From: Pannonibacter phragmitetus DSM 14782 | GTDB lineage: Bacteria > Pseudomonadota > Alphaproteobacteria > Rhizobiales > Stappiaceae | Direction: 5' to 3' | NCBI RefSeq assembly: GCF_000382365.1 | Contig: NZ_KB908219.1 | Span: forward strand, 1 to 64,000 | DNA length: 64,000 bases | Shown: one piece after another, positions 1 to 64,000 of the stretch | Layout: each line of letters opens with the position of its first letter | Numbering within the stretch: the stretch's first letter is position 1 | Made by a program: the position numbers and the translations under genes | Notes under the pieces: model-generated | Told to the model about the DNA's origin: nothing | Databases searched by the model: none | Seen by the model: only the letters and a program-made list of their open reading frames with translations

Positions 1-172
1 AGCCCAGACGCTCCGGCGTCCGCTCGCTCTTCGCCGCTCCCAGCGCCTCGTCCATCTCTGCTTCCAGAACCTCCTGCATGACGGCGCGGATCACATCGCG
101 CAGGCCGTCTGGGTGCGAAAGCAGAATCTCTTTGACGCTGGCGCTGGCGGTCTTAACTTCGGTCTTGGTCAT
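1..172 (-). CDS. IS256-family transposase, N-terminal part (cut by window edge)
   Basis: Reading the minus strand from the ATG at 172 gives an open frame that runs off the window edge, starting MTKTEVKTASASVKEIL and continuing with MQEVLEAEMDEALGA and KSERTPERLG. This is the typical start of IS256/Mutator-type (DDE, Transposase_mut) transposases, in which the MDEALGA and ERxGYR stretch lies near residues 40-60. Only 57 codons are visible, so the catalytic DDE residues cannot be checked and the element may be intact or decayed. Its 5' non-coding flank continues to about 270, where the likely inverted repeat lies. Confidence 0.85.
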   Translation of the reverse strand, partial: MTKTEVKTASASVKEILLSHPDGLRDVIRAVMQEVLEAEMDEALGAAKSERTPERLG

Positions 173-270
173 GGCGGCGTTCCTTCCACGGGAAACGGTG
201 AACTTGAACAACACCAGTCTGCCATGACCGCCATCTCTCAGCGAATTTGCAGAACTCTCAGCACACTACC
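1..270 (-). mobile_element. end of an IS256-family insertion sequence
   Basis: The transposase start at 172 is followed outward by about 100 non-coding bases. Read on the minus strand, positions 270-241 give GGTAGTGTGCTGAGAGTTC followed by TGCAAATTCGC, which has the look of an IS256-family terminal inverted repeat. The exact end (about 269-270) and the target duplication cannot be verified because the other end lies outside the window. Confidence 0.6.
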
Positions 271-341
271 CGTATGGCGCGTTCAACCAGCTGCCCCTCT
301 GATTCCGCCATGCGCCACAAGCCATTGCCCCAAAACGGAAA

Positions 342-361
342 AAGGCCCCCGAAGGAGCCTT
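342..361 (-). terminator. rho-independent terminator of the small protein gene
   Basis: On the minus strand a GC-rich hairpin (AAGGCTCC, loop, GGGCCTT, one internal mismatch) is followed by TTTTTCCGTTTT. It lies about 60 bases beyond the stop codon of the gene at 420-641. Confidence 0.65.
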
Positions 362-419
362 GTCATCCCGCAGTCCGGGCGGCGGATCACTCCGCCGCGG
401 CTGCGATATGGTTTCCGTC

Positions 420-641
420 TCAGATCGCGCTGGTGAGCGAGCCCTGGCGGCGCAGTTCTTCGCGATCGTAGCCGTAAGCTGCCAGCGTGGCATCGTCCAG
501 CGACAGCAGGTAGCCGTTGACATAACGCAGGGCCTGCTTTTCGCGCGCAGCGACCATGTGGTCGAAAGCGCGGCGGATGATGCTGCGGGACGAACGGCGA
601 TCAGCGGCGATCATCGTGGAGGTAACAGTCGAAAGTGCCAT
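420..641 (-). CDS. small DUF1127-like protein of unknown function
   Basis: This gene encodes a 73-residue basic protein with no signal peptide. A good ribosome binding site (GGAGAAA, 6 bases before the ATG) and a downstream hairpin terminator support it as real. The second half reads YLLSLDDATLAAYGYDREEL, which resembles the end of DUF1127-type small proteins common in Rhizobiales (conserved Leu and Asp followed by a GYDRxEL motif). The resemblance is by eye and weak. The function is unknown. It stands alone between the insertion sequence and the aminopeptidase gene, which is on the other strand. Confidence 0.65.
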   Translation of the reverse strand: MALSTVTSTMIAADRRSSRSIIRRAFDHMVAAREKQALRYVNGYLLSLDDATLAAYGYDREELRRQGSLTSAI

Positions 642-875
642 TTGGATTTCTCCATCAATTCAGTGTGGCTAGGTTCCTCCCTCGTCACGGGTTGAATATG
701 GCCTCATCCGGCCATTCCGAAAAGACATGGAACCGCATGACTGCCTTGCGTTTATTGCATGTGCGAAAAGACTATGCCGCAGTGCGAAAGGAAACGGCTT
801 TTTAACCTTGCTGCATGTGGACGGGTGGTGCCTTTGAGATTGTCTGGCCGCTGCGGCGGGTTTAGGCTCCACTCC

Positions 876-2690
876 ATGTTCCAGACTTTTGACACCCCCA
901 CCGATCCTTCCGTTGGCCGTCCGCGGCTTCAGGCCCTTCAGGCAGAGCTTGCCCGCCGTGGCCTCGACGGTTTCCTCATCCCCCGCGCCGACGCGCACCA
1001 GGGCGAGTATGTGCCGCCTTGCGATTGCCGCCTGCAATGGCTGACCGGCTTCGGCGGCTCGGCAGGCGTGGCCGCCGTGCTGGGCGGCAAGGCTGCGATC
1101 TTCGTGGACGGCCGCTACACGCTGCAGGTGCGCGAACAGGTGGATTGCGAGGTTTTCACCCCGCTGCATCTCATCAACGAGCCGCCGGTCAAATGGATCG
1201 AGGCGAATCTTTCCAAGGGCATGAAGCTGGGTTTTGACCCGATGCTGCATACACTCAACGCAACCCGCCGCCTGCGCGAAGTATGCGCCAAGGCAGGGGC
1301 TGAACTGGTGGCAGTCGAGACGAATCCGGTTGATGCGGTCTGGGAAGACCGTCCCGAGGCGCCGCTGGGTGCTGTTTCGCTCTATCCGCTCAAGTTTGCG
1401 GGAGAGGCCGTTGCGGACAAAGCCGCCCGCATCATGGCCTCCGTCGTGGAGCGCGGCGCGGATGCGGTGGTGATCACCCAGCCCGATTCGATTGCCTGGC
1501 TTTTCAACATCCGTGGGTCTGATGTGTCCCACACGCCGCTGCCGCTGTCCTTTGCCGTGCTGAAGGCCGCGCAGCCATCCGTGCTCTTCATTGATGGGCG
1601 CAAGCTCTCCAACGAGGTCCGCAGCGAGCTTTCGGCCTATGCCGATATTGCCGAGCCGCATCAGTTCCTGTCCGCGCTGGAAAGCCTCGGCAAGGAGGGG
1701 CTGACGGTGATGGTGGACCCGGACCTTGCCGGTGAAGCCATCGCCACGAAGATCACCGGGGCCGGCGGCAAGCTGGTGGAGGCCGCCGATCCGGTGCTGC
1801 TGCCCAAGGCCATCAAGAATGCGGCCGAGATTGCAGGGGCCAAAGCGGCGCATCTGCGCGATGCGGCGGCCTATTGCCGCTTCCTGTGCTGGCTGGACGA
1901 AGAAGCGCCCAAGGGCACGCTGGATGAGATTGGCGCGGCGGAAAAGCTGGAAGCCTTCCGTGCTGCGACGGGCGTGCTGAAGGATATCTCCTTTGACACC
2001 ATCTCCGGCGCCGGGCCGAATGGGGCGATCTGCCATTACCGGGTGAACCGGGAGAGCAATCTGCCGGTCCCGCTGAACCGCCCGTTCCTGATCGATTCCG
2101 GTGGCCAGTATGAGGACGGCACCACCGATATCACCCGCACCATCGCGGTGGGGGAAATGACGGCGGAGATGAAGCGCCACTTCACGCTGGTGCTGAAGGG
2201 GCATATCGCCATCGCCACGGCCCGCTTCCCTGAAGGAACGACCGGCGCGCAGCTCGACACGCTGGCCCGCATTGCGCTCTGGCAAGCCGGGCTTGATTAT
2301 GACCACGGCACCGGCCACGGCGTCGGGGCCTATCTTTCGGTCCACGAAGGGCCGCAGCGCATTGCCAAGACGGGCAGCCAGCCGCTGAAGCCGGGCATGA
2401 TCCTCTCCAACGAGCCGGGCTATTATCCGGCCGGGGAATACGGCATCCGCATCGAGAATCTGGAACTGGTGACAGAGGCGCGGGACATTCCCGGTGGCGA
2501 GCGGCCCATGCTGGGCTTCGAGCCGCTGACACTGGCGCCCATCGACCGGCGGCTGGTGGATGTGGACCTGCTGACGGTGGCCGAGCGCAACTGGCTCAAC
2601 GCCTACCACGCCCGCGTCCGCCACGAAGTCGGCCCGCACCTCGACGGCAAGACGCGCATCTGGCTGGAGCAGGCAACGGAGCCGGTTTGA
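876..2690 (+). CDS. M24-family Xaa-Pro aminopeptidase (aminopeptidase P)
   Basis: The predicted protein has 604 residues, the length of the long (eukaryotic-like, three-domain) aminopeptidase P type. It removes an N-terminal residue preceding proline, in the cytoplasm, with two metal ions. Two creatinase-like N-terminal domains (about 20-155 and 170-320) precede the pita-bread catalytic domain. The metal ligands are recognisable: Asp in LIDSGGQYEDGTTD (about 407 and 418), His in GTGHGVG (about 480), Glu in NEPGYY (about 513) and Glu in ENLELV (about 527). I chose the ATG at 876 (MFQTFDTP) because the longer in-frame extension back to 759 has no family-like sequence. It stands alone; a repeat element follows. 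Confidence 0.92.
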   Translation: MFQTFDTPTDPSVGRPRLQALQAELARRGLDGFLIPRADAHQGEYVPPCDCRLQWLTGFGGSAGVAAVLGGKAAIFVDGRYTLQVREQVDCEVFTPLHLINEPPVKWIEANLSKGMKLGFDPMLHTLNATRRLREVCAKAGAELVAVETNPVDAVWEDRPEAPLGAVSLYPLKFAGEAVADKAARIMASVVERGADAVVITQPDSIAWLFNIRGSDVSHTPLPLSFAVLKAAQPSVLFIDGRKLSNEVRSELSAYADIAEPHQFLSALESLGKEGLTVMVDPDLAGEAIATKITGAGGKLVEAADPVLLPKAIKNAAEIAGAKAAHLRDAAAYCRFLCWLDEEAPKGTLDEIGAAEKLEAFRAATGVLKDISFDTISGAGPNGAICHYRVNRESNLPVPLNRPFLIDSGGQYEDGTTDITRTIAVGEMTAEMKRHFTLVLKGHIAIATARFPEGTTGAQLDTLARIALWQAGLDYDHGTGHGVGAYLSVHEGPQRIAKTGSQPLKPGMILSNEPGYYPAGEYGIRIENLELVTEARDIPGGERPMLGFEPLTLAPIDRRLVDVDLLTVAERNWLNAYHARVRHEVGPHLDGKTRIWLEQATEPV

Positions 2691-2729
2691 TCCGGTTTTG
2701 GAGTTTGGTGAGGAACTGACGGCTTGCTC

Positions 2730-2843
2730 AGTGTCATTCCCGCGAAGGCGGGAAACCAGTATCCCCTGTCTTGGCATTCTGGCCGCAGGGGATACTAGAT
2801 CCCGGTCTTGCCGCTTCGCGCCAAACCGGGATGACACGGGAGG
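2730..2843. repeat. dispersed palindromic intergenic repeat (copy 1)
   Basis: Two imperfect hairpins are bounded by GTCAT and ATGAC: CCCGCGAAGGCGGG near 2738-2752 and CCCGGTCTTGCC...CCAAACCGGG at 2801-2830. Bases 2798-2836 match 41055-41017 of the other strand in 38 of 39 positions, so this is one copy of a dispersed element. It fills most of the 280-base gap between the aminopeptidase and ClC genes. No coding potential is seen. Confidence 0.75.
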
Positions 2844-2971
2844 GTTTATTGGCCGCCCGGAGCACGTCCGCGCCCACTCCTCACACATTGATTCAAGCCG
2901 CTGAGATGGTGCTCAGCCGGCTTGGAAAGATGATTCCGGTGCATTCATCAACGCACTGAGAAATATGGACT

Positions 2972-4636
2972 TTACCGGTGTTCTTCTTCCGCCGCTTTAA
3001 TCAGGACCGCATTGTAATGCGCCAGCGCGTGCACGTGGAAGGCCGTGGCGACGGGCATCAGCGGGGCTGAGCGGCGCACCACGGGAAGCCGCGTCTGACC
3101 GGTTTCATCGAACCGCCTCAAGGCCTTGTCGAGCGTTTCGTCTGTGAAGAGCACGGGCATCTCCGGCGTCAGCGGGCCGGTCTCTCCGGTGTCTCCGGGG
3201 GCCAGTGGCGTCATGAAGTCATCCACCCGCACCTCCCGCACCAGCATGCGGTGCAGCCCGTCCTTGAGCGGCACGCCCCGCATTTCCAGCTGCCACTGGA
3301 AGAAGGAGCGTCCATGTACCGCCTGGGTGATGCCAGTGGCGATGGAAACACACAGCAGCAGCGCCATGGAAAGCCCATAACCGCCGGTCAGCTCGAAGAC
3401 GATCATGGTGGTCGAGACGGGGGCACCCAGCACGGAAGCCGCGACCGCGCCCATGCCGAGAATGGCATAGAGCCCGCCGCTGGAGGCCATGTCCGGCACG
3501 GCGGCGGCGGCGATGATGCCGAAGGCCCCGCCCGTCATGGCGCCCAGATAGAGCGCAGGCGAGAACACGCCGCCACCAAAGCGGGAGGCAAGGGTGATGG
3601 CAGTTGCCGCCGTTTTGGCCACCAGCAGGGCCAGCAGCAGCGTCAGGGGCAGCTGGCTCTTCAGCGCTTCATCGGTCGCCTCGTAGCCAACGCCGAGCAC
3701 ATGGGGGAACATCAGTGCTATGGCCCCCACTGCCAGCCCGCCCGTGACCGGGCGCAGCCACAGCGGCAGGGGAATGTTGCGCGCCACCCAGTCCGTGCCG
3801 GTCAAGGCGAACTGGAACAGGATGGAGACGATGGCGCAGGCAAGTCCCAGAAGCGCGAAGGCGGGGAACTCCCAGTAGGAGGTGATCTGATAGGCAGGAA
3901 TGATGAAGGCCGCCACATCACCGAACCACAGCCGGGAGAAGACGGTGCCGGTGACGGCGGCGATGGCGACAGGGGGCAGGGCGGATAGGGCGTAATGCCC
4001 GAGGATCACCTCATGGGCAAAGAGCACGCCCGCGATGGGGGCATTGAAGGAGGCGGAAACCGCGCTGGCGACACCGCAGGCCAGCAGCATGCGGCGCGAT
4101 GAGTCCGGCAGGCTGAACAGGCGGCCCAGGCTGGTGGCGATGGTCGCGCCCAGATGCACCATCGGCCCCTCGCGCCCGGCGCTGGCGCCCGAGCCGAGCG
4201 ACAGGGCGGCAATCAGTGCGGAGGACATGCCCGGCCAGAAGCGCAGGCTGCGCCCGGCGCTGGCACGGGCCTCGATCACATCGGCCACGCTGGAGGCCCG
4301 CTGCATGGGCTGGACGAAATGCAGCAGCAGCCCCACCACCAGCCCGCCGGCTGCAGGGGCCAGCATCACCACATACCAGGGTACCTGTGCAACGGCCGTC
4401 ACCACCGCCTCGCTGGACGTGCCGAGCCAGAGCATCTGGACGAGGCCGATCAGTTCGCGGAAGAAAATGGCCGCCCAGGAGACAATGGCGCCGATGAACA
4501 GGGCGAGCACCCAGATAAGCGGCGCCTTGCTGTGGCGGAAGTGCCGGACATTCAGCCGCAACTCGGCGGCGATGGCCGTGATCCCTGCTTTCAGGGGAAG
4601 CTTGAGGGAAAACAGTGGGGCGGGGCCTTTGGCCAT
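2972..4636 (-). CDS. ClC-family chloride channel or H+/Cl- antiporter
   Basis: This 554-residue membrane protein moves chloride across the inner membrane. It shows the ClC signatures: GSGASAGREGP (about residue 140) and GVFSPALYLG (about 370) with the surrounding long hydrophobic helices, roughly ten to twelve segments between residues 40 and 440. The last 110 residues are soluble and contain a weak CBS-like segment (MPVLFTDETLDKALRRF). I chose the ATG at 4636 (MAKGPAPLFSLKL); the in-frame ATG at 4687 would add 17 residues rich in Cys and Gly that do not look like the family. Whether it is a channel or an exchanger depends on the gating and proton glutamates and was not resolved. Confidence 0.9.
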   Translation of the reverse strand: MAKGPAPLFSLKLPLKAGITAIAAELRLNVRHFRHSKAPLIWVLALFIGAIVSWAAIFFRELIGLVQMLWLGTSSEAVVTAVAQVPWYVVMLAPAAGGLVVGLLLHFVQPMQRASSVADVIEARASAGRSLRFWPGMSSALIAALSLGSGASAGREGPMVHLGATIATSLGRLFSLPDSSRRMLLACGVASAVSASFNAPIAGVLFAHEVILGHYALSALPPVAIAAVTGTVFSRLWFGDVAAFIIPAYQITSYWEFPAFALLGLACAIVSILFQFALTGTDWVARNIPLPLWLRPVTGGLAVGAIALMFPHVLGVGYEATDEALKSQLPLTLLLALLVAKTAATAITLASRFGGGVFSPALYLGAMTGGAFGIIAAAAVPDMASSGGLYAILGMGAVAASVLGAPVSTTMIVFELTGGYGLSMALLLCVSIATGITQAVHGRSFFQWQLEMRGVPLKDGLHRMLVREVRVDDFMTPLAPGDTGETGPLTPEMPVLFTDETLDKALRRFDETGQTRLPVVRRSAPLMPVATAFHVHALAHYNAVLIKAAEEEHR

Positions 4637-4884
4637 GGCGTGATGCTCTCCACATCCGGGAACGCAGATGCTGCGGCCGCTGGCCACGCGTGTTCCTTCT
4701 TACCGCAATCCCGGTCAGAACTGGACCCGATTCAACGGCTTTTTGCCGGGAGGAAACAGGTGAGACAACAGAACCGGGATTTGCCCCACAAGACAGCTTT
4801 GGGTGGCGGGGCATCTTTGATAGTGTGCGCCAACACAAGAGGGCCGGAAACCAAGGTTCTCACGACAGGATGAGGAGATGCGCC

Positions 4885-6297
4885 ATGTCTCTGGCGGCCA
4901 TGCAGGTGCAGGTGAAACGCAACGAGGACGGCATCGCCGCCGTGAAGGCCGCATTGTCTGCCCGTTTTGGCGAGCGGTGCTTCACCTCCGCAGCCGTTTG
5001 CGAGCAGCATGGCCACACCACGACCTGGCTGCCGAATCAGGCGCCGGACGTTGTGGTCTTTGCGCAGACGACGGAAGAGGTGGCGGAGATTGTCCGGCTC
5101 TGTGCTCTGCACAAGGTGCCGGTCATCCCCTTCGGCACCGGTTCCTCGCTGGAAGGCCACGTGAATGCCCCCGGCGGCGGCGTCTCCATCGATCTCAGCC
5201 GCATGAACAGCATTCTGGAAGTGAATGCGGAAGATCTCGACTGCGTGGTGCAGGCCGGTGTGACGCGCTCGCAGCTGAATGCCTTTATCCGTGACACGGG
5301 CCTGTTCTTCCCCATTGATCCGGGCGCGGATGCCAGCATCGGCGGCATGGCGGCAACCCGCGCTTCGGGCACCAATGCGGTGCGCTACGGCACCATGAAG
5401 GATGTGGTGCTGGGGCTGACCGTGGTGACGGCGGATGGCCGCATCATCCGCACGGGCGGCCGGGCGCGCAAATCCTCTGCCGGTTATGACCTGACCCGGC
5501 TGTTCGTCGGTTCGGAAGGCACGCTGGGCGTGATCACGGAAGTGACGCTCCGGCTCTTCGGCCAGCCGGAAGCCATATCCGGCGGCGTCTGCCCCTTCCC
5601 GGATGTGGATTCGGCCTGCAACGCCGTGATCATGACCATCCAGTCCGGCATTCCGGTGGCGCGGATCGAGCTTCTGGACAAGATGCAGGTGCGCGCCTGC
5701 AACGCCTATTCCAAGCTGGATCTTGAGGAGACGCCGACGCTGTTCCTCGAATTCCACGGCACGGCCTCGGGCGTGAAGGAGCAGGCAGAACTGTTCGAGG
5801 CGATTGCGGCGGATTGCGGCGGCGGCACCTTCCGCTGGTCATTGCAGGCGGAGGAGCGCACCAAGCTCTGGACGGCGCGCCACAACGCCTATTTCGCGGC
5901 GCAGGGCCTGCGCCCCGGCTCCAAGGCGGTGTCAACGGATGTCTGCGTGCCCATCTCCCGCCTTGCCGAATGCGTGGCTGAGACGGTGGCCGACATCGAG
6001 CGGCGCGGGCTGCTGGCGCCCATCGTTGGCCATGTGGGCGACGGCAATTTCCACACGCTGGTGCTGGTGGATGTCAATGATCCGAAGGAGTTGGCGGAGA
6101 GTGAAGCCTTCATCGAGCAGATGAACTGGCGCGCCATCGAAATGGGCGGCACCTGCACCGGCGAGCATGGCGTGGGGCAGGGCAAGATGAAATATCTGAA
6201 AAAAGAGCATGGAGACGCACTGGATGTGATGCGTACCCTTAAAATTGCCCTTGATCCGGATAACATCATGAACCCGGGCAAGATCGTGCTCGTGTAA
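4885..6297 (+). CDS. FAD-linked oxidase, probable D-lactate dehydrogenase (cytochrome type)
   Basis: The protein has 470 residues. It carries an N-terminal FAD-binding type 4 domain (about 50-190) with IPFGTGSSLEGH and DPGADASIGGMAATRASGT, then the FAD-oxidase C-terminal domain with the metal-site motifs HVGDGNFH (about 385) and CTGEHGVGQGK (about 425). This pattern fits the GlcD/DLD family, which oxidises D-2-hydroxy acids such as D-lactate or glycolate and passes electrons to a cytochrome or quinone. No glcE or glcF partner is adjacent, which favours a single-subunit D-lactate dehydrogenase. The start at 4885 has GAGGAG seven bases upstream. The next gene begins 33 bases later and may be co-transcribed. 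Confidence 0.88.
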   Translation: MSLAAMQVQVKRNEDGIAAVKAALSARFGERCFTSAAVCEQHGHTTTWLPNQAPDVVVFAQTTEEVAEIVRLCALHKVPVIPFGTGSSLEGHVNAPGGGVSIDLSRMNSILEVNAEDLDCVVQAGVTRSQLNAFIRDTGLFFPIDPGADASIGGMAATRASGTNAVRYGTMKDVVLGLTVVTADGRIIRTGGRARKSSAGYDLTRLFVGSEGTLGVITEVTLRLFGQPEAISGGVCPFPDVDSACNAVIMTIQSGIPVARIELLDKMQVRACNAYSKLDLEETPTLFLEFHGTASGVKEQAELFEAIAADCGGGTFRWSLQAEERTKLWTARHNAYFAAQGLRPGSKAVSTDVCVPISRLAECVAETVADIERRGLLAPIVGHVGDGNFHTLVLVDVNDPKELAESEAFIEQMNWRAIEMGGTCTGEHGVGQGKMKYLKKEHGDALDVMRTLKIALDPDNIMNPGKIVLV

Positions 6298-6330
6298 CGG
6301 CAGCTTGCCGCACGCAACAGGAGAACGACG

Positions 6331-9300
6331 CTGAATTCGGTCTATATCACGGCGGGTGTGGCTATCATCCTGGCGCTGCTGGCGGCGCTGGTCGGGCCTC
6401 TCTTTGTCGACTGGACAGCGTACCGTTCGACCTTCGAGCGCTATGCCGGCGAGGCGCTGGGCCACAAGGTGACGGTGCTGGGCAAGGCCGACATGAGCCT
6501 TCTGCCCGCCCCGGCGCTCACCTTCACCGATGTGCGGGTGGGAGATGCGGAAAACCCGCTGCTGTCCGTTTCCCGTTTTCAGATGCGCGTCGAACTGCCG
6601 TCCCTGCTGAAGGGCGAAATCCGCGTCGTGGAAATGCGGCTGGACCGGCCGCAGGTGAACCTTGCGCTCGATGAGGATGGCCGCCTTGACTGGCTGATGG
6701 AGCGCAGCGAGGCGGGCCTTGCCCGGGTGGACCCGAAGAACGTCGCCTTTGACCAGATCGAGGTGAACAACGGCAGTGTGACGCTCTCCGATGCCCGCGA
6801 TGGCGGGTCGCGCAAGATCGAGAACGTGAATGTGGTGGTGAGCGCCCGCTCGCTCAACGGCCCGTTCAAGGTGGACGGCAGTCTCTCCAGCGACGGCGAG
6901 CCCATGTCTCTGCGCCTTGCCACGGGTGAGCGCCAGCCCGGCGGCGGCATCCGCATCAAGGCAGACCTGACCCCGGCACTGACGCCCGCCCAGCTGAGCG
7001 TTGACGCGCTTTTGAGCGACAAGGCCGGTGCGCCGGAGCTTGACGGCCGGTTCACGCTCGCCTCCGTTGCCTCCGATGATCCCTCCATGCAGGAGTGGCG
7101 GGTCCAGGGTGACGTGAAGGCCGGCCCGGCTGCAATCACCGTGCCTTCCTTTGAACTTCGCTATGGCCCGGACGAGCGGCATGTGACGCTGACGGGTGAG
7201 GCTAATCTCGATCTGGCGGATTCGCGCCGGTTCCTCATCAAGGCCGGTGCGCGGCAGCTGGATCTGGACCGGATGCTGGGGCAGGGCCCGCAGCAGCCTG
7301 TGGCCATCCGCACGGCAGGGCAAAGCCTTCTTTCCGGTCTTGCAGCGCTGGCACCGGACACGCTCAAGGGCGAGGTCTCGCTTGACCTTCCGGCCATTGT
7401 GGCTGGCGGCGAGGTCATTCAGGGCACGCGACTGGACCTTGAAACGGCAGCTGGCGGCTGGAAAGTGCTGCGGCTCGCAAGCCGCCTGCCGGGCCGCACA
7501 CAGGTGACCACGCAAGGGGACCTGTCCCTGCAAGGCGCGCCGTCCTACAGCGGCACGCTGGTGCTCAATTCTGCGCAGCCGGGTCTGCTGACGGGCTGGC
7601 TGCAGGGGCACAACGGGCTTGTCTTCACCGGTCTGCCGGTTGCGCTTGAAGGCAAGCTGGATGCGGGCAGCGGCGGGGTGAGCTTTGCCGTCTCGCGCCT
7701 CGATATTGACGGGGCGAAGGCCTCCGGGTCCATCGCCTACACCCATGAGCGCAACGGCAAATCCGTGTTCGCGCTCGGCCTTGAGGCGGAAAAGCTGGAT
7801 CTGGATCTTGTGTCCGGCCTGGCTCCGGCCTTTGGCGCTGATGCGCTGGGCGGGATGCTTGCCGGGGCAGAGATTGACGTGAAGCTTCACGCCCGTGAAG
7901 TGTCGATCCGGGGCATCAAGGGCAAGGCCCTGACGGTGGAAGCCGGATATGACGGCGAGCAGCTGAAGATCTCGAAACTTTCCGCCAATGATCTGGCCGG
8001 TGCGCGCATCGATGCCATCGGCACCATCCGGGATCTGACTACCGTTCCCTCGGGCTCGCTCAACGCAACGCTGGAGGCAAGCTCTCTGGCCGGGCTTTAC
8101 GCTCTGATCGAGAATGCGGCTCCGGACAGTGAATTGACCCGGCGCTTGCAGATCGGCGGTGACTATCTGGTGCCGGCCAAGCTGGACGGGCGCATTGAGG
8201 CCAAGCCCTCCGGCCAGGGCAGCGAGATGCGGCTGGTGCTGTCGGGCGAGGTCAACGGCAACAAGATTGGCTTCGACAGCCGCTTCGCCGGGCGGATGGA
8301 TGCCTGGCGCGATGGTGATGCGGCCTTGACGCTGAACATGTCCGGGCCGGAAGGCGCGCTTTTGCTGCGCCAGCTCGGCTTTGACGTTGCCTCGGAAGAG
8401 GGGCTTGGTGCGGCGGAACTGGCGCTGAAACTGAACGGACAGCCGGGCGACAGCCTTGCCCTCAGCCTCGATGCGAAGGCGGGAACGAGCCGTCTGGAAG
8501 CCGTTGGCGACATGGAACTGCCGCGCGATGGCGTGCCGCTGCGCTACACCGCCGGGGTGACGTTGAAATCGCAGGACCTTTCTCCTGCGGTGCTGATGAC
8601 CGGTCAGGTCCTGCCCGCACTGGCGGGGGATCTGACGGCGGACCTGCGGTTTGATCTGCTGGGTGAAGGCGGCAAGCTCAGCTTGAGCGACATCAAGGGC
8701 GCCATGGCCGGTGTGACCGTGGCCGGGCGCCTGACGGGGGATCTGACACCAGCCGCAGGATCGGGCCTTTACCGGATTTCCGGCGCGCTGGACCTTTCGG
8801 CCCTCGACGCCCGCCTGTTGTCGGAAGTCATGCTGGGCGCCGATCAATGGGCGCTTGCCGAGGGGAACGGCGTCTGGCCGGGGCAGGCGCTTGGAACGCC
8901 CTTTGCCGGGCACATGGATCTGGGTCTCGATCTCAAGGCCGGAAAACTGTGGCTGGATGACCTGACGGCCGTCGAGACGGTTTCCGCGAAGCTGCGGATC
9001 GTGCCGGACAGCCTGCGGCTTGAAGGACTTGAGACCCGCTATGGCGGCGGCAGCTTGAGCGGGCAGGTGGCGCTGACCCGCAATGCGGGCGAGGCGGGCT
9101 TCTCCGGTACGCTGCAACTGACCGGCGCGCAGGCCGAGAACCTTGTCTGGCAGCGCTCTGGCCGGGCCGTGGCAACCGGCACGCTGGATGTGAATGTGCA
9201 GTTTGAAACGAGTGGCCGGTCCATCGCAGCCATGGCCGCCGGGCTCAGTGGCGGCGGCACGGTGGCTCTGAAGGACGGTGAGCTGCGGGCGCTGAACCCG

Positions 9301-10275
9301 GAAGCTTTCGGCCTCATCATCCGCGCAGCCGACTCCGGCCTGCAGCTGGAGGAAGACAAGATCCGCAGCCTGTTTGCCAGCCAGCTGGATGCAGGCACGC
9401 TGCCTTTTACTTCCATCGAAGGCTCTTTGTCGATGGCGGCCGGCCGCGTCAGCCTGCGCAATCTCAGTGCTGAGGGAACCGCAGCGGCTCTGCTTGGTTC
9501 CGGCCAGATCAATCTCAATGACTGGACTGTGCAGGCCGATCTTTCGCTGAAAGCCGATGCAGGCGAGGACGCGGTTGCCGGCGCCGAACCGCAGGCAGGC
9601 GTGATCTTCTCCGGCCCTCTGGGCAACCCGGAACGGCGGATCGACACCGGCCCGCTGATGGCCTTCCTCACCCTGCGCGCCTTCGAGAAGGAAGTGGAGC
9701 GGGTGGAGCGCCTGCAGGCCGATATCCTCGACCGTGACCGGCTGGCCCGCGAGATGAAATATTTCCGCGAGGCGGAAGATCAGCATCGGACGGCCGAAAA
9801 GGCCGCAGCCGAGAAGGCGGCTGCGGAAAAGGCTGCCGCAGAAAAAGCCGCGGCCGGGAGCGCGTCAGGCCGTGAGCCGGAAAAAGCCCCCGAACCCGCT
9901 CCCGCGCCCGACCAGCGCGGAAATGCGCAGAGCACCGCGCCATCCCGCAGCGAGCGCGCTCAGACGGAGCCGGAGCCCGCCAATGGGGATGCTATCGGCG
10001 ATCTTCTGACCTTCGAGGAAAAGATCCAGTCTGCCATTGGAAACGCCGGACGCAGCGGTGCCGCAGACCGTGATCCGGAGGCGACCGGCAGCGTCGCCCC
10101 CTTGCCGCCGCTGGAGCCCGCGAAGGAAATTCCCGCTGCGCCGCGTGTTCAGGGGCAGCGTTCTGATGCAGGGGCAGGAAGGCCAGCCGGGCGCACTCAA
10201 GCCAGAGCTGCTCAACCGGTGCAGGTCACCATGCCCAGTGGCCTCGTGGTCACCTATCCGGCACCTGCCAACTGA
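6331..10275 (+). CDS. large AsmA-family protein (probable CTG start)
   Basis: The protein has about 1,314 residues, with one N-terminal membrane segment (about 7-25) followed by GPLFVDWTAYRSTFERYAGEALG-type sequence characteristic of rhizobial AsmA proteins, then a very long stretch of repeating beta-strands. AsmA-family proteins span the periplasm and are linked to lipid transport and outer-membrane assembly. The best start is CTG at 6331 (product M-NSVYITAGVAI): AGGAG lies seven bases upstream and the family usually starts MNxVYI. The first conventional codon, GTG 6358, would cut into the membrane segment. The end (about 1150-1310) has four EKAAA repeats and a Pro/Ala-rich tail, unlike the rest. 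Confidence 0.85.
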   Translation: MNSVYITAGVAIILALLAALVGPLFVDWTAYRSTFERYAGEALGHKVTVLGKADMSLLPAPALTFTDVRVGDAENPLLSVSRFQMRVELPSLLKGEIRVVEMRLDRPQVNLALDEDGRLDWLMERSEAGLARVDPKNVAFDQIEVNNGSVTLSDARDGGSRKIENVNVVVSARSLNGPFKVDGSLSSDGEPMSLRLATGERQPGGGIRIKADLTPALTPAQLSVDALLSDKAGAPELDGRFTLASVASDDPSMQEWRVQGDVKAGPAAITVPSFELRYGPDERHVTLTGEANLDLADSRRFLIKAGARQLDLDRMLGQGPQQPVAIRTAGQSLLSGLAALAPDTLKGEVSLDLPAIVAGGEVIQGTRLDLETAAGGWKVLRLASRLPGRTQVTTQGDLSLQGAPSYSGTLVLNSAQPGLLTGWLQGHNGLVFTGLPVALEGKLDAGSGGVSFAVSRLDIDGAKASGSIAYTHERNGKSVFALGLEAEKLDLDLVSGLAPAFGADALGGMLAGAEIDVKLHAREVSIRGIKGKALTVEAGYDGEQLKISKLSANDLAGARIDAIGTIRDLTTVPSGSLNATLEASSLAGLYALIENAAPDSELTRRLQIGGDYLVPAKLDGRIEAKPSGQGSEMRLVLSGEVNGNKIGFDSRFAGRMDAWRDGDAALTLNMSGPEGALLLRQLGFDVASEEGLGAAELALKLNGQPGDSLALSLDAKAGTSRLEAVGDMELPRDGVPLRYTAGVTLKSQDLSPAVLMTGQVLPALAGDLTADLRFDLLGEGGKLSLSDIKGAMAGVTVAGRLTGDLTPAAGSGLYRISGALDLSALDARLLSEVMLGADQWALAEGNGVWPGQALGTPFAGHMDLGLDLKAGKLWLDDLTAVETVSAKLRIVPDSLRLEGLETRYGGGSLSGQVALTRNAGEAGFSGTLQLTGAQAENLVWQRSGRAVATGTLDVNVQFETSGRSIAAMAAGLSGGGTVALKDGELRALNPEAFGLIIRAADSGLQLEEDKIRSLFASQLDAGTLPFTSIEGSLSMAAGRVSLRNLSAEGTAAALLGSGQINLNDWTVQADLSLKADAGEDAVAGAEPQAGVIFSGPLGNPERRIDTGPLMAFLTLRAFEKEVERVERLQADILDRDRLAREMKYFREAEDQHRTAEKAAAEKAAAEKAAAEKAAAGSASGREPEKAPEPAPAPDQRGNAQSTAPSRSERAQTEPEPANGDAIGDLLTFEEKIQSAIGNAGRSGAADRDPEATGSVAPLPPLEPAKEIPAAPRVQGQRSDAGAGRPAGRTQARAAQPVQVTMPSGLVVTYPAPAN

Positions 10276-10320
10276 TCCCTCCGGGTAAGAGCCCCGCATC
10301 TCGAGAGACCTCAGCCGTTT

Positions 10321-10452
10321 CGTCATGCCATGGCTCGACCATGGCATCCATTCCGTGGCTGTCGTTGCGGAAACGGGCGCAAATTTCCGGACCTCCTGCT
10401 TCGGATGTGATCTGGAACGGCATGGATGCCATGATCAGGTCATGGCATGACG
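10321..10452. repeat. 132-bp element with 35-bp imperfect terminal inverted repeats
   Basis: The left arm (10321-10355) and the reverse complement of the right arm (10418-10452) agree in most positions; both begin CGTCATGCCATG and contain CATGGCATCCAT. The centre is not palindromic. The structure resembles a small non-coding MITE-like or REP-like element inserted in the gap between asmA and the small gene at 10510. Confidence 0.6.
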
Positions 10453-10509
10453 GAGGAATGGCGGCGCAAGAAGGGTTTCTCAATCGGCACCCAGGCTTGC
10501 GGCGTTCCG

Positions 10510-10734
10510 TCACCCTTGCTCCGGCACAGCCTTGAGCGCTCTCAGCACGAACACTCTGGCGGCAGAGGACAGAGGCTGATCTGGTGCGCGTTCGGCGTCG
10601 ATCATGCCGATGAGGGCGGCGAGGGAGAGGGAGCGCTCTGCGGCGATGCGGTCAAGTTCGGCCCAGAAATCGGGCTCAAGCGCCAGGCTGGTGCGGTGCC
10701 CCTTGAGGCTGAGGGAGCGCTTGACGAAGGTCAC
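10510..10734 (-). CDS. ribbon-helix-helix domain protein
   Basis: This is a 74-residue protein. It begins VKRSLSLKGHRTSLALEPDFW followed by LDRIAAERSLSLAALI, the pattern of the RHH_4 family, in which a short beta-strand precedes two helices. Such proteins are common next to DUF4169 genes in alphaproteobacteria and may bind DNA, but no target is known. Its start overlaps the end of the DUF4169 gene by four bases (ATGA), so the two are translated together. Confidence 0.8.
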   Translation of the reverse strand: MTFVKRSLSLKGHRTSLALEPDFWAELDRIAAERSLSLAALIGMIDAERAPDQPLSSAARVFVLRALKAVPEQG

Positions 10735-10958
10735 GCCTGGCCATCCCGGTCCGTATCTTCGGTTTTATCAGAAGAGGCCTTGCGCTCCAGCTGATGGGCA
10801 TCCAGCGTCTGCTGCGCCTTGCTGTCGAGCGCGTCCTTGAGCTTGCGTTCCGCCTTGGTGCGGCCGTGGAGGCGGCGGTTGGTTTCGGCCTCGCTCTCCC
10901 GCGCCTTCAGGTCGCGGGCCTTGCGCGCCTGCCGCAGGTTGATGATGTCGGCGCCCAT
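10731..10958 (-). CDS. DUF4169 family protein
   Basis: This small protein has 75 residues, is very rich in charged residues and is almost certainly helical. It starts MGADIINLRQARKARDL, the hallmark of the DUF4169 family, followed by ETNRRLHGRTKAERKL. It has no membrane segment or signal peptide. It is the upstream partner of the RHH gene (four-base overlap). The function is unknown; the conserved pairing suggests the two act together. Confidence 0.85.
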   Translation of the reverse strand: MGADIINLRQARKARDLKARESEAETNRRLHGRTKAERKLKDALDSKAQQTLDAHQLERKASSDKTEDTDRDGQA

Positions 10959-11035
10959 GCCTCAGCCTCCACCCTGATACCTGATCCAACAGGGAGGCCC
11001 GGACGCTGCGACCGGGTCCTCCGCAGATCTGAATC

Positions 11036-11644
11036 TTACGGCTTCTTGCGGAAGGCATCCAGCGAGACGACTTCGCCGCCTTCGGCCGGCTTGTCGTCCT
11101 TGGAGCCCTCTTCTGCTGCGTCCGCCTTGGCAGCCTTTTCAGCCTTCTCGGCTTTGCCGGCGCTTGCCGCCGTCTTGCGCGTGGCCGGCTTGACGTTCTT
11201 GTCCTCGAGGGACTTGGCAGCGGCAGCTTCCAGATTGGCGAGTTCGCCGACGGCTTCCACCAGATCGTCCGGAATGGGTTCTGCGGTCTTGCCTGGCTCG
11301 AACTCCAGCGCGAACTGGACGGAGGGGTCGAAGAAGCCCTTGATGGCGCTGAAGGGGATCAGCAGCTTCTCCGGAATGCCGCCGAAGGACAGGCCCACTT
11401 CAAAGGCGTGCTCGCCGATGGCCAGATCCCAGAACTGGTGCTGGAGAACGATGGTCATCTCGGTCGGATACCGCTCCTTCAGGCGCGAGGAAATCCGCAC
11501 GCCGGGAGCATTGGTGTCGAAGGCGATGTAGAAATGGTGCTCGCCGGGAAGGCCCGTCCGGGCAACTTCGGCAAGGATCTTCTTCACCGCCGCCCGCAGG
11601 GCGTCCTGCACGATGATGTCATAACGGAGCAGGTCTTCTGCCAT
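11036..11644 (-). CDS. sspB: SspB-type ClpXP specificity adaptor
   Basis: The protein has 202 residues. Residues 1-130 match the alphaproteobacterial SspB fold (MAEDLLRYDIIVQDALR, HFYIAFDT, PGVRISSRLKERYP, MTIVLQHQFWDL, GGIPEKLLIPFSAI), which binds ssrA-tagged proteins stalled on the ribosome and delivers them to ClpXP. The rest is a flexible Lys/Ala/Glu-rich linker ending in a short tail that in this family contacts ClpX. The tmRNA gene that encodes the tag lies just upstream on the same strand (about 270 bases away), so the tag and its adaptor are neighbours. Confidence 0.93.
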   Translation of the reverse strand: MAEDLLRYDIIVQDALRAAVKKILAEVARTGLPGEHHFYIAFDTNAPGVRISSRLKERYPTEMTIVLQHQFWDLAIGEHAFEVGLSFGGIPEKLLIPFSAIKGFFDPSVQFALEFEPGKTAEPIPDDLVEAVGELANLEAAAAKSLEDKNVKPATRKTAASAGKAEKAEKAAKADAAEEGSKDDKPAEGGEVVSLDAFRKKP

Positions 11645-11917
11645 TCTTTATTGTCCGCCGGAATCAAATCAATTTCGGGCACCTTGACCCTTTGCCGGTC
11701 AAAAGAAAAGCCCCTCGCGTCACATATCGCCCTGTTGAAAGGCTCGTAATCCCGGCTTTTCGCAGACCTGTCCTCCACGCCGCTTCCGCTCCGGATGCCG
11801 GAAAGGGCGCATGCGGGAAATAATGGGCATGCTGCGGCGCTGTGGCAAGAGCATGACGCAGGGGCAATGCCTTGGAAGCGCTGAAAAACAGCGGAAATCT
11901 CTGGATCGCTTTGGGAG

Positions 11918-12230
11918 TTTAAGTGGAGGCTTCTGTTGCCAGGTGCCTCCGAACCCCGCCTGACAGTGCTACCCGTCAGGGCTTTAGGTGGACAACCCGC
12001 ACCGCATTACGCGGCGAGAGCGACGTCCTGAGCATAGTTGTCGTTTGCAACTACAGATTTGGTCCGATATCGGTGGTACCATGCCGAGCGAAAGAGCAGT
12101 CTTTACACCCTCGTCGATCCTATTTCGCCCCCGCCGAAACCCACCGTTGAGGTGGGCTTGGGTGGAGGCGCCGGGTACCGCCCCCGGGTCCGATAGGCTT
12201 ATTACACAGTCAATTTATCGCCGTAGCCGG
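11918..12230 (-). ncRNA. ssrA: two-piece (circularly permuted) alpha-type tmRNA
   Basis: On the minus strand positions 12048-12007 encode the tag ANDNYAQDVALAA and a TAA stop, typical of alphaproteobacterial tmRNA. Upstream, GGGGGCG (12132-12126), the 5' end of the coding piece, pairs over seven base pairs with CGCCTCC (12170-12164), the 3' strand of the acceptor piece. The acceptor piece therefore comes first in the gene and a 27-base intervening loop joins them, as in permuted tmRNA genes. The T-arm stem CCGGG/CCCGG (12187-12171) is visible, and hairpins follow the tag (11960-11981, 11926-11952). The genome has ACCC rather than ACCA at the acceptor end. Outer ends are approximate. Confidence 0.93.
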
Positions 12231-12401
12231 TCAACCGGCAATTGGAATATAGGCATTTCGCTTGCCGATTGGAAGGGGGCAGGGCGCCTGTGGATGGAGT
12301 GGCTGTCAGGAGGCGCGCACCGGCAATGAATCCTTGCGCCCAAGCCCTCAGCGGGCCAGAACAGGCAGACAGCCGGAACAGGACAGCGGACGGGTAACCA
12401 C

Positions 12402-13196
12402 GTGCAGCAATATCATGATCTGATGCGGCGCATTCTGGATGAGGGCATCGACCGGGGCGACCGGACGGGCACCGGAACGCGCTCGGTCTTCGGCCACCAG
12501 ATGCGCTTCAATCTTGAAGAGGGCTTCCCGGTCGTCACGACGAAGAAGCTGCATCTGAAGTCGATCATCCATGAGCTTCTGTGGTTCCTCGCCGGTGACA
12601 CCAACATCGGCTATCTGAAGGCCAATGGCGTCAGCATCTGGGATGAATGGGCCGATGAAAACGGCGACCTGGGGCCTGTCTATGGCGCGCAGTGGCGCTC
12701 CTGGCCTGCGCCCGATGGCCGGTCCATCGATCAGATTGCCAATGTGCTGGCGATGATCCGCAAGAACCCGGAATCGCGCCGCCTGATCGTCTCCGCCTGG
12801 AATCCGGCGCTGGTGGACGAGATGGCCCTGCCGCCGTGCCACACCATGTTCCAGTTCTATGTGGCGGGCGGGCGTCTGTCCTGCCAGCTTTACCAGCGCT
12901 CGGCGGATGTGTTCCTCGGCGTGCCCTTCAACATCGCCTCCTATGCGCTGCTGACCATGATGGTGGCGCAGGTTTGCGGGCTGAAGCCGGGCGATTTCGT
13001 CCACACGCTGGGGGATGCGCATCTTTACGCCAATCACTTTGATCAGGCGCGCGAGCAGCTGAGCCGTGAGCTGCGGCCCTTGCCGGTGATGACACTCAAT
13101 CCGGCCGTGACCGATCTCTTCGCCTTCCGCTATGAGGATTTCCAGCTGTCGGGCTATGATCCGCATCCCGCGATCAAGGCACCGATTGCCGTCTGA
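12402..13196 (+). CDS. thyA: thymidylate synthase
   Basis: The protein has 264 residues, the same length as the E. coli enzyme. It makes dTMP from dUMP using methylene-tetrahydrofolate. The start is GTG ([15 protein letters not shown]). The motif [12 protein letters not shown], the catalytic cysteine in [12 protein letters not shown] (residue 146), [20 protein letters not shown] and the C-terminus ending IKAPIAV are all present. It sits upstream of the dihydrofolate reductase gene, which regenerates the folate cofactor it consumes, with a phosphodiesterase gene between them. Confidence 0.97.
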
Positions 13197-13245
13197 CCGG
13201 ACGGCGGTTCGCCCACGTTCTGCCAGCCACACAAAAGGAGACGCC

Positions 13246-14256
13246 ATGCGCCGTCCTTGCCAGTTTCTGCCTGCCTCCCTGCTCGGCCTCGTCCTGATGG
13301 CGGGCACTGCCATGGCAGAACCGCTTGTCATCGCCCATCGCGGCGCCTCCGGCTATCTGCCGGAACACACGCTGGCCGCCAAGGCGCTGGCCGTGGGCAT
13401 GGGCGCGGATTACATCGAACAGGATGTGGTGCTGACGAAGGATGGCGTGCCCATCGTACTGCATGACATCACGCTGGATGCGACGACGGATGTGGCGGAG
13501 GTGTTTGCGGGCCGGGCGCGGGCTGACGGCCTGCATTATGCCATCGACTTCACCCTTGAGGAAATCCGCCGGCTGCAGGTGCTGGAGCGGGCCGGGCGCA
13601 CCGGCGGCCTTGCCTTTCCGGGCCGGTTTCCCCGGGTGAAAATGGGCCTGACGGTGCCAACTCTGGAGGAGGAGATCATCTTCCTGAAGGGCCTTGGGCA
13701 AACGAGCGGCCGGGAGTTCGGCCTTTATCCGGAGCTGAAGTCTCCTGCCTTCCACCGGGACGAAGGCCAGGATCTCGCCAAGGCGGTGATTGCCGTGCTG
13801 GAGGCGCATGACCTCGCCGGGGCCGATGCCAAGGTCTATCTGCAGTCCTTTGATTTCAACGAGATCCGCCGCGTCAGGCAGGAGCTTGGCTACAAGGGCA
13901 AGCTGGTGCAGCTGCTGGGGGAAAACAGCTGGAACATGGCGCCGGGCACGGATTACGACTGGCTGAAGACGCCGGAAGGGCTGGCTGCGATTGCCGAAGT
14001 AGCGGACGGGCTTGGCCCGTCGCTGACGCAGGTTCTGACGGATGAGAACAAGGACGGCGTGGCCGAGGTGACGCCGCTGGTGCGCGATGCCAAGGCCTTT
14101 GGCCTTGCAGTTCATCCCTATACCTTGCGCGCCGACCGCCTGCCGCCCTTTGCGCCGAGCTTTGGGGAGTTGGTGCGGCTGACAGTGACGGAGGCCGGGG
14201 CGGATGGGTTCTTCACCGATCAGCCGGATCTCGGCCTGAAGGCACTGGGGCGGTGA
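13246..14256 (+). CDS. glpQ: periplasmic glycerophosphodiester phosphodiesterase
   Basis: This is a 336-residue GlpQ-like enzyme with a signal peptide (residues 1-22, MAGTAMA cleavage). It hydrolyses glycerophosphodiesters from phospholipids to glycerol-3-phosphate and an alcohol. The GDPD catalytic motifs are at the mature N-terminus: VIAHRGASGYLPEHT, then ADYIEQDVVLTKDGVPIVLHD (His-Arg, Glu-x-Asp and His-Asp). The larger size and the insertions with PGRFPRVKMGL match the periplasmic GlpQ rather than cytoplasmic UgpQ. The ATG at 13246 has AAGGAG six bases upstream. Its place between thyA and folA has no obvious metabolic reason. Confidence 0.9.
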   Translation: MRRPCQFLPASLLGLVLMAGTAMAEPLVIAHRGASGYLPEHTLAAKALAVGMGADYIEQDVVLTKDGVPIVLHDITLDATTDVAEVFAGRARADGLHYAIDFTLEEIRRLQVLERAGRTGGLAFPGRFPRVKMGLTVPTLEEEIIFLKGLGQTSGREFGLYPELKSPAFHRDEGQDLAKAVIAVLEAHDLAGADAKVYLQSFDFNEIRRVRQELGYKGKLVQLLGENSWNMAPGTDYDWLKTPEGLAAIAEVADGLGPSLTQVLTDENKDGVAEVTPLVRDAKAFGLAVHPYTLRADRLPPFAPSFGELVRLTVTEAGADGFFTDQPDLGLKALGR

Positions 14257-14281
14257 AGCCATGATCAGCGCAGGCGGAAAA

Positions 14282-14797
14282 ATGCTGGAAACGGTGATTG
14301 TCTCGGCGGTGGCGGAGAACGGCGTGATCGGCGCGGACAATGCCATGCCCTGGCGGCTGCCGTCTGATCTGAAGCACTTCAAGGCGCTGACGCTTGGCAA
14401 GCCGGTGGTGATGGGCCGAAAGACCTTTGAAAGCCTCGGCAAGCCGCTGCCGGGACGCCCGCATGTGGTGATCTCGCGGCAGGCGATTGATCTGCCGGAA
14501 GGCGTGCATCTGGTGCAGAGCCTTGAAGCCGCGCTGGAACTTGCCGGCAAGCTGGCGGCCGAGGGCGAAGCGGAAGAAGTGATGATCATCGGCGGCGGCC
14601 AGATCTATGCGCAAGCCATGGCCTATGCGGACAGGCTGGAGCTGACGCGCGTTCATGCCACGCCGGAGGGGGATACGGTGTTCCCGGCATTCAGCTCCGG
14701 CCAGTGGGAACTGGTGGCAGAGCGGGCCGCAGAGCGCGGCGGCAAGGACAGCGCGGATGTGACCTTCCAGACTTACCGGCGGCGGACTGCAGCATGA
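14282..14797 (+). CDS. folA: dihydrofolate reductase
   Basis: The protein has about 171 residues and reduces dihydrofolate to tetrahydrofolate with NADPH. Recognised parts: VSAVAENGVIGADNAMPWRLPSDLKHFK (substrate site with the PW and DLKxFK residues), VVMGRKTFESLG and IIGGGQIYAQAM. Two in-frame starts are possible: 14261 (MISAGGKMLE) or 14282 (MLETVIVSAVAENG). I prefer 14282 because AGGCGG lies just before it and because the family usually has few residues before AVAENG. The stop codon overlaps the next gene by four bases (ATGA). Confidence 0.93.
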   Translation: MLETVIVSAVAENGVIGADNAMPWRLPSDLKHFKALTLGKPVVMGRKTFESLGKPLPGRPHVVISRQAIDLPEGVHLVQSLEAALELAGKLAAEGEAEEVMIIGGGQIYAQAMAYADRLELTRVHATPEGDTVFPAFSSGQWELVAERAAERGGKDSADVTFQTYRRRTAA

Positions 14798-15282
14798 CGG
14801 CGGCACGGGAGTTGCCAGAAGGCTGGCCCTGCCGCTGGTTCGCCTTCAAGGACATGCCGCTTATGGACCTCTACGAGGCGCTGAAGCTGCGCGTTGACGT
14901 GTTCGTGGTGGAGCAGAACTGCCCCTATCCGGAAATCGACGGCCGCGACCCCGAGGCACTTCACTATCTTTTGAAGGACGGTGAGGGACGCCTTGCTGCT
15001 TATCTGCGCGCCTTTGCGCCTTCTGCCGAAGAGCCCTTCGTGCGGCTGGGGCGCATTGTCGTTGCCCCGCATGCAAGGGGGCTGCGGCTGGGGGATCATC
15101 TGATGTCGGCAGGGCTTGCCTGGGCTGCTGCTGAGCATCCGCAGGCGGACGTGGAGCTTTCGGCCCAGGCGCATCTGCAGCGCTTCTACGGCAGTCACGG
15201 GTTTGAGCCCATCGGCGAAATCTATCTGGAGGATGGAATTCCGCACGTGGATATGCGTCGCCCTGCCGCGCCTGCGGTGTAA
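14794..15282 (+). CDS. ElaA-like GNAT family acetyltransferase
   Basis: This 162-residue protein is of the GNAT fold. The start WFAFKDMPLMDLYEALKLRVDVFVVEQNCPYPEIDGRD is characteristic of the ElaA subgroup, followed by the acetyl-CoA binding loop VRLGRIVVAPHARGLRLGDHLM (about 88-108). The substrate is unknown for the family. Its start overlaps the folA stop by four bases, so the two are translationally coupled. Confidence 0.85.
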   Translation: MTAARELPEGWPCRWFAFKDMPLMDLYEALKLRVDVFVVEQNCPYPEIDGRDPEALHYLLKDGEGRLAAYLRAFAPSAEEPFVRLGRIVVAPHARGLRLGDHLMSAGLAWAAAEHPQADVELSAQAHLQRFYGSHGFEPIGEIYLEDGIPHVDMRRPAAPAV

Positions 15283-15300
15283 CCTTAGGCGTCGCAAAGC

Positions 15301-15330
15301 CTTGAAAATCCGGGTCCTGGAACCCATGTC
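15301..15330 (+). promoter_or_regulatory. candidate heat-shock (sigma-32) promoter of the hflK-hflC genes
   Basis: CTTGAA (15301-15306) is followed after 16 bases by CCCATGTC (15323-15330), close to the sigma-32 consensus CTTGAA, 13-17 bases, CCCCATNT. It lies about 155 bases upstream of hflK, whose products belong to the membrane quality-control system. It is by-eye evidence only. Confidence 0.45.
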
Positions 15331-15483
15331 ACGGGTGATAAACCTGAATCCGGCTGAGTTTGGGAGGCTCCGGAGGCTGCGCGTTGTCAGCGGCCGCTAA
15401 CCTTCCTATAACCCCAAGCAGGTCAGATACAGCAAGTTCAACCAGGGGACAGGCAGACCTGCCCCCCGAAGAAGGATGTCTTG

Positions 15484-16683
15484 ATGCCTTGGAGCAACCA
15501 GAGCGGTGGCGGTGGCGGCTGGAAGGGGGGCGGCGGAAACGGCGGTCCCTGGGGCGGCGGCGGTGGCGGCAATAATGGCGGGCCGTGGGGTTCCGGCCCC
15601 AATCGCAACGGTGGCGGCAATCCCCCCGATCTAGAAGAGCTGCTGCGCCGGACGCAGGACCGCATGAAGACGGTTCTGCCGGGTGGCGGCGGCAACTTCG
15701 GTGTGAAGGGCATTCTGCTGGCAGGCGTCGTGCTCGCCGGCGGCTGGATGCTGACCGGCTTCTACAGCGTGGCTCCGGATCAGGTGGGCGTGGAACTGGT
15801 GCTGGGCAAGGTGACCGGCCAGACCCAGCCGGGCCTGAACTACAACTGGCCTTACCCGGTCGGTGAAGTCTACAAGCCCGAAGTTCTGCGCCTGCAGGAA
15901 ATGACGGTTGGCATGCAGGAGCGCGTCTCCGGCGGCACGGTGCGTTCCGTGGATGTGCCGGAAGAAAGCCTGATGCTGACGGGCGATGAAAACATCGTCG
16001 ATGCCGACTTCAAGGTTCAGTGGCGCATCAAGACAACGACCGAAGGCGTCGCCAACTATCTGTTCAACATCCAGGATCCGGAAGGCACCGTGAAGGCGGT
16101 GGCCGAGAGTGCCATGCGCGAAGTGGTGGGCAGCTCGGATATCGACGCGATCCTCACGGAGAACCGCGCGCCGATCCAGGTTGCCGTTCAGAACTTGATG
16201 CAGACAACGCTCGACCAGTATCAGGCCGGTATCGACATCGTCAGCGTGCAGATGCAGAAGGTTGACCCGCCGCAGCAGGTCATTGATGCCTTCCGTGACG
16301 TGCAGGCCGCCCGTGCGGACCAGGAGCGTATCCAGAACGAAGCGCAGACCTATGCGAACCGCATTGTGCCGGAAGCACGCGGTGAGGCGGCACGGGTCAT
16401 CGAAGCGGCTAACGGCTACCGTGATCAGGTGATTGCCGAGGCCAATGGTCAGGCGCAGCGTTTTACCAAGATCTATGAAGAGTACCGCAAGGCGCCGGAT
16501 GTGACGCGTGAACGCCTCTATCTGGAAACGATGGAGCGGGTGCTTGGCAGCAATGCCAAGATCGTTATCGACCAGAAGGCGGGCGAGGGCATGGTGCCTT
16601 ATCTGCCGCTCAACGATCTCTTTGGCCGCGGAACCAGCCAGCCGCAGCAGCCGGCAGTGCGTAATGGCGGGGGACAGCAGTAA
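15484..16683 (+). CDS. hflK: HflK, regulator of the FtsH membrane protease
   Basis: The protein has 399 residues. The first 50 are Gly/Asn/Trp-rich and disordered (typical of HflK), then comes one membrane segment (about 73-95) and an SPFH/band-7 domain (about 95-300) with a coiled-coil containing ARADQERIQNEAQTYANRI. HflK and HflC form a large periplasmic cage around FtsH that controls its access to membrane substrates. I use the ATG at 15484 rather than the TTG just before it. The stop codon overlaps the hflC start (TAATG). Confidence 0.95.
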   Translation: MPWSNQSGGGGGWKGGGGNGGPWGGGGGGNNGGPWGSGPNRNGGGNPPDLEELLRRTQDRMKTVLPGGGGNFGVKGILLAGVVLAGGWMLTGFYSVAPDQVGVELVLGKVTGQTQPGLNYNWPYPVGEVYKPEVLRLQEMTVGMQERVSGGTVRSVDVPEESLMLTGDENIVDADFKVQWRIKTTTEGVANYLFNIQDPEGTVKAVAESAMREVVGSSDIDAILTENRAPIQVAVQNLMQTTLDQYQAGIDIVSVQMQKVDPPQQVIDAFRDVQAARADQERIQNEAQTYANRIVPEARGEAARVIEAANGYRDQVIAEANGQAQRFTKIYEEYRKAPDVTRERLYLETMERVLGSNAKIVIDQKAGEGMVPYLPLNDLFGRGTSQPQQPAVRNGGGQQ

Positions 16684-17624
16684 TGAAGAACGGTGTTCTC
16701 GGTTTTCTCGGGGTTATCATTGCCCTGGCACTGACGGTTCTGTACCTGTCGATCTACATCGTCAATCCGGCGCAGCAGGCGCTTGTCCTGCAGTTCGGCA
16801 AGGTGATTTCCGCCACCCAGCAGCCGGGTCTGCATTTCAAGATTCCGCTGGTCCAGAACGTGGTCTACATCGACCGGCGAATTCTGGACTTCAACATGCC
16901 GCCGCTGGAAGCCATCGCCTCGGACAAGAAGCGTCTGGTGGTTGATGCCTTTGCCCGTTACCGCATCTCTGATCCGGTGCTGTTCTATCAGCGCGTCAAC
17001 AACATCAATGCCGCCAACCAGCGCCTTTCGACGCTGCTGCAGGGCGCGCTGCGTGACGAACTGGGCCGTTCGACCTTCACCGCCGTGGTCCGTGACAACC
17101 GTTCCCAGATCATGACCCGCATCCGCACGCTGGTGACAACGGCAACGAGCGATCTGGGCATTGAGGTGGTGGATGTGAAGATCCGGCGCGCCGATCTGCC
17201 GGAGGCGAACAGCCAGGCCGTGTTCTCGCGCATGCAGACCGAGCGTGAGCGTGAAGCGACTGAAATCCGCGCCCAGGGTGAAGAGCAGGGCCGCCGCATC
17301 CGTTCGCGTGCCGACCGTGATGTAACGGTGCTGATTGCCGAGGCCCGCCGTGATGCGGAAATCCTGCGCGGTGATGGTGACGCGGAACGTGGCCGTATCT
17401 TTGCCGAAGCCTTCAGCGAAGATCCATCCTTCTTCACCTTCTACCGCTCCATGCAGGCGTATGAAGCAGGCCTGAAGGCCGGTCAGACGAGCTTCGTGCT
17501 GTCGCCCGACTCCAGCTTCTTCCGGTACTTCAATGATCCGGCAGGGGCTGCGGCAGCAGCGGCTGCACCTGTACAGATGCCGGTCCAGGCGCCGGCTGCG
17601 GGTGCTGCACCTGCGGGGCAATGA
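16683..17624 (+). CDS. hflC: HflC, partner of HflK in the FtsH complex
   Basis: This 313-residue protein has an N-terminal membrane segment (residues 6-26), followed by IVNPAQQALVLQFGKV, the band-7 domain and the HflC-typical QMQTEREREATEIRAQGEEQGRRIRSRADRD (given here in outline, residues about 181-212). It ends with an Ala/Pro-rich tail. It assembles with HflK around FtsH. Its start overlaps the hflK stop by one base and its stop overlaps the next small gene by four bases, so the three form an operon. Confidence 0.95.
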   Translation: MKNGVLGFLGVIIALALTVLYLSIYIVNPAQQALVLQFGKVISATQQPGLHFKIPLVQNVVYIDRRILDFNMPPLEAIASDKKRLVVDAFARYRISDPVLFYQRVNNINAANQRLSTLLQGALRDELGRSTFTAVVRDNRSQIMTRIRTLVTTATSDLGIEVVDVKIRRADLPEANSQAVFSRMQTEREREATEIRAQGEEQGRRIRSRADRDVTVLIAEARRDAEILRGDGDAERGRIFAEAFSEDPSFFTFYRSMQAYEAGLKAGQTSFVLSPDSSFFRYFNDPAGAAAAAAAPVQMPVQAPAAGAAPAGQ

Positions 17625-17806
17625 GCGATCTGATAACAGCCATTGCTTTGGCGCTGGCGCTTGAGGGAACCCTCTATGCGCTGGCGCCAGGGCGCATGAA
17701 AGCGATGTTGCGCAGCGTGCTCGATATGGATGACAGCGTGTTGCGCGGCGTTGGCCTTGCGGCCCTGGCTGCCGGTGTGTTCGTCATCTGGCTGGTTCGC
17801 GGTTGA
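17621..17806 (+). CDS. DUF2065 family small membrane protein
   Basis: This 61-residue protein has two hydrophobic segments (about 3-22 and 43-58) separated by LAPGRMKAMLRSVLDMDDSVLRGVG. Length, pattern and position directly after hflC match the DUF2065 (YjeT-like) family found after hflKC in many proteobacteria. It starts within the hflC stop (ATGA overlap). The function is unknown; conserved placement suggests a role with HflKC-FtsH. Confidence 0.88.
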   Translation: MSDLITAIALALALEGTLYALAPGRMKAMLRSVLDMDDSVLRGVGLAALAAGVFVIWLVRG

Positions 17807-17832
17807 AAGGCTTCTTTGCCTCTCGGAAATGT

Positions 17833-17870
17833 CATGGCGCCAGTCCGATTGCTGTCGAACTGGCGCCATG
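17833..17870. terminator. 12-bp perfect hairpin between DUF2065 and degP
   Basis: CATGGCGCCAGT (17833-17844) and ACTGGCGCCATG (17859-17870) are perfect inverted repeats with a 14-base loop. Only TTT follows, so it may be a terminator or an RNA-stabilising or processing hairpin between the hflKC genes and degP. Confidence 0.5.
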
Positions 17871-17942
17871 TTTGCATATATCGTTAGAGTGATTTCGTGA
17901 CCCGGGCATCTGCCCGCCCGATGGTATGGAGGAAAGCGGCCG

Positions 17943-19454
17943 ATGGCCCGTATTTTCAAAGCTCAACACCTCTCGCGCGGCGCCCGTGTGGCCGCAGCGG
18001 CGATGATGGCGGCCTTTATCGCTGTGTCTCCGGGCCACGTCGCGCTGGCACAGGGGCCAGCCTCCGTTGCCGACCTCGCGGAAGGCCTCGCCGATGCAGT
18101 GGTGAACATCTCGACCGAGCAGACCGTTCAGGCCCGCCGGTCGATCCCGATGCCGAAGCTGCCGGAAGGCTCTCCCTTCCAGGAGTTCTTCGACGAATTC
18201 TTCAACCGCCAGAACAACGGTGAAGGCGGTGAGGAGGGCGAAGGCGGCGGTTCGCCGCGCCGTGTTCAGTCGCTGGGTTCCGGCTTTGTCATTGATGGCA
18301 CCGAAGGCATCATCATCACGAACAATCACGTGATTGAGGATGCGGACGAGATTACCGCCAATTTCAATGACGGCTCCAAGCTGAAGGCGGAAGTCATCGG
18401 CGTTGACGAGAAGACCGATATTGCCGTGCTGAAGGTGACGCCGGTGAAGCCGCTGAAGGCGGTCGAGTTTGGCGACAGCGAGGTGATCCGCGTCGGTGAC
18501 TGGGTGATGGCCATCGGCAATCCCTTTGGCCTCGGCGGCACGGTCACCGTCGGCATCGTCTCCGCCCGCAAGCGCGATATCAATGCCGGGCCCTATGACA
18601 ACTTCATCCAGACGGACGCTGCCATCAACCGTGGCAACTCGGGTGGCCCGCTGTTCGACATGAATGGCAAGGTCATCGGCATCAACACGGCCATCATTTC
18701 CCCGTCGGGCGGCTCGATCGGCATCGGCTTTGCCATTCCCTCCAACACGGCCACCGCCGTGATTGCGCAGCTGCGCGAGTTCGGCGAGACCCGCCGCGGC
18801 TGGCTGGGCGTGCGCATTCAGGAAGTGACCGACGAGATTGCGGAAAGCCTGGGCATGGACAAGGCCATGGGCGCGCTGGTTGCCGGTGTCTCTGATGACG
18901 GCCCTGCAGCAGCTGCCAAGATCCTGCCTGGCGATGTGGTCGTCGAGTTCGACGGCAGGCCGGTTCCGGCGATGCGTGACCTGCCGCGCATGGTGGCCGA
19001 CACGGCCATCGGCAAGGAAGTGGATGTTGTCGTGCTGCGCAAGGGCGAGCGGGTGACCCTGAAGGTGACGCTTGGCCGCCTTGAAGAGGCAGATGCATCG
19101 GGTGTGGCCGAGGAAGAGAAGAAGCCGGCTGAGGAAGAGCAGAAGACCAGCGAAGTGCTGGGCATGAAGCTGGCGGTGCTCGACGATGCCTCGCGCGAAA
19201 AATTCCAGATCAATGCGGAGGTCCAGGGCGTTGTCGTGACCGAGGTGATTGCTGGCAGTTCTGCTGAGGAAAAGCGTATCCAGGCCGGCGACACCATCAA
19301 GGAAGTTGCCCAGGAACCGGTCAAGACGCCCGAGGAAGTGGCTGCCCAGGTCGAGAAGCTGAAACAGGATGGCCGGAAGTCCGCCCTTTTGCTTCTGGCC
19401 AACCCGGCAGGAGAGCTGCGCTTCATTCCGGTGAGGATTGACGAACAGAAGTAG
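17943..19454 (+). CDS. degP: Do/DegP-family periplasmic serine protease
   Basis: The 503-residue protein has a signal peptide (about 1-34, ending HVALAQ), a trypsin-like domain and two PDZ domains (about 275-370 and 400-495). The catalytic triad is visible: His in TNNHVIEDA (about 128), Asp in DEKTDIAVLKV (about 159) and Ser in NRGNSGGPLF (about 232). It degrades or refolds damaged envelope proteins. An acidic linker (EEEKKPAEEEQK) separates the PDZ domains. GGAGGAAAG precedes the start. It follows hflKC, another envelope quality-control system, and is followed by a strong terminator. Confidence 0.95.
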   Translation: MARIFKAQHLSRGARVAAAAMMAAFIAVSPGHVALAQGPASVADLAEGLADAVVNISTEQTVQARRSIPMPKLPEGSPFQEFFDEFFNRQNNGEGGEEGEGGGSPRRVQSLGSGFVIDGTEGIIITNNHVIEDADEITANFNDGSKLKAEVIGVDEKTDIAVLKVTPVKPLKAVEFGDSEVIRVGDWVMAIGNPFGLGGTVTVGIVSARKRDINAGPYDNFIQTDAAINRGNSGGPLFDMNGKVIGINTAIISPSGGSIGIGFAIPSNTATAVIAQLREFGETRRGWLGVRIQEVTDEIAESLGMDKAMGALVAGVSDDGPAAAAKILPGDVVVEFDGRPVPAMRDLPRMVADTAIGKEVDVVVLRKGERVTLKVTLGRLEEADASGVAEEEKKPAEEEQKTSEVLGMKLAVLDDASREKFQINAEVQGVVVTEVIAGSSAEEKRIQAGDTIKEVAQEPVKTPEEVAAQVEKLKQDGRKSALLLLANPAGELRFIPVRIDEQK

Positions 19455-19482
19455 AATCAAGCTCTTGGCATTTTTGCCGGCA

Positions 19483-19514
19483 AAGGGCGCGGACCTGTTC
19501 CGCGCCCTTCGTTT
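19483..19514 (+). terminator. rho-independent terminator of degP
   Basis: A perfect 10-bp stem, AAGGGCGCGG (19483-19492) with CCGCGCCCTT (19500-19509), is followed by CGTTTTAT. It lies 28 bases after the degP stop. Confidence 0.85.
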
Positions 19515-19604
19515 TATGTCTGCAACCCATGGGTGTTGCAGGGTTGCGTAATTGTCATTATTGACGCTGCGTTATTTTTCGTTTGAAGGATATTTTTTAC
19601 GAAA

Positions 19605-19622
19605 CGTATAGCAATTTATACG
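19605..19622. promoter_or_regulatory. palindrome in the AT-rich leader of the GGDEF-EAL gene
   Basis: CGTATA (19605-19610) and TATACG (19617-19622) are spaced by six bases inside an unusually AT-rich stretch (about 19550-19622) upstream of the GGDEF-EAL gene. It could be an operator, but no regulator is known. The rest of the 280-base gap shows nothing clear. Confidence 0.3.
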
Positions 19623-19736
19623 AGTGTTCCCCTTGTCAAGGGTTCGCTTTACCGGCTGCGCCACACTGAATTGGCGCAGGGGATGTTTGGAGTGGCGTTT
19701 GTCTGAGGCAGGAATTCCAGATGGGGTGGGTTCTGG

Positions 19737-22700
19737 ATGCGCTTATGGTCTTCATTGCCTGTCCTCCTGCGGTTTCAGCGCCTGCGCATTGCCGTCGCCG
19801 GATTTGGCGGCGTTCTTGTTCTCCTTATCCTGAGCCTTGGACTGGTCAGCATCCGGCAGATGCAGGCGGTCTCCGGCGGCATGAATCTGATGAGCCAGGC
19901 TACAGGTCCGCTCTATGTGGATGCCCTTCGCGCAACGGCCAGTGTCCAGCAAATTGCCGGGCTTTCGCGGACATTGATTGACGAGTGTTTTTTCCGCACG
20001 GGGGGAGATCCGGCGCTCGCAGCCTTCAATCTGCGGGCCGTTGATTATTCAGAGCTTGATGCGCTTGAGGTGTCGATCCGGCAGCGCAATCTCGAGACGC
20101 TGGGCCGGGATGCAATCCGGGCGCGGGATGACTTCAAGAAAATTCAGGGCGAGGTTCTTGCCGTCTGCGACCAGCATATTCTGAACTCTCAGGAGCGCAG
20201 GCGCGTCGAGGAGCGGCTCCGCTTCAATTTCAAGCGCGTGAATGCAACGCTGGACAGGCTGCTGGAACAGGTGGACGGCGCTGTCGCGCTTGATGAGCGC
20301 AGCATGCGGGAGATGATCGGCAGAGCCGATGGTCTTGAGGCGGAGAGGGTGCGGCTCGGGTCCGCCATGGTGGAGAACTGGCCGGTTATTCGTCTTGCCT
20401 ATGACCTGCGCAAGGAAGTGGAACGGTTCGACGATAGCCTGCTGGGGGATTGGTATGCTGCAGGCACACGCAATCTTGGCGAAGCGCTCCAGAACCAGAG
20501 TCTTGCAGCGCAGGGCATTGGAGCGATTTCCCGCCAGCTGATGCCCTGGCTGGAGGCCCAGTCTTCTTTCTCCCGGACGCGGTCCTTGCGGGATGCAATC
20601 CGCGCTGTCTCCAATGAGGTGGATACCGGTGGTCCACTTGAGGCCGTGCTTCAGCAGGCCATGACGATTGACCGGGCCCGGACCGATGTGATGCGCCTGC
20701 TGCGCCTATCTGAGTACCGGCTGACGAAGTCGGTGCAAAAACTGGCCATCTGGGCACGTGAACAGAATGAGGAAACCACGGCGATGATCACCCGGCGCAT
20801 TGATGCCGGGATGTTCACGATCCTCGCCGTGGCTGCCTTTGCCTGTTTCGCCTGTATTGGCGCCGTGTTTGCCTTCGGCGCCGCTGTTGCAAGGCCGGTG
20901 GAACGCCTGACGAACCACGCCAGGGCTCTGAAGGACGCGGGCGATGTCATTCACCCTGTTCCGGAGGATCTGATCAGGCGCCCGGACGAAATCGGAGAAT
21001 TGGGTGCGGCGTTTGACGGACTGATTCAATCTGTAGAGGCTGCGCGGCAGGATCTGCTGGCCTCGTCCCGCCAGGAGGTGAAACAGCAGTTTGACCGGCT
21101 GTCTTCTGCGGTGGAGAGCATTCCGCAAGGAATTCTGATGTGCGGGCCGGATGACCGGGTGATCCTGGCCAATGGCAACTTCCGTGCGCTGTTTGATCTG
21201 CCGGAGGAGGCTGTCCTGCCGGGCACCGCGCGTGCCGGGGTCGTTGCGGCCTGCATCGGCCGTGGGGCACAGGTGATTGCCGATGAAGGCCCGCAGGATC
21301 AGAGGCTCGCAGCCGGGCTGCAGGTGACCCGCAAGCGTATCGTTCAGGTGCGGGACGAACGGACCATTGTCGTCACCATCGCCAGGACGGAAGAGGGCGG
21401 CTCTGTCGCTGTCTATGAAGACGTGACGGAGCGCCAGCGGCAGGAGCAGCGGATTGCCCACCTTGCCCATCATGACGCCCTGACAGGCCTTGCCAATCGC
21501 ATTCTCTTCCGGGAAAAGGCCGAGGAATATGTCGCCCGCAGCCTTGCGACCGGCCAGCCGACGGCGCTGCTTTATCTTGATCTGGACCAGTTCAAGACGG
21601 TCAACGATACGCTTGGCCATCCTGTGGGAGACAAGCTGCTTGTTGAAGTTGCTGCGCGGTTGCGGCAGGCAATCGGCGAAGAAGACCTTATCGCCCGCCT
21701 GGGGGGGGATGAGTTCGCCATCGTGCTGCACGGGCGCCGCAGCCCTGCGCAGGCAGCAGAAATGGCGGACCGGATCATCGGTGCCATAGGCCAGTCATTT
21801 GATATCGGCGGGCAGTGCATCTTCGTCGGCGTCTCCATCGGCATTGCCATTTCCCCGCAGGATGGAGAAGACGCGGACACGCTTCTGATGCATGCGGATA
21901 TGGCGCTGTACCGGGCCAAGCAGGACGGGCGCAACATTCACCGCTTCTTCGAGGTGGCGATGGATGCACAGATCCAGCAGCGCAGGGAGCTTGAGCTGGA
22001 TTTGCGCTCGGCTCTCGCGGCAGGCCAGTTCCAGCTGCATTATCAGCCGCTGTATGGCCTCAGCCACGGTCAGGTGGCGTGTTTCGAAGCTTTGATCCGC
22101 TGGACGCATCCCGAGCGTGGCAACATTCCCCCTGGCGAGTTCATTCCCGTCGCCGAGGAAACCGGGCTCATCAGCACAATCGGCGCCTGGGTTTTGAAAC
22201 AGGCGTGCCGTGAGGCGTCCCGCTGGCCATCAGATGTGCGGGTCGCCGTCAATATCTCGCCGGTGCAGTTCCGCACGCGGACGCTGGTTCTGGACGTTCT
22301 GGCGGCCCTTGGCACATCGGGCCTTCCGGCGAGCCGGCTGGAAATCGAGATCACGGAGGGCGTGCTGCTGCAGGATACGGAAGCGACGCTCATGATCCTC
22401 GAAGAATTGCGGAGCCTTGGCGTGCGCATCGTCATGGATGACTTTGGCACCGGCTACTCCAGTCTGAGCTATCTCCAGAAGTTCCGCTTCGACAAGGTGA
22501 AGATCGACCGGGCCTTTGTACAGGACATTCATGAGGGGGATGACAAGCGGGCCGTTGTGCGCGCCGTCACCAGCCTTTGCACCAGTCTCGGAATTGAAAC
22601 GACTGCAGAAGGTGTGGAGACGGCGGCTCAGCTCGACGCCTTGCGCCGGGAGGGCTGCTCGCAGGCACAGGGCTTCTTCATTGGCCGCCCCATGCCCGCT

Positions 22701-22781
22701 GCTGATGTCATGGACCTTCTGAATGCGGGTGACGCGCCACAACAGCAGGCCAGCGGCATGCCGCTGCGTATTCCGGCCTGA
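19737..22781 (+). CDS. membrane-bound GGDEF-EAL cyclic-di-GMP enzyme with HAMP and PAS-like domains
   Basis: This 1,014-residue protein has a membrane segment at 18-38, a largely helical periplasmic sensor region (about 40-355), a second membrane segment (about 358-383), a HAMP linker (385-440), a PAS-like domain (about 450-560), a GGDEF domain with RLGGDEFAIVL (about 652-662) and an EAL domain with CFEALIRW (about 781-788) and MDDFGTGYSS (about 900). Both active-site signatures look intact, so it could make or break down cyclic di-GMP; which activity dominates cannot be told. No I-site was checked. It is preceded by an AT-rich region and is probably monocistronic. Confidence 0.93.
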   Translation: MRLWSSLPVLLRFQRLRIAVAGFGGVLVLLILSLGLVSIRQMQAVSGGMNLMSQATGPLYVDALRATASVQQIAGLSRTLIDECFFRTGGDPALAAFNLRAVDYSELDALEVSIRQRNLETLGRDAIRARDDFKKIQGEVLAVCDQHILNSQERRRVEERLRFNFKRVNATLDRLLEQVDGAVALDERSMREMIGRADGLEAERVRLGSAMVENWPVIRLAYDLRKEVERFDDSLLGDWYAAGTRNLGEALQNQSLAAQGIGAISRQLMPWLEAQSSFSRTRSLRDAIRAVSNEVDTGGPLEAVLQQAMTIDRARTDVMRLLRLSEYRLTKSVQKLAIWAREQNEETTAMITRRIDAGMFTILAVAAFACFACIGAVFAFGAAVARPVERLTNHARALKDAGDVIHPVPEDLIRRPDEIGELGAAFDGLIQSVEAARQDLLASSRQEVKQQFDRLSSAVESIPQGILMCGPDDRVILANGNFRALFDLPEEAVLPGTARAGVVAACIGRGAQVIADEGPQDQRLAAGLQVTRKRIVQVRDERTIVVTIARTEEGGSVAVYEDVTERQRQEQRIAHLAHHDALTGLANRILFREKAEEYVARSLATGQPTALLYLDLDQFKTVNDTLGHPVGDKLLVEVAARLRQAIGEEDLIARLGGDEFAIVLHGRRSPAQAAEMADRIIGAIGQSFDIGGQCIFVGVSIGIAISPQDGEDADTLLMHADMALYRAKQDGRNIHRFFEVAMDAQIQQRRELELDLRSALAAGQFQLHYQPLYGLSHGQVACFEALIRWTHPERGNIPPGEFIPVAEETGLISTIGAWVLKQACREASRWPSDVRVAVNISPVQFRTRTLVLDVLAALGTSGLPASRLEIEITEGVLLQDTEATLMILEELRSLGVRIVMDDFGTGYSSLSYLQKFRFDKVKIDRAFVQDIHEGDDKRAVVRAVTSLCTSLGIETTAEGVETAAQLDALRREGCSQAQGFFIGRPMPAADVMDLLNAGDAPQQQASGMPLRIPA

Positions 22782-22793
22782 GCAAGAGTTGCC

Positions 22794-23687
22794 TCAGGCG
22801 GCGAAGTCCTGCTGCCAGTAGCCCTGAATGAACAGAAGCGCCGTCAGGTCACCATGATCGACGCGCATGTCCGCTTCTGCCGCCACCTTCGGCTTGGCGT
22901 GATAGGCAACGCCCACACCGGCGCGCGCAATCATGGCAAGGTCGTTGGCGCCATCCCCCACGGCCATGGTCTCTTCAAAGGCGAGGCCCTTTTCCGCGAC
23001 CAGCTCCTCAAGCCGCTCACGCTTGGCTTCGCGGCCAAGGATCGGCTCGCGCACCGTGCCGGACAGCTGGCCGTCCGCATGCTCCAGAATGTTGGCGCGG
23101 TTCTCGTCAAATCCGATGCGCTCTGCCACCGGGCCGGTGAACAGGGTGAAGCCGCCTGAGACCAGCGCGCAATAGGCGCCATTGGCCTTCATCGTGCGCA
23201 CCAGCGCAACAGCACCGGGCATCAGGGTGATGCGCTTGTCCAGGACATCGCTCACCGCCGCGACCGGCAGGCCCTTGAGCAGGCCGACACGCTCGCGCAG
23301 GGCAGGCTCGAATTCGATTTCGCCGCGCATCGCCCGTTCGGTGATGGCGGCGATATGGTCCTTCAGGCCAAGTTCTGCGGCCAGTTCGTCGATGCACTCC
23401 TGTCCGATCATGGTGGAATCCATGTCGGCGATCAGCAGCCGCTTGCGCCGGCCTTCCACAGGCTGCACAAAGACGTCAACCGTGCGGGGGCCGGCCAGTG
23501 CGCGCAGGCGGGCTTCCACGTCCCGGGCGGGCAGGTCCAGCCCCACGGAGAGATCGGCGGCAACGCCGGGAGAGAGAAGGGCAGGGGCAGCTGCACTGTT
23601 CAGCAGGCGGGCTGCTTCGGCCAGAAATGTGTCATCAAGGGCCGGTGAAGCCGGATTGGAAACGAGCGTGGCAACCAGAGACGGCAT
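22794..23687 (-). CDS. serB: phosphoserine phosphatase
   Basis: This 297-residue HAD-family enzyme catalyses the last step of serine synthesis. The HAD motif IADMDSTMIGQECIDELA (about 83-100) carries the nucleophile Asp, followed by LLKGLPVAAVSDVL, LVSGGFTLFTGPVAERIGFD and VGDGANDLAMIARAGVGVAYHAKP. An 80-residue N-terminal ACT-like part precedes the HAD domain, as usual for the long SerB type. I chose the ATG at 23685-23687 (MPSLVATLVSNP); the in-frame upstream extension overlaps miaA. It is divergent from miaA, with 37 bases between the start codons. Confidence 0.94.
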   Translation of the reverse strand: MPSLVATLVSNPASPALDDTFLAEAARLLNSAAAPALLSPGVAADLSVGLDLPARDVEARLRALAGPRTVDVFVQPVEGRRKRLLIADMDSTMIGQECIDELAAELGLKDHIAAITERAMRGEIEFEPALRERVGLLKGLPVAAVSDVLDKRITLMPGAVALVRTMKANGAYCALVSGGFTLFTGPVAERIGFDENRANILEHADGQLSGTVREPILGREAKRERLEELVAEKGLAFEETMAVGDGANDLAMIARAGVGVAYHAKPKVAAEADMRVDHGDLTALLFIQGYWQQDFAA

Positions 23688-23724
23688 CGGGGAACCTCTT
23701 GAACGGGCAGAAGGCCGGAGCAAC

Positions 23725-24663
23725 ATGGCCGGAACAGCAAAAACTGCGATCCTGATAGCCGGGCCGACGGCCAGCGGCAAGTCGGCATTGGCCATTGAAC
23801 TGGCCCGTGCCGCCAATGGCGTGGTAATCAATGCCGATTCCATGCAGCTTTTCCGTGAACTGCGGCTGGTAACGGCGCGTCCCTCCGCCGAAGACGAGGC
23901 ACAGGTGCCGCACCGGCTTTACGGCTGCCTGCCTGCCAGCGAGGCCTTTTCCACCGGTGCCTATCTCGATCTGGTGCGCGGTGAGATTGAGGCAGTCCGG
24001 GCAGCGGGCAAGCTGCCGGTGCTGGTGGGTGGCACGGGGCTCTATTTCCGGGCGCTGACACAGGGCTTTGCCGAAGTGCCGCCGATTCCCGCCGGTATCC
24101 GGGAGCAGTGCCGGACGCTGGCGGCTGAAGGCGGCATTTCAGCCGTGCGGTCAGAGCTTGCCCCGCTGGATCCGGAAGCCGCAGAGCGGCTGATGGACCT
24201 CCAGCGCCTGACAAGGGCGCTGGAGGTGGTGCGGGGCACCGGCCGGACGCTGGCAGACTGGCAGGCCGAGGCGCATGGGACGCCGGTGCTGGGCCCGGAA
24301 GGGCTGGTGAAGGTGGTTCTCGCTCCGCCGCGCCCCTGGCTGCATGCGCGCATTGCGCAGCGGGCGCAGATGATGCTGACACCGGAAGGCTTTGCCGAGG
24401 TGGAGGGGCTGCTGGCGCTGGGGCTGCCGGATACGCTGCCGGCCATGCGGGCCATCGGCATCGCCGAAATTGGTGCGCTGCTGCGCGGGGACTGCAGCCG
24501 GGACGAGGCGCATTTCGCCCTGACGGTGGCCACCCGCCAGTATGCCAAGCGGCAGGAGACCTTCTTCCGCGGGCAACTGGCCGATTGGCCAAGACGGGAC
24601 CCGCAGGCGCAGGGCATGGCGGCGTTGGTCCGCGAAATCATCAATGATTTCTGTGTGCTATAA
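23725..24663 (+). CDS. miaA: tRNA dimethylallyltransferase
   Basis: The protein has 312 residues and transfers a dimethylallyl group to adenosine 37 of tRNAs reading UNN codons. The start MAGTAKTAILIAGPTASGKSALA contains the P-loop, followed by VVINADSMQLFRELRLVTARPS, PVLVGGTGLYFRALTQG, LQRLTRALEV and, near the end, RQYAKRQETFFRGQL. It starts divergently from serB. Longer in-frame frames upstream lie inside serB and are not used. It is also the gene most often placed between serB and the ilv genes in this group; here it is followed by a GNAT gene. Confidence 0.95.
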   Translation: MAGTAKTAILIAGPTASGKSALAIELARAANGVVINADSMQLFRELRLVTARPSAEDEAQVPHRLYGCLPASEAFSTGAYLDLVRGEIEAVRAAGKLPVLVGGTGLYFRALTQGFAEVPPIPAGIREQCRTLAAEGGISAVRSELAPLDPEAAERLMDLQRLTRALEVVRGTGRTLADWQAEAHGTPVLGPEGLVKVVLAPPRPWLHARIAQRAQMMLTPEGFAEVEGLLALGLPDTLPAMRAIGIAEIGALLRGDCSRDEAHFALTVATRQYAKRQETFFRGQLADWPRRDPQAQGMAALVREIINDFCVL

Positions 24664-24777
24664 AACTGTCAGGCAACTGTCGCCGGATTGTCGCCAAACA
24701 GCCCTTTAAAGCGCACAATCGCTCTCTATCTCCTCGTCCCGTCAAAAATAACGATGAGGACGAAGGGGGAATGCGCT

Positions 24778-25326
24778 ATGCAGGATACCGTACTGGCAAC
24801 ACGCCGTTTACGCCTCGTGCCCTTCACGCCGGACGATCTGGATGAGCTGAAAGCGCTTCATGCGGATCCGGAAGTGAACGCTCATCCCGGCATCAACCAC
24901 CGCTTTTCCAGGCGGGTACCCGACGATATCTGGCTGGCAAGCCGTCTCGTCGATTATGTGACCAGCCATGCGCTGCAGGGCTTCGGCATGTGGAAGGTGC
25001 TGGCCAAGGACGGCAGCTTCATCGGCCGGGCCGGGTTCGAGCCGCATGAGCCGACCTCTGAAATCAGCATGGAGGTCGTCATCGGCCGTCCGCACTGGGG
25101 GCAGGGGCTTGCCAGCGAGCTGGCTCCGGCGCTGGTTAACTGGTTCTTCCTCAACACCTATTACAGCCATCTGATCTGCCTCGCCGCCCGTGGCAATGCG
25201 GCGGCTCGCAAGGTGCTGCACCGGGCAGGCCTCTGCTGGAGGGAAACCCGCTGGTCCGCCGGCCGGCTCTGCGACGCCTATCAGATCCTAAACCCGTCGC
25301 TGCGGCGTCTGGTGGCGAACGGGTGA
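24778..25326 (+). CDS. RimJ/RimL-type GNAT acetyltransferase
   Basis: This 182-residue protein starts VLATRRLRLVPFTPDDLDELKALHADPEV, the usual opening of RimJ/RimL-like acetyltransferases, with the acetyl-CoA loop region PHWGQGLASELAPALVNWFF (about 102-121) and RGNAAARKVLHRAGL near the end. These enzymes acetylate an N-terminal amine or a small molecule; the substrate is unknown. GAAGGGGG lies upstream of the ATG at 24778. It ends four bases from the convergent monooxygenase gene. Confidence 0.85.
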   Translation: MQDTVLATRRLRLVPFTPDDLDELKALHADPEVNAHPGINHRFSRRVPDDIWLASRLVDYVTSHALQGFGMWKVLAKDGSFIGRAGFEPHEPTSEISMEVVIGRPHWGQGLASELAPALVNWFFLNTYYSHLICLAARGNAAARKVLHRAGLCWRETRWSAGRLCDAYQILNPSLRRLVANG

Positions 25327-25330
25327 GACA

Positions 25331-25675
25331 TCAGCCGTGCAGCGCGCGGCTGTCTTCCGGGGCTTCTGTGCGGTCTTCGAGGCCATAATCGCGGATGACG
25401 GCGGCAACGCGCAGCCGGTAGCCCGCGAACATGCGGGTCCGCCCTGCCGTCTGCGCCGCCCTGTGCCGGGCCAGGCTGCGCCATTCGGCAAGGGCCTCCT
25501 CATCGCGCCAGAAGGACAGGGAGACGAACTTGCCCGGTGTGGTCACGCTTTCAAAGCGCTCCACCGAGATGAAGCCGTCGATCTTTGACAATTCGCTTTT
25601 CAGGGCGCCCGCAAGATCAAAGTAGGCGGAGACATGCTCTGCATGCGGTTCGACTTCAAAGATCACGGCAATCAT
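25331..25675 (-). CDS. antibiotic biosynthesis monooxygenase (ABM) family protein
   Basis: The protein has 114 residues. The opening MIAVIFEVEPHAEHVSAYFDLA, followed by FISVERFESVTTPGKFVSLSFWRDEEALAEWR, is the ferredoxin-like ABM fold. These small dimeric proteins include quinone monooxygenases and stress proteins; despite the family name most are not antibiotic genes. No cofactor site can be read. It lies between the GNAT gene (convergent) and the leuA terminator. Confidence 0.85.
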   Translation of the reverse strand: MIAVIFEVEPHAEHVSAYFDLAGALKSELSKIDGFISVERFESVTTPGKFVSLSFWRDEEALAEWRSLARHRAAQTAGRTRMFAGYRLRVAAVIRDYGLEDRTEAPEDSRALHG

Positions 25676-25788
25676 GGCTGGCTCCTCCCGGCTGGCAGAT
25701 TGGACCTGGAGAATGGCACGGTTTGCGCCCGGATCAAGAGCGGAACGGGCACAGCAGTTTTTCCCTGCGGGAGAGCAAGAAACGGAAA

Positions 25789-25816
25789 ACCCGGCACCGC
25801 ATATGCGGCGCCGGGT
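25789..25816 (-). terminator. rho-independent terminator of leuA
   Basis: The minus strand shows ACCCGGCGCCGCATATGCGGTGCCGGGT as a 12-pair hairpin (one mismatch) followed by TTTTCC, 26 bases after the leuA stop. Confidence 0.8.
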
Positions 25817-25842
25817 CTTTAAGATGCCGTTCAGACGCTCTC

Positions 25843-27399
25843 TCAGCTGGCCTTGAGCGCGCCCGGGTTGGTGGACTGCTGGCGCAGGCTGAGGCGGTTC
25901 ATGGCCGCCACATAGGCGCGGGCAGAGGCCACCAGCGTGTCGGTGTCGGCCCCCTTGCCGGTGGCGATGCGTCCATTGGCTTCGAGGCGCACGGAGACTT
26001 CCGCCTGCGCATCGGTGCCCTCGGTCACCGCATGCACCTGATAGAGTGACAGGGTGGCGTTGTGCGGGCAGATGGCGCGGATCGCCTTGAAGGTCGCGTC
26101 CACCGGACCATCGCCCGTGGCTTCCTTCGTTTCGTGGCGGCCGTTGATATCCATGGTGAGGATGGCCTTCTGCGGACCGCCGGTGCCGGCAATCACGGTG
26201 AGCGCAATCACCTTTGCGCCTTCGCCGGAGGTGGAGATTTCATCTTCGACCAGCGCCTCGATGTCCTCGTCGTAGACATTCTTCTTGCGGTCGGCGAGGT
26301 CCTTGAAGCGGCGGAAGGCCTCCTGCAGGGCGTTGTCGCCGAGCTCGTAGCCAAGTTCCTTCAGCTTGTCCTTGAAGGCATGGCGGCCCGAATGCTTGCC
26401 CATGACGAGCGAGGTGGCCTTCACGCCGACGTCCTCGGGGCGCATGATCTCGTAGGTCTCGGCATTCTTGAGCATGCCGTCCTGATGGATGCCGCTCTCA
26501 TGCGCGAAGGCGTTCTTGCCGACGATGGCCTTGTTGTACTGCACGGGGAAGTTCGACACGGCCGACACCAGCTTGGAAGCGCGGGTGAGGAACTTCGGCT
26601 CGACGTTGCAGCCATAGGGATAGATGTCGGAGCGGGTGCGGATCGCCATGACGATCTCTTCCAGCGCCGCATTGCCGGCACGTTCGCCGAGGCCGTTGAT
26701 GGTGCACTCGATCTGGCGCGCGCCGCCAGCCACACCGGCCAGCGAGTTGGCAACAGCGAGGCCGAGGTCATTGTGGCAATGCACCGAGAAAATGGCCTTG
26801 TCCGCATTCGGCACGCGGGCGCGGATCTGGGCGAACATGTCGCGGTATTCGTCCGGCGTCGCGTAACCCACCGTATCGGGCAGGTTGATGGTGGTGGCAC
26901 CGGCCTTGATGGCGGCTTCCACCGTGCGGCAGAGATATTCGATCGGCGTGCGGGTGGCGTCCATGGCCGACCATTCCACATCGTCGATGAGGTTGCGGGC
27001 GCGGGTCACCGTGTCGGTGATGATGGCCAGCACCTCGTCCTCGGTCTTGTTCATCTGGTATTTCAGATGGATCGGCGAGGTGGAGACGAATGTGTGGATG
27101 CGGCCGCGCCCGGCAAAGCGCACAGCCTCGCCGCAGCGGTCGATGTCGGCGTGGATGGCGCGGGCGAGACCGGCAATGACGGAGCGCTTGGAGCGCTTGG
27201 CAATCTCGCGCACGGACTCGAAGTCACCGTTGGAGGCAATCGGGAAACCGGCTTCGATGATGTCGACGCCCATGTCGTCGAGCAGTTCTGCCACCTGGAG
27301 CTTTTCTTCCAGCGTCATGGACGCGCCGGGCGACTGCTCGCCATCGCGCAAGGTGGTATCGAAGATGAGGACCTGGTCCTTGGAGCCGGTGGTGGTCAT
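25843..27399 (-). CDS. leuA: 2-isopropylmalate synthase
   Basis: This 518-residue enzyme commits 2-ketoisovalerate to leucine synthesis. The catalytic TIM barrel shows [18 protein letters not shown] (about 8-25), [16 protein letters not shown] (about 205-220) and the metal-binding histidines, and residues 380-510 form the LeuA dimer domain for leucine feedback, including [13 protein letters not shown] and [22 protein letters not shown]. It is preceded by a leucine-rich leader peptide and stem-loop, so it is probably controlled by attenuation. Terminator downstream. It is the only leucine-branch gene in the window. Confidence 0.97.
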
Positions 27400-27501
27400 G
27401 GGTGTTCCTTCCCTTGGTGTCTCCCGCCAGCCCTGATGTCATACCCTTGGTAGCGGGGTCTCGGACGGGAGCGATCAGACGTAATCGGGTGAGTTCGCTA
27501 T

Positions 27502-27545
27502 CCCCTGAGAGCCCGCCCGCGCATGGGGCAGCCGACGCTCAGGGG
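27502..27545 (-). promoter_or_regulatory. stem-loop at the end of the leu leader
   Basis: On the minus strand CCCCTGAG (27545-27538), which contains the stop codon of the leader peptide, pairs with CTCAGGGG (27509-27502). A ribosome pausing on leucine codons would change whether this pairing forms. No run of T follows, so the control point may be a different hairpin or translation of leuA. Confidence 0.5.
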
Positions 27546-27631
27546 CATCTAAGCAGAAGCAGCTTGCCAAGCAGAAGGGCGCGCGCGGAAAGGCCGCCAC
27601 GCAGAAGCGCGGTGGTCTTGGAGCCAGTCAT
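27539..27631 (-). CDS. leuL: leucine-rich leader peptide of leuA
   Basis: A 30-codon open frame begins ATG at 27631 and ends TGA at 27539, about 140 bases upstream of leuA. Ten of its 30 residues are leucine, concentrated in ARALLLGKLLLLRCP, exactly the pattern expected for leucine-controlled transcription attenuation. The stop codon sits in a stem-loop. It is short and its expression is inferred, but the coincidence of residue, gene and position is strong. Confidence 0.8.
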   Translation of the reverse strand: MTGSKTTALLRGGLSARALLLGKLLLLRCP

Positions 27632-27749
27632 GTCGCAAGCGGCGATCATGAAATTCAGGGCCTTTCCCGTGCCGGCAGGGCGCCGGACATGCGTTAATTG
27701 CGAAATTGTGTAGCGGATGGGGCCGCCTCACGCAAGAGGGGAGTTCCCC

Positions 27750-28661
27750 TCAAACGAAAAGCTCGCCCCTTGCAACCAGAACGGCCTGCCCGCCGATGCG
27801 CACGGCATGGAGCTTGCGCGCGGCAATGTCGATCTCCAGATCGATCAGCGACGGGCGGCCCATGAAGAAGCCCTGCTCGATGCGGATGAAGTGGGTGCCG
27901 TTGGGAAGCGCGTCGTAGAATTGCACGACACCGGCAAAGGCCGCCGCCGCCGAACCCGTTGCCGGATCTTCCGGCACGCCCATGCCCGGCGCAAACATGC
28001 GGGCATGGAAGCCACTCTCGTTGGAGCGGGTTTCGCGGCAATAGACATAAGCGTTGTTGTGGTCGTCATGGCCGAAGGCGGCGGCCCAGCGGCTCTGATC
28101 CGGCTTCGCACGGGCGAGGGCTTCCAGATCCCGCACCGGCACATAGGTGTAGGCAGGGCCCACCTTGAAGCGGCTGGGCGTGTGATTCTCGAAACCGATC
28201 TCGGATACGTCCAGCGACAGGGCGGCGGCGATCAGCTCCGGATTGACGGTCGGTCCGGCCGGTTCCGGCAGCTTCGGCACGTCAAATTCGGCAAAGGCGG
28301 CCGCGTTTTCGCGCAGGATGACGGCGCAGCGCACCGGCCCGATCTTTTCCTTCAGCACCACCACGGCATCCTGCTCGCCCTTCACCTCGCCGAAGCGCTC
28401 GATGGCGAGAAGCACAGCCGTGCCGACTGTCGGATGCCCGGCGAAGGGCAGTTCGGATTCGGGCGTGAAGATGCGGATGGAGGCGGACTGGCCGGGATTT
28501 TCCGGCGGGAAGACGAAGACGGTTTCGGACAGGTTGAACTCGCGGGCAATCACCTGCATCTGCGCGGTTTCGAGGCCTTCGGAGTCCAGAACCACGGCCA
28601 GCGGATTTCCGGCCAGCGCCTTGTTCGTGAACACATCAAGCACAGCGTAACGGCGTCCCAT
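27750..28661 (-). CDS. PhzF-family isomerase-like protein
   Basis: The protein has 303 residues of the PhzF fold (two diaminopimelate-epimerase-like lobes). Recognised parts: YAVLDVFTNKALAGNPLAVVLDSEGL, REFNLSETVFVFPP (the catalytic Glu of PhzF lies in this motif), IRIFTPESELPFAGHPTVG and GVPEDPATGSAAAAFAG. Most family members do not make phenazine; this one stands without phz genes, so its substrate is unknown. I chose ATG 28661 (MGRRYAVLDV) with AGGAGA nine bases upstream. Confidence 0.88.
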   Translation of the reverse strand: MGRRYAVLDVFTNKALAGNPLAVVLDSEGLETAQMQVIAREFNLSETVFVFPPENPGQSASIRIFTPESELPFAGHPTVGTAVLLAIERFGEVKGEQDAVVVLKEKIGPVRCAVILRENAAAFAEFDVPKLPEPAGPTVNPELIAAALSLDVSEIGFENHTPSRFKVGPAYTYVPVRDLEALARAKPDQSRWAAAFGHDDHNNAYVYCRETRSNESGFHARMFAPGMGVPEDPATGSAAAAFAGVVQFYDALPNGTHFIRIEQGFFMGRPSLIDLEIDIAARKLHAVRIGGQAVLVARGELFV

Positions 28662-28781
28662 CAGCAATGTCTCCTGCAAGTTCCCCCGGCGGGCAGAGGC
28701 CGGTTCAAGATGAGGCCGGACTTTTGCATGGTTTCCGCAGCTTCGCCAGCCCGGCTTTTTCATCTTTGGTGAACGGGTGAT

Positions 28782-29945
28782 TCACGATTTGGGCAGAAGG
28801 CTACGGGCAATCGCCCGTGCATAGCCCGGCGACCGGCGTCCCTTCAGGTCGTCAGCCTGACGCAGGATGACGATGTCCTCGAGTTCCTCTTCCGGGTCGG
28901 TTGCCGCATGGGCCAGCATCTGGGCGCGCAGTTCTTCAGCCGTGGCGTCAAAGGTCAGTTCCTGCCCGATGCAGATGCGCTGGCCGTCGAACAGGGCAAA
29001 GAGGGTGCCCTTCCGGGCGGCATCGATGTCGAGGCCTGCCTCCTCCAGCAGTTCGCGGGCGATGGAGCCCTCCACATCGACGCTGCCGTCAGACCTCAAG
29101 TCATTCAGATCGAGATTGCCGGCCGGCGGATAGCAGGACCCGTGGTTGGCGGTCTTCGGCCCCATGATGCCATAGAGGAGCGCGCCGTCGCTGCTGCGCA
29201 CGATGGCCGAGCCGAACAGGTTGTAGGCCGCCCGGTCCGGAGCACCCCAGTCGCGCCAGGCCAGAAAGGAGGCGTAGTTCACCTCTGCGCAGCGGGCGGT
29301 GAGGTGGCCCCTGTCATGCTGCACCTGCAGCGTATGCAGCTTGCGCCCGTTCCACAGGCTGGGGTTGACACTGGTAAGGCCTTGCCAGTGGGCAGCGATG
29401 GCTTTGGCCTCGCGCGCCTCGAATGCCCAGCCTTGAGAGCGCGACAGGCGCATGGCGATGCTGGTCAGCGGCAGGAACTGCGGCTCGAAAGTGCGCTCCA
29501 TCATCGGAATGGGCTGGTCCGGGGCCATGGTGGAGGGGCGCTCGCTCAAGGTCCGGTAGCCCAGATGATGGTAGAAGGGCGCGGCATGCGGGTCGCTCTC
29601 CAGCAGGATGCGGTAGATTTCCTGATCGCGCGCCAGATCCTCGATGGCCGACAGCAGCAGGCGGCCAAGGCCCTGGCCCTGATGCTCCGGTGCAACGAAA
29701 AGGAAGCCGAGATAGAAATGGTCCTGCCGCATTTCTCCGCCCGCAAAGGCAGCCATGCGCCCCTCGCGTTCTGCAACGATCAGAAGCTGCGAGGTGATGG
29801 TGGCAGGGGAGATGCGCTGCTCGGCGCGGAAGGCTTCCATTACTGCCGCCGGATAGCCCCAGGAGGCCTTGGCCCGGTGCAGGATCTGCGTCAGTTCCGG
29901 AGCATCGGACAAACGGGCGCGGCGCAGGCTGAGGCTTGGAAACAC
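28782..29945 (-). CDS. fusion of a GNAT acetyltransferase and a Nudix hydrolase
   Basis: This protein of about 387 residues has two domains. Residues 5-155 form a GNAT domain (SLRRARLSDAPELTQIL, GFLFVAPEHQGQGLGRLLLSAIE, PFYHHLGYRTL). The second half (about 170-380) ends in a Nudix fold with GSVDVEGSIARELLEEAGLD, containing the Nudix box pattern RELLEEAG; the first glycine region is less typical. The start is probably GTG at 29945, because a pirin terminator lies at 29975-30000 and the next upstream ATG would be beyond it. The fusion suggests acetylation coupled to hydrolysis of a related nucleotide-linked compound, but no substrate can be named. Confidence 0.82.
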   Translation of the reverse strand: MFPSLSLRRARLSDAPELTQILHRAKASWGYPAAVMEAFRAEQRISPATITSQLLIVAEREGRMAAFAGGEMRQDHFYLGFLFVAPEHQGQGLGRLLLSAIEDLARDQEIYRILLESDPHAAPFYHHLGYRTLSERPSTMAPDQPIPMMERTFEPQFLPLTSIAMRLSRSQGWAFEAREAKAIAAHWQGLTSVNPSLWNGRKLHTLQVQHDRGHLTARCAEVNYASFLAWRDWGAPDRAAYNLFGSAIVRSSDGALLYGIMGPKTANHGSCYPPAGNLDLNDLRSDGSVDVEGSIARELLEEAGLDIDAARKGTLFALFDGQRICIGQELTFDATAEELRAQMLAHAATDPEEELEDIVILRQADDLKGRRSPGYARAIARSLLPKS

Positions 29946-29974
29946 TGGGGAAATCCACGGATGAAAAGAACAAA

Positions 29975-30000
29975 AGGGCACACTATGGCTAGCGTGCCCT
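29975..30000 (-). terminator. rho-independent terminator of the pirin gene
   Basis: On the minus strand AGGGCAC and GTGCCCT form a stem around a 12-base loop, followed by TTTTG. It lies about 50 bases after the pirin stop and rules out a GNAT-Nudix start further upstream. Confidence 0.7.
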
Positions 30001-30050
30001 CTCGTGTCCTGCAAGTGCAGGACCCAGTCTCTCATGTCTGATGCCTGCCG

Positions 30051-30956
30051 TTACGGCTTGATGAATGTGCCGTTGCGCAGTTCCGTTACCGCCTGGATCA
30101 GTTCCTCGCGGGTGTTCATGACGATGGGGCCGTGCCAGGCGATCGGCTCGCGGATCGGAGCGCCGGAGACGAGCAGGAAGCGCATGCCTTCCTCGCCGGC
30201 CTGCACCACCACCTCGTCACCCGCCCCGAAGATCACCAGCGTGCGGTTGCCGGTTTCGTCGCGGATGTAGATTTCCTCGTTGTCGAGTTCCTTCTCCGTC
30301 AGCACGCCGAAGGGCTTGGAGGCATCGGCGAAGCGGCCTGCGCCCTCGAAGATATAGGCGAAGGCCTGACGGCGGGTGTCGACCGGCAGCCGCTTGGCGC
30401 GGCCCGGCGGAATGGTGATGTCGAGATACTGCGGGTCGGCGGCAATGCCGTCCACCGGCCCGCGGCGGCCCCAGAACTCGCCGCAGACGACGCGCACGAT
30501 GGTGCCGTCATCATCCTGAATGACGGGGATGTCCTTGGATTCGACGTCCTGATAGCGCGGCGCGGTCATCTTCAGGTTCGACGGCAGGTTGGCCCAAAGC
30601 TGGAAGCCGTGCATGCGGCCCTTGGCATCACCCTCCGGCATTTCCTGATGCATGATGCCGCGCCCGGCGGTCATCCACTGCACATCGCCCGCCCCGAGCG
30701 TGCCAGTGTTGCCGAGGCTGTCGCCATGGTCAACGGTGCCGGCCAGAACATAGGTGATGGTTTCGATGCCGCGGTGCGGATGCCAGGGAAAACCGGCGAG
30801 ATAATCGCGCGGGTTTTCATTGCGGAAGTCGTCCATCATCAGGAACGGATCGGTCAGCTCCGGGTCCTGAAAGCCGAACACTCGGTGCAGATGAACGCCT
30901 GCGCCTTCCAGCGCAGGGGTGGTGCCAGAAATCTGGCGGACGGGACGGATGGACAT
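30051..30956 (-). CDS. pirin family protein
   Basis: The 301-residue protein is a bicupin. It contains FLMMDDFRNENPRDYLAGFPWHPHRGIETITYVLAG (about 38-73), with the metal-binding histidines of the HPHRG motif, and AGRGIMHQEMP. Bacterial pirins can be quercetinases or redox sensors; the role here is unknown. The ATG at 30956 (MSIRPVRQISG) is used because the long in-frame upstream extension has no pirin-like sequence. It ends with a hairpin terminator. It is divergent from the ABC transporter genes. Confidence 0.9.
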   Translation of the reverse strand: MSIRPVRQISGTTPALEGAGVHLHRVFGFQDPELTDPFLMMDDFRNENPRDYLAGFPWHPHRGIETITYVLAGTVDHGDSLGNTGTLGAGDVQWMTAGRGIMHQEMPEGDAKGRMHGFQLWANLPSNLKMTAPRYQDVESKDIPVIQDDDGTIVRVVCGEFWGRRGPVDGIAADPQYLDITIPPGRAKRLPVDTRRQAFAYIFEGAGRFADASKPFGVLTEKELDNEEIYIRDETGNRTLVIFGAGDEVVVQAGEEGMRFLLVSGAPIREPIAWHGPIVMNTREELIQAVTELRNGTFIKP

Positions 30957-31172
30957 GGCAGCCTCCGGATATCTTGTGAAGTTGTCCTGAAGATAGGCCG
31001 CGCCGGGGCAGGGGCCAAGGGCGCGTATCCATACACAGTGTTCAGTCTGGGTGAACGGCGCGGTGAACGGTGAAGTGCTGCAAATTGCGGCAAAGGGGTT
31101 TAAACAGGAGTGCAAAGTGCACATATCCTGCGTCATCCTGCCACAGCCATTCCCTCCTGCACGGACCCCGCC

Positions 31173-32099
31173 ATGCAACCGGCCATTTCCATCGAAGCCC
31201 TTTCCAAGATTTATGACAGCGGCTTTCAGGCGCTGAAGTCAGTCGATCTTTCCATCGGAAAGGGGGAGCTTTTTGCCCTGCTCGGGCCCAATGGGGCCGG
31301 CAAGACAACGCTCATCTCCATCGTCTGCGGCCTTGTGCGGGCGTCATCCGGGCGCGTGCTGGTCAATGGCCATGACACGGTGACCGACTTCCGTGCCGCC
31401 CGCCGTCTGGTCGGGCTGGTGCCGCAGGAACTGACGACCGAGTCCTTCGAAACGGTCTGGGCGACGGTCAGCTTCAGCCGGGGGCTCTTCGGCCTGCCGA
31501 AGAACCCGGGCCATATTGAGAAGATCCTGAAAGACCTGTCCCTGTGGGACAAGAAAGATTCCCGCATCATGACCCTTTCGGGCGGGATGAAGCGGCGCGT
31601 GCTGATTGCCAAGGCGCTGGCACATGAGCCGCAGGTGCTGTTCCTTGACGAGCCGACGGCGGGCGTTGACGTGGAGCTGCGCCGCGACATGTGGCAGGTG
31701 GTGCGGCGGCTGAAGGACTCCGGCGTCACCATCATTCTGACCACCCACTACATCGAGGAGGCCGAGGAAATGGCCGACCGGGTGGGTGTGATCAGCAAGG
31801 GCGAGATCATTCTCGTCGAAGAGAAGAACGCCCTGATGAGCAAGCTTGGCAAGAAGCAGCTGCGCCTGCAGCTGAACGAGCCGCTGGCAGCGGTCCCGGA
31901 AAGTCTGTCTGCCCATGATCTGGCGCTGGAGGATGAGGGCAGGGAGCTGGTCTATACCTATGACACCCAGGGGGAGCGGACCGGCATCACCAGCCTGATG
32001 AATGACCTGCGGGAGGCCGGCATCGCCTTCCGCGACCTGCAGACCCGGCAGGATTCGCTTGAAAAGATCTTCGTCAATCTGGTGAGGCAGTCCCAATGA
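31173..32099 (+). CDS. ABC-2 type exporter ATP-binding protein (YadG-like)
   Basis: This 308-residue ATPase has the Walker A motif [14 protein letters not shown] (about 40-53), the signature [15 protein letters not shown] (about 136-150), Walker [16 protein letters not shown] and the switch His in [15 protein letters not shown]. It powers the permease encoded immediately downstream; the stop codon overlaps that gene by four bases (ATGA). The resemblance to YadG/NodI-type exporters is clear, but the substrate is unknown. Possible substrates range from polysaccharide to drugs. Confidence 0.9.
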
Positions 32100-32857
32100 A
32101 TTTTCGTGCCATTCAGGCCATCTACATGTTCGAGATGGCCCGCACCCTGCGGACACTCTTCCAGAGCATCGTCTCACCGGTGATCTCCACCTCGCTCTAT
32201 TTCGTCGTCTTCGGCGCTGCCATCGGCTCGCGCATTCAGGAGGTGGACGGCATCAGCTACGGCGCCTTCATCGTGCCGGGGCTGACGATGCTGTCGCTGC
32301 TGACGCAGAGCATTTCCAACGCTTCCTTCGGCATCTTCTTCCCGCGCTTCACCGGCACGGTGTTCGAGGTGCTGTCGGCACCGGTCTCCTATCTGGAGAT
32401 TGTCATCGGCTATGTGGGGGCGGCGGCGACCAAGGCCATGCTGGTGGGGGCGATCATCCTCATCACGGCCAGCCTTTTCGTCGACATGCACATCCAGCAT
32501 CCCTTCTGGATGGCGCTGTTCTTCGTGCTGACGTCGGTCACCTTCGCGCTGCTCGGTTTCATCATCGGCATCTGGGCGCGCAATTTCGAGCAGCTGCAGT
32601 TCGTGCCGTTGCTGATCGTCACACCGCTCGCGTTCCTGGGCGGCAGCTTCTATTCGATCCGTATGCTTCCCGAGTTCTGGCAGACGGTGACCATGTTCAA
32701 TCCGGTCGTCTACCTCATATCCGGCTTCCGCTGGAGCTTCTACGGTCAGGCGGATGTGGGTGTGGAACTGTCGCTGGCAATGACGCTTTTGTTCCTTGCG
32801 CTTTGCCTCGGGGTGATTGCGTGGATCTTCAGGACCGGCTATCGCCTCAAGTCATGA
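32096..32857 (+). CDS. ABC-2 type exporter permease (YadH-like)
   Basis: This 253-residue membrane protein has six hydrophobic segments (about 25-45, 58-80, 105-128, 135-160, 170-190, 225-245), and the ABC-2 signature [17 protein letters not shown] near the end. It forms the membrane channel for the ATPase encoded just upstream. The start codon overlaps the ATPase stop. Together they form a two-gene exporter. Confidence 0.9.
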
Positions 32858-32878
32858 TCCGGCTGACAAGGTGAGAGA

Positions 32879-33844
32879 GTGCCCGGCGTGACTGCATCCG
32901 TTTTCCGTTCGACGGCCCCCTTGCGCGTTTTGCGCGCCGGGCTGGCCGGTCTTGCCATCCTGACGCTGGCCGCCTGCCAGAGCGCGCAGCAGGCCTCGCG
33001 CCCGCCCGCCATGGCCGCTGTTGCTGCGGTGCCCGCAGTGCAGGCCACGGCAGCTCCTGCGCCGCTCGCGGTGTCACTGGCGCCTGCCAAGGCGGAAGTG
33101 CGCGGCAAGTCAGTGCTGGTGCTCGATATGGCGACGGGGCAGGATCTGGACAGCTTCAATGCCGACGCACCGCGTTATCCGGCCTCGCTGACGAAGATGA
33201 TGACGCTGTATCTCTTGTTCGAGGCGATCGACCGGGGCGAAATCTCCCTCGACAGTCAGCTTGCCGTGTCCGCCCGTGCCGCCTCCCGCCCGCCTGCCAA
33301 GCTGGGCGTGGCTGCAGGAACCTCGTTGCGGGTGGAAGATGCGGTGCAGGCGCTGGCCATCCGCTCAGCCAATGACATGGCGGTGGCGGTTGCCGAACAG
33401 CTGGCGGGCAGCGAGGACGCCTTTGCTGCCGAAATGACCCGCAAGGCCTTGCAGCTTGGCATGAGCCGTACCCGCTTCGTCAATGCTTCCGGCCTGCCGG
33501 ACACCCGGCAGGTGACTACGGCGCGCGACATGGCAACGCTGGGGCTGGCGCTGCGCCGCCGTTTCCCGCAGCACATGCATTATTTCAGCGAGCCCTCGTT
33601 CCAGTTCCGGGGCCGCACCATCGAAGCAACCAACAAGCTGCTGGGCAAGGTGCCGGGCGTTGATGGCCTGAAGACCGGGCACATCGACATGGCCGGATAC
33701 AATCTTGTCGCCACCGGCAGCCGCAACGGCCGCCAGCTTATGGTGGTCGTCCTTGGCGGGGCTACGGAAGCAGCCCGCGACAGGGAAGTGACCGCCCTGT
33801 TCGAGCGGTATTTCGCATCTGCCAGTGCAAGCCTGATGAACTGA
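32879..33844 (+). CDS. D-alanyl-D-alanine carboxypeptidase (S11 family), lipoprotein-like
   Basis: The protein has about 321 residues. It trims the terminal D-Ala from peptidoglycan stem peptides in the periplasm. Penicillin-binding motifs are SLTK (about 100-103), SAND (about 162) and KTGH (about 264). The N-terminus contains ILTLAACQ, a lipobox, so it is probably anchored as a lipoprotein, which is unusual for this family (most use a C-terminal anchor). The start is GTG, either 32879 or 32888; the first is used. It lies 21 bases after the exporter permease and may be co-transcribed. Confidence 0.88.
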   Translation: MPGVTASVFRSTAPLRVLRAGLAGLAILTLAACQSAQQASRPPAMAAVAAVPAVQATAAPAPLAVSLAPAKAEVRGKSVLVLDMATGQDLDSFNADAPRYPASLTKMMTLYLLFEAIDRGEISLDSQLAVSARAASRPPAKLGVAAGTSLRVEDAVQALAIRSANDMAVAVAEQLAGSEDAFAAEMTRKALQLGMSRTRFVNASGLPDTRQVTTARDMATLGLALRRRFPQHMHYFSEPSFQFRGRTIEATNKLLGKVPGVDGLKTGHIDMAGYNLVATGSRNGRQLMVVVLGGATEAARDREVTALFERYFASASASLMN

Positions 33845-33876
33845 TCCCAGCTGCTGGCCTTGACGCCTGCAAAGCA

Positions 33877-33903
33877 AATGGGCCCGTCAATGACGGGCCC
33901 ATT
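33877..33903. terminator. strong hairpin after the carboxypeptidase gene
   Basis: AATGGGCCCGTC (33877-33888) and GACGGGCCCATT (33892-33903) form a perfect 12-bp stem with a 3-base loop. There is no T run directly after, but its position 32 bases after the stop suggests termination or mRNA protection. A near-identical hairpin lies at 34049-34073. Confidence 0.65.
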
Positions 33904-33938
33904 AGAGGTCGTTGACAAAGCCAGAGCTTCTCCTTTTT

Positions 33939-34015
33939 CGTCATGGTCGGGCTTGTCCCGACCATCTGCAAGCCATTGATTTGGTTAGATCCTCGGCACA
34001 AGGCCGAGGATGACG
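33939..34015. repeat. dispersed CGTCAT...ATGACG repeat element
   Basis: The element is bounded by CGTCAT and ATGACG and contains two hairpins, ATGGTCGGG/CCCGACCAT (33943-33965) and ATCCTCGGC/GCCGAGGAT (33989-34011). It resembles in plan, but not in sequence, the repeats near 2.8 and 41.1 kb. It is non-coding. Confidence 0.65.
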
Positions 34016-34048
34016 ATGGAGAGGTCGAAGGTTTGTCAGCAGTCTGAA

Positions 34049-34073
34049 ATGGGCCCGTCGGTGACGGGCCCAT
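34049..34073. terminator. second copy of the GGGCCCGTC hairpin
   Basis: ATGGGCCCGTC (34049-34059) and GACGGGCCCAT (34063-34073) form an 11-bp stem followed on the plus strand by CATTTTG. It nearly repeats the hairpin at 33877-33903, with the CGTCAT repeat element between them. Confidence 0.6.
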
Positions 34074-34100
34074 CATTTTGTTCGTTACGTCCTGACTGCA

Positions 34101-34143
34101 GGATCAGTTGCGGGTCTTGTCGACCAGCTTGTTCTTGCCGATC
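34101..34143. repeat. 43-bp copy of the 3' end of ilvC
   Basis: Bases 34101-34143 are identical to 34195-34237, which hold the last 13 codons and the stop of ilvC plus three bases. The copy lies 94 bases further from ilvC. Between them is a perfect hairpin GGTGCGGGC TAT GCCCGCACC (34147-34167). Confidence 0.9.
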
Positions 34144-34197
34144 ACCGGTGCGGGCTATGCCCGCACCAGTTTTGAAACGTGGACCGGCAAGCCCGGA

Positions 34198-35936
<1,739 letters not shown>

Positions 35937-35963
35937 GGAACTACTCCGGAATTTCTGTACCGT

Positions 35964-35973
35964 ACCGTACGGT
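35964..35973. promoter_or_regulatory. candidate TetR operator
   Basis: The palindrome ACCGTACGGT lies in the repeat-rich string GTACCGTACCGTACGGTTC, 28 bases upstream of the tetR start. TetR proteins usually bind such short palindromes overlapping their own promoter. Confidence 0.45.
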
Positions 35974-36073
35974 TCATGGTTCTAGGCGAGTGGAAATGTG
36001 CCGTCAAGAGGCGAAGAAGGGGATGGGGGCGGAAAGTGAGGCGTGCCATTTCTGGCCCGCCTCGTCTTCAGGG

Positions 36074-37993
36074 TCAGATGACGACTTGCGTGCCGATCTC
36101 CACCACGCGGCCCGTGGGCAGGCGGAAGAAGCTGGTGGTGCCGGCAGCGTTGCGGGCCAGCTGGATGAAGACCCGCTTTGTCAGGCTGGTGAGGGGCGGG
36201 GCGGCGGCGGGAATGAGCGTGCGCCGCGAAAGGAAGAAGGAGGTCGACATGATGTCGAACTTGATGCCCTGCTTCCGGCAGGCCTTGAGGGCCCTGGGAA
36301 TGTTGGGGTCTTCCATATAGCCGAAGTTGACTGTGAGCAGCTTGAAGTCATCATTCAGCGGTGTGATCTCCACCCGGTCGTCTTCCTCCACATGCGGCAC
36401 GGGCTGCGTTTTCACCGTCATGATCAGGTTCTGCTGATGCAGCACCTTATAATGCTTGAGGCTGTGCAGCAGCGAGGTCGGCGCACTCTCCTGGTCGCCC
36501 GTCATGAAGATGGCGGTGCCGGGCACCCGGTGCGGCGGGCTTTTTTGCAGCGAGGCAGCAAGGTCCGCCAGCGGGATTTCCATCCGGCGCGTCTTCTCGA
36601 AGAGCTTCCGGCTGCCCCGTGTCCAGATGGTCATCACGGCGAGAAGCACTGCCGCCATGAACACCGACACCCAGCCGCCATCCAGGAACTTCAGCATGTT
36701 GGCGGTGAGGAACGTGGCGTCGATGGCCGCGAACATCAGCGTGACCAGCAGGACCGCCGGCAGCGGCCAGCCCCAGACGCCGCGCATGACCAGCGCCAGC
36801 AGCAGGGTGGTGACCAGCATCTGGCCTGAGATGGAGATGCCATAGGCCGCCGCAATGGCATCCGACGAGCCAAAGCCCAGCACCAGCGCCAGAACACCGG
36901 CGAGCAGCAGCCAGTTGACCTGCGGCAGGTAGATTTGACCCGACTGGGTCTCGGACGTGTGGATCACCGTCAGGCGCGGCAGCAGATGCAGTTGCGCGGC
37001 CTGCCGCGCCATGGAGAAGGCGCCCGAGATCACCGCCTGGCTGGCGATGACCGTTGCCACGGTCGCCAGCACCACAAGCGGCGTCTGGCCCCAGGCGGGC
37101 ATCATCTCAAACAGCGGCTGGCTGATGGAGCCGCCGGTCTTGAGCAGATAGGCGCCCTGACCCAGATAGTTGATCACAAGGGCGGGAAACACCAGCACGA
37201 ACCAGGTGTGGATGATCGGCTTGCGGCCAAAGTGGCCGAGATCAACATAGAGCGCTTCGGCGCCCGTCACGGCCAGAAAGGCTGCACCGGCCACCGCTAG
37301 GGCGACACCCTTGTGCGCCTGCGCAAAGGCAATGGCTTCCAGCGGGTTGAGGGCGCGCAGGATGGCCGGATCATCCATGACATGCCCCGCGCCAGCGGCG
37401 GCGAGGCAGGCGAACCAGATCAGCATCACCGGCCCGAAGATGATGGACACCCGGCCGGTGCCGTAACGCTGCACGGCAAAGAGGGCAATCAGGATGCCGG
37501 CCGTGATCGGAATGATGTAGTCTTCGACTGCAGGCAGCGTGAGTTCAAAGCCTTCGACGGCGGAGAGAACCGAAATCGCCGGGGTGATCACCGCATCGCC
37601 GAAGAACAGCGCTGCGCCGATGACACCGAGCGAGACAACGGCAAGGCGCATCCGTCCGGCGGCGGACTGGGCGAGAATGGCGAGCGACAGGGTGCCACCT
37701 TCGCCCTTGTTGCCGGCGCGCAGCACGATGAGCGCATATTTCAAGGTGACGATGACCGTCAGCGCCCAGACGATGATCGACAGGGAGCCGATGATTTCCG
37801 TGCTTGTGGGCGGTACGGTGCCGCCATTCGCCGCCGCCCGCAGCGTCTCGCGCAGGGCATAGATCGGGCTGGTGCCGATGTCGCCATAGACCACCCCGGC
37901 CGCGCCCAGCATGAGCATGCCGTGGCTGGATTTGGGAAGATGATCGTGAGGAAGACTTGTCCCGCCCTCTGGAGGGCCGCCGCTTGGGGTCAT
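36074..37993 (-). CDS. kup: Kup-type potassium uptake transporter
   Basis: This protein of about 639 residues has about 12 membrane segments between residues 25 and 460, and a cytoplasmic C-terminal domain. The N-terminal motif GAAGVVYGDIGTSPIYALRETL is the hallmark of Kup/Trk-type K+:H+ symporters, followed by AVITPAISVLSAVEG and GTGRVSIIFGPVMLIWF. The C-terminus (TPLNDDFKLLTVNFGYMEDPNIPRAL) matches the family. Two starts are possible: ATG 37993 (MTPSGG) or ATG 38068; I use the first because the product then has the usual Kup length. Confidence 0.93.
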   Translation of the reverse strand: MTPSGGPPEGGTSLPHDHLPKSSHGMLMLGAAGVVYGDIGTSPIYALRETLRAAANGGTVPPTSTEIIGSLSIIVWALTVIVTLKYALIVLRAGNKGEGGTLSLAILAQSAAGRMRLAVVSLGVIGAALFFGDAVITPAISVLSAVEGFELTLPAVEDYIIPITAGILIALFAVQRYGTGRVSIIFGPVMLIWFACLAAAGAGHVMDDPAILRALNPLEAIAFAQAHKGVALAVAGAAFLAVTGAEALYVDLGHFGRKPIIHTWFVLVFPALVINYLGQGAYLLKTGGSISQPLFEMMPAWGQTPLVVLATVATVIASQAVISGAFSMARQAAQLHLLPRLTVIHTSETQSGQIYLPQVNWLLLAGVLALVLGFGSSDAIAAAYGISISGQMLVTTLLLALVMRGVWGWPLPAVLLVTLMFAAIDATFLTANMLKFLDGGWVSVFMAAVLLAVMTIWTRGSRKLFEKTRRMEIPLADLAASLQKSPPHRVPGTAIFMTGDQESAPTSLLHSLKHYKVLHQQNLIMTVKTQPVPHVEEDDRVEITPLNDDFKLLTVNFGYMEDPNIPRALKACRKQGIKFDIMSTSFFLSRRTLIPAAAPPLTSLTKRVFIQLARNAAGTTSFFRLPTGRVVEIGTQVVI

Positions 37994-38194
37994 TGCTGAC
38001 ACTACCCCTGCTGTTTTGTCCGCCACCGGCTGGTGTCGAGCCGTCAGGATGAGCGGCAGAGCGGACATTGCGGAACAGGAAATGCGGGAAAGCGCGTCCG
38101 GTTCCGGTCGGGGCCATTATTTAGCCCAAAGTTTGTCAGGCGCACAGGTCCGGAAACGGGTATTCTTCAGTCCGGTTGTTCTCTGGAGTTGCTG

Positions 38195-38632
38195 ATGAAG
38201 ACGCCTGTCCTTGCCCTGTTTCTTGCCTTTCTGCCCGCCATGCCTGCCGCAGCGGCCAGCGCGGAGGATGTCTATCAGCAGGTCGAGACCATCCTCGGCG
38301 ATGCCAAGGGCCTCGATCCGTTTCTGGAAGACGTTCGGCGTGCGCTGGTGACGGGCACGGGAGAAGAAGTGGCCGCGCTTGCTGCCTTCCCCCTGCCGGT
38401 CAACAACAACGGCACCTTCCACTCCGTTGAAACGGCAGATGAATTCATCGCCGCATACCCCCGGCTGGTGACTGAGGAGACGAAAAGCATCGTCGCGGAA
38501 GCCGCCTATGAGGATCTGCTTGTGACCGACGAAGGCGTCGCCATTGGCGATGGGGCCGTCTGGCTCAGCCCGGTGTGCGAGGACAACGCCTGCGTGAAGA
38601 GCTACTGGGCCATCGTCTCGATCAACAATTGA
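38195..38632 (+). CDS. secreted protein of unknown function
   Basis: This 145-residue protein has a clear signal peptide (MKTPVLALFLAFLPAMPAAAASA, about 1-22). The mature part contains FHSVETADEFIAAYPRLV and DNACVKSYWAIVSI near the end, with two cysteines that could form a disulphide. It is not recognised as a named family. It is divergent from kup and followed by another secreted protein gene. Confidence 0.75.
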   Translation: MKTPVLALFLAFLPAMPAAAASAEDVYQQVETILGDAKGLDPFLEDVRRALVTGTGEEVAALAAFPLPVNNNGTFHSVETADEFIAAYPRLVTEETKSIVAEAAYEDLLVTDEGVAIGDGAVWLSPVCEDNACVKSYWAIVSINN

Positions 38633-38757
38633 TTCCCGGTTTACACCGCTGCCCGATGAGCTTGACACATCGAGCAGTGATTAAGTCCTTGCGATGCTGG
38701 AGCATTTTCAAGGCGTAATGCATCGGCATCGAAAGCCTTGGTATGAGGAGACAGGCA

Positions 38758-39138
38758 ATGCGTATCGCTCCCTTGCATGCATGTGTTTGCGCCGTTGCAG
38801 CCTCTCTGCTAGCGGCTCCCGCTTCTGCCGCACCTGAGAACCGCTGCGGCTGGGTGGTCAACCCTACACCGGGCAACTGGTGGCTGACCGACCGGGACGG
38901 AGACTGGATTCTGGCCACGCAGGGCTCGGACCGGGAAGCGCTGGGCATGGAGAATATCGGCGATATCTCCGCCGGCGATTACCGCGCCGTGAACGGCAAC
39001 TATGGCTATGCCTGCGGCTGCATGAAGGTGGAGACCGAAAAGGAAGACGGCACGCAGTACATCACGGCCGTTTATTCCTTCCGCCAGCTCAAACTGGCCC
39101 AATGCGACAAGGACAAATCCCTGCCAAAGGTGGAGTGA
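38758..39138 (+). CDS. DUF4087 domain secreted protein
   Basis: This 126-residue protein has a signal peptide (about 1-24, LLAAPASA cleavage) followed by ENRCGWVVNPTPGNWWLTDRDGDWIL and NYGYACGCMKVE, which match the DUF4087 family. Four cysteines in the mature protein suggest disulphides. The start at 38758 has AGGAGA about six bases upstream; the ATG at 38743 overlaps that site. Function unknown. Confidence 0.82.
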   Translation: MRIAPLHACVCAVAASLLAAPASAAPENRCGWVVNPTPGNWWLTDRDGDWILATQGSDREALGMENIGDISAGDYRAVNGNYGYACGCMKVETEKEDGTQYITAVYSFRQLKLAQCDKDKSLPKVE

Positions 39139-39331
39139 AACCAGCACCCGATGGGCTTGCTTTATAGGGTGTTCGGCAAGCCCCATGCGGAGCATTTGCC
39201 TCTCTCTGCGCGCTCTGATTGGCGGCGGATTACATCTTTGTCATGACCTATCCGTAACTTTGCGCGGCTCCTCTTCGGGTTTACTCCAGTGTCACCTCAG
39301 CGCTGACTGAGAGGTGGTCAAGGAGACCAGG

Positions 39332-40072
39332 ATGAAAAGCCGTTTTCTGATTGCAGTTGCTGCTGCAACCCTCATTTCAACATCAGCATTTGCTGCCAGT
39401 TCGCCGCACTGGACCTACGAGGGCGCCGAAGGGCCTGCCCACTGGGCGGATCTTGCGAAGAATTTCGAGGTCTGCGAAGCGGGGCACGAGCAGTCCCCCG
39501 TCGATCTGACCCATGCGGTCAAGGCCGAGCCTGCGGATATCATGTTCCACTGGAACAAGGATGCCCATTGGACCGTGGTCAACAATGGCCACACCATTCA
39601 GGCAAACACGGAGGATGGCGGCACCATTGATCTGGATGGCAAGTCCTACGTGCTGCGCCAGTTCCACTTCCACACGCCGTCCGAACATGCCATCGACGGC
39701 AAGAAGGCACCGATGGAAGCCCACTTCGTGCATCAGGCCGAAGACGGCACGCTGGCCGTTGTCGGCGCGCTGATCGAGCCGGGCGGGGAGAATGACCTGT
39801 TCAAGGCCGTGATGGACAAGGCGCCTGCCAAAGCCGGTGAAGAAGTGAAGGTTGGCGCAGCGGATGCGGCAACGATGCTGCCCGGCACGCGGCACTTCTT
39901 CCGCTACGAAGGCTCCCTCACGACACCGCCCTGTTCGGAAACCGTGGTCTGGACGGTGATGAAGGAGCCGATCAAGGTGTCCGAAGCCTCGATCAAGGAA
40001 TTCGAAGCCATCTACGCCGCCAACGCCCGCCCGCTGCAGCCGATCGGCCGCAGGTTCATTCTGGAAAAGTGA
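39332..40072 (+). CDS. periplasmic alpha-class carbonic anhydrase
   Basis: The 246-residue enzyme interconverts carbon dioxide and bicarbonate. It has a signal peptide (about 1-21), then WTYEGAEGPAHWADL and the zinc ligands in QFHFHTPSEH (about 110-119) and AHFVHQ (about 131), followed by YEGSLTTPPCSETVVWTV near the end. All three zinc histidines are visible. AAGGAGA lies upstream of the ATG at 39332. It is secreted and stands alone. Confidence 0.94.
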   Translation: MKSRFLIAVAAATLISTSAFAASSPHWTYEGAEGPAHWADLAKNFEVCEAGHEQSPVDLTHAVKAEPADIMFHWNKDAHWTVVNNGHTIQANTEDGGTIDLDGKSYVLRQFHFHTPSEHAIDGKKAPMEAHFVHQAEDGTLAVVGALIEPGGENDLFKAVMDKAPAKAGEEVKVGAADAATMLPGTRHFFRYEGSLTTPPCSETVVWTVMKEPIKVSEASIKEFEAIYAANARPLQPIGRRFILEK

Positions 40073-40130
40073 TCCGGTGATCCTCGCCTGGACCGGCTGT
40101 TTGAGGCCGGTTCAGGCGTCGGGGGGATGG

Positions 40131-40877
40131 TCACACTTCCCCCATCGCCTTGCGGAAGCGCTGAACGCTGCCGGCGAAGCCGTGGATCAGGGCGTCGGCG
40201 GTGAAGCCGTGGCCGATGGACATTTCGCGGATGAAGGGGGCACGCTTGATCAGCGCCGGGATGTTTTCCACCGTCAGGTCATGCCCCGCATTGACGCCGA
40301 GGCCAGCGGCGCGGGCCGCTTCTGCCGTGGCTGCCACCTTGTCCAGCTCCAGCTTCGCCCGCTCCGGGCTGTCGTAGCAGGCGCCATAGGGGCCTGTGTA
40401 GATCTCGATACGCTCCGCCCCGATGGCGGCAGCCTCAGTTGCCAGCGCCGGGTCCGGGTCGAGGAACAGGGAGACGGTGACCGCCCATTCGCGTGCTGCC
40501 GTAATGGCTTCCTTCAGCAGCGCCTTGTCCGCGCCAAACTGCCAGCCGTGGTCCGAGGTGGTCTGGTCCGGCGCGTCGGGCACGAACAGCACCTGATCGG
40601 GCCGGGCCTTTTCCACCAGATCGAGAAAGTCCGGCGTCGGATAGCCCTCAAGGCACAGTTCCTTGTTGGGGAACCGGTCCTCGATCAACTCCGCCAGATC
40701 GAACACATCGCTCTTGCGGATGTGCCGCTCGTCCGGGCGCGGGTGCACGGTGATGCCCTTGGCGCCTGCCTCCATCGCGATCGCCGCCATGCCGGTGACG
40801 CTCGGCCAGGGCAGATCGCGCCGGTTGCGCAGCATGGCGATGGCGTTGACATTCACGGAAAGGCGGGAGGCAGTCAT
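40131..40877 (-). CDS. pdxJ: pyridoxine 5'-phosphate synthase
   Basis: The 248-residue enzyme makes pyridoxine phosphate from deoxyxylulose phosphate and aminoacetone phosphate in vitamin B6 synthesis. The opening LSVNVNAIAMLRNRRDLPWPSVTGMAAIAMEAGAKGITVHPRPDERHI is typical of PdxJ, followed by NKELCLEGYPTPDFL and INAGHDLT-like GVNAGHDLTVENIP. It is single-gene on the minus strand with a repeat element upstream. Confidence 0.95.
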   Translation of the reverse strand: MTASRLSVNVNAIAMLRNRRDLPWPSVTGMAAIAMEAGAKGITVHPRPDERHIRKSDVFDLAELIEDRFPNKELCLEGYPTPDFLDLVEKARPDQVLFVPDAPDQTTSDHGWQFGADKALLKEAITAAREWAVTVSLFLDPDPALATEAAAIGAERIEIYTGPYGACYDSPERAKLELDKVAATAEAARAAGLGVNAGHDLTVENIPALIKRAPFIREMSIGHGFTADALIHGFAGSVQRFRKAMGEV

Positions 40878-41016
40878 GGCGGGCGTCCGGCAATGGAATG
40901 AGGCGGCTGGTGCCGCAGAGTGCCGAAAATCGGCCGGAACGGCGGTCCTGTCAAACCGGATATTGCTGCGGTGACAAGAATTTATTGCGGCTGCTGAAGG
41001 GGCAAAGCCTCTCCAC

Positions 41017-41132
41017 TGTCATCCCGGTTTGGCGCAAAGCGGCAAGACCGGGATCTAGTACACCCGGTTCAGGAGATAGCCGGTGCCCGGGATACTGGAT
41101 CCCCACCTGCGAGGGGATGACAACGGAGGGAC
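41017..41132. repeat. dispersed palindromic intergenic repeat (copy 2)
   Basis: Bases 41017-41055 match the reverse complement of 2798-2836 in 38 of 39 positions, and the following segment to ATGACAACGG mirrors the other half of copy 1 (CCAGTATCCC and GTCATCCCC on the opposite strand) less closely. It lies between pdxJ and serA; the rest of that 330-base gap has no gene. Confidence 0.75.
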
Positions 41133-41207
41133 GGAGCTCTCCCCCCAAAAAAACAAACGGCGCGAGGCCATGCCCTGCGCCGTTCGTGTCTCATCAGATC
41201 TGATCCA

Positions 41208-42452
41208 TCACACCCGGTTCAGCAGGCGGGCGCGGATGGTGCCGGGGAGGGCGCGGATTTCCTCGAGGATATCGACCGAGTTCTCCACCTTGCCGTCCAC
41301 ATCCAGCACCACATAGCCGGTTTCCTGCACCGTCTGCATGTACTGGGCATGGATGTTGAGGTTGTTGCGGGCGAACAGGTCGTTCAGCGCACGCATGGCG
41401 CCCGGCACGTTGCGGTGCACCTGGATGAAGCGGGTGGCATCCGTGCCGCGCGGCAGCTGCACCTGCGGGAAATTGACCGCGCCCACGGTGGAGCCCACGT
41501 CCGAATACTCGACGAGACGGCGGGAGACTTCCTCGCCGATGCGCTCCTGCGCCTCTTCCGTCGAGCCGCCCACATGCGGGGTCATGATCACGTTGGCAAA
41601 GCCGCGCAGAGGGCTGACGAACTCGTCGTTGTTCGACTTGGGCTCGGAGGGGAACACGTCGATGGCCGCACCGGCGATATGGCCGCTCTTCAGTGCGGCG
41701 GCGAGGGCGTCGATGTCCACCACCTTGCCGCGGGCATTGTTGATGAGGAAGCTGCCGGGCTTCATCTTCGCCAGCTCTTCGGCGCGGATCATGTTCCGCG
41801 TCTCGGCCGTGTCCGGCACATGCAGCGACACGATGTCGGAGCGCGACAGCAGCTCGTCCAGCGTGTCCACCGGCATCACGTTGCCGTGGCGCAGCTTGTC
41901 CACCTTGTCATAGTAGATGACCGTGAGGCCCATGGCTTCGGCCAGCGTGGCCAGCTGGGTGCCGATGTTGCCGTAGCCGACGATGCCCAGCGTCTTGCCG
42001 CGCACTTCGCGCGAGCCGGTGGCCGTCTTCATCCAGCGCCCGGCGTGGGCTGCGGTGGACTTCTCGAAGACGCCGCGCATCAGCATGACGATTTCGGCAA
42101 TGGTCAGCTCGGCAACGGAGCGGGTGTTGGAGAAGGGTGCGTTGAACACCGGGATGCCGCGCTCGCGGGCGGCGGCCAGATCCACCTGGTTGGTGCCCAC
42201 CGAGAAGCAGCCGATGGCGACCAGCGTTCCGGCCGCCTCGATGACTTCACGGGTCAGCTGCGTGCGCGAGCGGATGCCCACCACATGCACACCCTTGAGC
42301 GCCTCGATCAGCGCCTCCTTGTCGAGCGCCTTCGGCAGCATTTCGACATTGTGATAGCCGCTGGCGTCCAGCACAGCCTTCGCCGTGGGGGAAATGCCCT
42401 CCAGCAGCAGCCAGCGGATCTGATTCTTCGGCCGGGACAAACCGTTGCTCAT
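41208..42452 (-). CDS. serA: D-3-phosphoglycerate dehydrogenase
   Basis: The 414-residue enzyme starts serine synthesis from 3-phosphoglycerate. It has the NAD-binding motif LGIVGYGNIGTQ (about 155), NNARGKVVDIDAL (about 236), TPHVGGSTEEAQERIGEEV (about 290-308) and a C-terminal ACT domain (about 340-414, VVLDVDGKVENSVDILEEI) that binds serine in the feedback-inhibited E. coli type. serB lies elsewhere in the window (22.8 kb). A terminator separates it from ilvN upstream. Confidence 0.94.
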   Translation of the reverse strand: MSNGLSRPKNQIRWLLLEGISPTAKAVLDASGYHNVEMLPKALDKEALIEALKGVHVVGIRSRTQLTREVIEAAGTLVAIGCFSVGTNQVDLAAARERGIPVFNAPFSNTRSVAELTIAEIVMLMRGVFEKSTAAHAGRWMKTATGSREVRGKTLGIVGYGNIGTQLATLAEAMGLTVIYYDKVDKLRHGNVMPVDTLDELLSRSDIVSLHVPDTAETRNMIRAEELAKMKPGSFLINNARGKVVDIDALAAALKSGHIAGAAIDVFPSEPKSNNDEFVSPLRGFANVIMTPHVGGSTEEAQERIGEEVSRRLVEYSDVGSTVGAVNFPQVQLPRGTDATRFIQVHRNVPGAMRALNDLFARNNLNIHAQYMQTVQETGYVVLDVDGKVENSVDILEEIRALPGTIRARLLNRV

Positions 42453-42519
42453 GGGCTTCTAAGCCTTCCTTGTGGGACCTTGCGGTCAGCAATCCGAGAG
42501 GGGCGGGCCGGAACGGAAA

Positions 42520-42547
42520 ACGGTCACCGGCTGGAGCCGGTGACCGT
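42520..42547 (-). terminator. rho-independent terminator of ilvIN
   Basis: On the minus strand ACGGTCACCGGC and GCCGGTGACCGT form a perfect 12-bp stem with a 4-base loop, followed by TTTTCC, about 65 bases after ilvN. Confidence 0.85.
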
Positions 42548-42611
42548 ATATTGCGTTGCGGCGCGTGCGTCTATGGCCTTGCAGGGTTTGACAGGGCCTT
42601 TCGGGAGAAGC

Positions 42612-43184
42612 TTACAGCCCTTCGGCGCCGCGCTGGACGGCGGCGACGCCGGTGCGGGAGACCTCAACGAGCCCCAGCGGCTTCATGATCTGGATGAACT
42701 GCTCGATCTTCGAGGTGCGGCCGGTGATCTCGAAGACGAAATGATCCGTCGTTGCGTCGATCACCGTGGCGCGGAAGGCATCGGCAAGGCGCAGGGCCTC
42801 CAGACGCTTCTCGCCATGGCCTGCCACCTTCACCAGCGCCAGTTCCCGTTCCAGCGGCTTGTCGTTGCTGCCAAGGCGCGCCTGCACGGTGAGGTCGGTG
42901 ACCCGGTGCACCGGCACCAGCCGGTCCAGCTGGTGGCGGATCTGCTCGATCACCATCGGCGTGCCGGTGGTGACGATGGTGATGCGCGACAGATGCGCCT
43001 CATGCTCGGTTTCCGAAACGGTGAGGCTGTCGATGTTGTAGCCGCGGCCCGAGAACAGGCCGATGACGCGGGCCAGCACACCCGGCTCATTGTCCACCAG
43101 GATCGATAGGGTGTGGGATTCGATCTTGTCGCTGACTTCGGCCATGAAATAGGCGGAAGGGGCGTTGACGTTCTGTGCGTTCAT
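42612..43184 (-). CDS. ilvN: acetolactate synthase small (regulatory) subunit
   Basis: The 190-residue protein contains an N-terminal ACT domain (about 20-95, SHTLSILVDNEPGVLARVIGLFSGRGYNIDSLTV) and a C-terminal ALS-small domain with GRTSKIEQFIQIMKPLGLVEVSRTG. It binds valine for feedback control and activates the large subunit. It begins 14 bases after the ilvI stop, so the two are in one operon under the same leader. Confidence 0.96.
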   Translation of the reverse strand: MNAQNVNAPSAYFMAEVSDKIESHTLSILVDNEPGVLARVIGLFSGRGYNIDSLTVSETEHEAHLSRITIVTTGTPMVIEQIRHQLDRLVPVHRVTDLTVQARLGSNDKPLERELALVKVAGHGEKRLEALRLADAFRATVIDATTDHFVFEITGRTSKIEQFIQIMKPLGLVEVSRTGVAAVQRGAEGL

Positions 43185-43198
43185 GACGGTTCCTTGCC

Positions 43199-44974
43199 TC
43201 AGACCAGTGCCTTGCCTGCCGAACCGATGGCATTGGCCACCGCTTCGTCATTGGCTTCATCGGGAAGCAGCATTTCGTTGTGGGCCTTGCCCGAGGGGAT
43301 CATCGGGAAGCAGTTGGCGAGGTTCGCCACGCGGCAATCGAAGAGCACCGGCCTGTCGACGGCGATCATCTCGCGGATGGCATCATCCAGCTCGCCCGGC
43401 TTTTCGACGCGGAAGCCGACGCCGCCATAGGCTTCGGCCAGCTTCACGAAGTCCGGCATGCTTTCCATGTAGGAATGGGACATGCGGTTGCCATGCAGCA
43501 GCTGCTGCCACTGGCGCACCATGCCCATGTACTGGTTGTTGAGGATGAAGATCTTGACCGGCAGGTTGAACTGCACCGCCGTGGACATTTCCTGCATGTT
43601 CATCAGCACGGAGGCATCGCCCGCCACGCAGATGCTGAGCGCATCGCGGTGGGCAACCTGCGCGCCGATGCAGGCCGGCAGGCCATAGCCCATGGTGCCG
43701 AGGCCGCCGGAGGTGAGCCAGTGGTTGGGCGATTCAAAGCCGATGTACTGCGCCGCCCACATCTGGTGCTGCCCGACTTCGGTGGAGACATAGGTCTCGC
43801 GGCCCTTGGTCAGTTCGGCCAGGCGCTGCAGCGCATACTGCGGCATGATGATGTCGCTGTTGGGCGTGTAGGCAAGGCAGTTGCGCGCGCGCCACTGATC
43901 GATCTGTGCCCACCAGGCCTTGAGCGCGGCCGGATCGGCCTTGGCACCGGAAGAGCGCCACAGGCGGACCATGTCTTCCAGCACGTGGCCGACATCGCCG
44001 ATGACCGGCACGTCCACCTTGACCACCTTGTTGATGGAGGAGGGGTCGATGTCGATGTGGATCTTGCGGGCATTGGGGGCGAAGGCATCGATGCGGCCGG
44101 TGATGCGGTCATCGAAGCGCGCGCCGATGCAGATCATGACATCGCAGTCATGCATCGTCATGTTGGCTTCATAGGTGCCGTGCATGCCCAGCATGCCGAG
44201 CCAGTTTGCGCCCGACGCCGGATAGGCGCCAAGGCCCATGAGCGTGGAGGTGACCGGGAAGCCGGTAAGCTGGATCAGCTCGCGCAGCAGCTGGCTGGCG
44301 TGCGGGCCGGAGTTGATGACACCGCCGCCCGTATAGAAGACCGGCTTCTTCGCGCTCGCCATCAGCTCGATGGCCTGGCGCACGGCGTTGAGGTCGCCCT
44401 TGATCTGCGGGCGGTAGCTCTTGTGCGCCGCTGCCGGGTTGGCGGTCGGGCCCTGATAGGTGCCGGTAGCGAACTGCACATCCTTCGGAACGTCGATCAC
44501 GACCGGGCCGGGACGGCCGGAGGTGGCGACATAGAAGGCTTCATGGATGATGCGCGGCAGGTCGTTGACATCGCGGACCAGCCAGTTGTGCTTGGTGCAG
44601 TTGCGGGTGATGCCGACCGTGTCACATTCCTGGAAGGCGTCGGTGCCGATGAGATGGGTCGGAACCTGGCCGGTGATGCAGACCAGCGGGATGGAATCGA
44701 GCATCGCATCGGTCAGCGCCGTGACCATATTGGTCGCGCCGGGGCCGGAGGTGACCAGAACGACGCCGGGGCGGCCGGTGGAGCGGGCATAGCCCTCTGC
44801 CGCGTGGCCTGCGCCCTGCTCGTGCCGCACAAGGATGTGCTCGATGTCGTCCTGCTGGATGATCTCGTCATAGATCGGCAGTACCGCGCCGCCGGGATAG
44901 CCGAAGATATGTTTCACACCCTGGTCTTTAAGCGCCTGGAGCACCATGCCGGCTCCGGTCATCTCCCGTGTCAT
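43199..44974 (-). CDS. ilvI: acetolactate synthase large subunit
   Basis: This 591-residue thiamine-diphosphate enzyme makes acetolactate and acetohydroxybutyrate, the first common step in valine, leucine and isoleucine synthesis. It opens TGAGMVLQALKDQGVKHIFGYPGGAVLPIYDEI, with the catalytic Glu in RHEQGAGHAAEGYAR (about 48-62), VTSGPGATNMVTALTDAMLDS, MGYGLPACIGAQVAH and the cofactor motif GDASVLMNMQEMSTAVQFNLPVKIFILNN (about 447-475). A leader peptide and attenuator precede it. It forms an operon with ilvN. Confidence 0.97.
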   Translation of the reverse strand: MTREMTGAGMVLQALKDQGVKHIFGYPGGAVLPIYDEIIQQDDIEHILVRHEQGAGHAAEGYARSTGRPGVVLVTSGPGATNMVTALTDAMLDSIPLVCITGQVPTHLIGTDAFQECDTVGITRNCTKHNWLVRDVNDLPRIIHEAFYVATSGRPGPVVIDVPKDVQFATGTYQGPTANPAAAHKSYRPQIKGDLNAVRQAIELMASAKKPVFYTGGGVINSGPHASQLLRELIQLTGFPVTSTLMGLGAYPASGANWLGMLGMHGTYEANMTMHDCDVMICIGARFDDRITGRIDAFAPNARKIHIDIDPSSINKVVKVDVPVIGDVGHVLEDMVRLWRSSGAKADPAALKAWWAQIDQWRARNCLAYTPNSDIIMPQYALQRLAELTKGRETYVSTEVGQHQMWAAQYIGFESPNHWLTSGGLGTMGYGLPACIGAQVAHRDALSICVAGDASVLMNMQEMSTAVQFNLPVKIFILNNQYMGMVRQWQQLLHGNRMSHSYMESMPDFVKLAEAYGGVGFRVEKPGELDDAIREMIAVDRPVLFDCRVANLANCFPMIPSGKAHNEMLLPDEANDEAVANAIGSAGKALV

Positions 44975-45055
44975 CGTCTGCTTCCTTGCCTTGGCTTCTT
45001 GATCCGAAATCTCTTGATCTTGCCGTGTTTGAAGTGTGTCCGGAGGGCTGGAACG

Positions 45056-45079
45056 AAAAAGGGCTCCCGAGGAGCCCTT
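45056..45079 (-). terminator. attenuator terminator upstream of ilvI
   Basis: On the minus strand AAGGGCTCC and GGAGCCCTT form a 9-bp stem with a 3-base loop, followed by TTTTTCG. It lies 35 bases after the leader peptide stop and about 80 bases before ilvI. Together with the leader peptide it makes a classical attenuator. Confidence 0.85.
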
Positions 45080-45113
45080 GCTGCGCGCCAGCCTGTTCCG
45101 AACGGTATACCGT

Positions 45114-45176
45114 TCAGGCCGCGCGCGTTCCTACTACCAGAAGCAGCTGTGAAGCTGCGAAAATCTGCATCGCCAT
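45114..45176 (-). CDS. ilvL: branched-chain leader peptide of ilvIN
   Basis: A 20-codon frame starts ATG at 45176 and stops TGA at 45114. Its product MAMQIFAASQLLLVVGTRAA contains isoleucine, three leucines and two valines, the amino acids made by the downstream pathway. An in-frame ATG at 45224 would give a 36-residue version. A palindrome (GAACGGTATACCGTTC, 45100-45115) overlaps the stop codon and can act as a pause or anti-terminator hairpin. Ribosome stalling at the LLLVV stretch would prevent the terminator at 45056-45079 from forming. Confidence 0.85.
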   Translation of the reverse strand: MAMQIFAASQLLLVVGTRAA

Positions 45177-45533
45177 GGGGCGTCCCGCTTCCTGACTGCC
45201 GGTCTTGCTGTAAAGGCCGGTCATGACAAGTTCTCATCCCGCAGCCCACCCTCCGGCAGGTGCTGCAGTTGCGCTGCACACTAGTATTGGTGCCGAGGGT
45301 TGGTCAAGCGGAAATTCTGATTATTTCAACGGATGGCCTTTTGCGTTGCCGAAAGTTGCGGAAGGGCAGGGTGGGCTTTCAAATGTGGCGGATTTCTGCG
45401 GATTTTTGAGCGCCTTGAAAAGTTTTACACAGGCGCCACAAAAACTTCATCGAACCCTCTTGCATGTCCGGAAGGTGGTGGGTATACACCGCTCATCCGA
45501 AGCGGACAGGCGCTGACGCCGCCGCGACGAGAT

Positions 45534-45609
45534 GGGTGTATAGCTCAGTTGGTAGAGCATCTGACTCTTAATCAGACGGTCCAAGGTTCGAATCCTTGTG
45601 CACCCACCA
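45534..45609 (+). tRNA. tRNA-Lys (anticodon CTT)
   Basis: The 76-nt cloverleaf starts GGGTGTA, which pairs with TGCACCC, and carries an encoded CCA at 45607-45609. The anticodon stem is TCTGA/TCAGA around the loop CTCTTAA, giving anticodon CTT (lysine AAG codons). The T loop is GGTTCGAATCC. No other tRNA was seen in the window. It stands at the left side of the accessory stretch 45.6-53.7 kb. Confidence 0.97.
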
Positions 45610-45789
45610 TCTTCTTCCCTTGAAAATCTGAAGTAAGCTCCGCGCAAGCGTCGGCACTTATAAGGCCATGACTTAAGGGTTGCATGGCCTCTTTGATGCA
45701 GCCTTGAATGGATCGCCGGAGCGTGTGCTTGCATCTTCCTGCTTGTAACTATCGCGCTCGTTCCGGCCATGGTTTCGCGCGGAGTCCCT

Positions 45790-46746
45790 ATGAAATCCTC
45801 TCTTGCAGCCGCTGCTCTGATCGCTCTGGGCAGCCTGCCTGCTGCCGCTGACACGCTGGCCGAAAAGCCGGATTGTGCGGCCGATCTCGCCTATGCTGTG
45901 ACACTGCTCGACGAACTGCAGATCTGGCGCAGGATTGAGCCGCGCCCCGACATGGTTCCAGTCGAGGAAAACGGGCGTTGCGTGCTGCGCAAGGGGGGCT
46001 TTTCCTTTTTCGGAAAGGGGCTGCCTTATCAGATCGAAATGGATGAGGTGGTATGGGCCGTGACGTGGGGCGAGCCCGGGCGCGTATCGATACCACAGAA
46101 GCTTGTGCTGGACATCAAGAACAGCCAGCGCACACCGCTTGTGGCGGGCCTGGATGCTGAAATGGTGGAGTTGATCGAGAGTTTGGAGTCCAGTTCCTGG
46201 AGCCTTCATTTTGACTATGCGATAGGGCCGGATTGGGACTGGCTGGAGCTGAACCGTTTCGGCTTCACTGGTCCAACCGGTGATGCCGTCCAGATATCCG
46301 GACGGCTTCAGCTCGTCGAAGATACGCTGCCCCTGGAGCCAAATCAGGCGCATCAAGAGAAAGATCTTGGCATCAAGAGTTTGGAGCTTAAGGTGCAGGA
46401 TGAGGGATATCTAGAAATAACGGCCCTTTCTACATTCAAGCGCATGCAGCAAAAATTGCAATGGCCGGAGAAAAGCTCCGATTTTTTTGTCAAACTATTG
46501 CTATCTGATGGGGTAAGGCAATTGCCCGAAGGGCTGGTGGATCAGCATAGTCGTTCAGCGCTTCTGGCCATGGTCAAAATGCTACCGCACCCTCATGGCA
46601 TCATGCATTTTAAAATAAACTCCGAAACTGGTCTCTTCCTCAACGACATCGAAGCTCTTGAGGAGGGCGGGGAGGAGCCCTTGGTGGAGAGATTGCAGCG
46701 CGCGGGCATCACGATCTCCGCAAGGCATGAACCCGTTCTTCCCTGA
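45790..46746 (+). CDS. secreted protein of unknown function, paralogue 1
   Basis: The 318-residue protein has a signal peptide (about 1-20, SLPAAADT) and no membrane segment. It is not recognised as a named family. Motifs shared with the next gene: CAADLAYAVTLL, PVEENGRCVLR, DEVVWAVTWGE, PQKLVL and LPEGLVDQHSRSALLA. Each protein has a Cys in the CAAD and NGRC motifs that could bond. The two genes are tandem, 138 bases apart, with a common start context (GGAGTCCC/T ATGAAATC). Confidence 0.75.
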   Translation: MKSSLAAAALIALGSLPAAADTLAEKPDCAADLAYAVTLLDELQIWRRIEPRPDMVPVEENGRCVLRKGGFSFFGKGLPYQIEMDEVVWAVTWGEPGRVSIPQKLVLDIKNSQRTPLVAGLDAEMVELIESLESSSWSLHFDYAIGPDWDWLELNRFGFTGPTGDAVQISGRLQLVEDTLPLEPNQAHQEKDLGIKSLELKVQDEGYLEITALSTFKRMQQKLQWPEKSSDFFVKLLLSDGVRQLPEGLVDQHSRSALLAMVKMLPHPHGIMHFKINSETGLFLNDIEALEEGGEEPLVERLQRAGITISARHEPVLP

Positions 46747-46884
46747 CCGGCCGCCGGTCTTCGTCCTCGCCATCCGTAAAAAATGCGATGCAGATCACGG
46801 ATCTGCAGGGCGGGGGTGTGCATTGTCAGGACAGGCCGGAGCTTTCCGGCATTCTGGTTCTGATGACATGCATGTGGAGTTCCC

Positions 46885-47868
46885 ATGAAATCGCTGTTCG
46901 CCACTGGCGCCCTGATCCTTGCGGGCTGCGTTTCTGCTGCCGGCAGTGCGCAGGCTGCGGAAATTGGCTGCGCTGCCGATGTGGCCTATGCCGCTTCCGT
47001 TCTCGAAAAGGCGGCGACTGAGCGCGCCGGTGCGGCGCTTTCCGCGATGACGCCGGTGGAGGAGAATGGCCGCTGCATTCTGCGGGATGTTTCCCTGCCT
47101 TTGACCGAAGGGATGGTCACCTACACCATCGAGGCGGACGAGGTGGCCTGGAACGCGCAATGGGGGGAGGACGGCCGGGAGATCGCGCCACAGAAGCTCG
47201 TGCTGGAGATGACCGGCGCGCGCAACATCCCGATGTTCGAGGGCATGCCTGAGTCGATCTATCAGATGCGGCTGATTGGGGAGAGGAACCGCGGCAGTGT
47301 TCATCTCGACTATGAGCTGGACCCGGAGCGCAAGCAGCTGGCGCTGAACCGGCTTGAGATCGATATGGGCAGCGGCACCCGGATGCGAACGGCGGCGCGG
47401 CTTGAGGCGTTTGATCTTCCGGCGCTGCTGGCCGAGCCGGCGCAGATGGACAAGGTGGCGCAGATCCGGCTGCATGAGCTTGACCTCAAGCTTGAGAATG
47501 GCGGCTTCTTTGAATCGATGTCGGCGGTCTGGATTGCTTTCCTCTATCCGGCTTTCGGGGGAAGCCCTGAAACTGCCGTCGAGGCCGCGAAGCAGCTGCT
47601 GACGGAGCGGGTTGAAAAGCTCCCGGATCCGCTGGTGGATCAGGACAGCCGCAAGGCATTGGCCTCCATCATTGCATCCGTTCCTCATCCCGCCGGTCTG
47701 ATGCATGTGAATGTCAGCTCGGTGAAGGGGATTTCGACACTGGATTTCGCGCCTCTGGCCGCGCTGGGGCCGGTGACCCTTGAGGCCCTGCTGCCCCATC
47801 TGGATGGCGTGAAGATCACCGTGCGCCATGATGACGTGCCTTCCTGCGTCTGCGAGAGCCGCTGGTAA
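46885..47868 (+). CDS. secreted protein of unknown function, paralogue 2
   Basis: The 327-residue protein is a paralogue of the preceding gene. It begins MKSLFATGALILAGCVSAAGSAQAAEIGCAADVAYAASVL: both a lipobox (LAGC) and a conventional cleavage site (AQA) can be read, so it could be a lipoprotein or fully secreted. Shared motifs are PVEENGRCILR, DEVAWNAQWGEDG, PQKLVLEM and LPDPLVDQDSRKALASI. It ends SCVCESRW, with two additional cysteines. A terminator follows. The function is unknown; the tandem duplication suggests a pair with related roles. Confidence 0.78.
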   Translation: MKSLFATGALILAGCVSAAGSAQAAEIGCAADVAYAASVLEKAATERAGAALSAMTPVEENGRCILRDVSLPLTEGMVTYTIEADEVAWNAQWGEDGREIAPQKLVLEMTGARNIPMFEGMPESIYQMRLIGERNRGSVHLDYELDPERKQLALNRLEIDMGSGTRMRTAARLEAFDLPALLAEPAQMDKVAQIRLHELDLKLENGGFFESMSAVWIAFLYPAFGGSPETAVEAAKQLLTERVEKLPDPLVDQDSRKALASIIASVPHPAGLMHVNVSSVKGISTLDFAPLAALGPVTLEALLPHLDGVKITVRHDDVPSCVCESRW

Positions 47869-47899
47869 GCCTGCGCAGTCTGATCAATGATTTTTCTTG

Positions 47900-47935
47900 C
47901 GCCCGGTCAGGCCCGCCTGTCCGGGCGTAATTTTT
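47900..47935 (+). terminator. rho-independent terminator after paralogue 2
   Basis: CGCCCGG, CAGG, loop, CCTG, CCGGGCG form a hairpin with one internal mismatch, followed by AATTTTTG. It separates the paralogue pair from the reb locus. The following stretch (47936-48240) is AT-rich and has no clear gene. Confidence 0.8.
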
Positions 47936-48218
47936 GTCCGGTAGTGTGAATTAAATCCTTGGTTGTACCTGGTTGCAAAGATCTGGCGGGCGGTACATGC
48001 CCTTCCGCCCTCCGCAGCTTCGCGTATTCAGGGTTGTGCGGGTGGTGTGTTTTTCATTTTCTTCTTATGCGTGTGGTGGCGTGCAGCCGATTCCTGATGG
48101 CTGCCCACCGGCAAATGTTCTTCTGATTTCAGGTTTTGAAACTGAATACGCGAGAATATCATGCTTAACAAAGTATTAAATTATTAATTTGTGGCTATAA
48201 AAAATCCCGCTAAGGTTG

Positions 48219-48242
48219 TCACGAAGGAATTTCTTCTGCGTC
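48219..48242 (+). promoter_or_regulatory. reb-locus element TCAC-N16-CGTC, copy A (before sigma factor gene)
   Basis: TCAC (48219-48222), 16 bases, CGTC (48239-48242). If it is a promoter, transcription starts near 48249, 65 bases before the ATG at 48314, and the sigma factor would activate its own gene. Confidence 0.65.
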
Positions 48243-48313
48243 TATCCAGACAAGCCCAGAGGGTGAGAGGGTCTGCGTCGAAGACTTTCGTGGTTGAAAC
48301 CGGGAATCGCGCA

Positions 48314-48925
48314 ATGACGAGTGTTTTGCCTGCAAACGGATTATGGACCAGCTGGATTGATGACGCGCCTGTGCTGCGGCGCCGGGCGTTGCGCCTGACG
48401 AAGGGGGACAGGGAAGAGGCGGAGGACCTGCTGTCCTCCACCCTGATCAAGGCGATCTCACACGTTGAGCGTGCAGAGACCCATATCCGTGAACCGCGTG
48501 CCTTCCTGCTCTTTGCGCTCAAGAACGAGTACATCAGCAGGTTGCGCCGCAAGAACTCGGAGCGTCAGGTGCGGGATTTCTCGGCTGACATCTACGAGGA
48601 CAACGACACGGGTTTTGCGGATGTGCGCCCCTCCCAGGAGCACCTGCTCTGGCAGCAGGAAATCCTGCGCCGGGTGATGACCGTCATGAATTCCCTGTCT
48701 GCCGAACACCGGCGGATTTTCGAGCTGCGCTTCTGCGAGGAGCAGAGCTACCGGGACATCGCCGATGTGCTGGGTATCTCGGAAGCGCTGGCGCGCAAGC
48801 GGGTGCAGACCCTGCGCCAGACGCTGAGGGCAGCCCTTGGTGAAACCGGGCAGGAGCACTGGAACCAGCCGCAGGAACGGGTGTCAAAAACCGCCCCCTC
48901 GCGGCCCTCACGGACGAAAGCCTGA
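48314..48925 (+). CDS. ECF-type RNA polymerase sigma factor of the reb locus
   Basis: The 203-residue protein has sigma region 2 (about 15-85: ALRLTKGDREEAEDLLSSTLIKAISHV, then EPRAFLLFALKNEYISRLRRKN) and region 4 (about 125-185: SLSAEHRRIFELRFCEEQSYRDIADVLGISEALARKRVQTLRQ), with no region 3, as in ECF sigma factors. I use ATG 48314 (MTSVLPANG). An in-frame GTG at 48191 would place the candidate promoter inside the gene, so it is less likely. No anti-sigma factor gene is recognisable next to it. Four of the five downstream reb genes carry the same upstream element as this gene, so it is the probable activator of the locus. Confidence 0.88.
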   Translation: MTSVLPANGLWTSWIDDAPVLRRRALRLTKGDREEAEDLLSSTLIKAISHVERAETHIREPRAFLLFALKNEYISRLRRKNSERQVRDFSADIYEDNDTGFADVRPSQEHLLWQQEILRRVMTVMNSLSAEHRRIFELRFCEEQSYRDIADVLGISEALARKRVQTLRQTLRAALGETGQEHWNQPQERVSKTAPSRPSRTKA

Positions 48926-48931
48926 CGCGTC
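48908..48931 (+). promoter_or_regulatory. reb-locus element TCAC-N16-CGTC, copy B
   Basis: TCAC (48908-48911), 16 bases, CGTC (48928-48931). It overlaps the last codons and the stop of the sigma factor gene and lies 42 bases before the first reb gene. Confidence 0.65.
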
Positions 48932-48973
48932 CAGATTTATGTCGGGTCATCGCAAACCGAACAGGAACAGGAA

Positions 48974-49201
48974 ATGGCCGATCAGCTTGTAAATTCCCAG
49001 ATCACCGATGCGGTCACCCAGACCAACGTGAAGGTGGTCGCCGAAGCGCCGTCCCAGGCCATCGCGAGCCTCTATCAGGTCAGCAGCCATGCGACGGGCC
49101 TGTCGATCCAGAATGCGGTTCACAGCCAGCAGGCTTTGAACCAGGTCATGACGGCGGTCGTCTCCAAGGCGGTGCAGCTGATCATGGAAGTGGGCCAGTA
49201 A
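48974..49201 (+). CDS. short RebB-like R-body protein
   Basis: The 75-residue protein is a shortened Reb-family (R-body) protein: SQITDAVTQTNVKVVAEAPSQAIASLYQVSSHATGLSIQNAVHSQQALNQ matches the first 60 residues of the longer reb proteins at 51.8-53.6 kb (ITDAVTQSNVKVV, LYQS.SHSTG, NAV.AQQ). It lacks the C-terminal part (QTGVSDNLTSLLTVL). AACAGGAACAGGAA precedes the start. Reb proteins of about 100 residues polymerise into the coiled, pH-responsive R-body ribbon; a short form may cap or modify it. Confidence 0.88.
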   Translation: MADQLVNSQITDAVTQTNVKVVAEAPSQAIASLYQVSSHATGLSIQNAVHSQQALNQVMTAVVSKAVQLIMEVGQ

Positions 49202-49286
49202 CATCAGGGCGGCGGTTTTTTCCAGTCCGTCCTTAGGTGCTCACAGGTGCTCCGGTCTGGCCGGGGCGCGATGAGGGAGCTGTGCC

Positions 49287-50249
49287 ATGGCCACGAAAAC
49301 GTTTCTGGACCGCCTGCGCCAGTCTGCCTCCGCCGCCGTGAGCGGAGCGGAGGGGAAAGGCAAGCAAAGAGCCTGGCGGGACGGCTGGCTTTCCGACTGG
49401 ATCCACGGCGGAAAGCCGGCGGCAGACGGGCAGACTCAGCCGGATACGCCGGAGGTCAGCCCGCAAGGCGAAACCGGAGGGGCTTTGACGGTGCCCGTGG
49501 AGGCGAAGCCGCCGGTGGCCGGACATGCGCCCGCCACAGCTCCGGCCACGGCGAAGCCGGCTTCCCGCCTGTCCGCAAGGGCGCCTGATCCCGGAGATGC
49601 TGCTGTTTCGCGGTCTGCTCCGGCGGGGGGGCGGGTGCCCGGAAATGCCGGCGAAGGTTCGCCGGGCTCCGTTAACGTTAACACGAGCCCGTCCGGTCGG
49701 GCGGGTCTTACGTCCCAGACTTCGACCCAGCCCTCGTCCCAGACCTTGCGTCCGGTGAAGGGGCGCCCCGTCAACGGCAGGCCGGTGAACCTTGAGGCGG
49801 CCTTTGCCCCGCAGCTTGAGAAAGACCTGTCAAAGGAGAAAAGAATGCCTGGAGATCCGAATGCCCCGGTGGGCGCGACACCGCCTGACACTTCGGCGCT
49901 GAACAAGCAGATCGTGCAGGCGGTGAACTTCACCAACTATCAGAATCTGGCGAATGCGCCCGCCATGGTCATCACGCCGCCGGAGATGAGCGTCGGTCAG
50001 ACGACCGCCATCGCGGTGCAGGATGCCGAGAGCTACATGAACGCCATCATGCAGATTGCGGTGGCCGGGCAGGCGGTGGCCATCAAGAAGGCGGCGCAGG
50101 GGCCTGCGGGCGAGTTGATCGCCGTGCCGCTGATGGCGGAAATCCAGGCCATGGTGCAGGCGGCCGTCGCCGTCTACGGCAGTGTCAGCACCACCGCCGG
50201 AACCTCGGCCTCCACGGTGATCGGCGACCTGAAGACGGCCGTGTCCTGA
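49287..50249 (+). CDS. R-body-associated protein with long low-complexity N-terminus
   Basis: The 320-residue protein has two parts. Residues 1-185 are rich in Pro, Gly, Ala, Ser and Gln without predicted structure. Residues 186-320 begin MPGDPNAPVGATPPDTSALNKQIVQAVNFTNYQNLANAPAMVITP and resemble Reb proteins in the NKQIVQAVNFTN and LANAPAM motifs and in the alanine-rich helices that follow. An internal ATG (49845) has a very good ribosome site (AAAGGAG, six bases away), so a 134-residue short form may also be made. It lies 85 bases after the first reb gene and is probably co-transcribed with it. Its role is unknown. Confidence 0.75.
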   Translation: MATKTFLDRLRQSASAAVSGAEGKGKQRAWRDGWLSDWIHGGKPAADGQTQPDTPEVSPQGETGGALTVPVEAKPPVAGHAPATAPATAKPASRLSARAPDPGDAAVSRSAPAGGRVPGNAGEGSPGSVNVNTSPSGRAGLTSQTSTQPSSQTLRPVKGRPVNGRPVNLEAAFAPQLEKDLSKEKRMPGDPNAPVGATPPDTSALNKQIVQAVNFTNYQNLANAPAMVITPPEMSVGQTTAIAVQDAESYMNAIMQIAVAGQAVAIKKAAQGPAGELIAVPLMAEIQAMVQAAVAVYGSVSTTAGTSASTVIGDLKTAVS

Positions 50250-50338
50250 GGGCCTGCGAGCCGCTGAAATCCTGAAGAACAGGCACGGCGAGCGTGCCAC
50301 AGAGGCCGGATCATGCCCGGCCGTTGGGAAGGTGTGTC

Positions 50339-50767
50339 ATGGAACTGAGTACGGATGGCTTGTGCCGCGATCTGGAGGTGCTGATCCAGTGCTTCCTTGA
50401 AAACTGGGCCGAGGAGATTGGCCAGACCTGCGATGTGCCGGGAGAGGAAACCCTCTTCAATGTCTATCCTCAGGTCATCACGCAACTGTCCTGGGCGCGT
50501 ACGGCGCTGGGACAGGCGGGCCAGTTGATGAGCCTTGCCGGTAGCGGCGAGGTGACGGCGGTCACCACCTGCGAGATGACAGCCGTGTTTGAAGCGGGGG
50601 ACGCAACCGGGGCCGAACGCGGAGCCAGGGAGGCATCCTGCAATTCCGACAGCCTGATGCGCGATGCGCTTGCCTTCATCAGCCAGTCCATGCGCAGCAC
50701 CGGCCGTTCGGCCAAGACCCGAAAGGAGAGCGAAAATGACGGACGTAGAGACCGGTGCCGGAGTTGA
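50339..50767 (+). CDS. unknown protein of the reb locus
   Basis: The 142-residue protein opens MELSTDGLCRDLEVLIQCFLENWAEEIGQTCDVPGEETLF and contains AALGQAGQLMSLAGSGEVTAV-like helices; it has no signal peptide and no recognised family. Its last 30 bases overlap the start of the next gene. The position between two R-body-associated genes suggests an assembly or regulatory role; an anti-sigma function is possible but nothing in the sequence shows it. The start is ATG 50339 with GGAAGG about seven bases upstream. Confidence 0.7.
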   Translation: MELSTDGLCRDLEVLIQCFLENWAEEIGQTCDVPGEETLFNVYPQVITQLSWARTALGQAGQLMSLAGSGEVTAVTTCEMTAVFEAGDATGAERGAREASCNSDSLMRDALAFISQSMRSTGRSAKTRKESENDGRRDRCRS

Positions 50768-51641
50768 GCCCAAGGCTGAAACGGCATCCACGCAGCCGGA
50801 CAGCCAGTCCGGCAGTCAATCAGGGGCGCAGCCCTCCGCACAGCCGCCTGCACAGGCTGCTGTGCAGTCTGCCACCGAGAATGCGGGGCAGATTCCGGGA
50901 GTTCCGGCACCTCAGGTGGACGTGATCAAGGTGACCCCGCCTGAGGTGCCCATTCCCGGGGTCAAAGTGCCTGTGATGACCCCGCCTGCCGGCCCTGCCT
51001 CCGGGGCTGATGCAGACAGTGGCCGCGGAGACGGGCGCGACGCCGGGCGGAGTGAAGGCCGTGGTGCGGGGCGCGGCGGGGATGAGGCCGCTGCAGCCGG
51101 AGCCTCCGGCCAGGCGGCAGGGGCTGCCACCGGCGAGTTCGTCCGAGATTTGGCCGGTAGTGGTGCGGATGGCAAGGACGCAGGCTCCGGCGGTGCTGCA
51201 ACAGGGGCGCAGCTGCTGCGCCAGCTGCTCATCGAGCATCTGAAGGTCGCTGCCCTGCAGTCCGGCTATGCTCAGGTCACCCAGGCACTGCCGAAGGTTC
51301 TGGCGGCCGGGATCGAGGCAGGGCAGCGCAAGAAGGCTGCGGATCTGGCCTATGAAGAGGGGCTGGCGGTTGCGGTCAAGGTGCTGACCAGTGCCCGTGA
51401 TGCGGCGAAAAACCTCTCAAGCTCCATTCAGGGCGAACAGGAGACGCTGGCCAAGCTGCTGGCCAACAACGAGGAACTGGTGAAGCTGCCGCCGGATGCG
51501 GTGAAGGCCCTGAGCGTGATGGAGCAGATCGGTCACAATCTGGCGACCCAGAAGGCCGGACTGTCGAACCCGGCCGTGCGGCAGGGTCTTCAGTATCAGA
51601 TCGAGCAGATGAAGCAGCATCTGGCAGGAAATCCTCGCTGA
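50736..51641 (+). CDS. R-body-associated protein with Ser/Gln/Pro-rich N-terminus
   Basis: The 301-residue protein starts MTDVETGAGVEPKAET with AAAGGAGA upstream. Residues 1-160 are low-complexity (Gln, Ser, Pro, Ala, then Gly, Asp, Arg), and residues 165-300 are helical: LLRQLLIEHLKVAALQSGYAQVTQALPKVLAAGIEAGQRKK and AKNLSSSIQGEQETLAKLLANNEELV. Not recognised as a family. Same two-part plan as the 49287 gene. It overlaps the previous gene by 32 bases and ends with a terminator, closing the first reb transcription unit. Confidence 0.75.
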   Translation: MTDVETGAGVEPKAETASTQPDSQSGSQSGAQPSAQPPAQAAVQSATENAGQIPGVPAPQVDVIKVTPPEVPIPGVKVPVMTPPAGPASGADADSGRGDGRDAGRSEGRGAGRGGDEAAAAGASGQAAGAATGEFVRDLAGSGADGKDAGSGGAATGAQLLRQLLIEHLKVAALQSGYAQVTQALPKVLAAGIEAGQRKKAADLAYEEGLAVAVKVLTSARDAAKNLSSSIQGEQETLAKLLANNEELVKLPPDAVKALSVMEQIGHNLATQKAGLSNPAVRQGLQYQIEQMKQHLAGNPR

Positions 51642-51668
51642 TTAGATCTTGATACCGTGAAACACTTG

Positions 51669-51700
51669 CGCCCTTGCGATTAAATCGCAGGGGCGTTTTG
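51669..51700 (+). terminator. rho-independent terminator of the first reb unit
   Basis: CGCCCTTGCGATT and AATCGCAGGGGCG (51669-51695) form a 13-pair stem with one G-T pair, followed by TTTTGATTTG. It lies 28 bases after the 50736 gene. Confidence 0.8.
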
Positions 51701-51741
51701 ATTTGTATTTGTGTTCTGGGATTTAATTTGCACGGAACCTG

Positions 51742-51765
51742 TCACGCGAACTGCTAGTTGGCGTC
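51742..51765 (+). promoter_or_regulatory. reb-locus element TCAC-N16-CGTC, copy C
   Basis: TCAC (51742-51745), 16 bases, CGTC (51762-51765), 58 bases before the reb gene at 51823. A GGAAC motif seven bases further upstream does not keep the same position in the other copies. Confidence 0.65.
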
Positions 51766-51822
51766 TTTTCTTGTGCAGGTGATTGGCTGAACCCGGCCAC
51801 GCCGCAGATCAAGGAGATGAAT

Positions 51823-52143
51823 ATGGCCGCACCCACTACCGTGAGCCCGATGATCACTGATGCCGTGACCCAGTCCAACGTGAAGGTTGTTGCCGAGTCG
51901 CCGGCAATCGCGCTGAGCACGCTCTATCAGTCCATGTCCCACTCGACCGGCATCATGTTCCAGAACGCTGTTGCCGCCCAGCAGCAGCAGAACTCGCTGG
52001 CCCAGGCCGCGACCAACCAGGGCATCATGCAGATCTATTCCGTCGACACGACGGCAGCTGCCGGTGCGACCGAGAAGGTTGCCCAGACGGGCGTGTCCGA
52101 CAATCTGACCAGCCTTCTGACGGTGCTGCAGTCCTTCAGCTGA
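51823..52143 (+). CDS. rebB: RebB-family R-body protein
   Basis: The 106-residue protein is a typical Reb protein: PMITDAVTQSNVKVVAESPAIALSTLYQSMSHSTGIMFQNAVAAQQQQN, then NQGIMQIYSVDTTAAAGATEKV and QTGVSDNLTSLLTVLQSFS. It is close to the genes at 52323 and 53295 and to the R-body subunits RebA/RebB of Caedibacter in size and motif. Such proteins build a hollow, coiled ribbon that unrolls at low pH. AAGGAG is six bases before the ATG at 51823; the in-frame ATG at 51817 touches that site. Own element and terminator. Confidence 0.92.
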   Translation: MAAPTTVSPMITDAVTQSNVKVVAESPAIALSTLYQSMSHSTGIMFQNAVAAQQQQNSLAQAATNQGIMQIYSVDTTAAAGATEKVAQTGVSDNLTSLLTVLQSFS

Positions 52144-52181
52144 CCACAGTCCGCCGGGGACGCACAGACCAGACCAGATTG

Positions 52182-52206
52182 GGGCCGGCTTCATGCCGGC
52201 CCTTTT
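52182..52206 (+). terminator. rho-independent terminator after the 51823 reb gene
   Basis: GGGCCGGC and GCCGGCCC form an 8-bp stem with loop TTCAT, followed by TTTTG. An almost identical hairpin follows the next reb gene. Confidence 0.85.
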
Positions 52207-52242
52207 GTCATGTGAAGTCCTGAGAAATGCCGGGGCGCTCTC

Positions 52243-52266
52243 TCACAGGCGCCTGGGATTGACGTC
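52243..52266 (+). promoter_or_regulatory. reb-locus element TCAC-N16-CGTC, copy D
   Basis: TCAC (52243-52246), 16 bases, CGTC (52263-52266), about 57 bases before the reb gene at 52323. The flanking bases (CTCACA, CGTCCTA, GGTGTA, GGGCC) match copy E. Confidence 0.7.
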
Positions 52267-52322
52267 CTATGAGGTGTAGAGGGCCGCATGCGGTGCTGGC
52301 CCGCCTCAAGGAGTAAAAAGAG

Positions 52323-52655
52323 ATGGCCGATCCTACCACCGTGAGCCCGATGATCACCGATGCCGTGACCCAGTCCAATGTCCAGGTCGTTGGCGATGCG
52401 CCTGCCGTTGCGCTCAGCACGCTGTACCAGTCGCAGGCCCATTCGCTCGGCATCCTGTTCGAGAATGCTGTCGCTGCCCAGCAGCAGCAGTACACCCTGT
52501 CCCAGGCTGCAGCGAACCAGGGCATCATGCAGATCTATTCCGTCAACACCACGGCTGCAGCCGGCGCTTCCGAAAAGGTGGCGCAGACGGGCGTATCCGA
52601 CAATCTGACCAGCCTGCTGACCATTCTCGGCGCGCTGGGCGGCAGCGGCCGCTGA
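52323..52655 (+). CDS. rebB: RebB-family R-body protein
   Basis: The 110-residue protein reads DPTTVSPMITDAVTQSNVQVVGDAPAVALSTLYQSQAHSLGILFENAVAAQQQQ and ends QTGVSDNLTSLLTILGALGG. It is the same family as the genes at 51823 and 53295 and is a likely structural subunit of the R-body. AAGGAGT precedes the start. It has its own upstream element and terminator, so each rebB is a separate transcription unit. Confidence 0.92.
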   Translation: MADPTTVSPMITDAVTQSNVQVVGDAPAVALSTLYQSQAHSLGILFENAVAAQQQQYTLSQAAANQGIMQIYSVNTTAAAGASEKVAQTGVSDNLTSLLTILGALGGSGR

Positions 52656-52702
52656 CGGGGCAGCCTCCCGCTGGCGCTGTTGCCGGCGTCTGCCAGAACT
52701 GG

Positions 52703-52730
52703 GGCCGGCGTCATGCCGGCCCTTGCTTTG
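52703..52730 (+). terminator. rho-independent terminator after the 52323 reb gene
   Basis: GGGCCGGC (52703-52710), loop GTCAT, GCCGGCCC (52716-52723), then TTGCTTT. It is nearly the same hairpin as at 52182. Confidence 0.8.
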
Positions 52731-52821
52731 CATCCCGGCTGCACGCAGCCGTCGCTTGAAAGGCGGTGGAGCAGGGATACTCTGAACCTCTGTTGGCCAT
52801 GAGGTTATCGGGGAGAGGCAG

Positions 52822-53151
52822 ATGGAAGGTGCTGAAGCGGATGGGCCTGACATTTCCGCCTGGGAGGCAGGCAACACCGCCCAGCCCGTGCCCGAGCATC
52901 CTGCATCCCTGCGCAATCTGCTCCATGTATCCACCCATCACTCGACGGGCTTGCTTTTTGAGAACGCCCGCAGCGCGCAAGAAAACTTGAAGGCTCTGGA
53001 ACGGGCTGCCAGATCGGGAACAGATGCTCCTGGAAGCCCCTATCAGGTGCCTATCGGCTTCAGCCCTGCTCTGATCGCGCCGCAGAGCGATGTGCCGGAC
53101 AATATGCTCAGCCTGCTTACTGTATTGAACGCATTCAAAAGCCGGCCCTGA
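52822..53151 (+). CDS. divergent Reb-like protein
   Basis: The 109-residue protein keeps only part of the family pattern: LRNLLHVSTHHSTGLLFENARSAQENLK and SDVPDNMLSLLTVLNAFKS at the end match the other reb proteins, but the N-terminus (ITDAVTQSNVKVV) and the QGIMQIYS centre are replaced. The acidic start (GAEADGPDISAWE) is unlike the rest. GGGGAGAGGCAG precedes the start. No TCAC-N16-CGTC element lies in the 166 bases before it, so it may rely on read-through. It may be a specialised or decaying paralogue. Confidence 0.75.
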   Translation: MEGAEADGPDISAWEAGNTAQPVPEHPASLRNLLHVSTHHSTGLLFENARSAQENLKALERAARSGTDAPGSPYQVPIGFSPALIAPQSDVPDNMLSLLTVLNAFKSRP

Positions 53152-53215
53152 GAGGGGAGCGGAGCAAATTGCTCACGTCATCCACAGTCAGGGATTGAAA
53201 GATGTCCGATCTACC

Positions 53216-53239
53216 TCACACAGACGGCGGGATGGCGTC
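53216..53239 (+). promoter_or_regulatory. reb-locus element TCAC-N16-CGTC, copy E
   Basis: TCAC (53216-53219), 16 bases, CGTC (53236-53239), about 56 bases before the reb gene at 53295; very similar to copy D. Confidence 0.7.
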
Positions 53240-53294
53240 CTAAGGGGTGTAACGGGCCTGAAGCTTCAAAGGCCTGCTTGAAGGAGTGAATTAC

Positions 53295-53624
53295 ATGGCT
53301 GATCCTACCACCGTGAATCCGATGATCACCGATGCCGTCACGCAGTCGAACGTGAAGGTTGTCGGCGAAGCTCCGGCTGTCGCCATCAGCACCCTCTATC
53401 AGTCGATGGTGCATTCGACCGGCATCCTGTTCGAGAACGCCGTTGCCGCCCAGCAGCAGCAGAACTCGCTGGCGCAGGCCGCCGCGAACCAGGGCATCAT
53501 GCAGATCTACACGCTGGACACGACGGCAGCGGCCGGTGCGACCGAGAAGGTTGCCCAGACCGGCGTTTCCGACAACCTGACCAGCCTGCTGACCGTTCTG
53601 AACGCTTTCAGCGGCGGCCGCTGA
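53295..53624 (+). CDS. rebB: RebB-family R-body protein
   Basis: The 109-residue protein reads DPTTVNPMITDAVTQSNVKVVGEAPAVAISTLYQSMVHSTGILFENAVAAQQQQN and ends QTGVSDNLTSLLTVLNAFSGG. It is the third closely related rebB. AAGGAG lies about eight bases upstream of the ATG at 53295; an in-frame GTG at 53286 overlaps the ribosome site. It closes the locus and is followed by a long hairpin terminator. Confidence 0.92.
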   Translation: MADPTTVNPMITDAVTQSNVKVVGEAPAVAISTLYQSMVHSTGILFENAVAAQQQQNSLAQAAANQGIMQIYTLDTTAAAGATEKVAQTGVSDNLTSLLTVLNAFSGGR

Positions 53625-53657
53625 TCCCTTTCCCGGACCTGAGGAGCCGGGATCACT

Positions 53658-53700
53658 GGAGCGCTGTCCTTCTCTTGCGGGAAGGGCTGCGCTCCCTTTT
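53658..53700 (+). terminator. rho-independent terminator closing the reb locus
   Basis: GGAGCGC and GCGCTCC with an inner CCTTCTC/GGGAAGG stem (53658-53695) are followed by CTTTTGCGTTTT. Confidence 0.85.
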
Positions 53701-53784
53701 GCGTTTTGGCACCGGGCGGGTTTATAAGGCGCTTCAGAAAACACGACGGCGGCAGTTGCGCGCCGGATCAGCCAGGTTTGCCGC

Positions 53785-54573
53785 ATGTATCTCGTCGCCG
53801 CCCTTTACAAGTTCGTTCCTCTGGAAGATTTCCGCGATCTGCGCGGCCAGTTGCTGGAGCTGTGCGAAAAACATGAGATCTGCGGCAGCCTGCTGCTGGC
53901 GGCCGAAGGCATAAACGGAACAATCGCGGGCACGGAAGAGAACCTGCGTCATGTGCTTGGCGTCATCCGTCAGGACCCGCGCCTGGCCGATCTCAACCAC
54001 AAGGAATCCTGGGCCGAGCGCAAACCCTTCCAGCGCATGAAGGTGCGGCTGAAGAAGGAGATCGTCACGCTGGGCGTCGAGACCGTCGATCCGCGCAAGC
54101 GTGTCGGCTCCTATGTGGCGCCGGAGGACTGGAACGCCCTCATTTCCAGCCCGCACGTGCTCGTGATCGACACCCGCAATGATTACGAGTTCGCCTTCGG
54201 CACATTCGAGGGCGCGCTCAACCCCAAGACCCGCTCCTTCCGCGAGTTTCCGCAGTGGCTGAAGGCGCAGCAGGCGCTGGAGGGCAAGCCGAAGGTCGCC
54301 ATGTTCTGCACCGGCGGCATCCGCTGCGAAAAGGCCACTTCGCTGCTGCTGGACATGGGCTTCGAGGACGTCTTCCACCTCGATGGCGGCATCCTGAACT
54401 ATCTGGAAAAGATGCCGGAAGAGAAGAGCCTGTGGTCCGGCGAATGCTTCGTCTTTGACGAGCGCATCGCCGTCGACCACAGCCTCAAGGCCACCTGGGG
54501 GCGCAACATCCCCGAAGAGGCCAAAGACTTCGTCCGCAAGCCGGACGTGGAGGATCTGCCTGCGGAGGGCTGA
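53785..54573 (+). CDS. trhO: tRNA uridine(34) hydroxylase (rhodanese-domain)
   Basis: The 262-residue protein matches the YceA/UPF0176 family. It opens [16 protein letters not shown] and contains [17 protein letters not shown], a rhodanese domain (about 115-215) and the active-site cysteine in [21 protein letters not shown] (about 170-190). TrhO hydroxylates uridine 34 of tRNA. The C-terminal zinc-binding domain of some homologues is short here ([12 protein letters not shown]). It converges with the lactonase gene. Confidence 0.93.
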
Positions 54574-54576
54574 GTT

Positions 54577-55476
54577 TCAGCCCTTCGCGCCAAACCGGTA
54601 AGACGGCAGGCCTGTCAGGCCGGGGCGCAGGTGGAAGAGGCTGCCGGACTGGGGCGCGGCTTCGATGCTGGCGGCATCATCCGGGCGCAGGCTGGTGATG
54701 ACGAGATCGGCCAGCTCCGGCCCGCAGAAGCAGGGCATGGTCGGGCGCGGCACGGGCAGGGTGAATTTCGCCAGAAGCGCGCCTGACGGCGAGAAGCAGT
54801 TCAGCACGCCGGCCGAAACGCCTGCACTCCAGTAATTCCCCGAAGAATCGACTGTGGCACCATCCGGGCGGCCCGTCTCGTTGGTGAGCTGGGCAAAGCG
54901 GGTGCGCTCCGACACGGCGCCGGCCGCCGGATCAAAGCGCCAGCGGTCCACCCAGCCGGGGGAACTGTCGGCGTGATACATGGCCCTGCCGTCCGGAGAC
55001 CAGGCGAGGCCGTTGGAGACATGCACACCGTCGAGGATCTGCGTCACCTTGCCATCTGGTGCCACTCTGTAGAGCCCCGCAACCGGCTGGCGCGGCGAAC
55101 GGTTGTCCATGGTGCCGACCCAGAAGGCTCCGTCCGGCCCTGCCTTGCCATCATTGAGGCGGGTATGCGGATTGTCCGCCTCGATGCTGGCGATGGCTTG
55201 TTGCGCGCCGGATTGCGGATCGAACAGGACCACCTGATCCCAGACGGCCACAATCAGCCGCCCATCCTCACACAGCGCAAAAGAGCCAACTTCCTTGGCG
55301 AAGGTCCAGGTTTCCAGTTCACGGTTCTTCCAGTCGAGAGCGTGAATGGCCTTGCCCTTGATATCGGTGAAGAAAAGCTTCTGGCGGCGCTCATCCCAGG
55401 TGGGGCATTCGGCCAGCGCGAAGCGGCCATCGAGCAGACAGGTGATTTCGGCAGTCAAGAAAGGCTCCGGATCCAT
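54577..55476 (-). CDS. SMP-30/gluconolactonase family protein
   Basis: The 299-residue protein is a six-bladed beta-propeller. Recognised: LAECPTWDERRQKLFFTDIKGKAIH (metal-binding Glu), RLNDGKAGPDGAFWVGTMD (Asn/Asp ligands), SNGLAWSPDGRAMYHADS and GRPDGATVDSSGNYW. Family members open sugar lactones such as gluconolactone or L-arabinolactone; the substrate is not shown. I use ATG 55476; a GTG at 55497 in frame would add seven residues. It has the Entner-Doudoroff genes in the same window, compatible with a sugar-lactone role. Confidence 0.9.
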   Translation of the reverse strand: MDPEPFLTAEITCLLDGRFALAECPTWDERRQKLFFTDIKGKAIHALDWKNRELETWTFAKEVGSFALCEDGRLIVAVWDQVVLFDPQSGAQQAIASIEADNPHTRLNDGKAGPDGAFWVGTMDNRSPRQPVAGLYRVAPDGKVTQILDGVHVSNGLAWSPDGRAMYHADSSPGWVDRWRFDPAAGAVSERTRFAQLTNETGRPDGATVDSSGNYWSAGVSAGVLNCFSPSGALLAKFTLPVPRPTMPCFCGPELADLVITSLRPDDAASIEAAPQSGSLFHLRPGLTGLPSYRFGAKG

Positions 55477-55536
55477 GGATGCGTCGTTTGCGCGCACTAT
55501 AGGCGGAAGGAGCTGTTGGCGTCGACCTTGCAGTGG

Positions 55537-56019
55537 TCAGCCGGTGCTTCGGTGGGTACTGTCCAGTGGAAAGGCGGTCTTGCGGACGATCGGCCGGATG
55601 GCGAAGGAGGATTTCATCCGCGAAACGCCGGGCAGCCGTGCCAGGGTTTCGCGGTGCAGCCGCTCGAAGTCGTTGGGGTCCTCCGCCGCAAGCCGGAGCA
55701 GATAGTCCGCATCGCCGGCCATGAGGTAGCATTCCATGATCTCGGGGGACTGCCCCACGGCCTGCTCGAAGGCGAGAAGGACCTCATTGGACTGGCCCGT
55801 AAGGGAGATTTCGACGAAAACATCCATGCGCCGCCCAAGCTTGCGCTGATCAAGCAGGGCGGCATAGCGGCTGATGATGCCGCACTCCTCAAGCGCCCGC
55901 ACACGGCGCAGGCAGGCAGATTGTGAGAGGCCGATTTTTTGTGCCAGATCGGCGTTTGGCATCCTCCCGTCCTGCTGAAGCAGGGTGAGAATACGCTTGT
56001 CGATCCGGTCTAATTTCAT
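55537..56019 (-). CDS. Lrp/AsnC family regulator
   Basis: The 160-residue protein has the N-terminal helix-turn-helix LDRIDKRILTLLQQDGRMPNADLAQKIGLSQSACLRRVRALEECGII (about 3-50) and the RAM effector-binding domain with MECYLMAGDADYLLRL (about 94-110). It is divergent from ald. In many bacteria an Lrp-type activator next to ald turns it on in the presence of alanine; here it is likely to play the same role. The 144-base gap holds candidate Lrp sites (GCATTGTAATGC near 56061). Confidence 0.92.
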   Translation of the reverse strand: MKLDRIDKRILTLLQQDGRMPNADLAQKIGLSQSACLRRVRALEECGIISRYAALLDQRKLGRRMDVFVEISLTGQSNEVLLAFEQAVGQSPEIMECYLMAGDADYLLRLAAEDPNDFERLHRETLARLPGVSRMKSSFAIRPIVRKTAFPLDSTHRSTG

Positions 56020-56163
56020 CGCGCCTCGCAGAACATGCGGAATATACCGCCCAAATTCGCATTGTAATGCAAAAATGCCGCTTACGCTGCAAAGAACGCA
56101 AGCCTATTCGATCACATCTCCTCTAGTGTCATCGCATAAATCCTTACCAGAGAGGAATAAACG

Positions 56164-57282
56164 ATGCGCATTGGTGTGCCAAAAGAAATAAAGAACCATG
56201 AATACCGTGTTGGTCTGACGCCGGACAGCGTCATGGAAGTTGTGGCTCATGGCCATGAAGTTTATGTCGAGACGAATGCAGGTGCTGGTATTGGCGCTGC
56301 AGATGCAGCCTACGTGGCGGCCGGTGCCAAGATCTGCGCAACGGCGAAGGAAGTCTTCGATGTCGCCGAGATGATCGTCAAGGTGAAGGAGCCGCAGGCC
56401 GTTGAGCGTGCCATGCTGCGCCCCGATCACACGCTTTTCACCTACCTGCACCTGGCTCCGGATCCGGAGCAGACCGCAGACCTCGTCAAGTCCGGCGCCA
56501 CCTGCATTGCCTATGAAACCGTGACCGATGGCCGTGGCGGCCTGCCGCTGCTGGCGCCTATGTCTCAGGTTGCCGGCCGTCTGTCGATCACCGCTGGCGC
56601 CAATGCGCTGCAGAAGGCTGCTGGCGGTTCCGGCATCCTCGTCGGCGGTGTGCCGGGCGTGGCACCTGCCAAGGTCGTTGTCATCGGCGGCGGTGTCGTC
56701 GGTGCGCATGCCATCACCATGGCGCTGGGCCTCGGCGCCGATGTGACCGTGCTGGACCGGAACGTCGATGTGCTGGCCGGGCTGTCGCGCACTTTCGGAT
56801 CGGGCTTACGGACCGTCTATTCCACAAAGGCTGCGCTTGAGCAGTATGTGCTGGACGCGGATATCGTCGTGGGCGCCGTGCTGGTGGCCGGTGCTGCCGC
56901 GCCGAAGCTGGTCACCGCCGACATGATCCGCCGCATGAAGCATGGCTCTGTCGTCGTGGACGTTGCCATCGACCAGGGCGGCTGCTTCGAAACCTCCCGC
57001 GCAACCACCCATGCCGAGCCGACCTACATCGTTGATGGCGTGGTGCACTATTGCGTCGCCAACATGCCGGGCGCCGTGCCGCGCACCTCGACCTTCGCCC
57101 TCAACAACGTGACGCTGCCCTATACGCTGGCGCTGGCCGATCAGGGCGCCAAGGCTGCGCTGCTGGCCAATCCGGCCTTCCTGCCGGGTCTCAATGTCTA
57201 CAAGGGCAAGGTGACCTGTCAGGCCGTGGCCGAGGCTCTGGGCTATGACTATGTCGCGCCGGAAGCCGCGCTGAAGGCCTGA
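56164..57282 (+). CDS. ald: alanine dehydrogenase
   Basis: The 372-residue enzyme converts alanine to pyruvate and ammonia with NAD+ (or the reverse). It opens [23 protein letters not shown], with [29 protein letters not shown] (substrate region), [19 protein letters not shown] and the NAD site [29 protein letters not shown]. It ends with a terminator. It is divergent from an Lrp-type regulator. Confidence 0.96.
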
Positions 57283-57308
57283 ACTGTCGAATTGTCGAAA
57301 GCGCTCAG

Positions 57309-57336
57309 CCCCGGTGCCGCAAGGCGCCGGGGTTTT
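57309..57336 (+). terminator. rho-independent terminator of ald
   Basis: CCCCGGTGCC (57309-57318), loop GCAA, GGCGCCGGGG (57323-57332; one T-G pair), followed by TTTTG. It is 27 bases after the ald stop. Confidence 0.85.
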
Positions 57337-57348
57337 GTCATGGTTTAT

Positions 57349-57633
57349 TCATTCGGGGCAGGGGATGCGGTAATAGATGCCGTCCGGCCCGCGCTTGACG
57401 CATTTGCCGGGAGTGAGGGCGCCAATCAGGCCGCCGCCCGCCGCGCCCACCACGCCGCCGGCAACGGCTGCGCCCGGATTGCCGCCAAGCAGCCAGCCTG
57501 CGCCTGTGCCTGCTGCCCCGCCAACAGCTGCCCCCGCAACGGCCCGCTCGGTCTGGCTTGCCGAATTGCAGGCGGCAAGTGCAAGCCCGGATGCAAGCAG
57601 CAGCGCTGCGGCGGTGAAGGGGAACTGCGGCAC
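57349..57633 (-). CDS. glycine-zipper lipoprotein
   Basis: This 94-residue protein has a lipobox (LALAACNS). The mature part is glycine-rich (AGAAVGGAAGTGAGWLLGGN, then GGVVGAAGGGLIGAL), a glycine-zipper pattern found in small outer-membrane lipoproteins, and ends CVKRGPDGIYYRIPCPE. The start is probably GTG 57633, as the in-frame ATG at 57666 lies inside the terminator of the upstream gene. It is a paralogue of the next gene. Function unknown. Confidence 0.75.
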   Translation of the reverse strand: MPQFPFTAAALLLASGLALAACNSASQTERAVAGAAVGGAAGTGAGWLLGGNPGAAVAGGVVGAAGGGLIGALTPGKCVKRGPDGIYYRIPCPE

Positions 57634-57652
57634 GGATCTCTCACAAAACAAG

Positions 57653-57686
57653 AAGGCCTCCCCCACCGATGGATGGGGAAGGCCTT
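57653..57686 (-). terminator. rho-independent terminator of the upstream lipoprotein gene
   Basis: AAGGCCTTCCCC and GGGGAGGCCTT form a stem on the minus strand followed by CTTGTTTT, 24 bases after the 57710 stop. Confidence 0.75.
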
Positions 57687-57709
57687 GCCTGTCAAGTCAA
57701 GCCTGAAGC

Positions 57710-57979
57710 TTACGGGCAGACAACCCGGTACGGACGGCCGTAACGGTCATAGGCCACGCAGTTTTTCGGCGTGGTTGCCGAACCGACGATCGCACCACCG
57801 GCACCGCCGATGACGCCGCCCACGAGGGCACCGCCGACGTCGCCCGTCGCCGCAGCACCAATCACGGCACCGGTTGCAGCACCAAGACCACCGCCGACCA
57901 GGGCGCGGTCACGCTGGCTGTCGGACTGGCAGGCTGCGAGCAGCAGACCGGCCGCAGCAAGAACAACGAATCTCTTCAT
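57710..57979 (-). CDS. glycine-zipper lipoprotein
   Basis: This 89-residue protein starts MKRFVVLAAAGLLLAACQSD (lipobox LAAC) and continues with GGGLGAATGAVIGAAATGDVGGALVGGVIGGAGGAI, a glycine zipper, and ends CVAYDRYGRPYRVVCP. It resembles the gene next to it in plan: lipobox, glycine zipper, then a short tail with two cysteines and YR.V/I. The ATG at 57979 has GGGAGA about six bases upstream. It is likely to be an outer-membrane lipoprotein of unknown role. Confidence 0.8.
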   Translation of the reverse strand: MKRFVVLAAAGLLLAACQSDSQRDRALVGGGLGAATGAVIGAAATGDVGGALVGGVIGGAGGAIVGSATTPKNCVAYDRYGRPYRVVCP

Positions 57980-58151
57980 CTGATTTCTCCCGAAATTGCG
58001 GATATGATTCCGCAACCAAGACCGCAACCGATATTAGTCCAAAGTGACGAGATTGCGGTGATCCATGTCACTTTTGTAACCCATCAGCGCTGATTTGGTT
58101 CCAATAAATCGCACCGTCCGCCTGACAAGGTGACTTCGCAGCCAAGTTCCG

Positions 58152-59777
58152 TCAAGCGCTACGTAATGCGGCCAGCAAACCGCGTGTGGATGCGTCCTTG
58201 CCATCGGCCGGAGCCTCGCCCTTGACCATCGGCAGCAGGGCCGTTGCCAGCTCCTTGCCAAGTTCCACGCCCCACTGGTCGAAGGAGTTGATGCCCCAGA
58301 TGACGCCTTCGACAAACACCCGGTGCTCGTAGAGCGCAATCAGGCGGCCGAGCGCAAAGGGCGTCAGCTGGTCATGGACAATGGTGATGGACGGCCGGTT
58401 GCCGGGGAACACCTTGTGCGGAGCCAGCCGCTCCACTTCGTCTGCCGCCATGCCAGCGGCTTTCAGCTGCGCCTTGGCTTCATCCAGCGTCTTGCCCAGC
58501 ATCAGGGCTTCGGACTGGGCGAGGCAGTTGGCCACCAGCATCTCGTGATGATGCGCCAGCTCCGGTTCATGGCCTTTTGCAGCGACGATGAACTCGCACG
58601 GGATCACCGTCGTGCCCTGATGCAGCAGCTGATAGAAGGCGTGCTGGCCATTGGTGCCGGGCTCACCCCAGACCAGCGGGCCGGTCTCCGTCTCCACCGT
58701 GGTGCCATCCAGTGTCACGCGTTTGCCGTTTGATTCCATGTCAAGCTGCTGCAGATAGGCCGGCAGGCGCGACAGGCGCTGGTCGTAAGGCAGGACGGCA
58801 CGGGCGGCATAGCCCATGGCATTGCGGTTCCACACGCCGGTGAGGCCCAGCAGCACCGGCAGGTTCTGTTCCAGCGGTGCGGTGCGGAAATGCTCGTCCA
58901 TGGCATGGGCGCCTTCGAGGAACTCTGCAAAGGCATCCGGGCCGATGGCAATCATCAACGGCAGGCCGATGGCGGACCAGACGGAATAGCGCCCGCCAAC
59001 CCAGTCCCAGAAGCCGAACACGCGATCTTCCTCAATGCCAAAGGCGGACACCTTGTCCTGCGCCGTGGAGACGGCGCAGAAATGCGCGCCAACGGCAGCC
59101 TCTCCCAGCGCTTCGGCAATCCAGGCACGGGCCGTGCGGGCGTTGGTCATGGTTTCGATGGTGGTGAAGGTCTTGGAGGCGACGATCACCAGCGTTGTGG
59201 CGGGGTCCAGATCCTTCAGCGTGTCGGCGATATGGGCGCCGTCCACGTTGGACACGTAGTGCAGGCGCGGGCCATCGTGATAAGGGGCGAGCGCCAGCGT
59301 CGTCATCACAGGGCCAAGGTCCGAGCCGCCGATGCCGATGTTGATCACATCGGTAAAAGGCACGCCGGAGGCGCTGGCGATGTCGCCCGAGCGGATGCCC
59401 TCGGCAAAGTCACCCATGTCTGCGAGAACGCCGCGCACATCCGGCATCACATCGACGCCATCCACCAGCACCGGCTCGTCCGACTGGTTGCGCAGGGCGG
59501 TGTGCAGCACGGCGCGCTTTTCCGTGCCGTTGATCTTTTCGCCCGCAAACATGGCGGTACGCTGTGTCTCAAGCCCGGCTTCGCGGGCAAAACGGCAGAG
59601 CAGGGAGATGGTCTCCGCCGTGAGCTGCGATTTGGAGAAATCGATCAGCAGGTCACCGTCGCGCACGCTCAGCTTGTCGAACCGCTTGGGGTCTGCCGCG
59701 AACAGGTTGCGCAGGCTGGTGGCCTTCAGGTCAATGGCGTGAGACTTCAGCGACTGCCAGTGGTCCGGAGTGAACAT
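58152..59777 (-). CDS. pgi: glucose-6-phosphate isomerase
   Basis: The 541-residue enzyme interconverts glucose-6-phosphate and fructose-6-phosphate. Recognised parts: [61 protein letters not shown] and [24 protein letters not shown], with the C-terminal [30 protein letters not shown]. All family blocks are present and the length is usual. With eda and edd in the same window it fits recycling of hexose phosphates through the Entner-Doudoroff route. Confidence 0.97.
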
Positions 59778-59983
59778 GAAAGCTCCTTAATCGATTTAAA
59801 ATCCTGCCTGCGCAGGCATACTGCAAATCATGGCAATGGTATAGCACGCGGGCATGACAGTGCCATGCCCCAGTTTCCGGGCAGCAGAATGACGGCGTGA
59901 AATCTTCTTGTGCCATTGATGGGTCGCCTTCTGCGGCGGACAGTGGCATGATTGGCTCGTCCGGTTTCTCGGGAGGCTTTGGC

Positions 59984-60391
59984 ATGGCTCACAGAATATC
60001 GCGCGGTATCGATGTGCTTCTGGCAGAGGCGGCAGAGCTGGTCAGCGTGATTTCCGCCGAAGAGGCGAGGCTGCTGCTTGGCCGTGATGGCTATGTCTTC
60101 GTCGACTTGCGTGACATACGCGAGCTCCAGAAGGAAGGGGCCATTCCCGGCGCCTTTTCCTGCCCGCGCGGCATGCTGGAGTTCTGGATCGATCCGGCAA
60201 GCCCTTACCACAAGCCTGTTTTCGCCAGTGAGGCGACTTTTGTGTTCTTCTGTGCGGCGGGCTGGCGCTCTGCGCTTGCAGCGCGGACAGCCATCGAGAT
60301 GGGGCTTGAGCCCGTGGTGCATCTCGATGGAGGTTTTGCGGCCTGGGTGGCGGCAGGCGGTGCGGTCGAGCAAATGGCAAGACGCGCCTGA
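59984..60391 (+). CDS. single-domain rhodanese-like protein
   Basis: The 135-residue protein is a rhodanese domain: VSVISAEEARLLLGRDGYVFVDLRDIRELQKEGAIPGAFSCPRGMLEFWID, then the active-site loop FFCAAGWRSALAA with the catalytic cysteine (about 94), and VVHLDGGFAAWVAAGG. It may transfer sulphur, but the partner is unknown. I use ATG 59984 (MAHRISRG) with GGGAGG eight bases upstream. It converges with the exchanger gene. Confidence 0.9.
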   Translation: MAHRISRGIDVLLAEAAELVSVISAEEARLLLGRDGYVFVDLRDIRELQKEGAIPGAFSCPRGMLEFWIDPASPYHKPVFASEATFVFFCAAGWRSALAARTAIEMGLEPVVHLDGGFAAWVAAGGAVEQMARRA

Positions 60392-60424
60392 ACCGGGCGC
60401 GTCCTGCAGCGATGTGCCGGAACC

Positions 60425-61375
60425 TCAGACGCCTGGCATCTGGGTGAAGAGATAGCCGCAGTAGCCCATGTAAAGCAGCAGGAATGCAGCGCCGGCCAGC
60501 CGGTTGATCGACTTCAGGCCCAGCAGCATCAGGGCCAGCAGCACGGTGACGCCCAGCATCAGCGGAATGTCGAAGCTGGCGATGCTGGGGGCGATTGCGA
60601 CCGGATGAAAGACGGCGGTCGCGCCCAGAATGCCGATGATGTTGAAGATGTTGGAGCCGAGCACGTTGCCGATGGCGATTTCCGAGTGGCGGCGGAAGGC
60701 GGCGATGGCGGAGGTTGCCAGTTCCGGCAAGCTGGTGCCGACCGCAACGATGGTGAGGCCGATCACCGCTTCGGAAATGCCGTAGCCGCGGGCGATGGAC
60801 GTTGCGCCGCGTACCAGCAGGTCTGCGCCAAGGACAAGGCCCGCAAGGCCGCCGGCGATATAGGCGAGCTGCATCCACAGCGGCATCGGCACGGGGGCGT
60901 GCTCATCCTCCTCCTCCACCGCATCCTCCTTCTTGCCGTAGACGGCGGCATAGAAAAGATAGGCGCAGAGGGTTACGAACATCGCCGCGCCCATCAGGCG
61001 GGAAACATGGCCGAGATAGCCCAGCACCAGCGTGAAGGCGGCAACAAGCGTGACCATGGCGAGGTCACGGCGGATGCCGGAAATGGCGGTCGGGATCGGG
61101 CAGATCACGGCAGCAACGCCGAGGATGAGAAGGATATTGGCTGTGTTGGAGCCGACCACATTGCCGACGGCGATGTCGGGAGCGCCGTCAAAGGCCGCCT
61201 TCAGCGACACAAGCAGTTCCGGCATGGAGGTGCCGAAGCCGACGATTGTCAGGCCGATGAGCAGCGGCGGCATGCCAAATCGCGCTGCGATGGAGACCGC
61301 GCCTCTCACCAGCGCCTCACCGCCAATAAACAGAAGGACGAGACCGGCTGCAAGATACGTCAGATCCAATGCCAT
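60425..61375 (-). CDS. CaCA-family sodium/calcium exchanger (YrbG-like)
   Basis: The 316-residue membrane protein has about 10 membrane segments in two repeated halves. The two alpha-repeat motifs are GFGTSMPELLVSLKA (about 45-60) and AVGTSLPELATSAIAAFRR (about 210-230), each with the GTSxPEL signature that binds the ions. An acidic, disordered loop (KKEDAVEEEDEHAP) joins the halves. It exchanges calcium for sodium or protons. I use ATG 61375 (MALDLTYL). Confidence 0.93.
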   Translation of the reverse strand: MALDLTYLAAGLVLLFIGGEALVRGAVSIAARFGMPPLLIGLTIVGFGTSMPELLVSLKAAFDGAPDIAVGNVVGSNTANILLILGVAAVICPIPTAISGIRRDLAMVTLVAAFTLVLGYLGHVSRLMGAAMFVTLCAYLFYAAVYGKKEDAVEEEDEHAPVPMPLWMQLAYIAGGLAGLVLGADLLVRGATSIARGYGISEAVIGLTIVAVGTSLPELATSAIAAFRRHSEIAIGNVLGSNIFNIIGILGATAVFHPVAIAPSIASFDIPLMLGVTVLLALMLLGLKSINRLAGAAFLLLYMGYCGYLFTQMPGV

Positions 61376-61499
61376 AAAACCACTTCCTTCTGTCAGGCGC
61401 CGGATCGGCCGGCCATGTTCGCTCTGCCGCAAGAGACGAGCGGAACCAAAGTCACAACTGTCTGGAAAACAGTCCGGAAAATCCCGGCGCACTTAAGAA

Positions 61500-61530
61500 G
61501 AACCGGCGGGTTTTTCAAGCCCGCCGGTTC
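61500..61530. terminator. hairpin after eda
   Basis: GAACCGGCGGG (61500-61510) and CCCGCCGGTTC (61520-61530) form an 11-bp stem with a 9-base loop. On the minus strand TTCTTAAG follows; it lies 35 bases after the eda stop. Confidence 0.65.
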
Positions 61531-61564
61531 GTTACGTCCGTAAAATACAGAATATTTGTGTGTA

Positions 61565-62203
61565 TCAGCCTTTGATGGCTGCCGCTTCGCGGGCGCGGGC
61601 CTCGATCCCGGCCCAGTCACCCGAGGCAATGGCCTTGGCATCGGCGATCCACGAGCCGCCGACGCACAGCACGTTCGGCAGGGAAAGGTAGCCAGGGGCC
61701 TTCTCCAGGGTGATGCCGCCGGTTGGGCAGAACTTCACCTGTGCCAGAGGCGAGGACAGCGACTTGAGGTAGGATGCGCCACCCGCCTGTTCTGCGGGGA
61801 AGAACTTGAGGCGCAGATAGCCGCGCTCGATCAGGGCCATCACTTCCGAGGAGGTGGCAGCGCCCGGCAGCAGCGGCACGTCGAAGTTTTCCGCCGCGTC
61901 CAGCAGTTTCGGCGTCGCGCCGGGGGAGACTATGAACTTGGCGCCCGCCTTGACGGCGGCTTCATACTGGGCGGCATCCAGCACGGTGCCTGCACCCGGA
62001 ATGGCGCCTTCCACGTTGTCGGCAACGGCCTTGATGGCTTCCAGCGCGCGCGGGGTGCGCAGGGTGATCTCGATGGCCGGCAGGCCGCCGCGCACCAGCG
62101 CCTGTGCCATCGGAACGGCTGCCGCAGGGTCCTCGACGATGAGAACGGGGATGACCGGCGCAGCGGTCATGACAGCTTCAATACGGGCGGTATCCTGCGG
62201 CAT
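61565..62203 (-). CDS. eda: 2-keto-3-deoxy-6-phosphogluconate aldolase
   Basis: The 212-residue enzyme splits KDPG into pyruvate and glyceraldehyde-3-phosphate. Motifs: VIPVLIVEDPAAAVPMAQALVRGGLPAIEITLRTPRAL (catalytic Glu in EITLRT), AGTVLDAAQYEAAVKAGAKFIVSPG and the Schiff-base Lys in LKFFPAEQAGG, then CPTGGITLEKAPGYL. It starts 27 bases after edd and is in one operon with it, giving the complete Entner-Doudoroff pair. Confidence 0.96.
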   Translation of the reverse strand: MPQDTARIEAVMTAAPVIPVLIVEDPAAAVPMAQALVRGGLPAIEITLRTPRALEAIKAVADNVEGAIPGAGTVLDAAQYEAAVKAGAKFIVSPGATPKLLDAAENFDVPLLPGAATSSEVMALIERGYLRLKFFPAEQAGGASYLKSLSSPLAQVKFCPTGGITLEKAPGYLSLPNVLCVGGSWIADAKAIASGDWAGIEARAREAAAIKG

Positions 62204-62230
62204 TCCTTGGTCCTTCCGGTAGAGGCAGCA

Positions 62231-64000
62231 TCAGCTGCCGAAAACATGCGCGCCCGTGTCTGCCGTGCCGACGAGGGCACGGAAGGGGGCAAAGAGATCA
62301 CGGCCCGTGCCGGTCTGGTTGGCCGAGAGATCATAGGTGGCGAGCGGGCGGGCGTTGAACTCTGCCGCATCCACCAGCACTTCGAGTGTGCCCTTGACGG
62401 CATCGACGCGGATCACGTCGCCATCCTGAATACGGGCGATGGGGCCGCCGTCGCAAGCCTCGGGCGTCACGTGAATGGCCGCAGGCACCTTGCCGGAGGC
62501 ACCCGACATGCGGCCATCGGTAACCAGCGCCACCTTCAGGCCCTTGTCCTGCAGGATGCCGAGGGCGGGTGTCAGCTTGTGCAGTTCCGGCATGCCGCAG
62601 GCCTTGGGGCCCTGGAAGCGCACCACGGCCACCACGTCGCCGGTCAGCTCGCCGCGCTTGAAGGCGGCCTGCAGGTCGTCCTGCGAGTTGAAGACGCGTG
62701 CGGGGGCCTCGATGATGTGACGCTCCGGACCCACGGCGGAAATCTTGATGACGGCGCGGCCCATGTTGCCGTCCAGCACTTTCAGCCCGCCGTTGGCCTG
62801 GAAGGCCTTCGGCATCGGCGCCAGCACCTTCTCATCGCCCGAAACGGCAGGCGCGGCATCACGGCGGACGGTGCCATCATCGTTCAGCTTGGCTTCGACC
62901 GTGTAGCCATCAAGGCCGGTGCCGTTGACGGTGCGTACGTCCTTGTGCAGCAGCCCGGCGGACAGAAGCTCGCGGATGAGGAAGCCCATGCCGCCGGCGG
63001 CCTGGAAGTGGTTCACGTCGGCCTTGCCGTTCGGATAGACGCGGGCGAGCAGCGGCACCACGTCGGACAGCTCGGAAATGTCATCCCAGGTCAGCTTGAT
63101 GCCGGCCGCATTGGCCATGGCGACAAGGTGCATGGTGTGGTTGGTGGAGCCGCCCGTGGCATGCAGGCCGGCGACGCCGTTGACGATGGCGCGCTCGTCG
63201 ATTACCTCCCCGATGGGGGTGTATTCGTTGCCGAGGGCGCTGATCGCCAGCGCCCGCTTGGCCGCTTCGCGGGTTAGAGCCTCACGCAGCGGCGTGCCCG
63301 GATTGATGAAGGAGGCACCGGGCATATGCAGGCCCATGATCTCCATCAGCATCTGGTTGGAGTTGGCGGTGCCGTAGAAGGTGCAGGTGCCGGGGCCGTG
63401 ATAGGACTTCGATTCCGACTCCAGCAGTTCCGCCCGTCCCACCTTGCCTTCGGCATAGAGCTGGCGCGTCTTGGCCTTCTCGTCATTGGTGATGCCGGAA
63501 GTCATCGGACCTGCCGGGATGAAGACCGCAGGCAGATGGCCGAAGGAGAGGGCGCCGATGACGAGGCCCGGAACGATCTTGTCGCAGATGCCGAGATAGA
63601 CGGCGGCATCGAACATGGCGTGCGACAGGCCGATGGCCGTGGACATGGCGATGATGTCGCGGGAGAACAGCGACAGTTCCATGCCCGACTGGCCCTGCGT
63701 CACGCCATCGCACATGGCCGGAACGCCGCCTGCCACCTGGGCAACGGCACCGGCATCACGGGCGGCCTGCCGGATCAACTCCGGATAGGTCTCGTAGGGC
63801 TGATGGGCCGACAGCATGTCGTTATAGGCGGTGATGATGCCGAGGTTCGGCACCACATCGCCTGCGAGCGCGGCCTTGTCGGAAACGGTGCAGGCGGCAA
63901 AGCCGTGGGCGAGGTTGCCGCAGGCCAGAGTGGAGCGGCGCGGCCCCTTCTCGCCATCAGCCCGGATGCGGTCGAGATAGCGGGAACGGTTGTCGTGGCT
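62231..64000 (-). CDS. edd: 6-phosphogluconate dehydratase (5' end beyond the window)
   Basis: The enzyme dehydrates 6-phosphogluconate to KDPG. The frame stays open to the right edge, where [16 protein letters not shown] and [25 protein letters not shown] continue upstream of [28 protein letters not shown]; the true start lies outside. Motifs: [57 protein letters not shown] (iron-sulphur Cys) and [22 protein letters not shown]. 590 residues are visible, close to the usual 600-610. It is upstream of eda in the same operon. Confidence 0.97.

What the first reader, a model, noticed from the sequence alone, without database searches (positions are those of the whole stretch)
48219..53239. Five identical-spacing elements TCAC-N16-CGTC upstream of the sigma factor gene and four reb genes: a dedicated regulon
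Seen: 48219, 48908, 51742, 52243 and 53216 each start TCAC, 16 bases, CGTC, 42-72 bases before the start codons of the sigma factor gene and four of five reb genes. For eight fixed bases at fixed spacing, uniform composition predicts about one hit per 65 kb and strand, so five correctly placed hits within 5 kb are far from random. ECF sigma factors use such two-part promoters, often with CGT(C/A) in the -10 element. The gene of the sigma factor has one too, implying positive autoregulation and a switch-like, all-or-none R-body response.
Basis: partly seen in the sequence, partly recalled or inferred. Interest (0 to 1): 0.85.

Follow-up and report, generated by a model that had tools for sequence, protein, structure and literature searches.

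The report
Dedicated sigma-factor promoters for R-body genes
A bacterium's genes for R-bodies (coiled protein ribbons that can spring open) carry a matching DNA start signal that is very probably read by a specialised switch protein encoded beside them, and the same pairing recurs in related R-body gene clusters of distantly related bacteria.

Summary
In detail: all five TCAC-N16-CGTC elements lie where stated; a sixth lies on the other strand inside the sigma gene. They occupy 5 of 6 sigma/reb upstream regions, at most 1 in 20,000 simulations; genome-wide the pattern is at chance (104, control 108).

Comparison makes it a promoter set. In the family, 38 of 38 sigma-bearing loci have it before reb1 and 38 of 38 before the first later reb (34 with N16, 4 with N17). 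It tops an unprompted dyad search (75 of 93; control maximum 7). In a phylum-wide draw, 10 of 14 tested reb genes in sigma-bearing genomes have a site, 0 of 11 in sigma-less ones. A second sigma type goes with TCAC-N16-CGTT (34 of 34 testable reb1). The base follows the sigma rather than the taxon; sigma differences are densest in the -10-reading region.

Autoregulation is supported here (23 of 23 Pannonibacter/g4/Roseibium loci) but not general: 2 of 15 Pseudovibrio, 0 of 36 CGTT-type. Switch-like behaviour is untested. The sigma-reb link was published; I found no printed motif.

The parts
47961..47976 (+). direct repeat GGTTGTACCTGGTTGC far upstream of the sigma gene; putative operator of an unknown regulator
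   Evidence: paired GGTTG[TC] boxes upstream of the sigma gene in 22 of 38 family loci; Markov null mean 0.27, largest 2 in 100 runs
48219..48242 (+). promoter element of the sigma gene (TCAC-N16-CGTC), 71 bases before the start codon
   Evidence: same site in 23 of 23 Pannonibacter/g4/Roseibium loci
48314..48925 (+). ECF-type sigma factor, 203 aa, regions 2 and 4 only
   Evidence: Pfam Sigma70_r2 and Sigma70_r4_2; TIGR02937; present in 38 of 40 reb-bearing and 0 of 47 reb-less family genomes
48820..48843 (-). sixth copy of the pattern, inside the sigma gene, wrong orientation; taken as chance
48908..48931 (+). promoter element of reb1, overlapping the end of the sigma gene
   Evidence: reb1 site in 38 of 38 family loci with the sigma
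48974..49201 (+). reb1 (RebB family)
   Evidence: PF11747 E 1e-25
49287..50249 (+). orfA, no known family; C-terminal part conserved in reb loci
50339..50767 (+). orfB, no known family
50736..51641 (+). orfC, no known family
51742..51765 (+). promoter element of reb2
51817..52143 (+). reb2 (RebB family)
   Evidence: PF11747 E 4e-28
52243..52266 (+). promoter element of reb3
52323..52655 (+). reb3 (RebB family)
   Evidence: PF11747 E 1e-26
52822..53151 (+). reb4, divergent Reb; no element of its own, probably read through from reb3 (inference)
   Evidence: PF11747 E 0.0047, below the family cut-off; no site
53216..53239 (+). promoter element of reb5
53286..53624 (+). reb5 (RebB family), GTG start or ATG at 53295
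   Evidence: PF11747 E 5e-27

Best explanation
The five elements are the -35 (TCAC) and -10 (CGTC) boxes of promoters recognised by the ECF-type sigma factor encoded at 48314-48925. When the sigma is made, RNA polymerase carrying it transcribes reb1 (and probably orfA-C behind it), reb2, reb3 (with reb4) and reb5, and in this lineage also the sigma gene itself, which is positive autoregulation. A further input must start the loop; the GGTTGTA repeat at 47961 is a candidate site for it. Shown: the elements, their positions, their conservation, their association with this sigma type, and a base change that goes with sigma residues in the -10-reading region. Inferred: binding, transcription starts, operon extents, the positive loop, and any switch-like behaviour.
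For: Exact sites, 5 of 6 upstream regions against at most 1 in 20,000 simulations. Family: reb1 38 of 38; first later reb 34 with N16 plus 4 with N17 = 38 of 38 sigma-bearing loci, 0 of 2 sigma-less loci. TCAC-16-CGTC is the top 4+4 dyad without prompting, 75 of 93 less-redundant regions, largest count in 15 control sets 7. Sigma gene in 38 of 40 reb-bearing and 0 of 47 reb-less family genomes. Sites at sigma, reb1 and a later reb in Inquilinus (3 loci), Luteimonas sp. Y-2-2-4F and Parvularcula. Draw over the phylum: 10 of 14 tested reb genes with a site in genomes with a sigma relative, 0 of 11 in genomes without (Fisher p 0.0005, or 0.001 without one atypical hit). CGTT sigma type: reb1 34 of 34 testable loci. 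Two Lysobacteraceae with a CGTC-type sigma have CGTC sites, although the other 27 testable Lysobacteraceae loci have CGTT. Sigma differences between CGTC and CGTT users are densest in residues 49-77 (mean JS 0.66, against 0.43 elsewhere and 0.28 in region 4); between groups that share a motif that stretch is not above the rest (0.45 against 0.52; 0.28 against 0.44). Function of the published relative: deletion of fecI2 abolishes rebP1 promoter activity in PA14 (PMC8322103, passages).
Against: No transcription start or binding datum exists for any of these loci in my calls. The pattern is at chance genome-wide, so it cannot by itself name targets. Self-site missing in 13 of 15 Pseudovibrio loci and in the paralogue L100, in all 36 CGTT-type loci and in 4 distant relatives. 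In the phylum draw 4 of 14 tested reb genes in sigma-bearing genomes lack a site, one of the 10 hits (L211) has CGTT and an atypical C after TCAC, only 25 of 47 non-own reb matches were held as loci and tested, the sigma relatives there are only 31-33% identical, and in G104 the sigma lies about 17 kb from the reb genes. The clade split of sigma types is close to one evolutionary event, so the residue correlation is not many independent events; 17 of the 34 divergent columns lie outside both residues 49-77 and region 4.
Confidence: 0.9

Rival explanations
1. The elements are binding sites of another regulator (a two-part operator) that acts on the reb genes, and the sigma gene is only a fellow target.
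For: A repressor or activator site could also have two fixed halves; no binding was measured.
Against: The halves are not repeats or palindromes of each other, the five window sites are all in the same orientation at 42-71 bases from the start, spacing is N16 (N17 in 4 of 40 first later reb genes) as in ECF promoters, presence goes with the sigma gene, and the last base changes with the sigma type while sigma differences are densest in the -10-reading region.
Confidence: 0.06
2. Chance matches, or sequence carried along by duplication of reb genes.
For: The pattern is common genome-wide (104 hits, control 108); the upstream regions of reb3 and reb5 are 50% identical.
Against: At most 1 of 6 in 20,000 simulations; spacers 12-56% identical within the window; also present before the sigma gene, which is no reb; conserved in 38 of 38 reb1 regions with diverging spacers; top dyad.
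Confidence: 0.01
3. The promoters are read by this sigma, but the site before the sigma gene is minor or silent, so there is no effective positive loop; control lies upstream (GGTTGTA box or another regulator).
For: The self-site is missing in 13 of 15 Pseudovibrio loci and in the 36 CGTT-type loci, so the system can work without it; a GGTTGTA repeat recurs upstream of the sigma gene (22 of 38 loci).
Against: Self-site kept exactly in 23 of 23 Pannonibacter/g4/Roseibium loci, and present in Inquilinus and Luteimonas sp. Y-2-2-4F and in two Lysobacteraceae.
Confidence: 0.2

Closest known systems
FecI2 and RcgA of the P. aeruginosa PA14 reb cluster (PMC8322103, passages; PMC4362757, passages)
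   Same: Sigma factor encoded in the reb cluster; reb promoter activity needs it. Pseudomonas relatives examined here have the sigma followed by reb1 and TCAC-N16-CGTT before reb1 (8 of 8 Pseudomonadaceae loci). The PA14 genes themselves were not in my data.
   Different: The 8 Pseudomonadaceae loci have a Crp-like gene beside the sigma and no self-site; the window's family has a self-site, no Crp-like gene among the window neighbours scanned, and a -10 that ends in C. The FecI2 motif is published as a figure whose letters I could not read.
HP2.3 sigma and HP2.4 regulator of Group 2 reb loci (PMC3583457, passages and the section on partners)
   Same: Sigma-like gene whose subfamily occurs only with reb; suggested to regulate reb.
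   Different: The passages and the section I saw report no promoter element.
Labrenzia alexandrii DFL-11 reb cluster (PMC3764935, passages)
   Same: Same neighbourhood: an ECF sigma gene directly upstream of the first reb gene; regulation by extracytoplasmic stimuli was proposed.
   Different: No promoter element or autoregulation described in the passages seen.
ECF41 sigma factors (PMC3426412, passages)
   Same: -35 TGTCACA and -10 CGTC contain the same cores.
   Different: Spacing between TCAC and CGTC is 17 to 18 in the three ECF41 examples that I counted by hand in the passages against 16 here; ECF41 has a C-terminal extension and COE gene neighbours, neither seen here.

Membership tests
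ECF (group 4) sigma factor | regions 2 and 4 without region 3 | tested here: met
   curated-cut-off Pfam hits only to r2 and r4 in 203 aa; TIGR02937 above cut-off
ECF (group 4) sigma factor | two-part target promoter with about 16-base spacer | tested here: met
   TCAC-N16-CGTC as top dyad; function as promoter not measured
ECF (group 4) sigma factor | cognate anti-sigma factor next to the gene | tested here: inconclusive
   no anti-sigma domain found in the neighbours scanned; orfA, orfB, orfC, 45769 and 46885 have no Pfam family
reb-associated sigma (HP2.3/FecI2-like) | occurs only in genomes with reb genes and next to them | tested here: met
   in the family: 38 of 40 reb-bearing and 0 of 47 reb-less genomes, sigma followed by reb1 in 37 fetched loci and the window; exceptions elsewhere: two Lysobacteraceae sigma genes without reb in the stretch held
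reb-associated sigma (HP2.3/FecI2-like) | reb transcription depends on it | not testable with these tools
   shown in print for PA14 (PMC8322103, passages)
reb-associated sigma (HP2.3/FecI2-like) | cyclic-nucleotide-binding (Crp-like) regulator gene in the cluster (a frequent, not a strict feature) | tested here: not met
   none among the window neighbours scanned; a homologue of the P. mangiferae Crp-like gene in 23 of 26 CGTT-type rows, some genomes counted twice, and in 0 of 2 CGTC-type Lysobacteraceae
ECF41 | C-terminal regulatory extension (SnoaL-like, recalled) | tested here: not met
   no extra domain in Pfam at E 0.1 beyond regions 2 and 4 and weak hits below cut-off
ECF41 | TGTCACA ... 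CGTC promoter | tested here: inconclusive
   cores shared; no clear preference for G two bases before TCAC and spacing one or two shorter

The most novel reading that the evidence does not exclude
R-body gene clusters of this type (Group 2 of the 2013 survey, by resemblance) carry a portable sigma-promoter pair that evolves together: the -35 (TCAC) and the 16-base spacing stay fixed while the last -10 base is C or T according to sigma type, with sigma residues 63 and 71 (A/N against G/H) as markers, and the circuit has been rewired between a self-activating form (most CGTC-type lineages seen) and a form controlled by a Crp-like regulator (CGTT type).
Probability: 0.55. Interest if true: 0.68.

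Novelty: new variant of a known kind. Interest (0 to 1): 0.6.

Why it matters
What turns R-bodies on is known for few bacteria. A readable promoter signature tells which reb clusters are likely under this sigma, predicts transcription starts closely, and separates self-activating from probably Crp-controlled circuits. It also gives a natural series of sigma-promoter pairs that differ at one -10 base, useful for the open question of how ECF sigma factors choose that base.

Tried and rejected
A genome-wide regulon: 104 exact hits against 108 for the reversed control. With a narrower pattern (TCACR-N14-RCGTC) 27 hits against 30; five are the reb sites; of the other 22, 19 lie inside an open frame of 120 aa or more on either strand (such frames are common in this G+C-rich genome and need not be genes) and three (L148, L149, L160) do not. 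In three further Pannonibacter genomes the narrower pattern gave 30 against 29, 24 against 36 and 25 against 12; the last is an excess that I did not follow. The L149 place lies between genes that I name dnaG and rpoD from the translations and is conserved in four Pannonibacter genomes; I read it as a sigma-70 promoter that contains the pattern by coincidence, without proof.

Stray CGTC hits without regard to reb genes also occur in CGTT-type loci (one each in L136, L139, L145), and L122 has a fourth hit at 5176.

A palindrome in the spacer of the sigma promoter: 8 of 19 distinct spacers have an arm of 4 or more against 17% in shuffles, too weak.

An explicit regular expression for the palindrome before CGTT-type sigma genes matched nothing (too strict); the evidence for it is the dyad count (GTGT-N10-ACAG in 30 of 36) and (TGTC-N9-ACAG in 8 of 11).

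Residue 71 as a code for the last base by itself: N71 aligns with N88 of M. tuberculosis SigH (alignment; residue numbers from passages of PMC6411747), which contacts the base before the last one, and SigH with N88 reads GTT; so N71/H71 is a marker in this family, not a general code.

ECF41 membership: rejected for lack of the C-terminal extension and for spacing.

Two reb-bearing genomes without the sigma (G002, G003) were searched for the element: none.

Rows dropped or not seen before counts: one search kept 93 of 117 regions (near copies and short ones removed); one search found the sigma in 39 Lysobacteraceae genomes but gave loci for 30, and of the other nine I fetched two (L281, L282) and did not examine seven; one search had 36 loci, 2 without a reb gene in the stretch, 2 of the 39 rows labelled CGTT (L135, L240) have no reb gene nearby, so their label rests on sigma type only, and L100 was left out; one search tested 25 of 26 non-own loci (L207 gave no reb frame) out of 47 non-own matches listed; one search holds some genomes twice (for example L141 and L273).

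The FecI2 motif of PMC4362757 is in a figure; its letters are not held.
Full report
What is there. The window lies in a genome of 4.78 Mb in 39 contigs; the nearest named relative by the sigma gene is Pannonibacter indicus (99% identical). The region reads sigma factor - reb1 - orfA - orfB - orfC - reb2 - reb3 - reb4 - reb5, all on the + strand. The sigma protein has regions 2 and 4 of sigma-70 and no further domain above a curated cut-off. Four proteins match RebB (PF11747) strongly; the one at 52822 only weakly, below the family cut-off. orfA-C match no Pfam or NCBIfam family at E 0.1.

The observation. All five elements are at the stated coordinates, 42-71 bases before the start codons. A sixth copy lies on the opposite strand inside the sigma gene. 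Counted over the window the excess is modest (mean 2.01 in shuffles; 2 of 100 shuffles reach 6), but 5 of the 6 sigma/reb upstream regions of 120 bases hold the element, and none of 20,000 Markov simulations gave more than 1. The regions are otherwise unlike (90-base identity 29-50%, spacers 12-56%).

In the whole genome the exact pattern occurs 104 times against 108 for its reversed control, so there are many unrelated copies, at the chance rate; the eight bases alone do not define targets. Narrowed by the flanking preferences seen below (TCACR-N14-RCGTC), 27 remain against 30 for the control; five are the reb sites, and 19 of the other 22 lie inside an open frame of 120 aa or more. Three other Pannonibacter genomes gave 30 against 29, 24 against 36 and 25 against 12; the last is an excess I did not follow. 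I therefore treat the local cluster and its conservation as the evidence.

Conservation in the family. RebB was sought in 87 genomes of the family and found in 40; the sigma was found in 38, all among the 40; none of the 47 reb-less genomes has it at E 1e-10. I fetched 39 reb loci besides the window plus one paralogue. Sigma followed by reb1 and orfA, and later reb genes, is shared by the 37 fetched sigma-bearing loci except that L063 gave no orfA match (in L087 and L097 the later reb lies on the other strand). TCAC-N16-CGTC precedes reb1 in 38 of 38 sigma-bearing loci including the window; the first later reb gene has it in 34, and the remaining four sigma-bearing loci have it with 17 bases between the boxes; the two sigma-less loci have neither. 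Later reb genes in tandem mostly lack a site of their own (all later reb genes together: 42 of 97 with the exact element), as expected for operons. Among all dyads of two 4-mers with gaps 8-22, enumerated without prior choice over 93 less-redundant regions, TCAC-16-CGTC ranks first with 75; the largest count of any dyad in 15 control sets was 7. The spacers diverge freely; T or G before TCAC, A or G after it, and G before CGTC are preferred (counted on sites chosen by the exact core).

Outside the family. A scan of the genome collection with the sigma alignment gave 45 loci. Besides the family, Inquilinus (3 loci), Luteimonas sp. Y-2-2-4F and Parvularcula carry the same element at the sigma gene, reb1 and a later reb gene (the sigma start is uncertain in Parvularcula, which also has two hits on the other strand). 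In Lysobacter, Luteimonas endophytica, Zoogloeaceae, Pseudomonas mangiferae and one unnamed gammaproteobacterium the upstream regions of reb1 share TCAC-16-CGTT instead (10 of 10; first later reb 6 of 6). I then looked at Pseudomonadaceae (8 of 348 genomes with the sigma) and Lysobacteraceae (39 of 297): of the 36 loci tested, 34 have a reb gene in the stretch and all 34 have TCAC-N16-CGTT before it (7 Pseudomonadaceae, 27 Lysobacteraceae). The seven Pseudomonadaceae loci are new to the set; the Lysobacteraceae overlap it in part, and seven of the 39 were not examined.

Does this sigma read it? Three tests. First, presence. Drawing 398 genomes evenly from the phylum gave 11 with a RebB match, the window's own among them. 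Of the nine others that I carried forward, four have a relative of the sigma and five do not at E 1e-10 (the weak match G166 was not carried on). Of the reb matches held as loci, 10 of 14 in the four have a site (one, L211, atypical) and 0 of 11 in the five (Fisher p 0.0005, or 0.001 without the atypical one); 25 of 47 listed non-own matches were tested. The four sigma relatives are only 31-33% identical to the window's, and in G104 the gene lies about 17 kb from the reb genes. Second, taxon against sigma. Two Lysobacteraceae loci (L281, L282) have CGTC sites at the sigma gene and at reb genes, and their sigma is of the CGTC type, although the 27 other testable Lysobacteraceae loci have CGTT; L122 is a third such case. 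Third, residues. A tree of 83 sigma proteins puts the CGTC users in one clade (100/100) except the long-branch Parvularcula row; the unassigned paralogue L100 falls inside it. Of 13 columns that separate the types under a strict cut, 10 lie in residues 49-75 and one in region 4. With a looser cut 34 columns diverge: 15 in residues 49-77 (29 columns), 2 in region 4, 17 elsewhere; mean divergence is 0.66, 0.28 and 0.43. Between groups that share a motif, residues 49-77 are not above the rest (0.45 against 0.52; 0.28 against 0.44). This stretch corresponds to the part of SigH that holds the -10 bases (alignment; residues in passages of PMC6411747), and exchange of the neighbouring loop is reported to change the preferred -10 base (passage of PMC8103513). 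Residue 71 is N in all 43 CGTC rows and H in all 39 CGTT rows (two of the CGTT rows have no reb gene nearby), and N in two further CGTC-type sigmas and in the four distant relatives. Caveats: the split is nearly one event, SigH with N at this place reads GTT, and N88 of SigH contacts the base before the variable one.

Autoregulation. The sigma gene has its own element in 23 of 23 Pannonibacter, g4 and Roseibium loci, 2 of 15 Pseudovibrio loci, and not in a paralogue; also in Inquilinus, Luteimonas sp. Y-2-2-4F and two Lysobacteraceae. None of 36 CGTT-type loci has a CGTC or CGTT site before the sigma gene (one, L250, has TCAC-N16-CGTA) and none of the four distant relatives has one. CGTT-type sigma genes instead share a dyad GTGT-N10-ACAG (30 of 36) that reads as a palindrome of the form TGTCACCCAGGTGACA in several (sequences). 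A homologue of the P. mangiferae Crp-like gene (domains) lies in 23 of 26 CGTT-type rows, some genomes counted twice, and in 0 of the 2 CGTC-type Lysobacteraceae; this matches the published HP2.4/RcgA association (PMC3583457, PMC8322103, passages). In the window I see no Crp-like gene among the neighbours scanned, but a GGTTGTA repeat upstream of the sigma gene: 22 of 38 family loci have a pair of such boxes, against a null mean of 0.27 and a maximum of 2 in 100 runs; 16 loci lack a pair by my rule. In the window it is at 47961-47976. I propose it as the site of the unknown regulator that starts the loop.

A side effect of packing: in the window the reb1 -35 box lies in the last codons of the sigma gene, where TCACGG reads as Ser-Arg. 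The Pannonibacter, g4 and Roseibium rows of the alignment all end in such an SR or SQ tail (16 of 16 rows), which I take as the same overlap; I did not check each at the DNA level.

What is known. That a sigma gene accompanies these reb loci and may regulate them is in print (PMC3583457, passages and one section; PMC3764935, passages), and in PA14 fecI2 and rcgA are needed for rebP1 expression, which is stochastic (PMC8322103, passages). Full-text searches (listings, capped) showed no paper that I recognised as naming a promoter element for reb genes; PMC4362757 shows a FecI2 logo as a figure I could not read, so the element may be partly known for Pseudomonas.

Verdict. A dedicated sigma regulon is very likely (0.9). 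Autoregulation in this lineage is likely (about 0.8). The all-or-none response remains a hypothesis.

Noticed in passing
window 47961-47976; upstream of the sigma gene in family loci: GGTTGTA boxes as direct repeats (Pannonibacter, Roseibium) or mostly inverted repeats (Pseudovibrio) upstream of the sigma gene: 22 of 38 loci with a pair, null mean 0.27.
   Followed up: partly
L227-L262 and L263-L280, around the sigma gene: CGTT-type sigma genes share GTGT-N10-ACAG (30 of 36); a Crp-like gene lies in 23 of 26 CGTT-type rows, upstream of the sigma in Pseudomonadaceae and Zoogloeaceae, behind it by 3-7 kb in Lysobacteraceae.
   Followed up: partly
L149 near 1501 (G000 contig C3, 224496): A TCAC-N16-CGTC copy between genes I read as dnaG and rpoD is conserved in four Pannonibacter genomes; probably part of a sigma-70 promoter, but a link to the housekeeping sigma gene is not excluded.
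   Followed up: partly
window 45769-46746 and 46885-47868: Two adjacent genes upstream of the sigma gene, similar by eye and without a Pfam family.
   Followed up: no
L066-L068 and L073-L078, just before the estimated sigma start: Nine Pseudovibrio loci have, by eye, an inverted repeat like GTAATACAT...ATGTATTAC in place of the self-site (sequences); its right arm contains an ATG that may be the true start.
   Followed up: no
L122, L281, L282: CGTC-type sigma with self-site in three Lysobacteraceae, a family where the other testable loci carry the CGTT type: suggests transfer of whole clusters between classes.
   Followed up: partly
L135/L270 and L240/L275: Two Lysobacteraceae sigma genes of the CGTT type with no reb gene found in the stretches held.
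   Followed up: no
G010: In one Pannonibacter genome the narrower pattern is in excess of its control (25 against 12), unlike in the other three.
   Followed up: no
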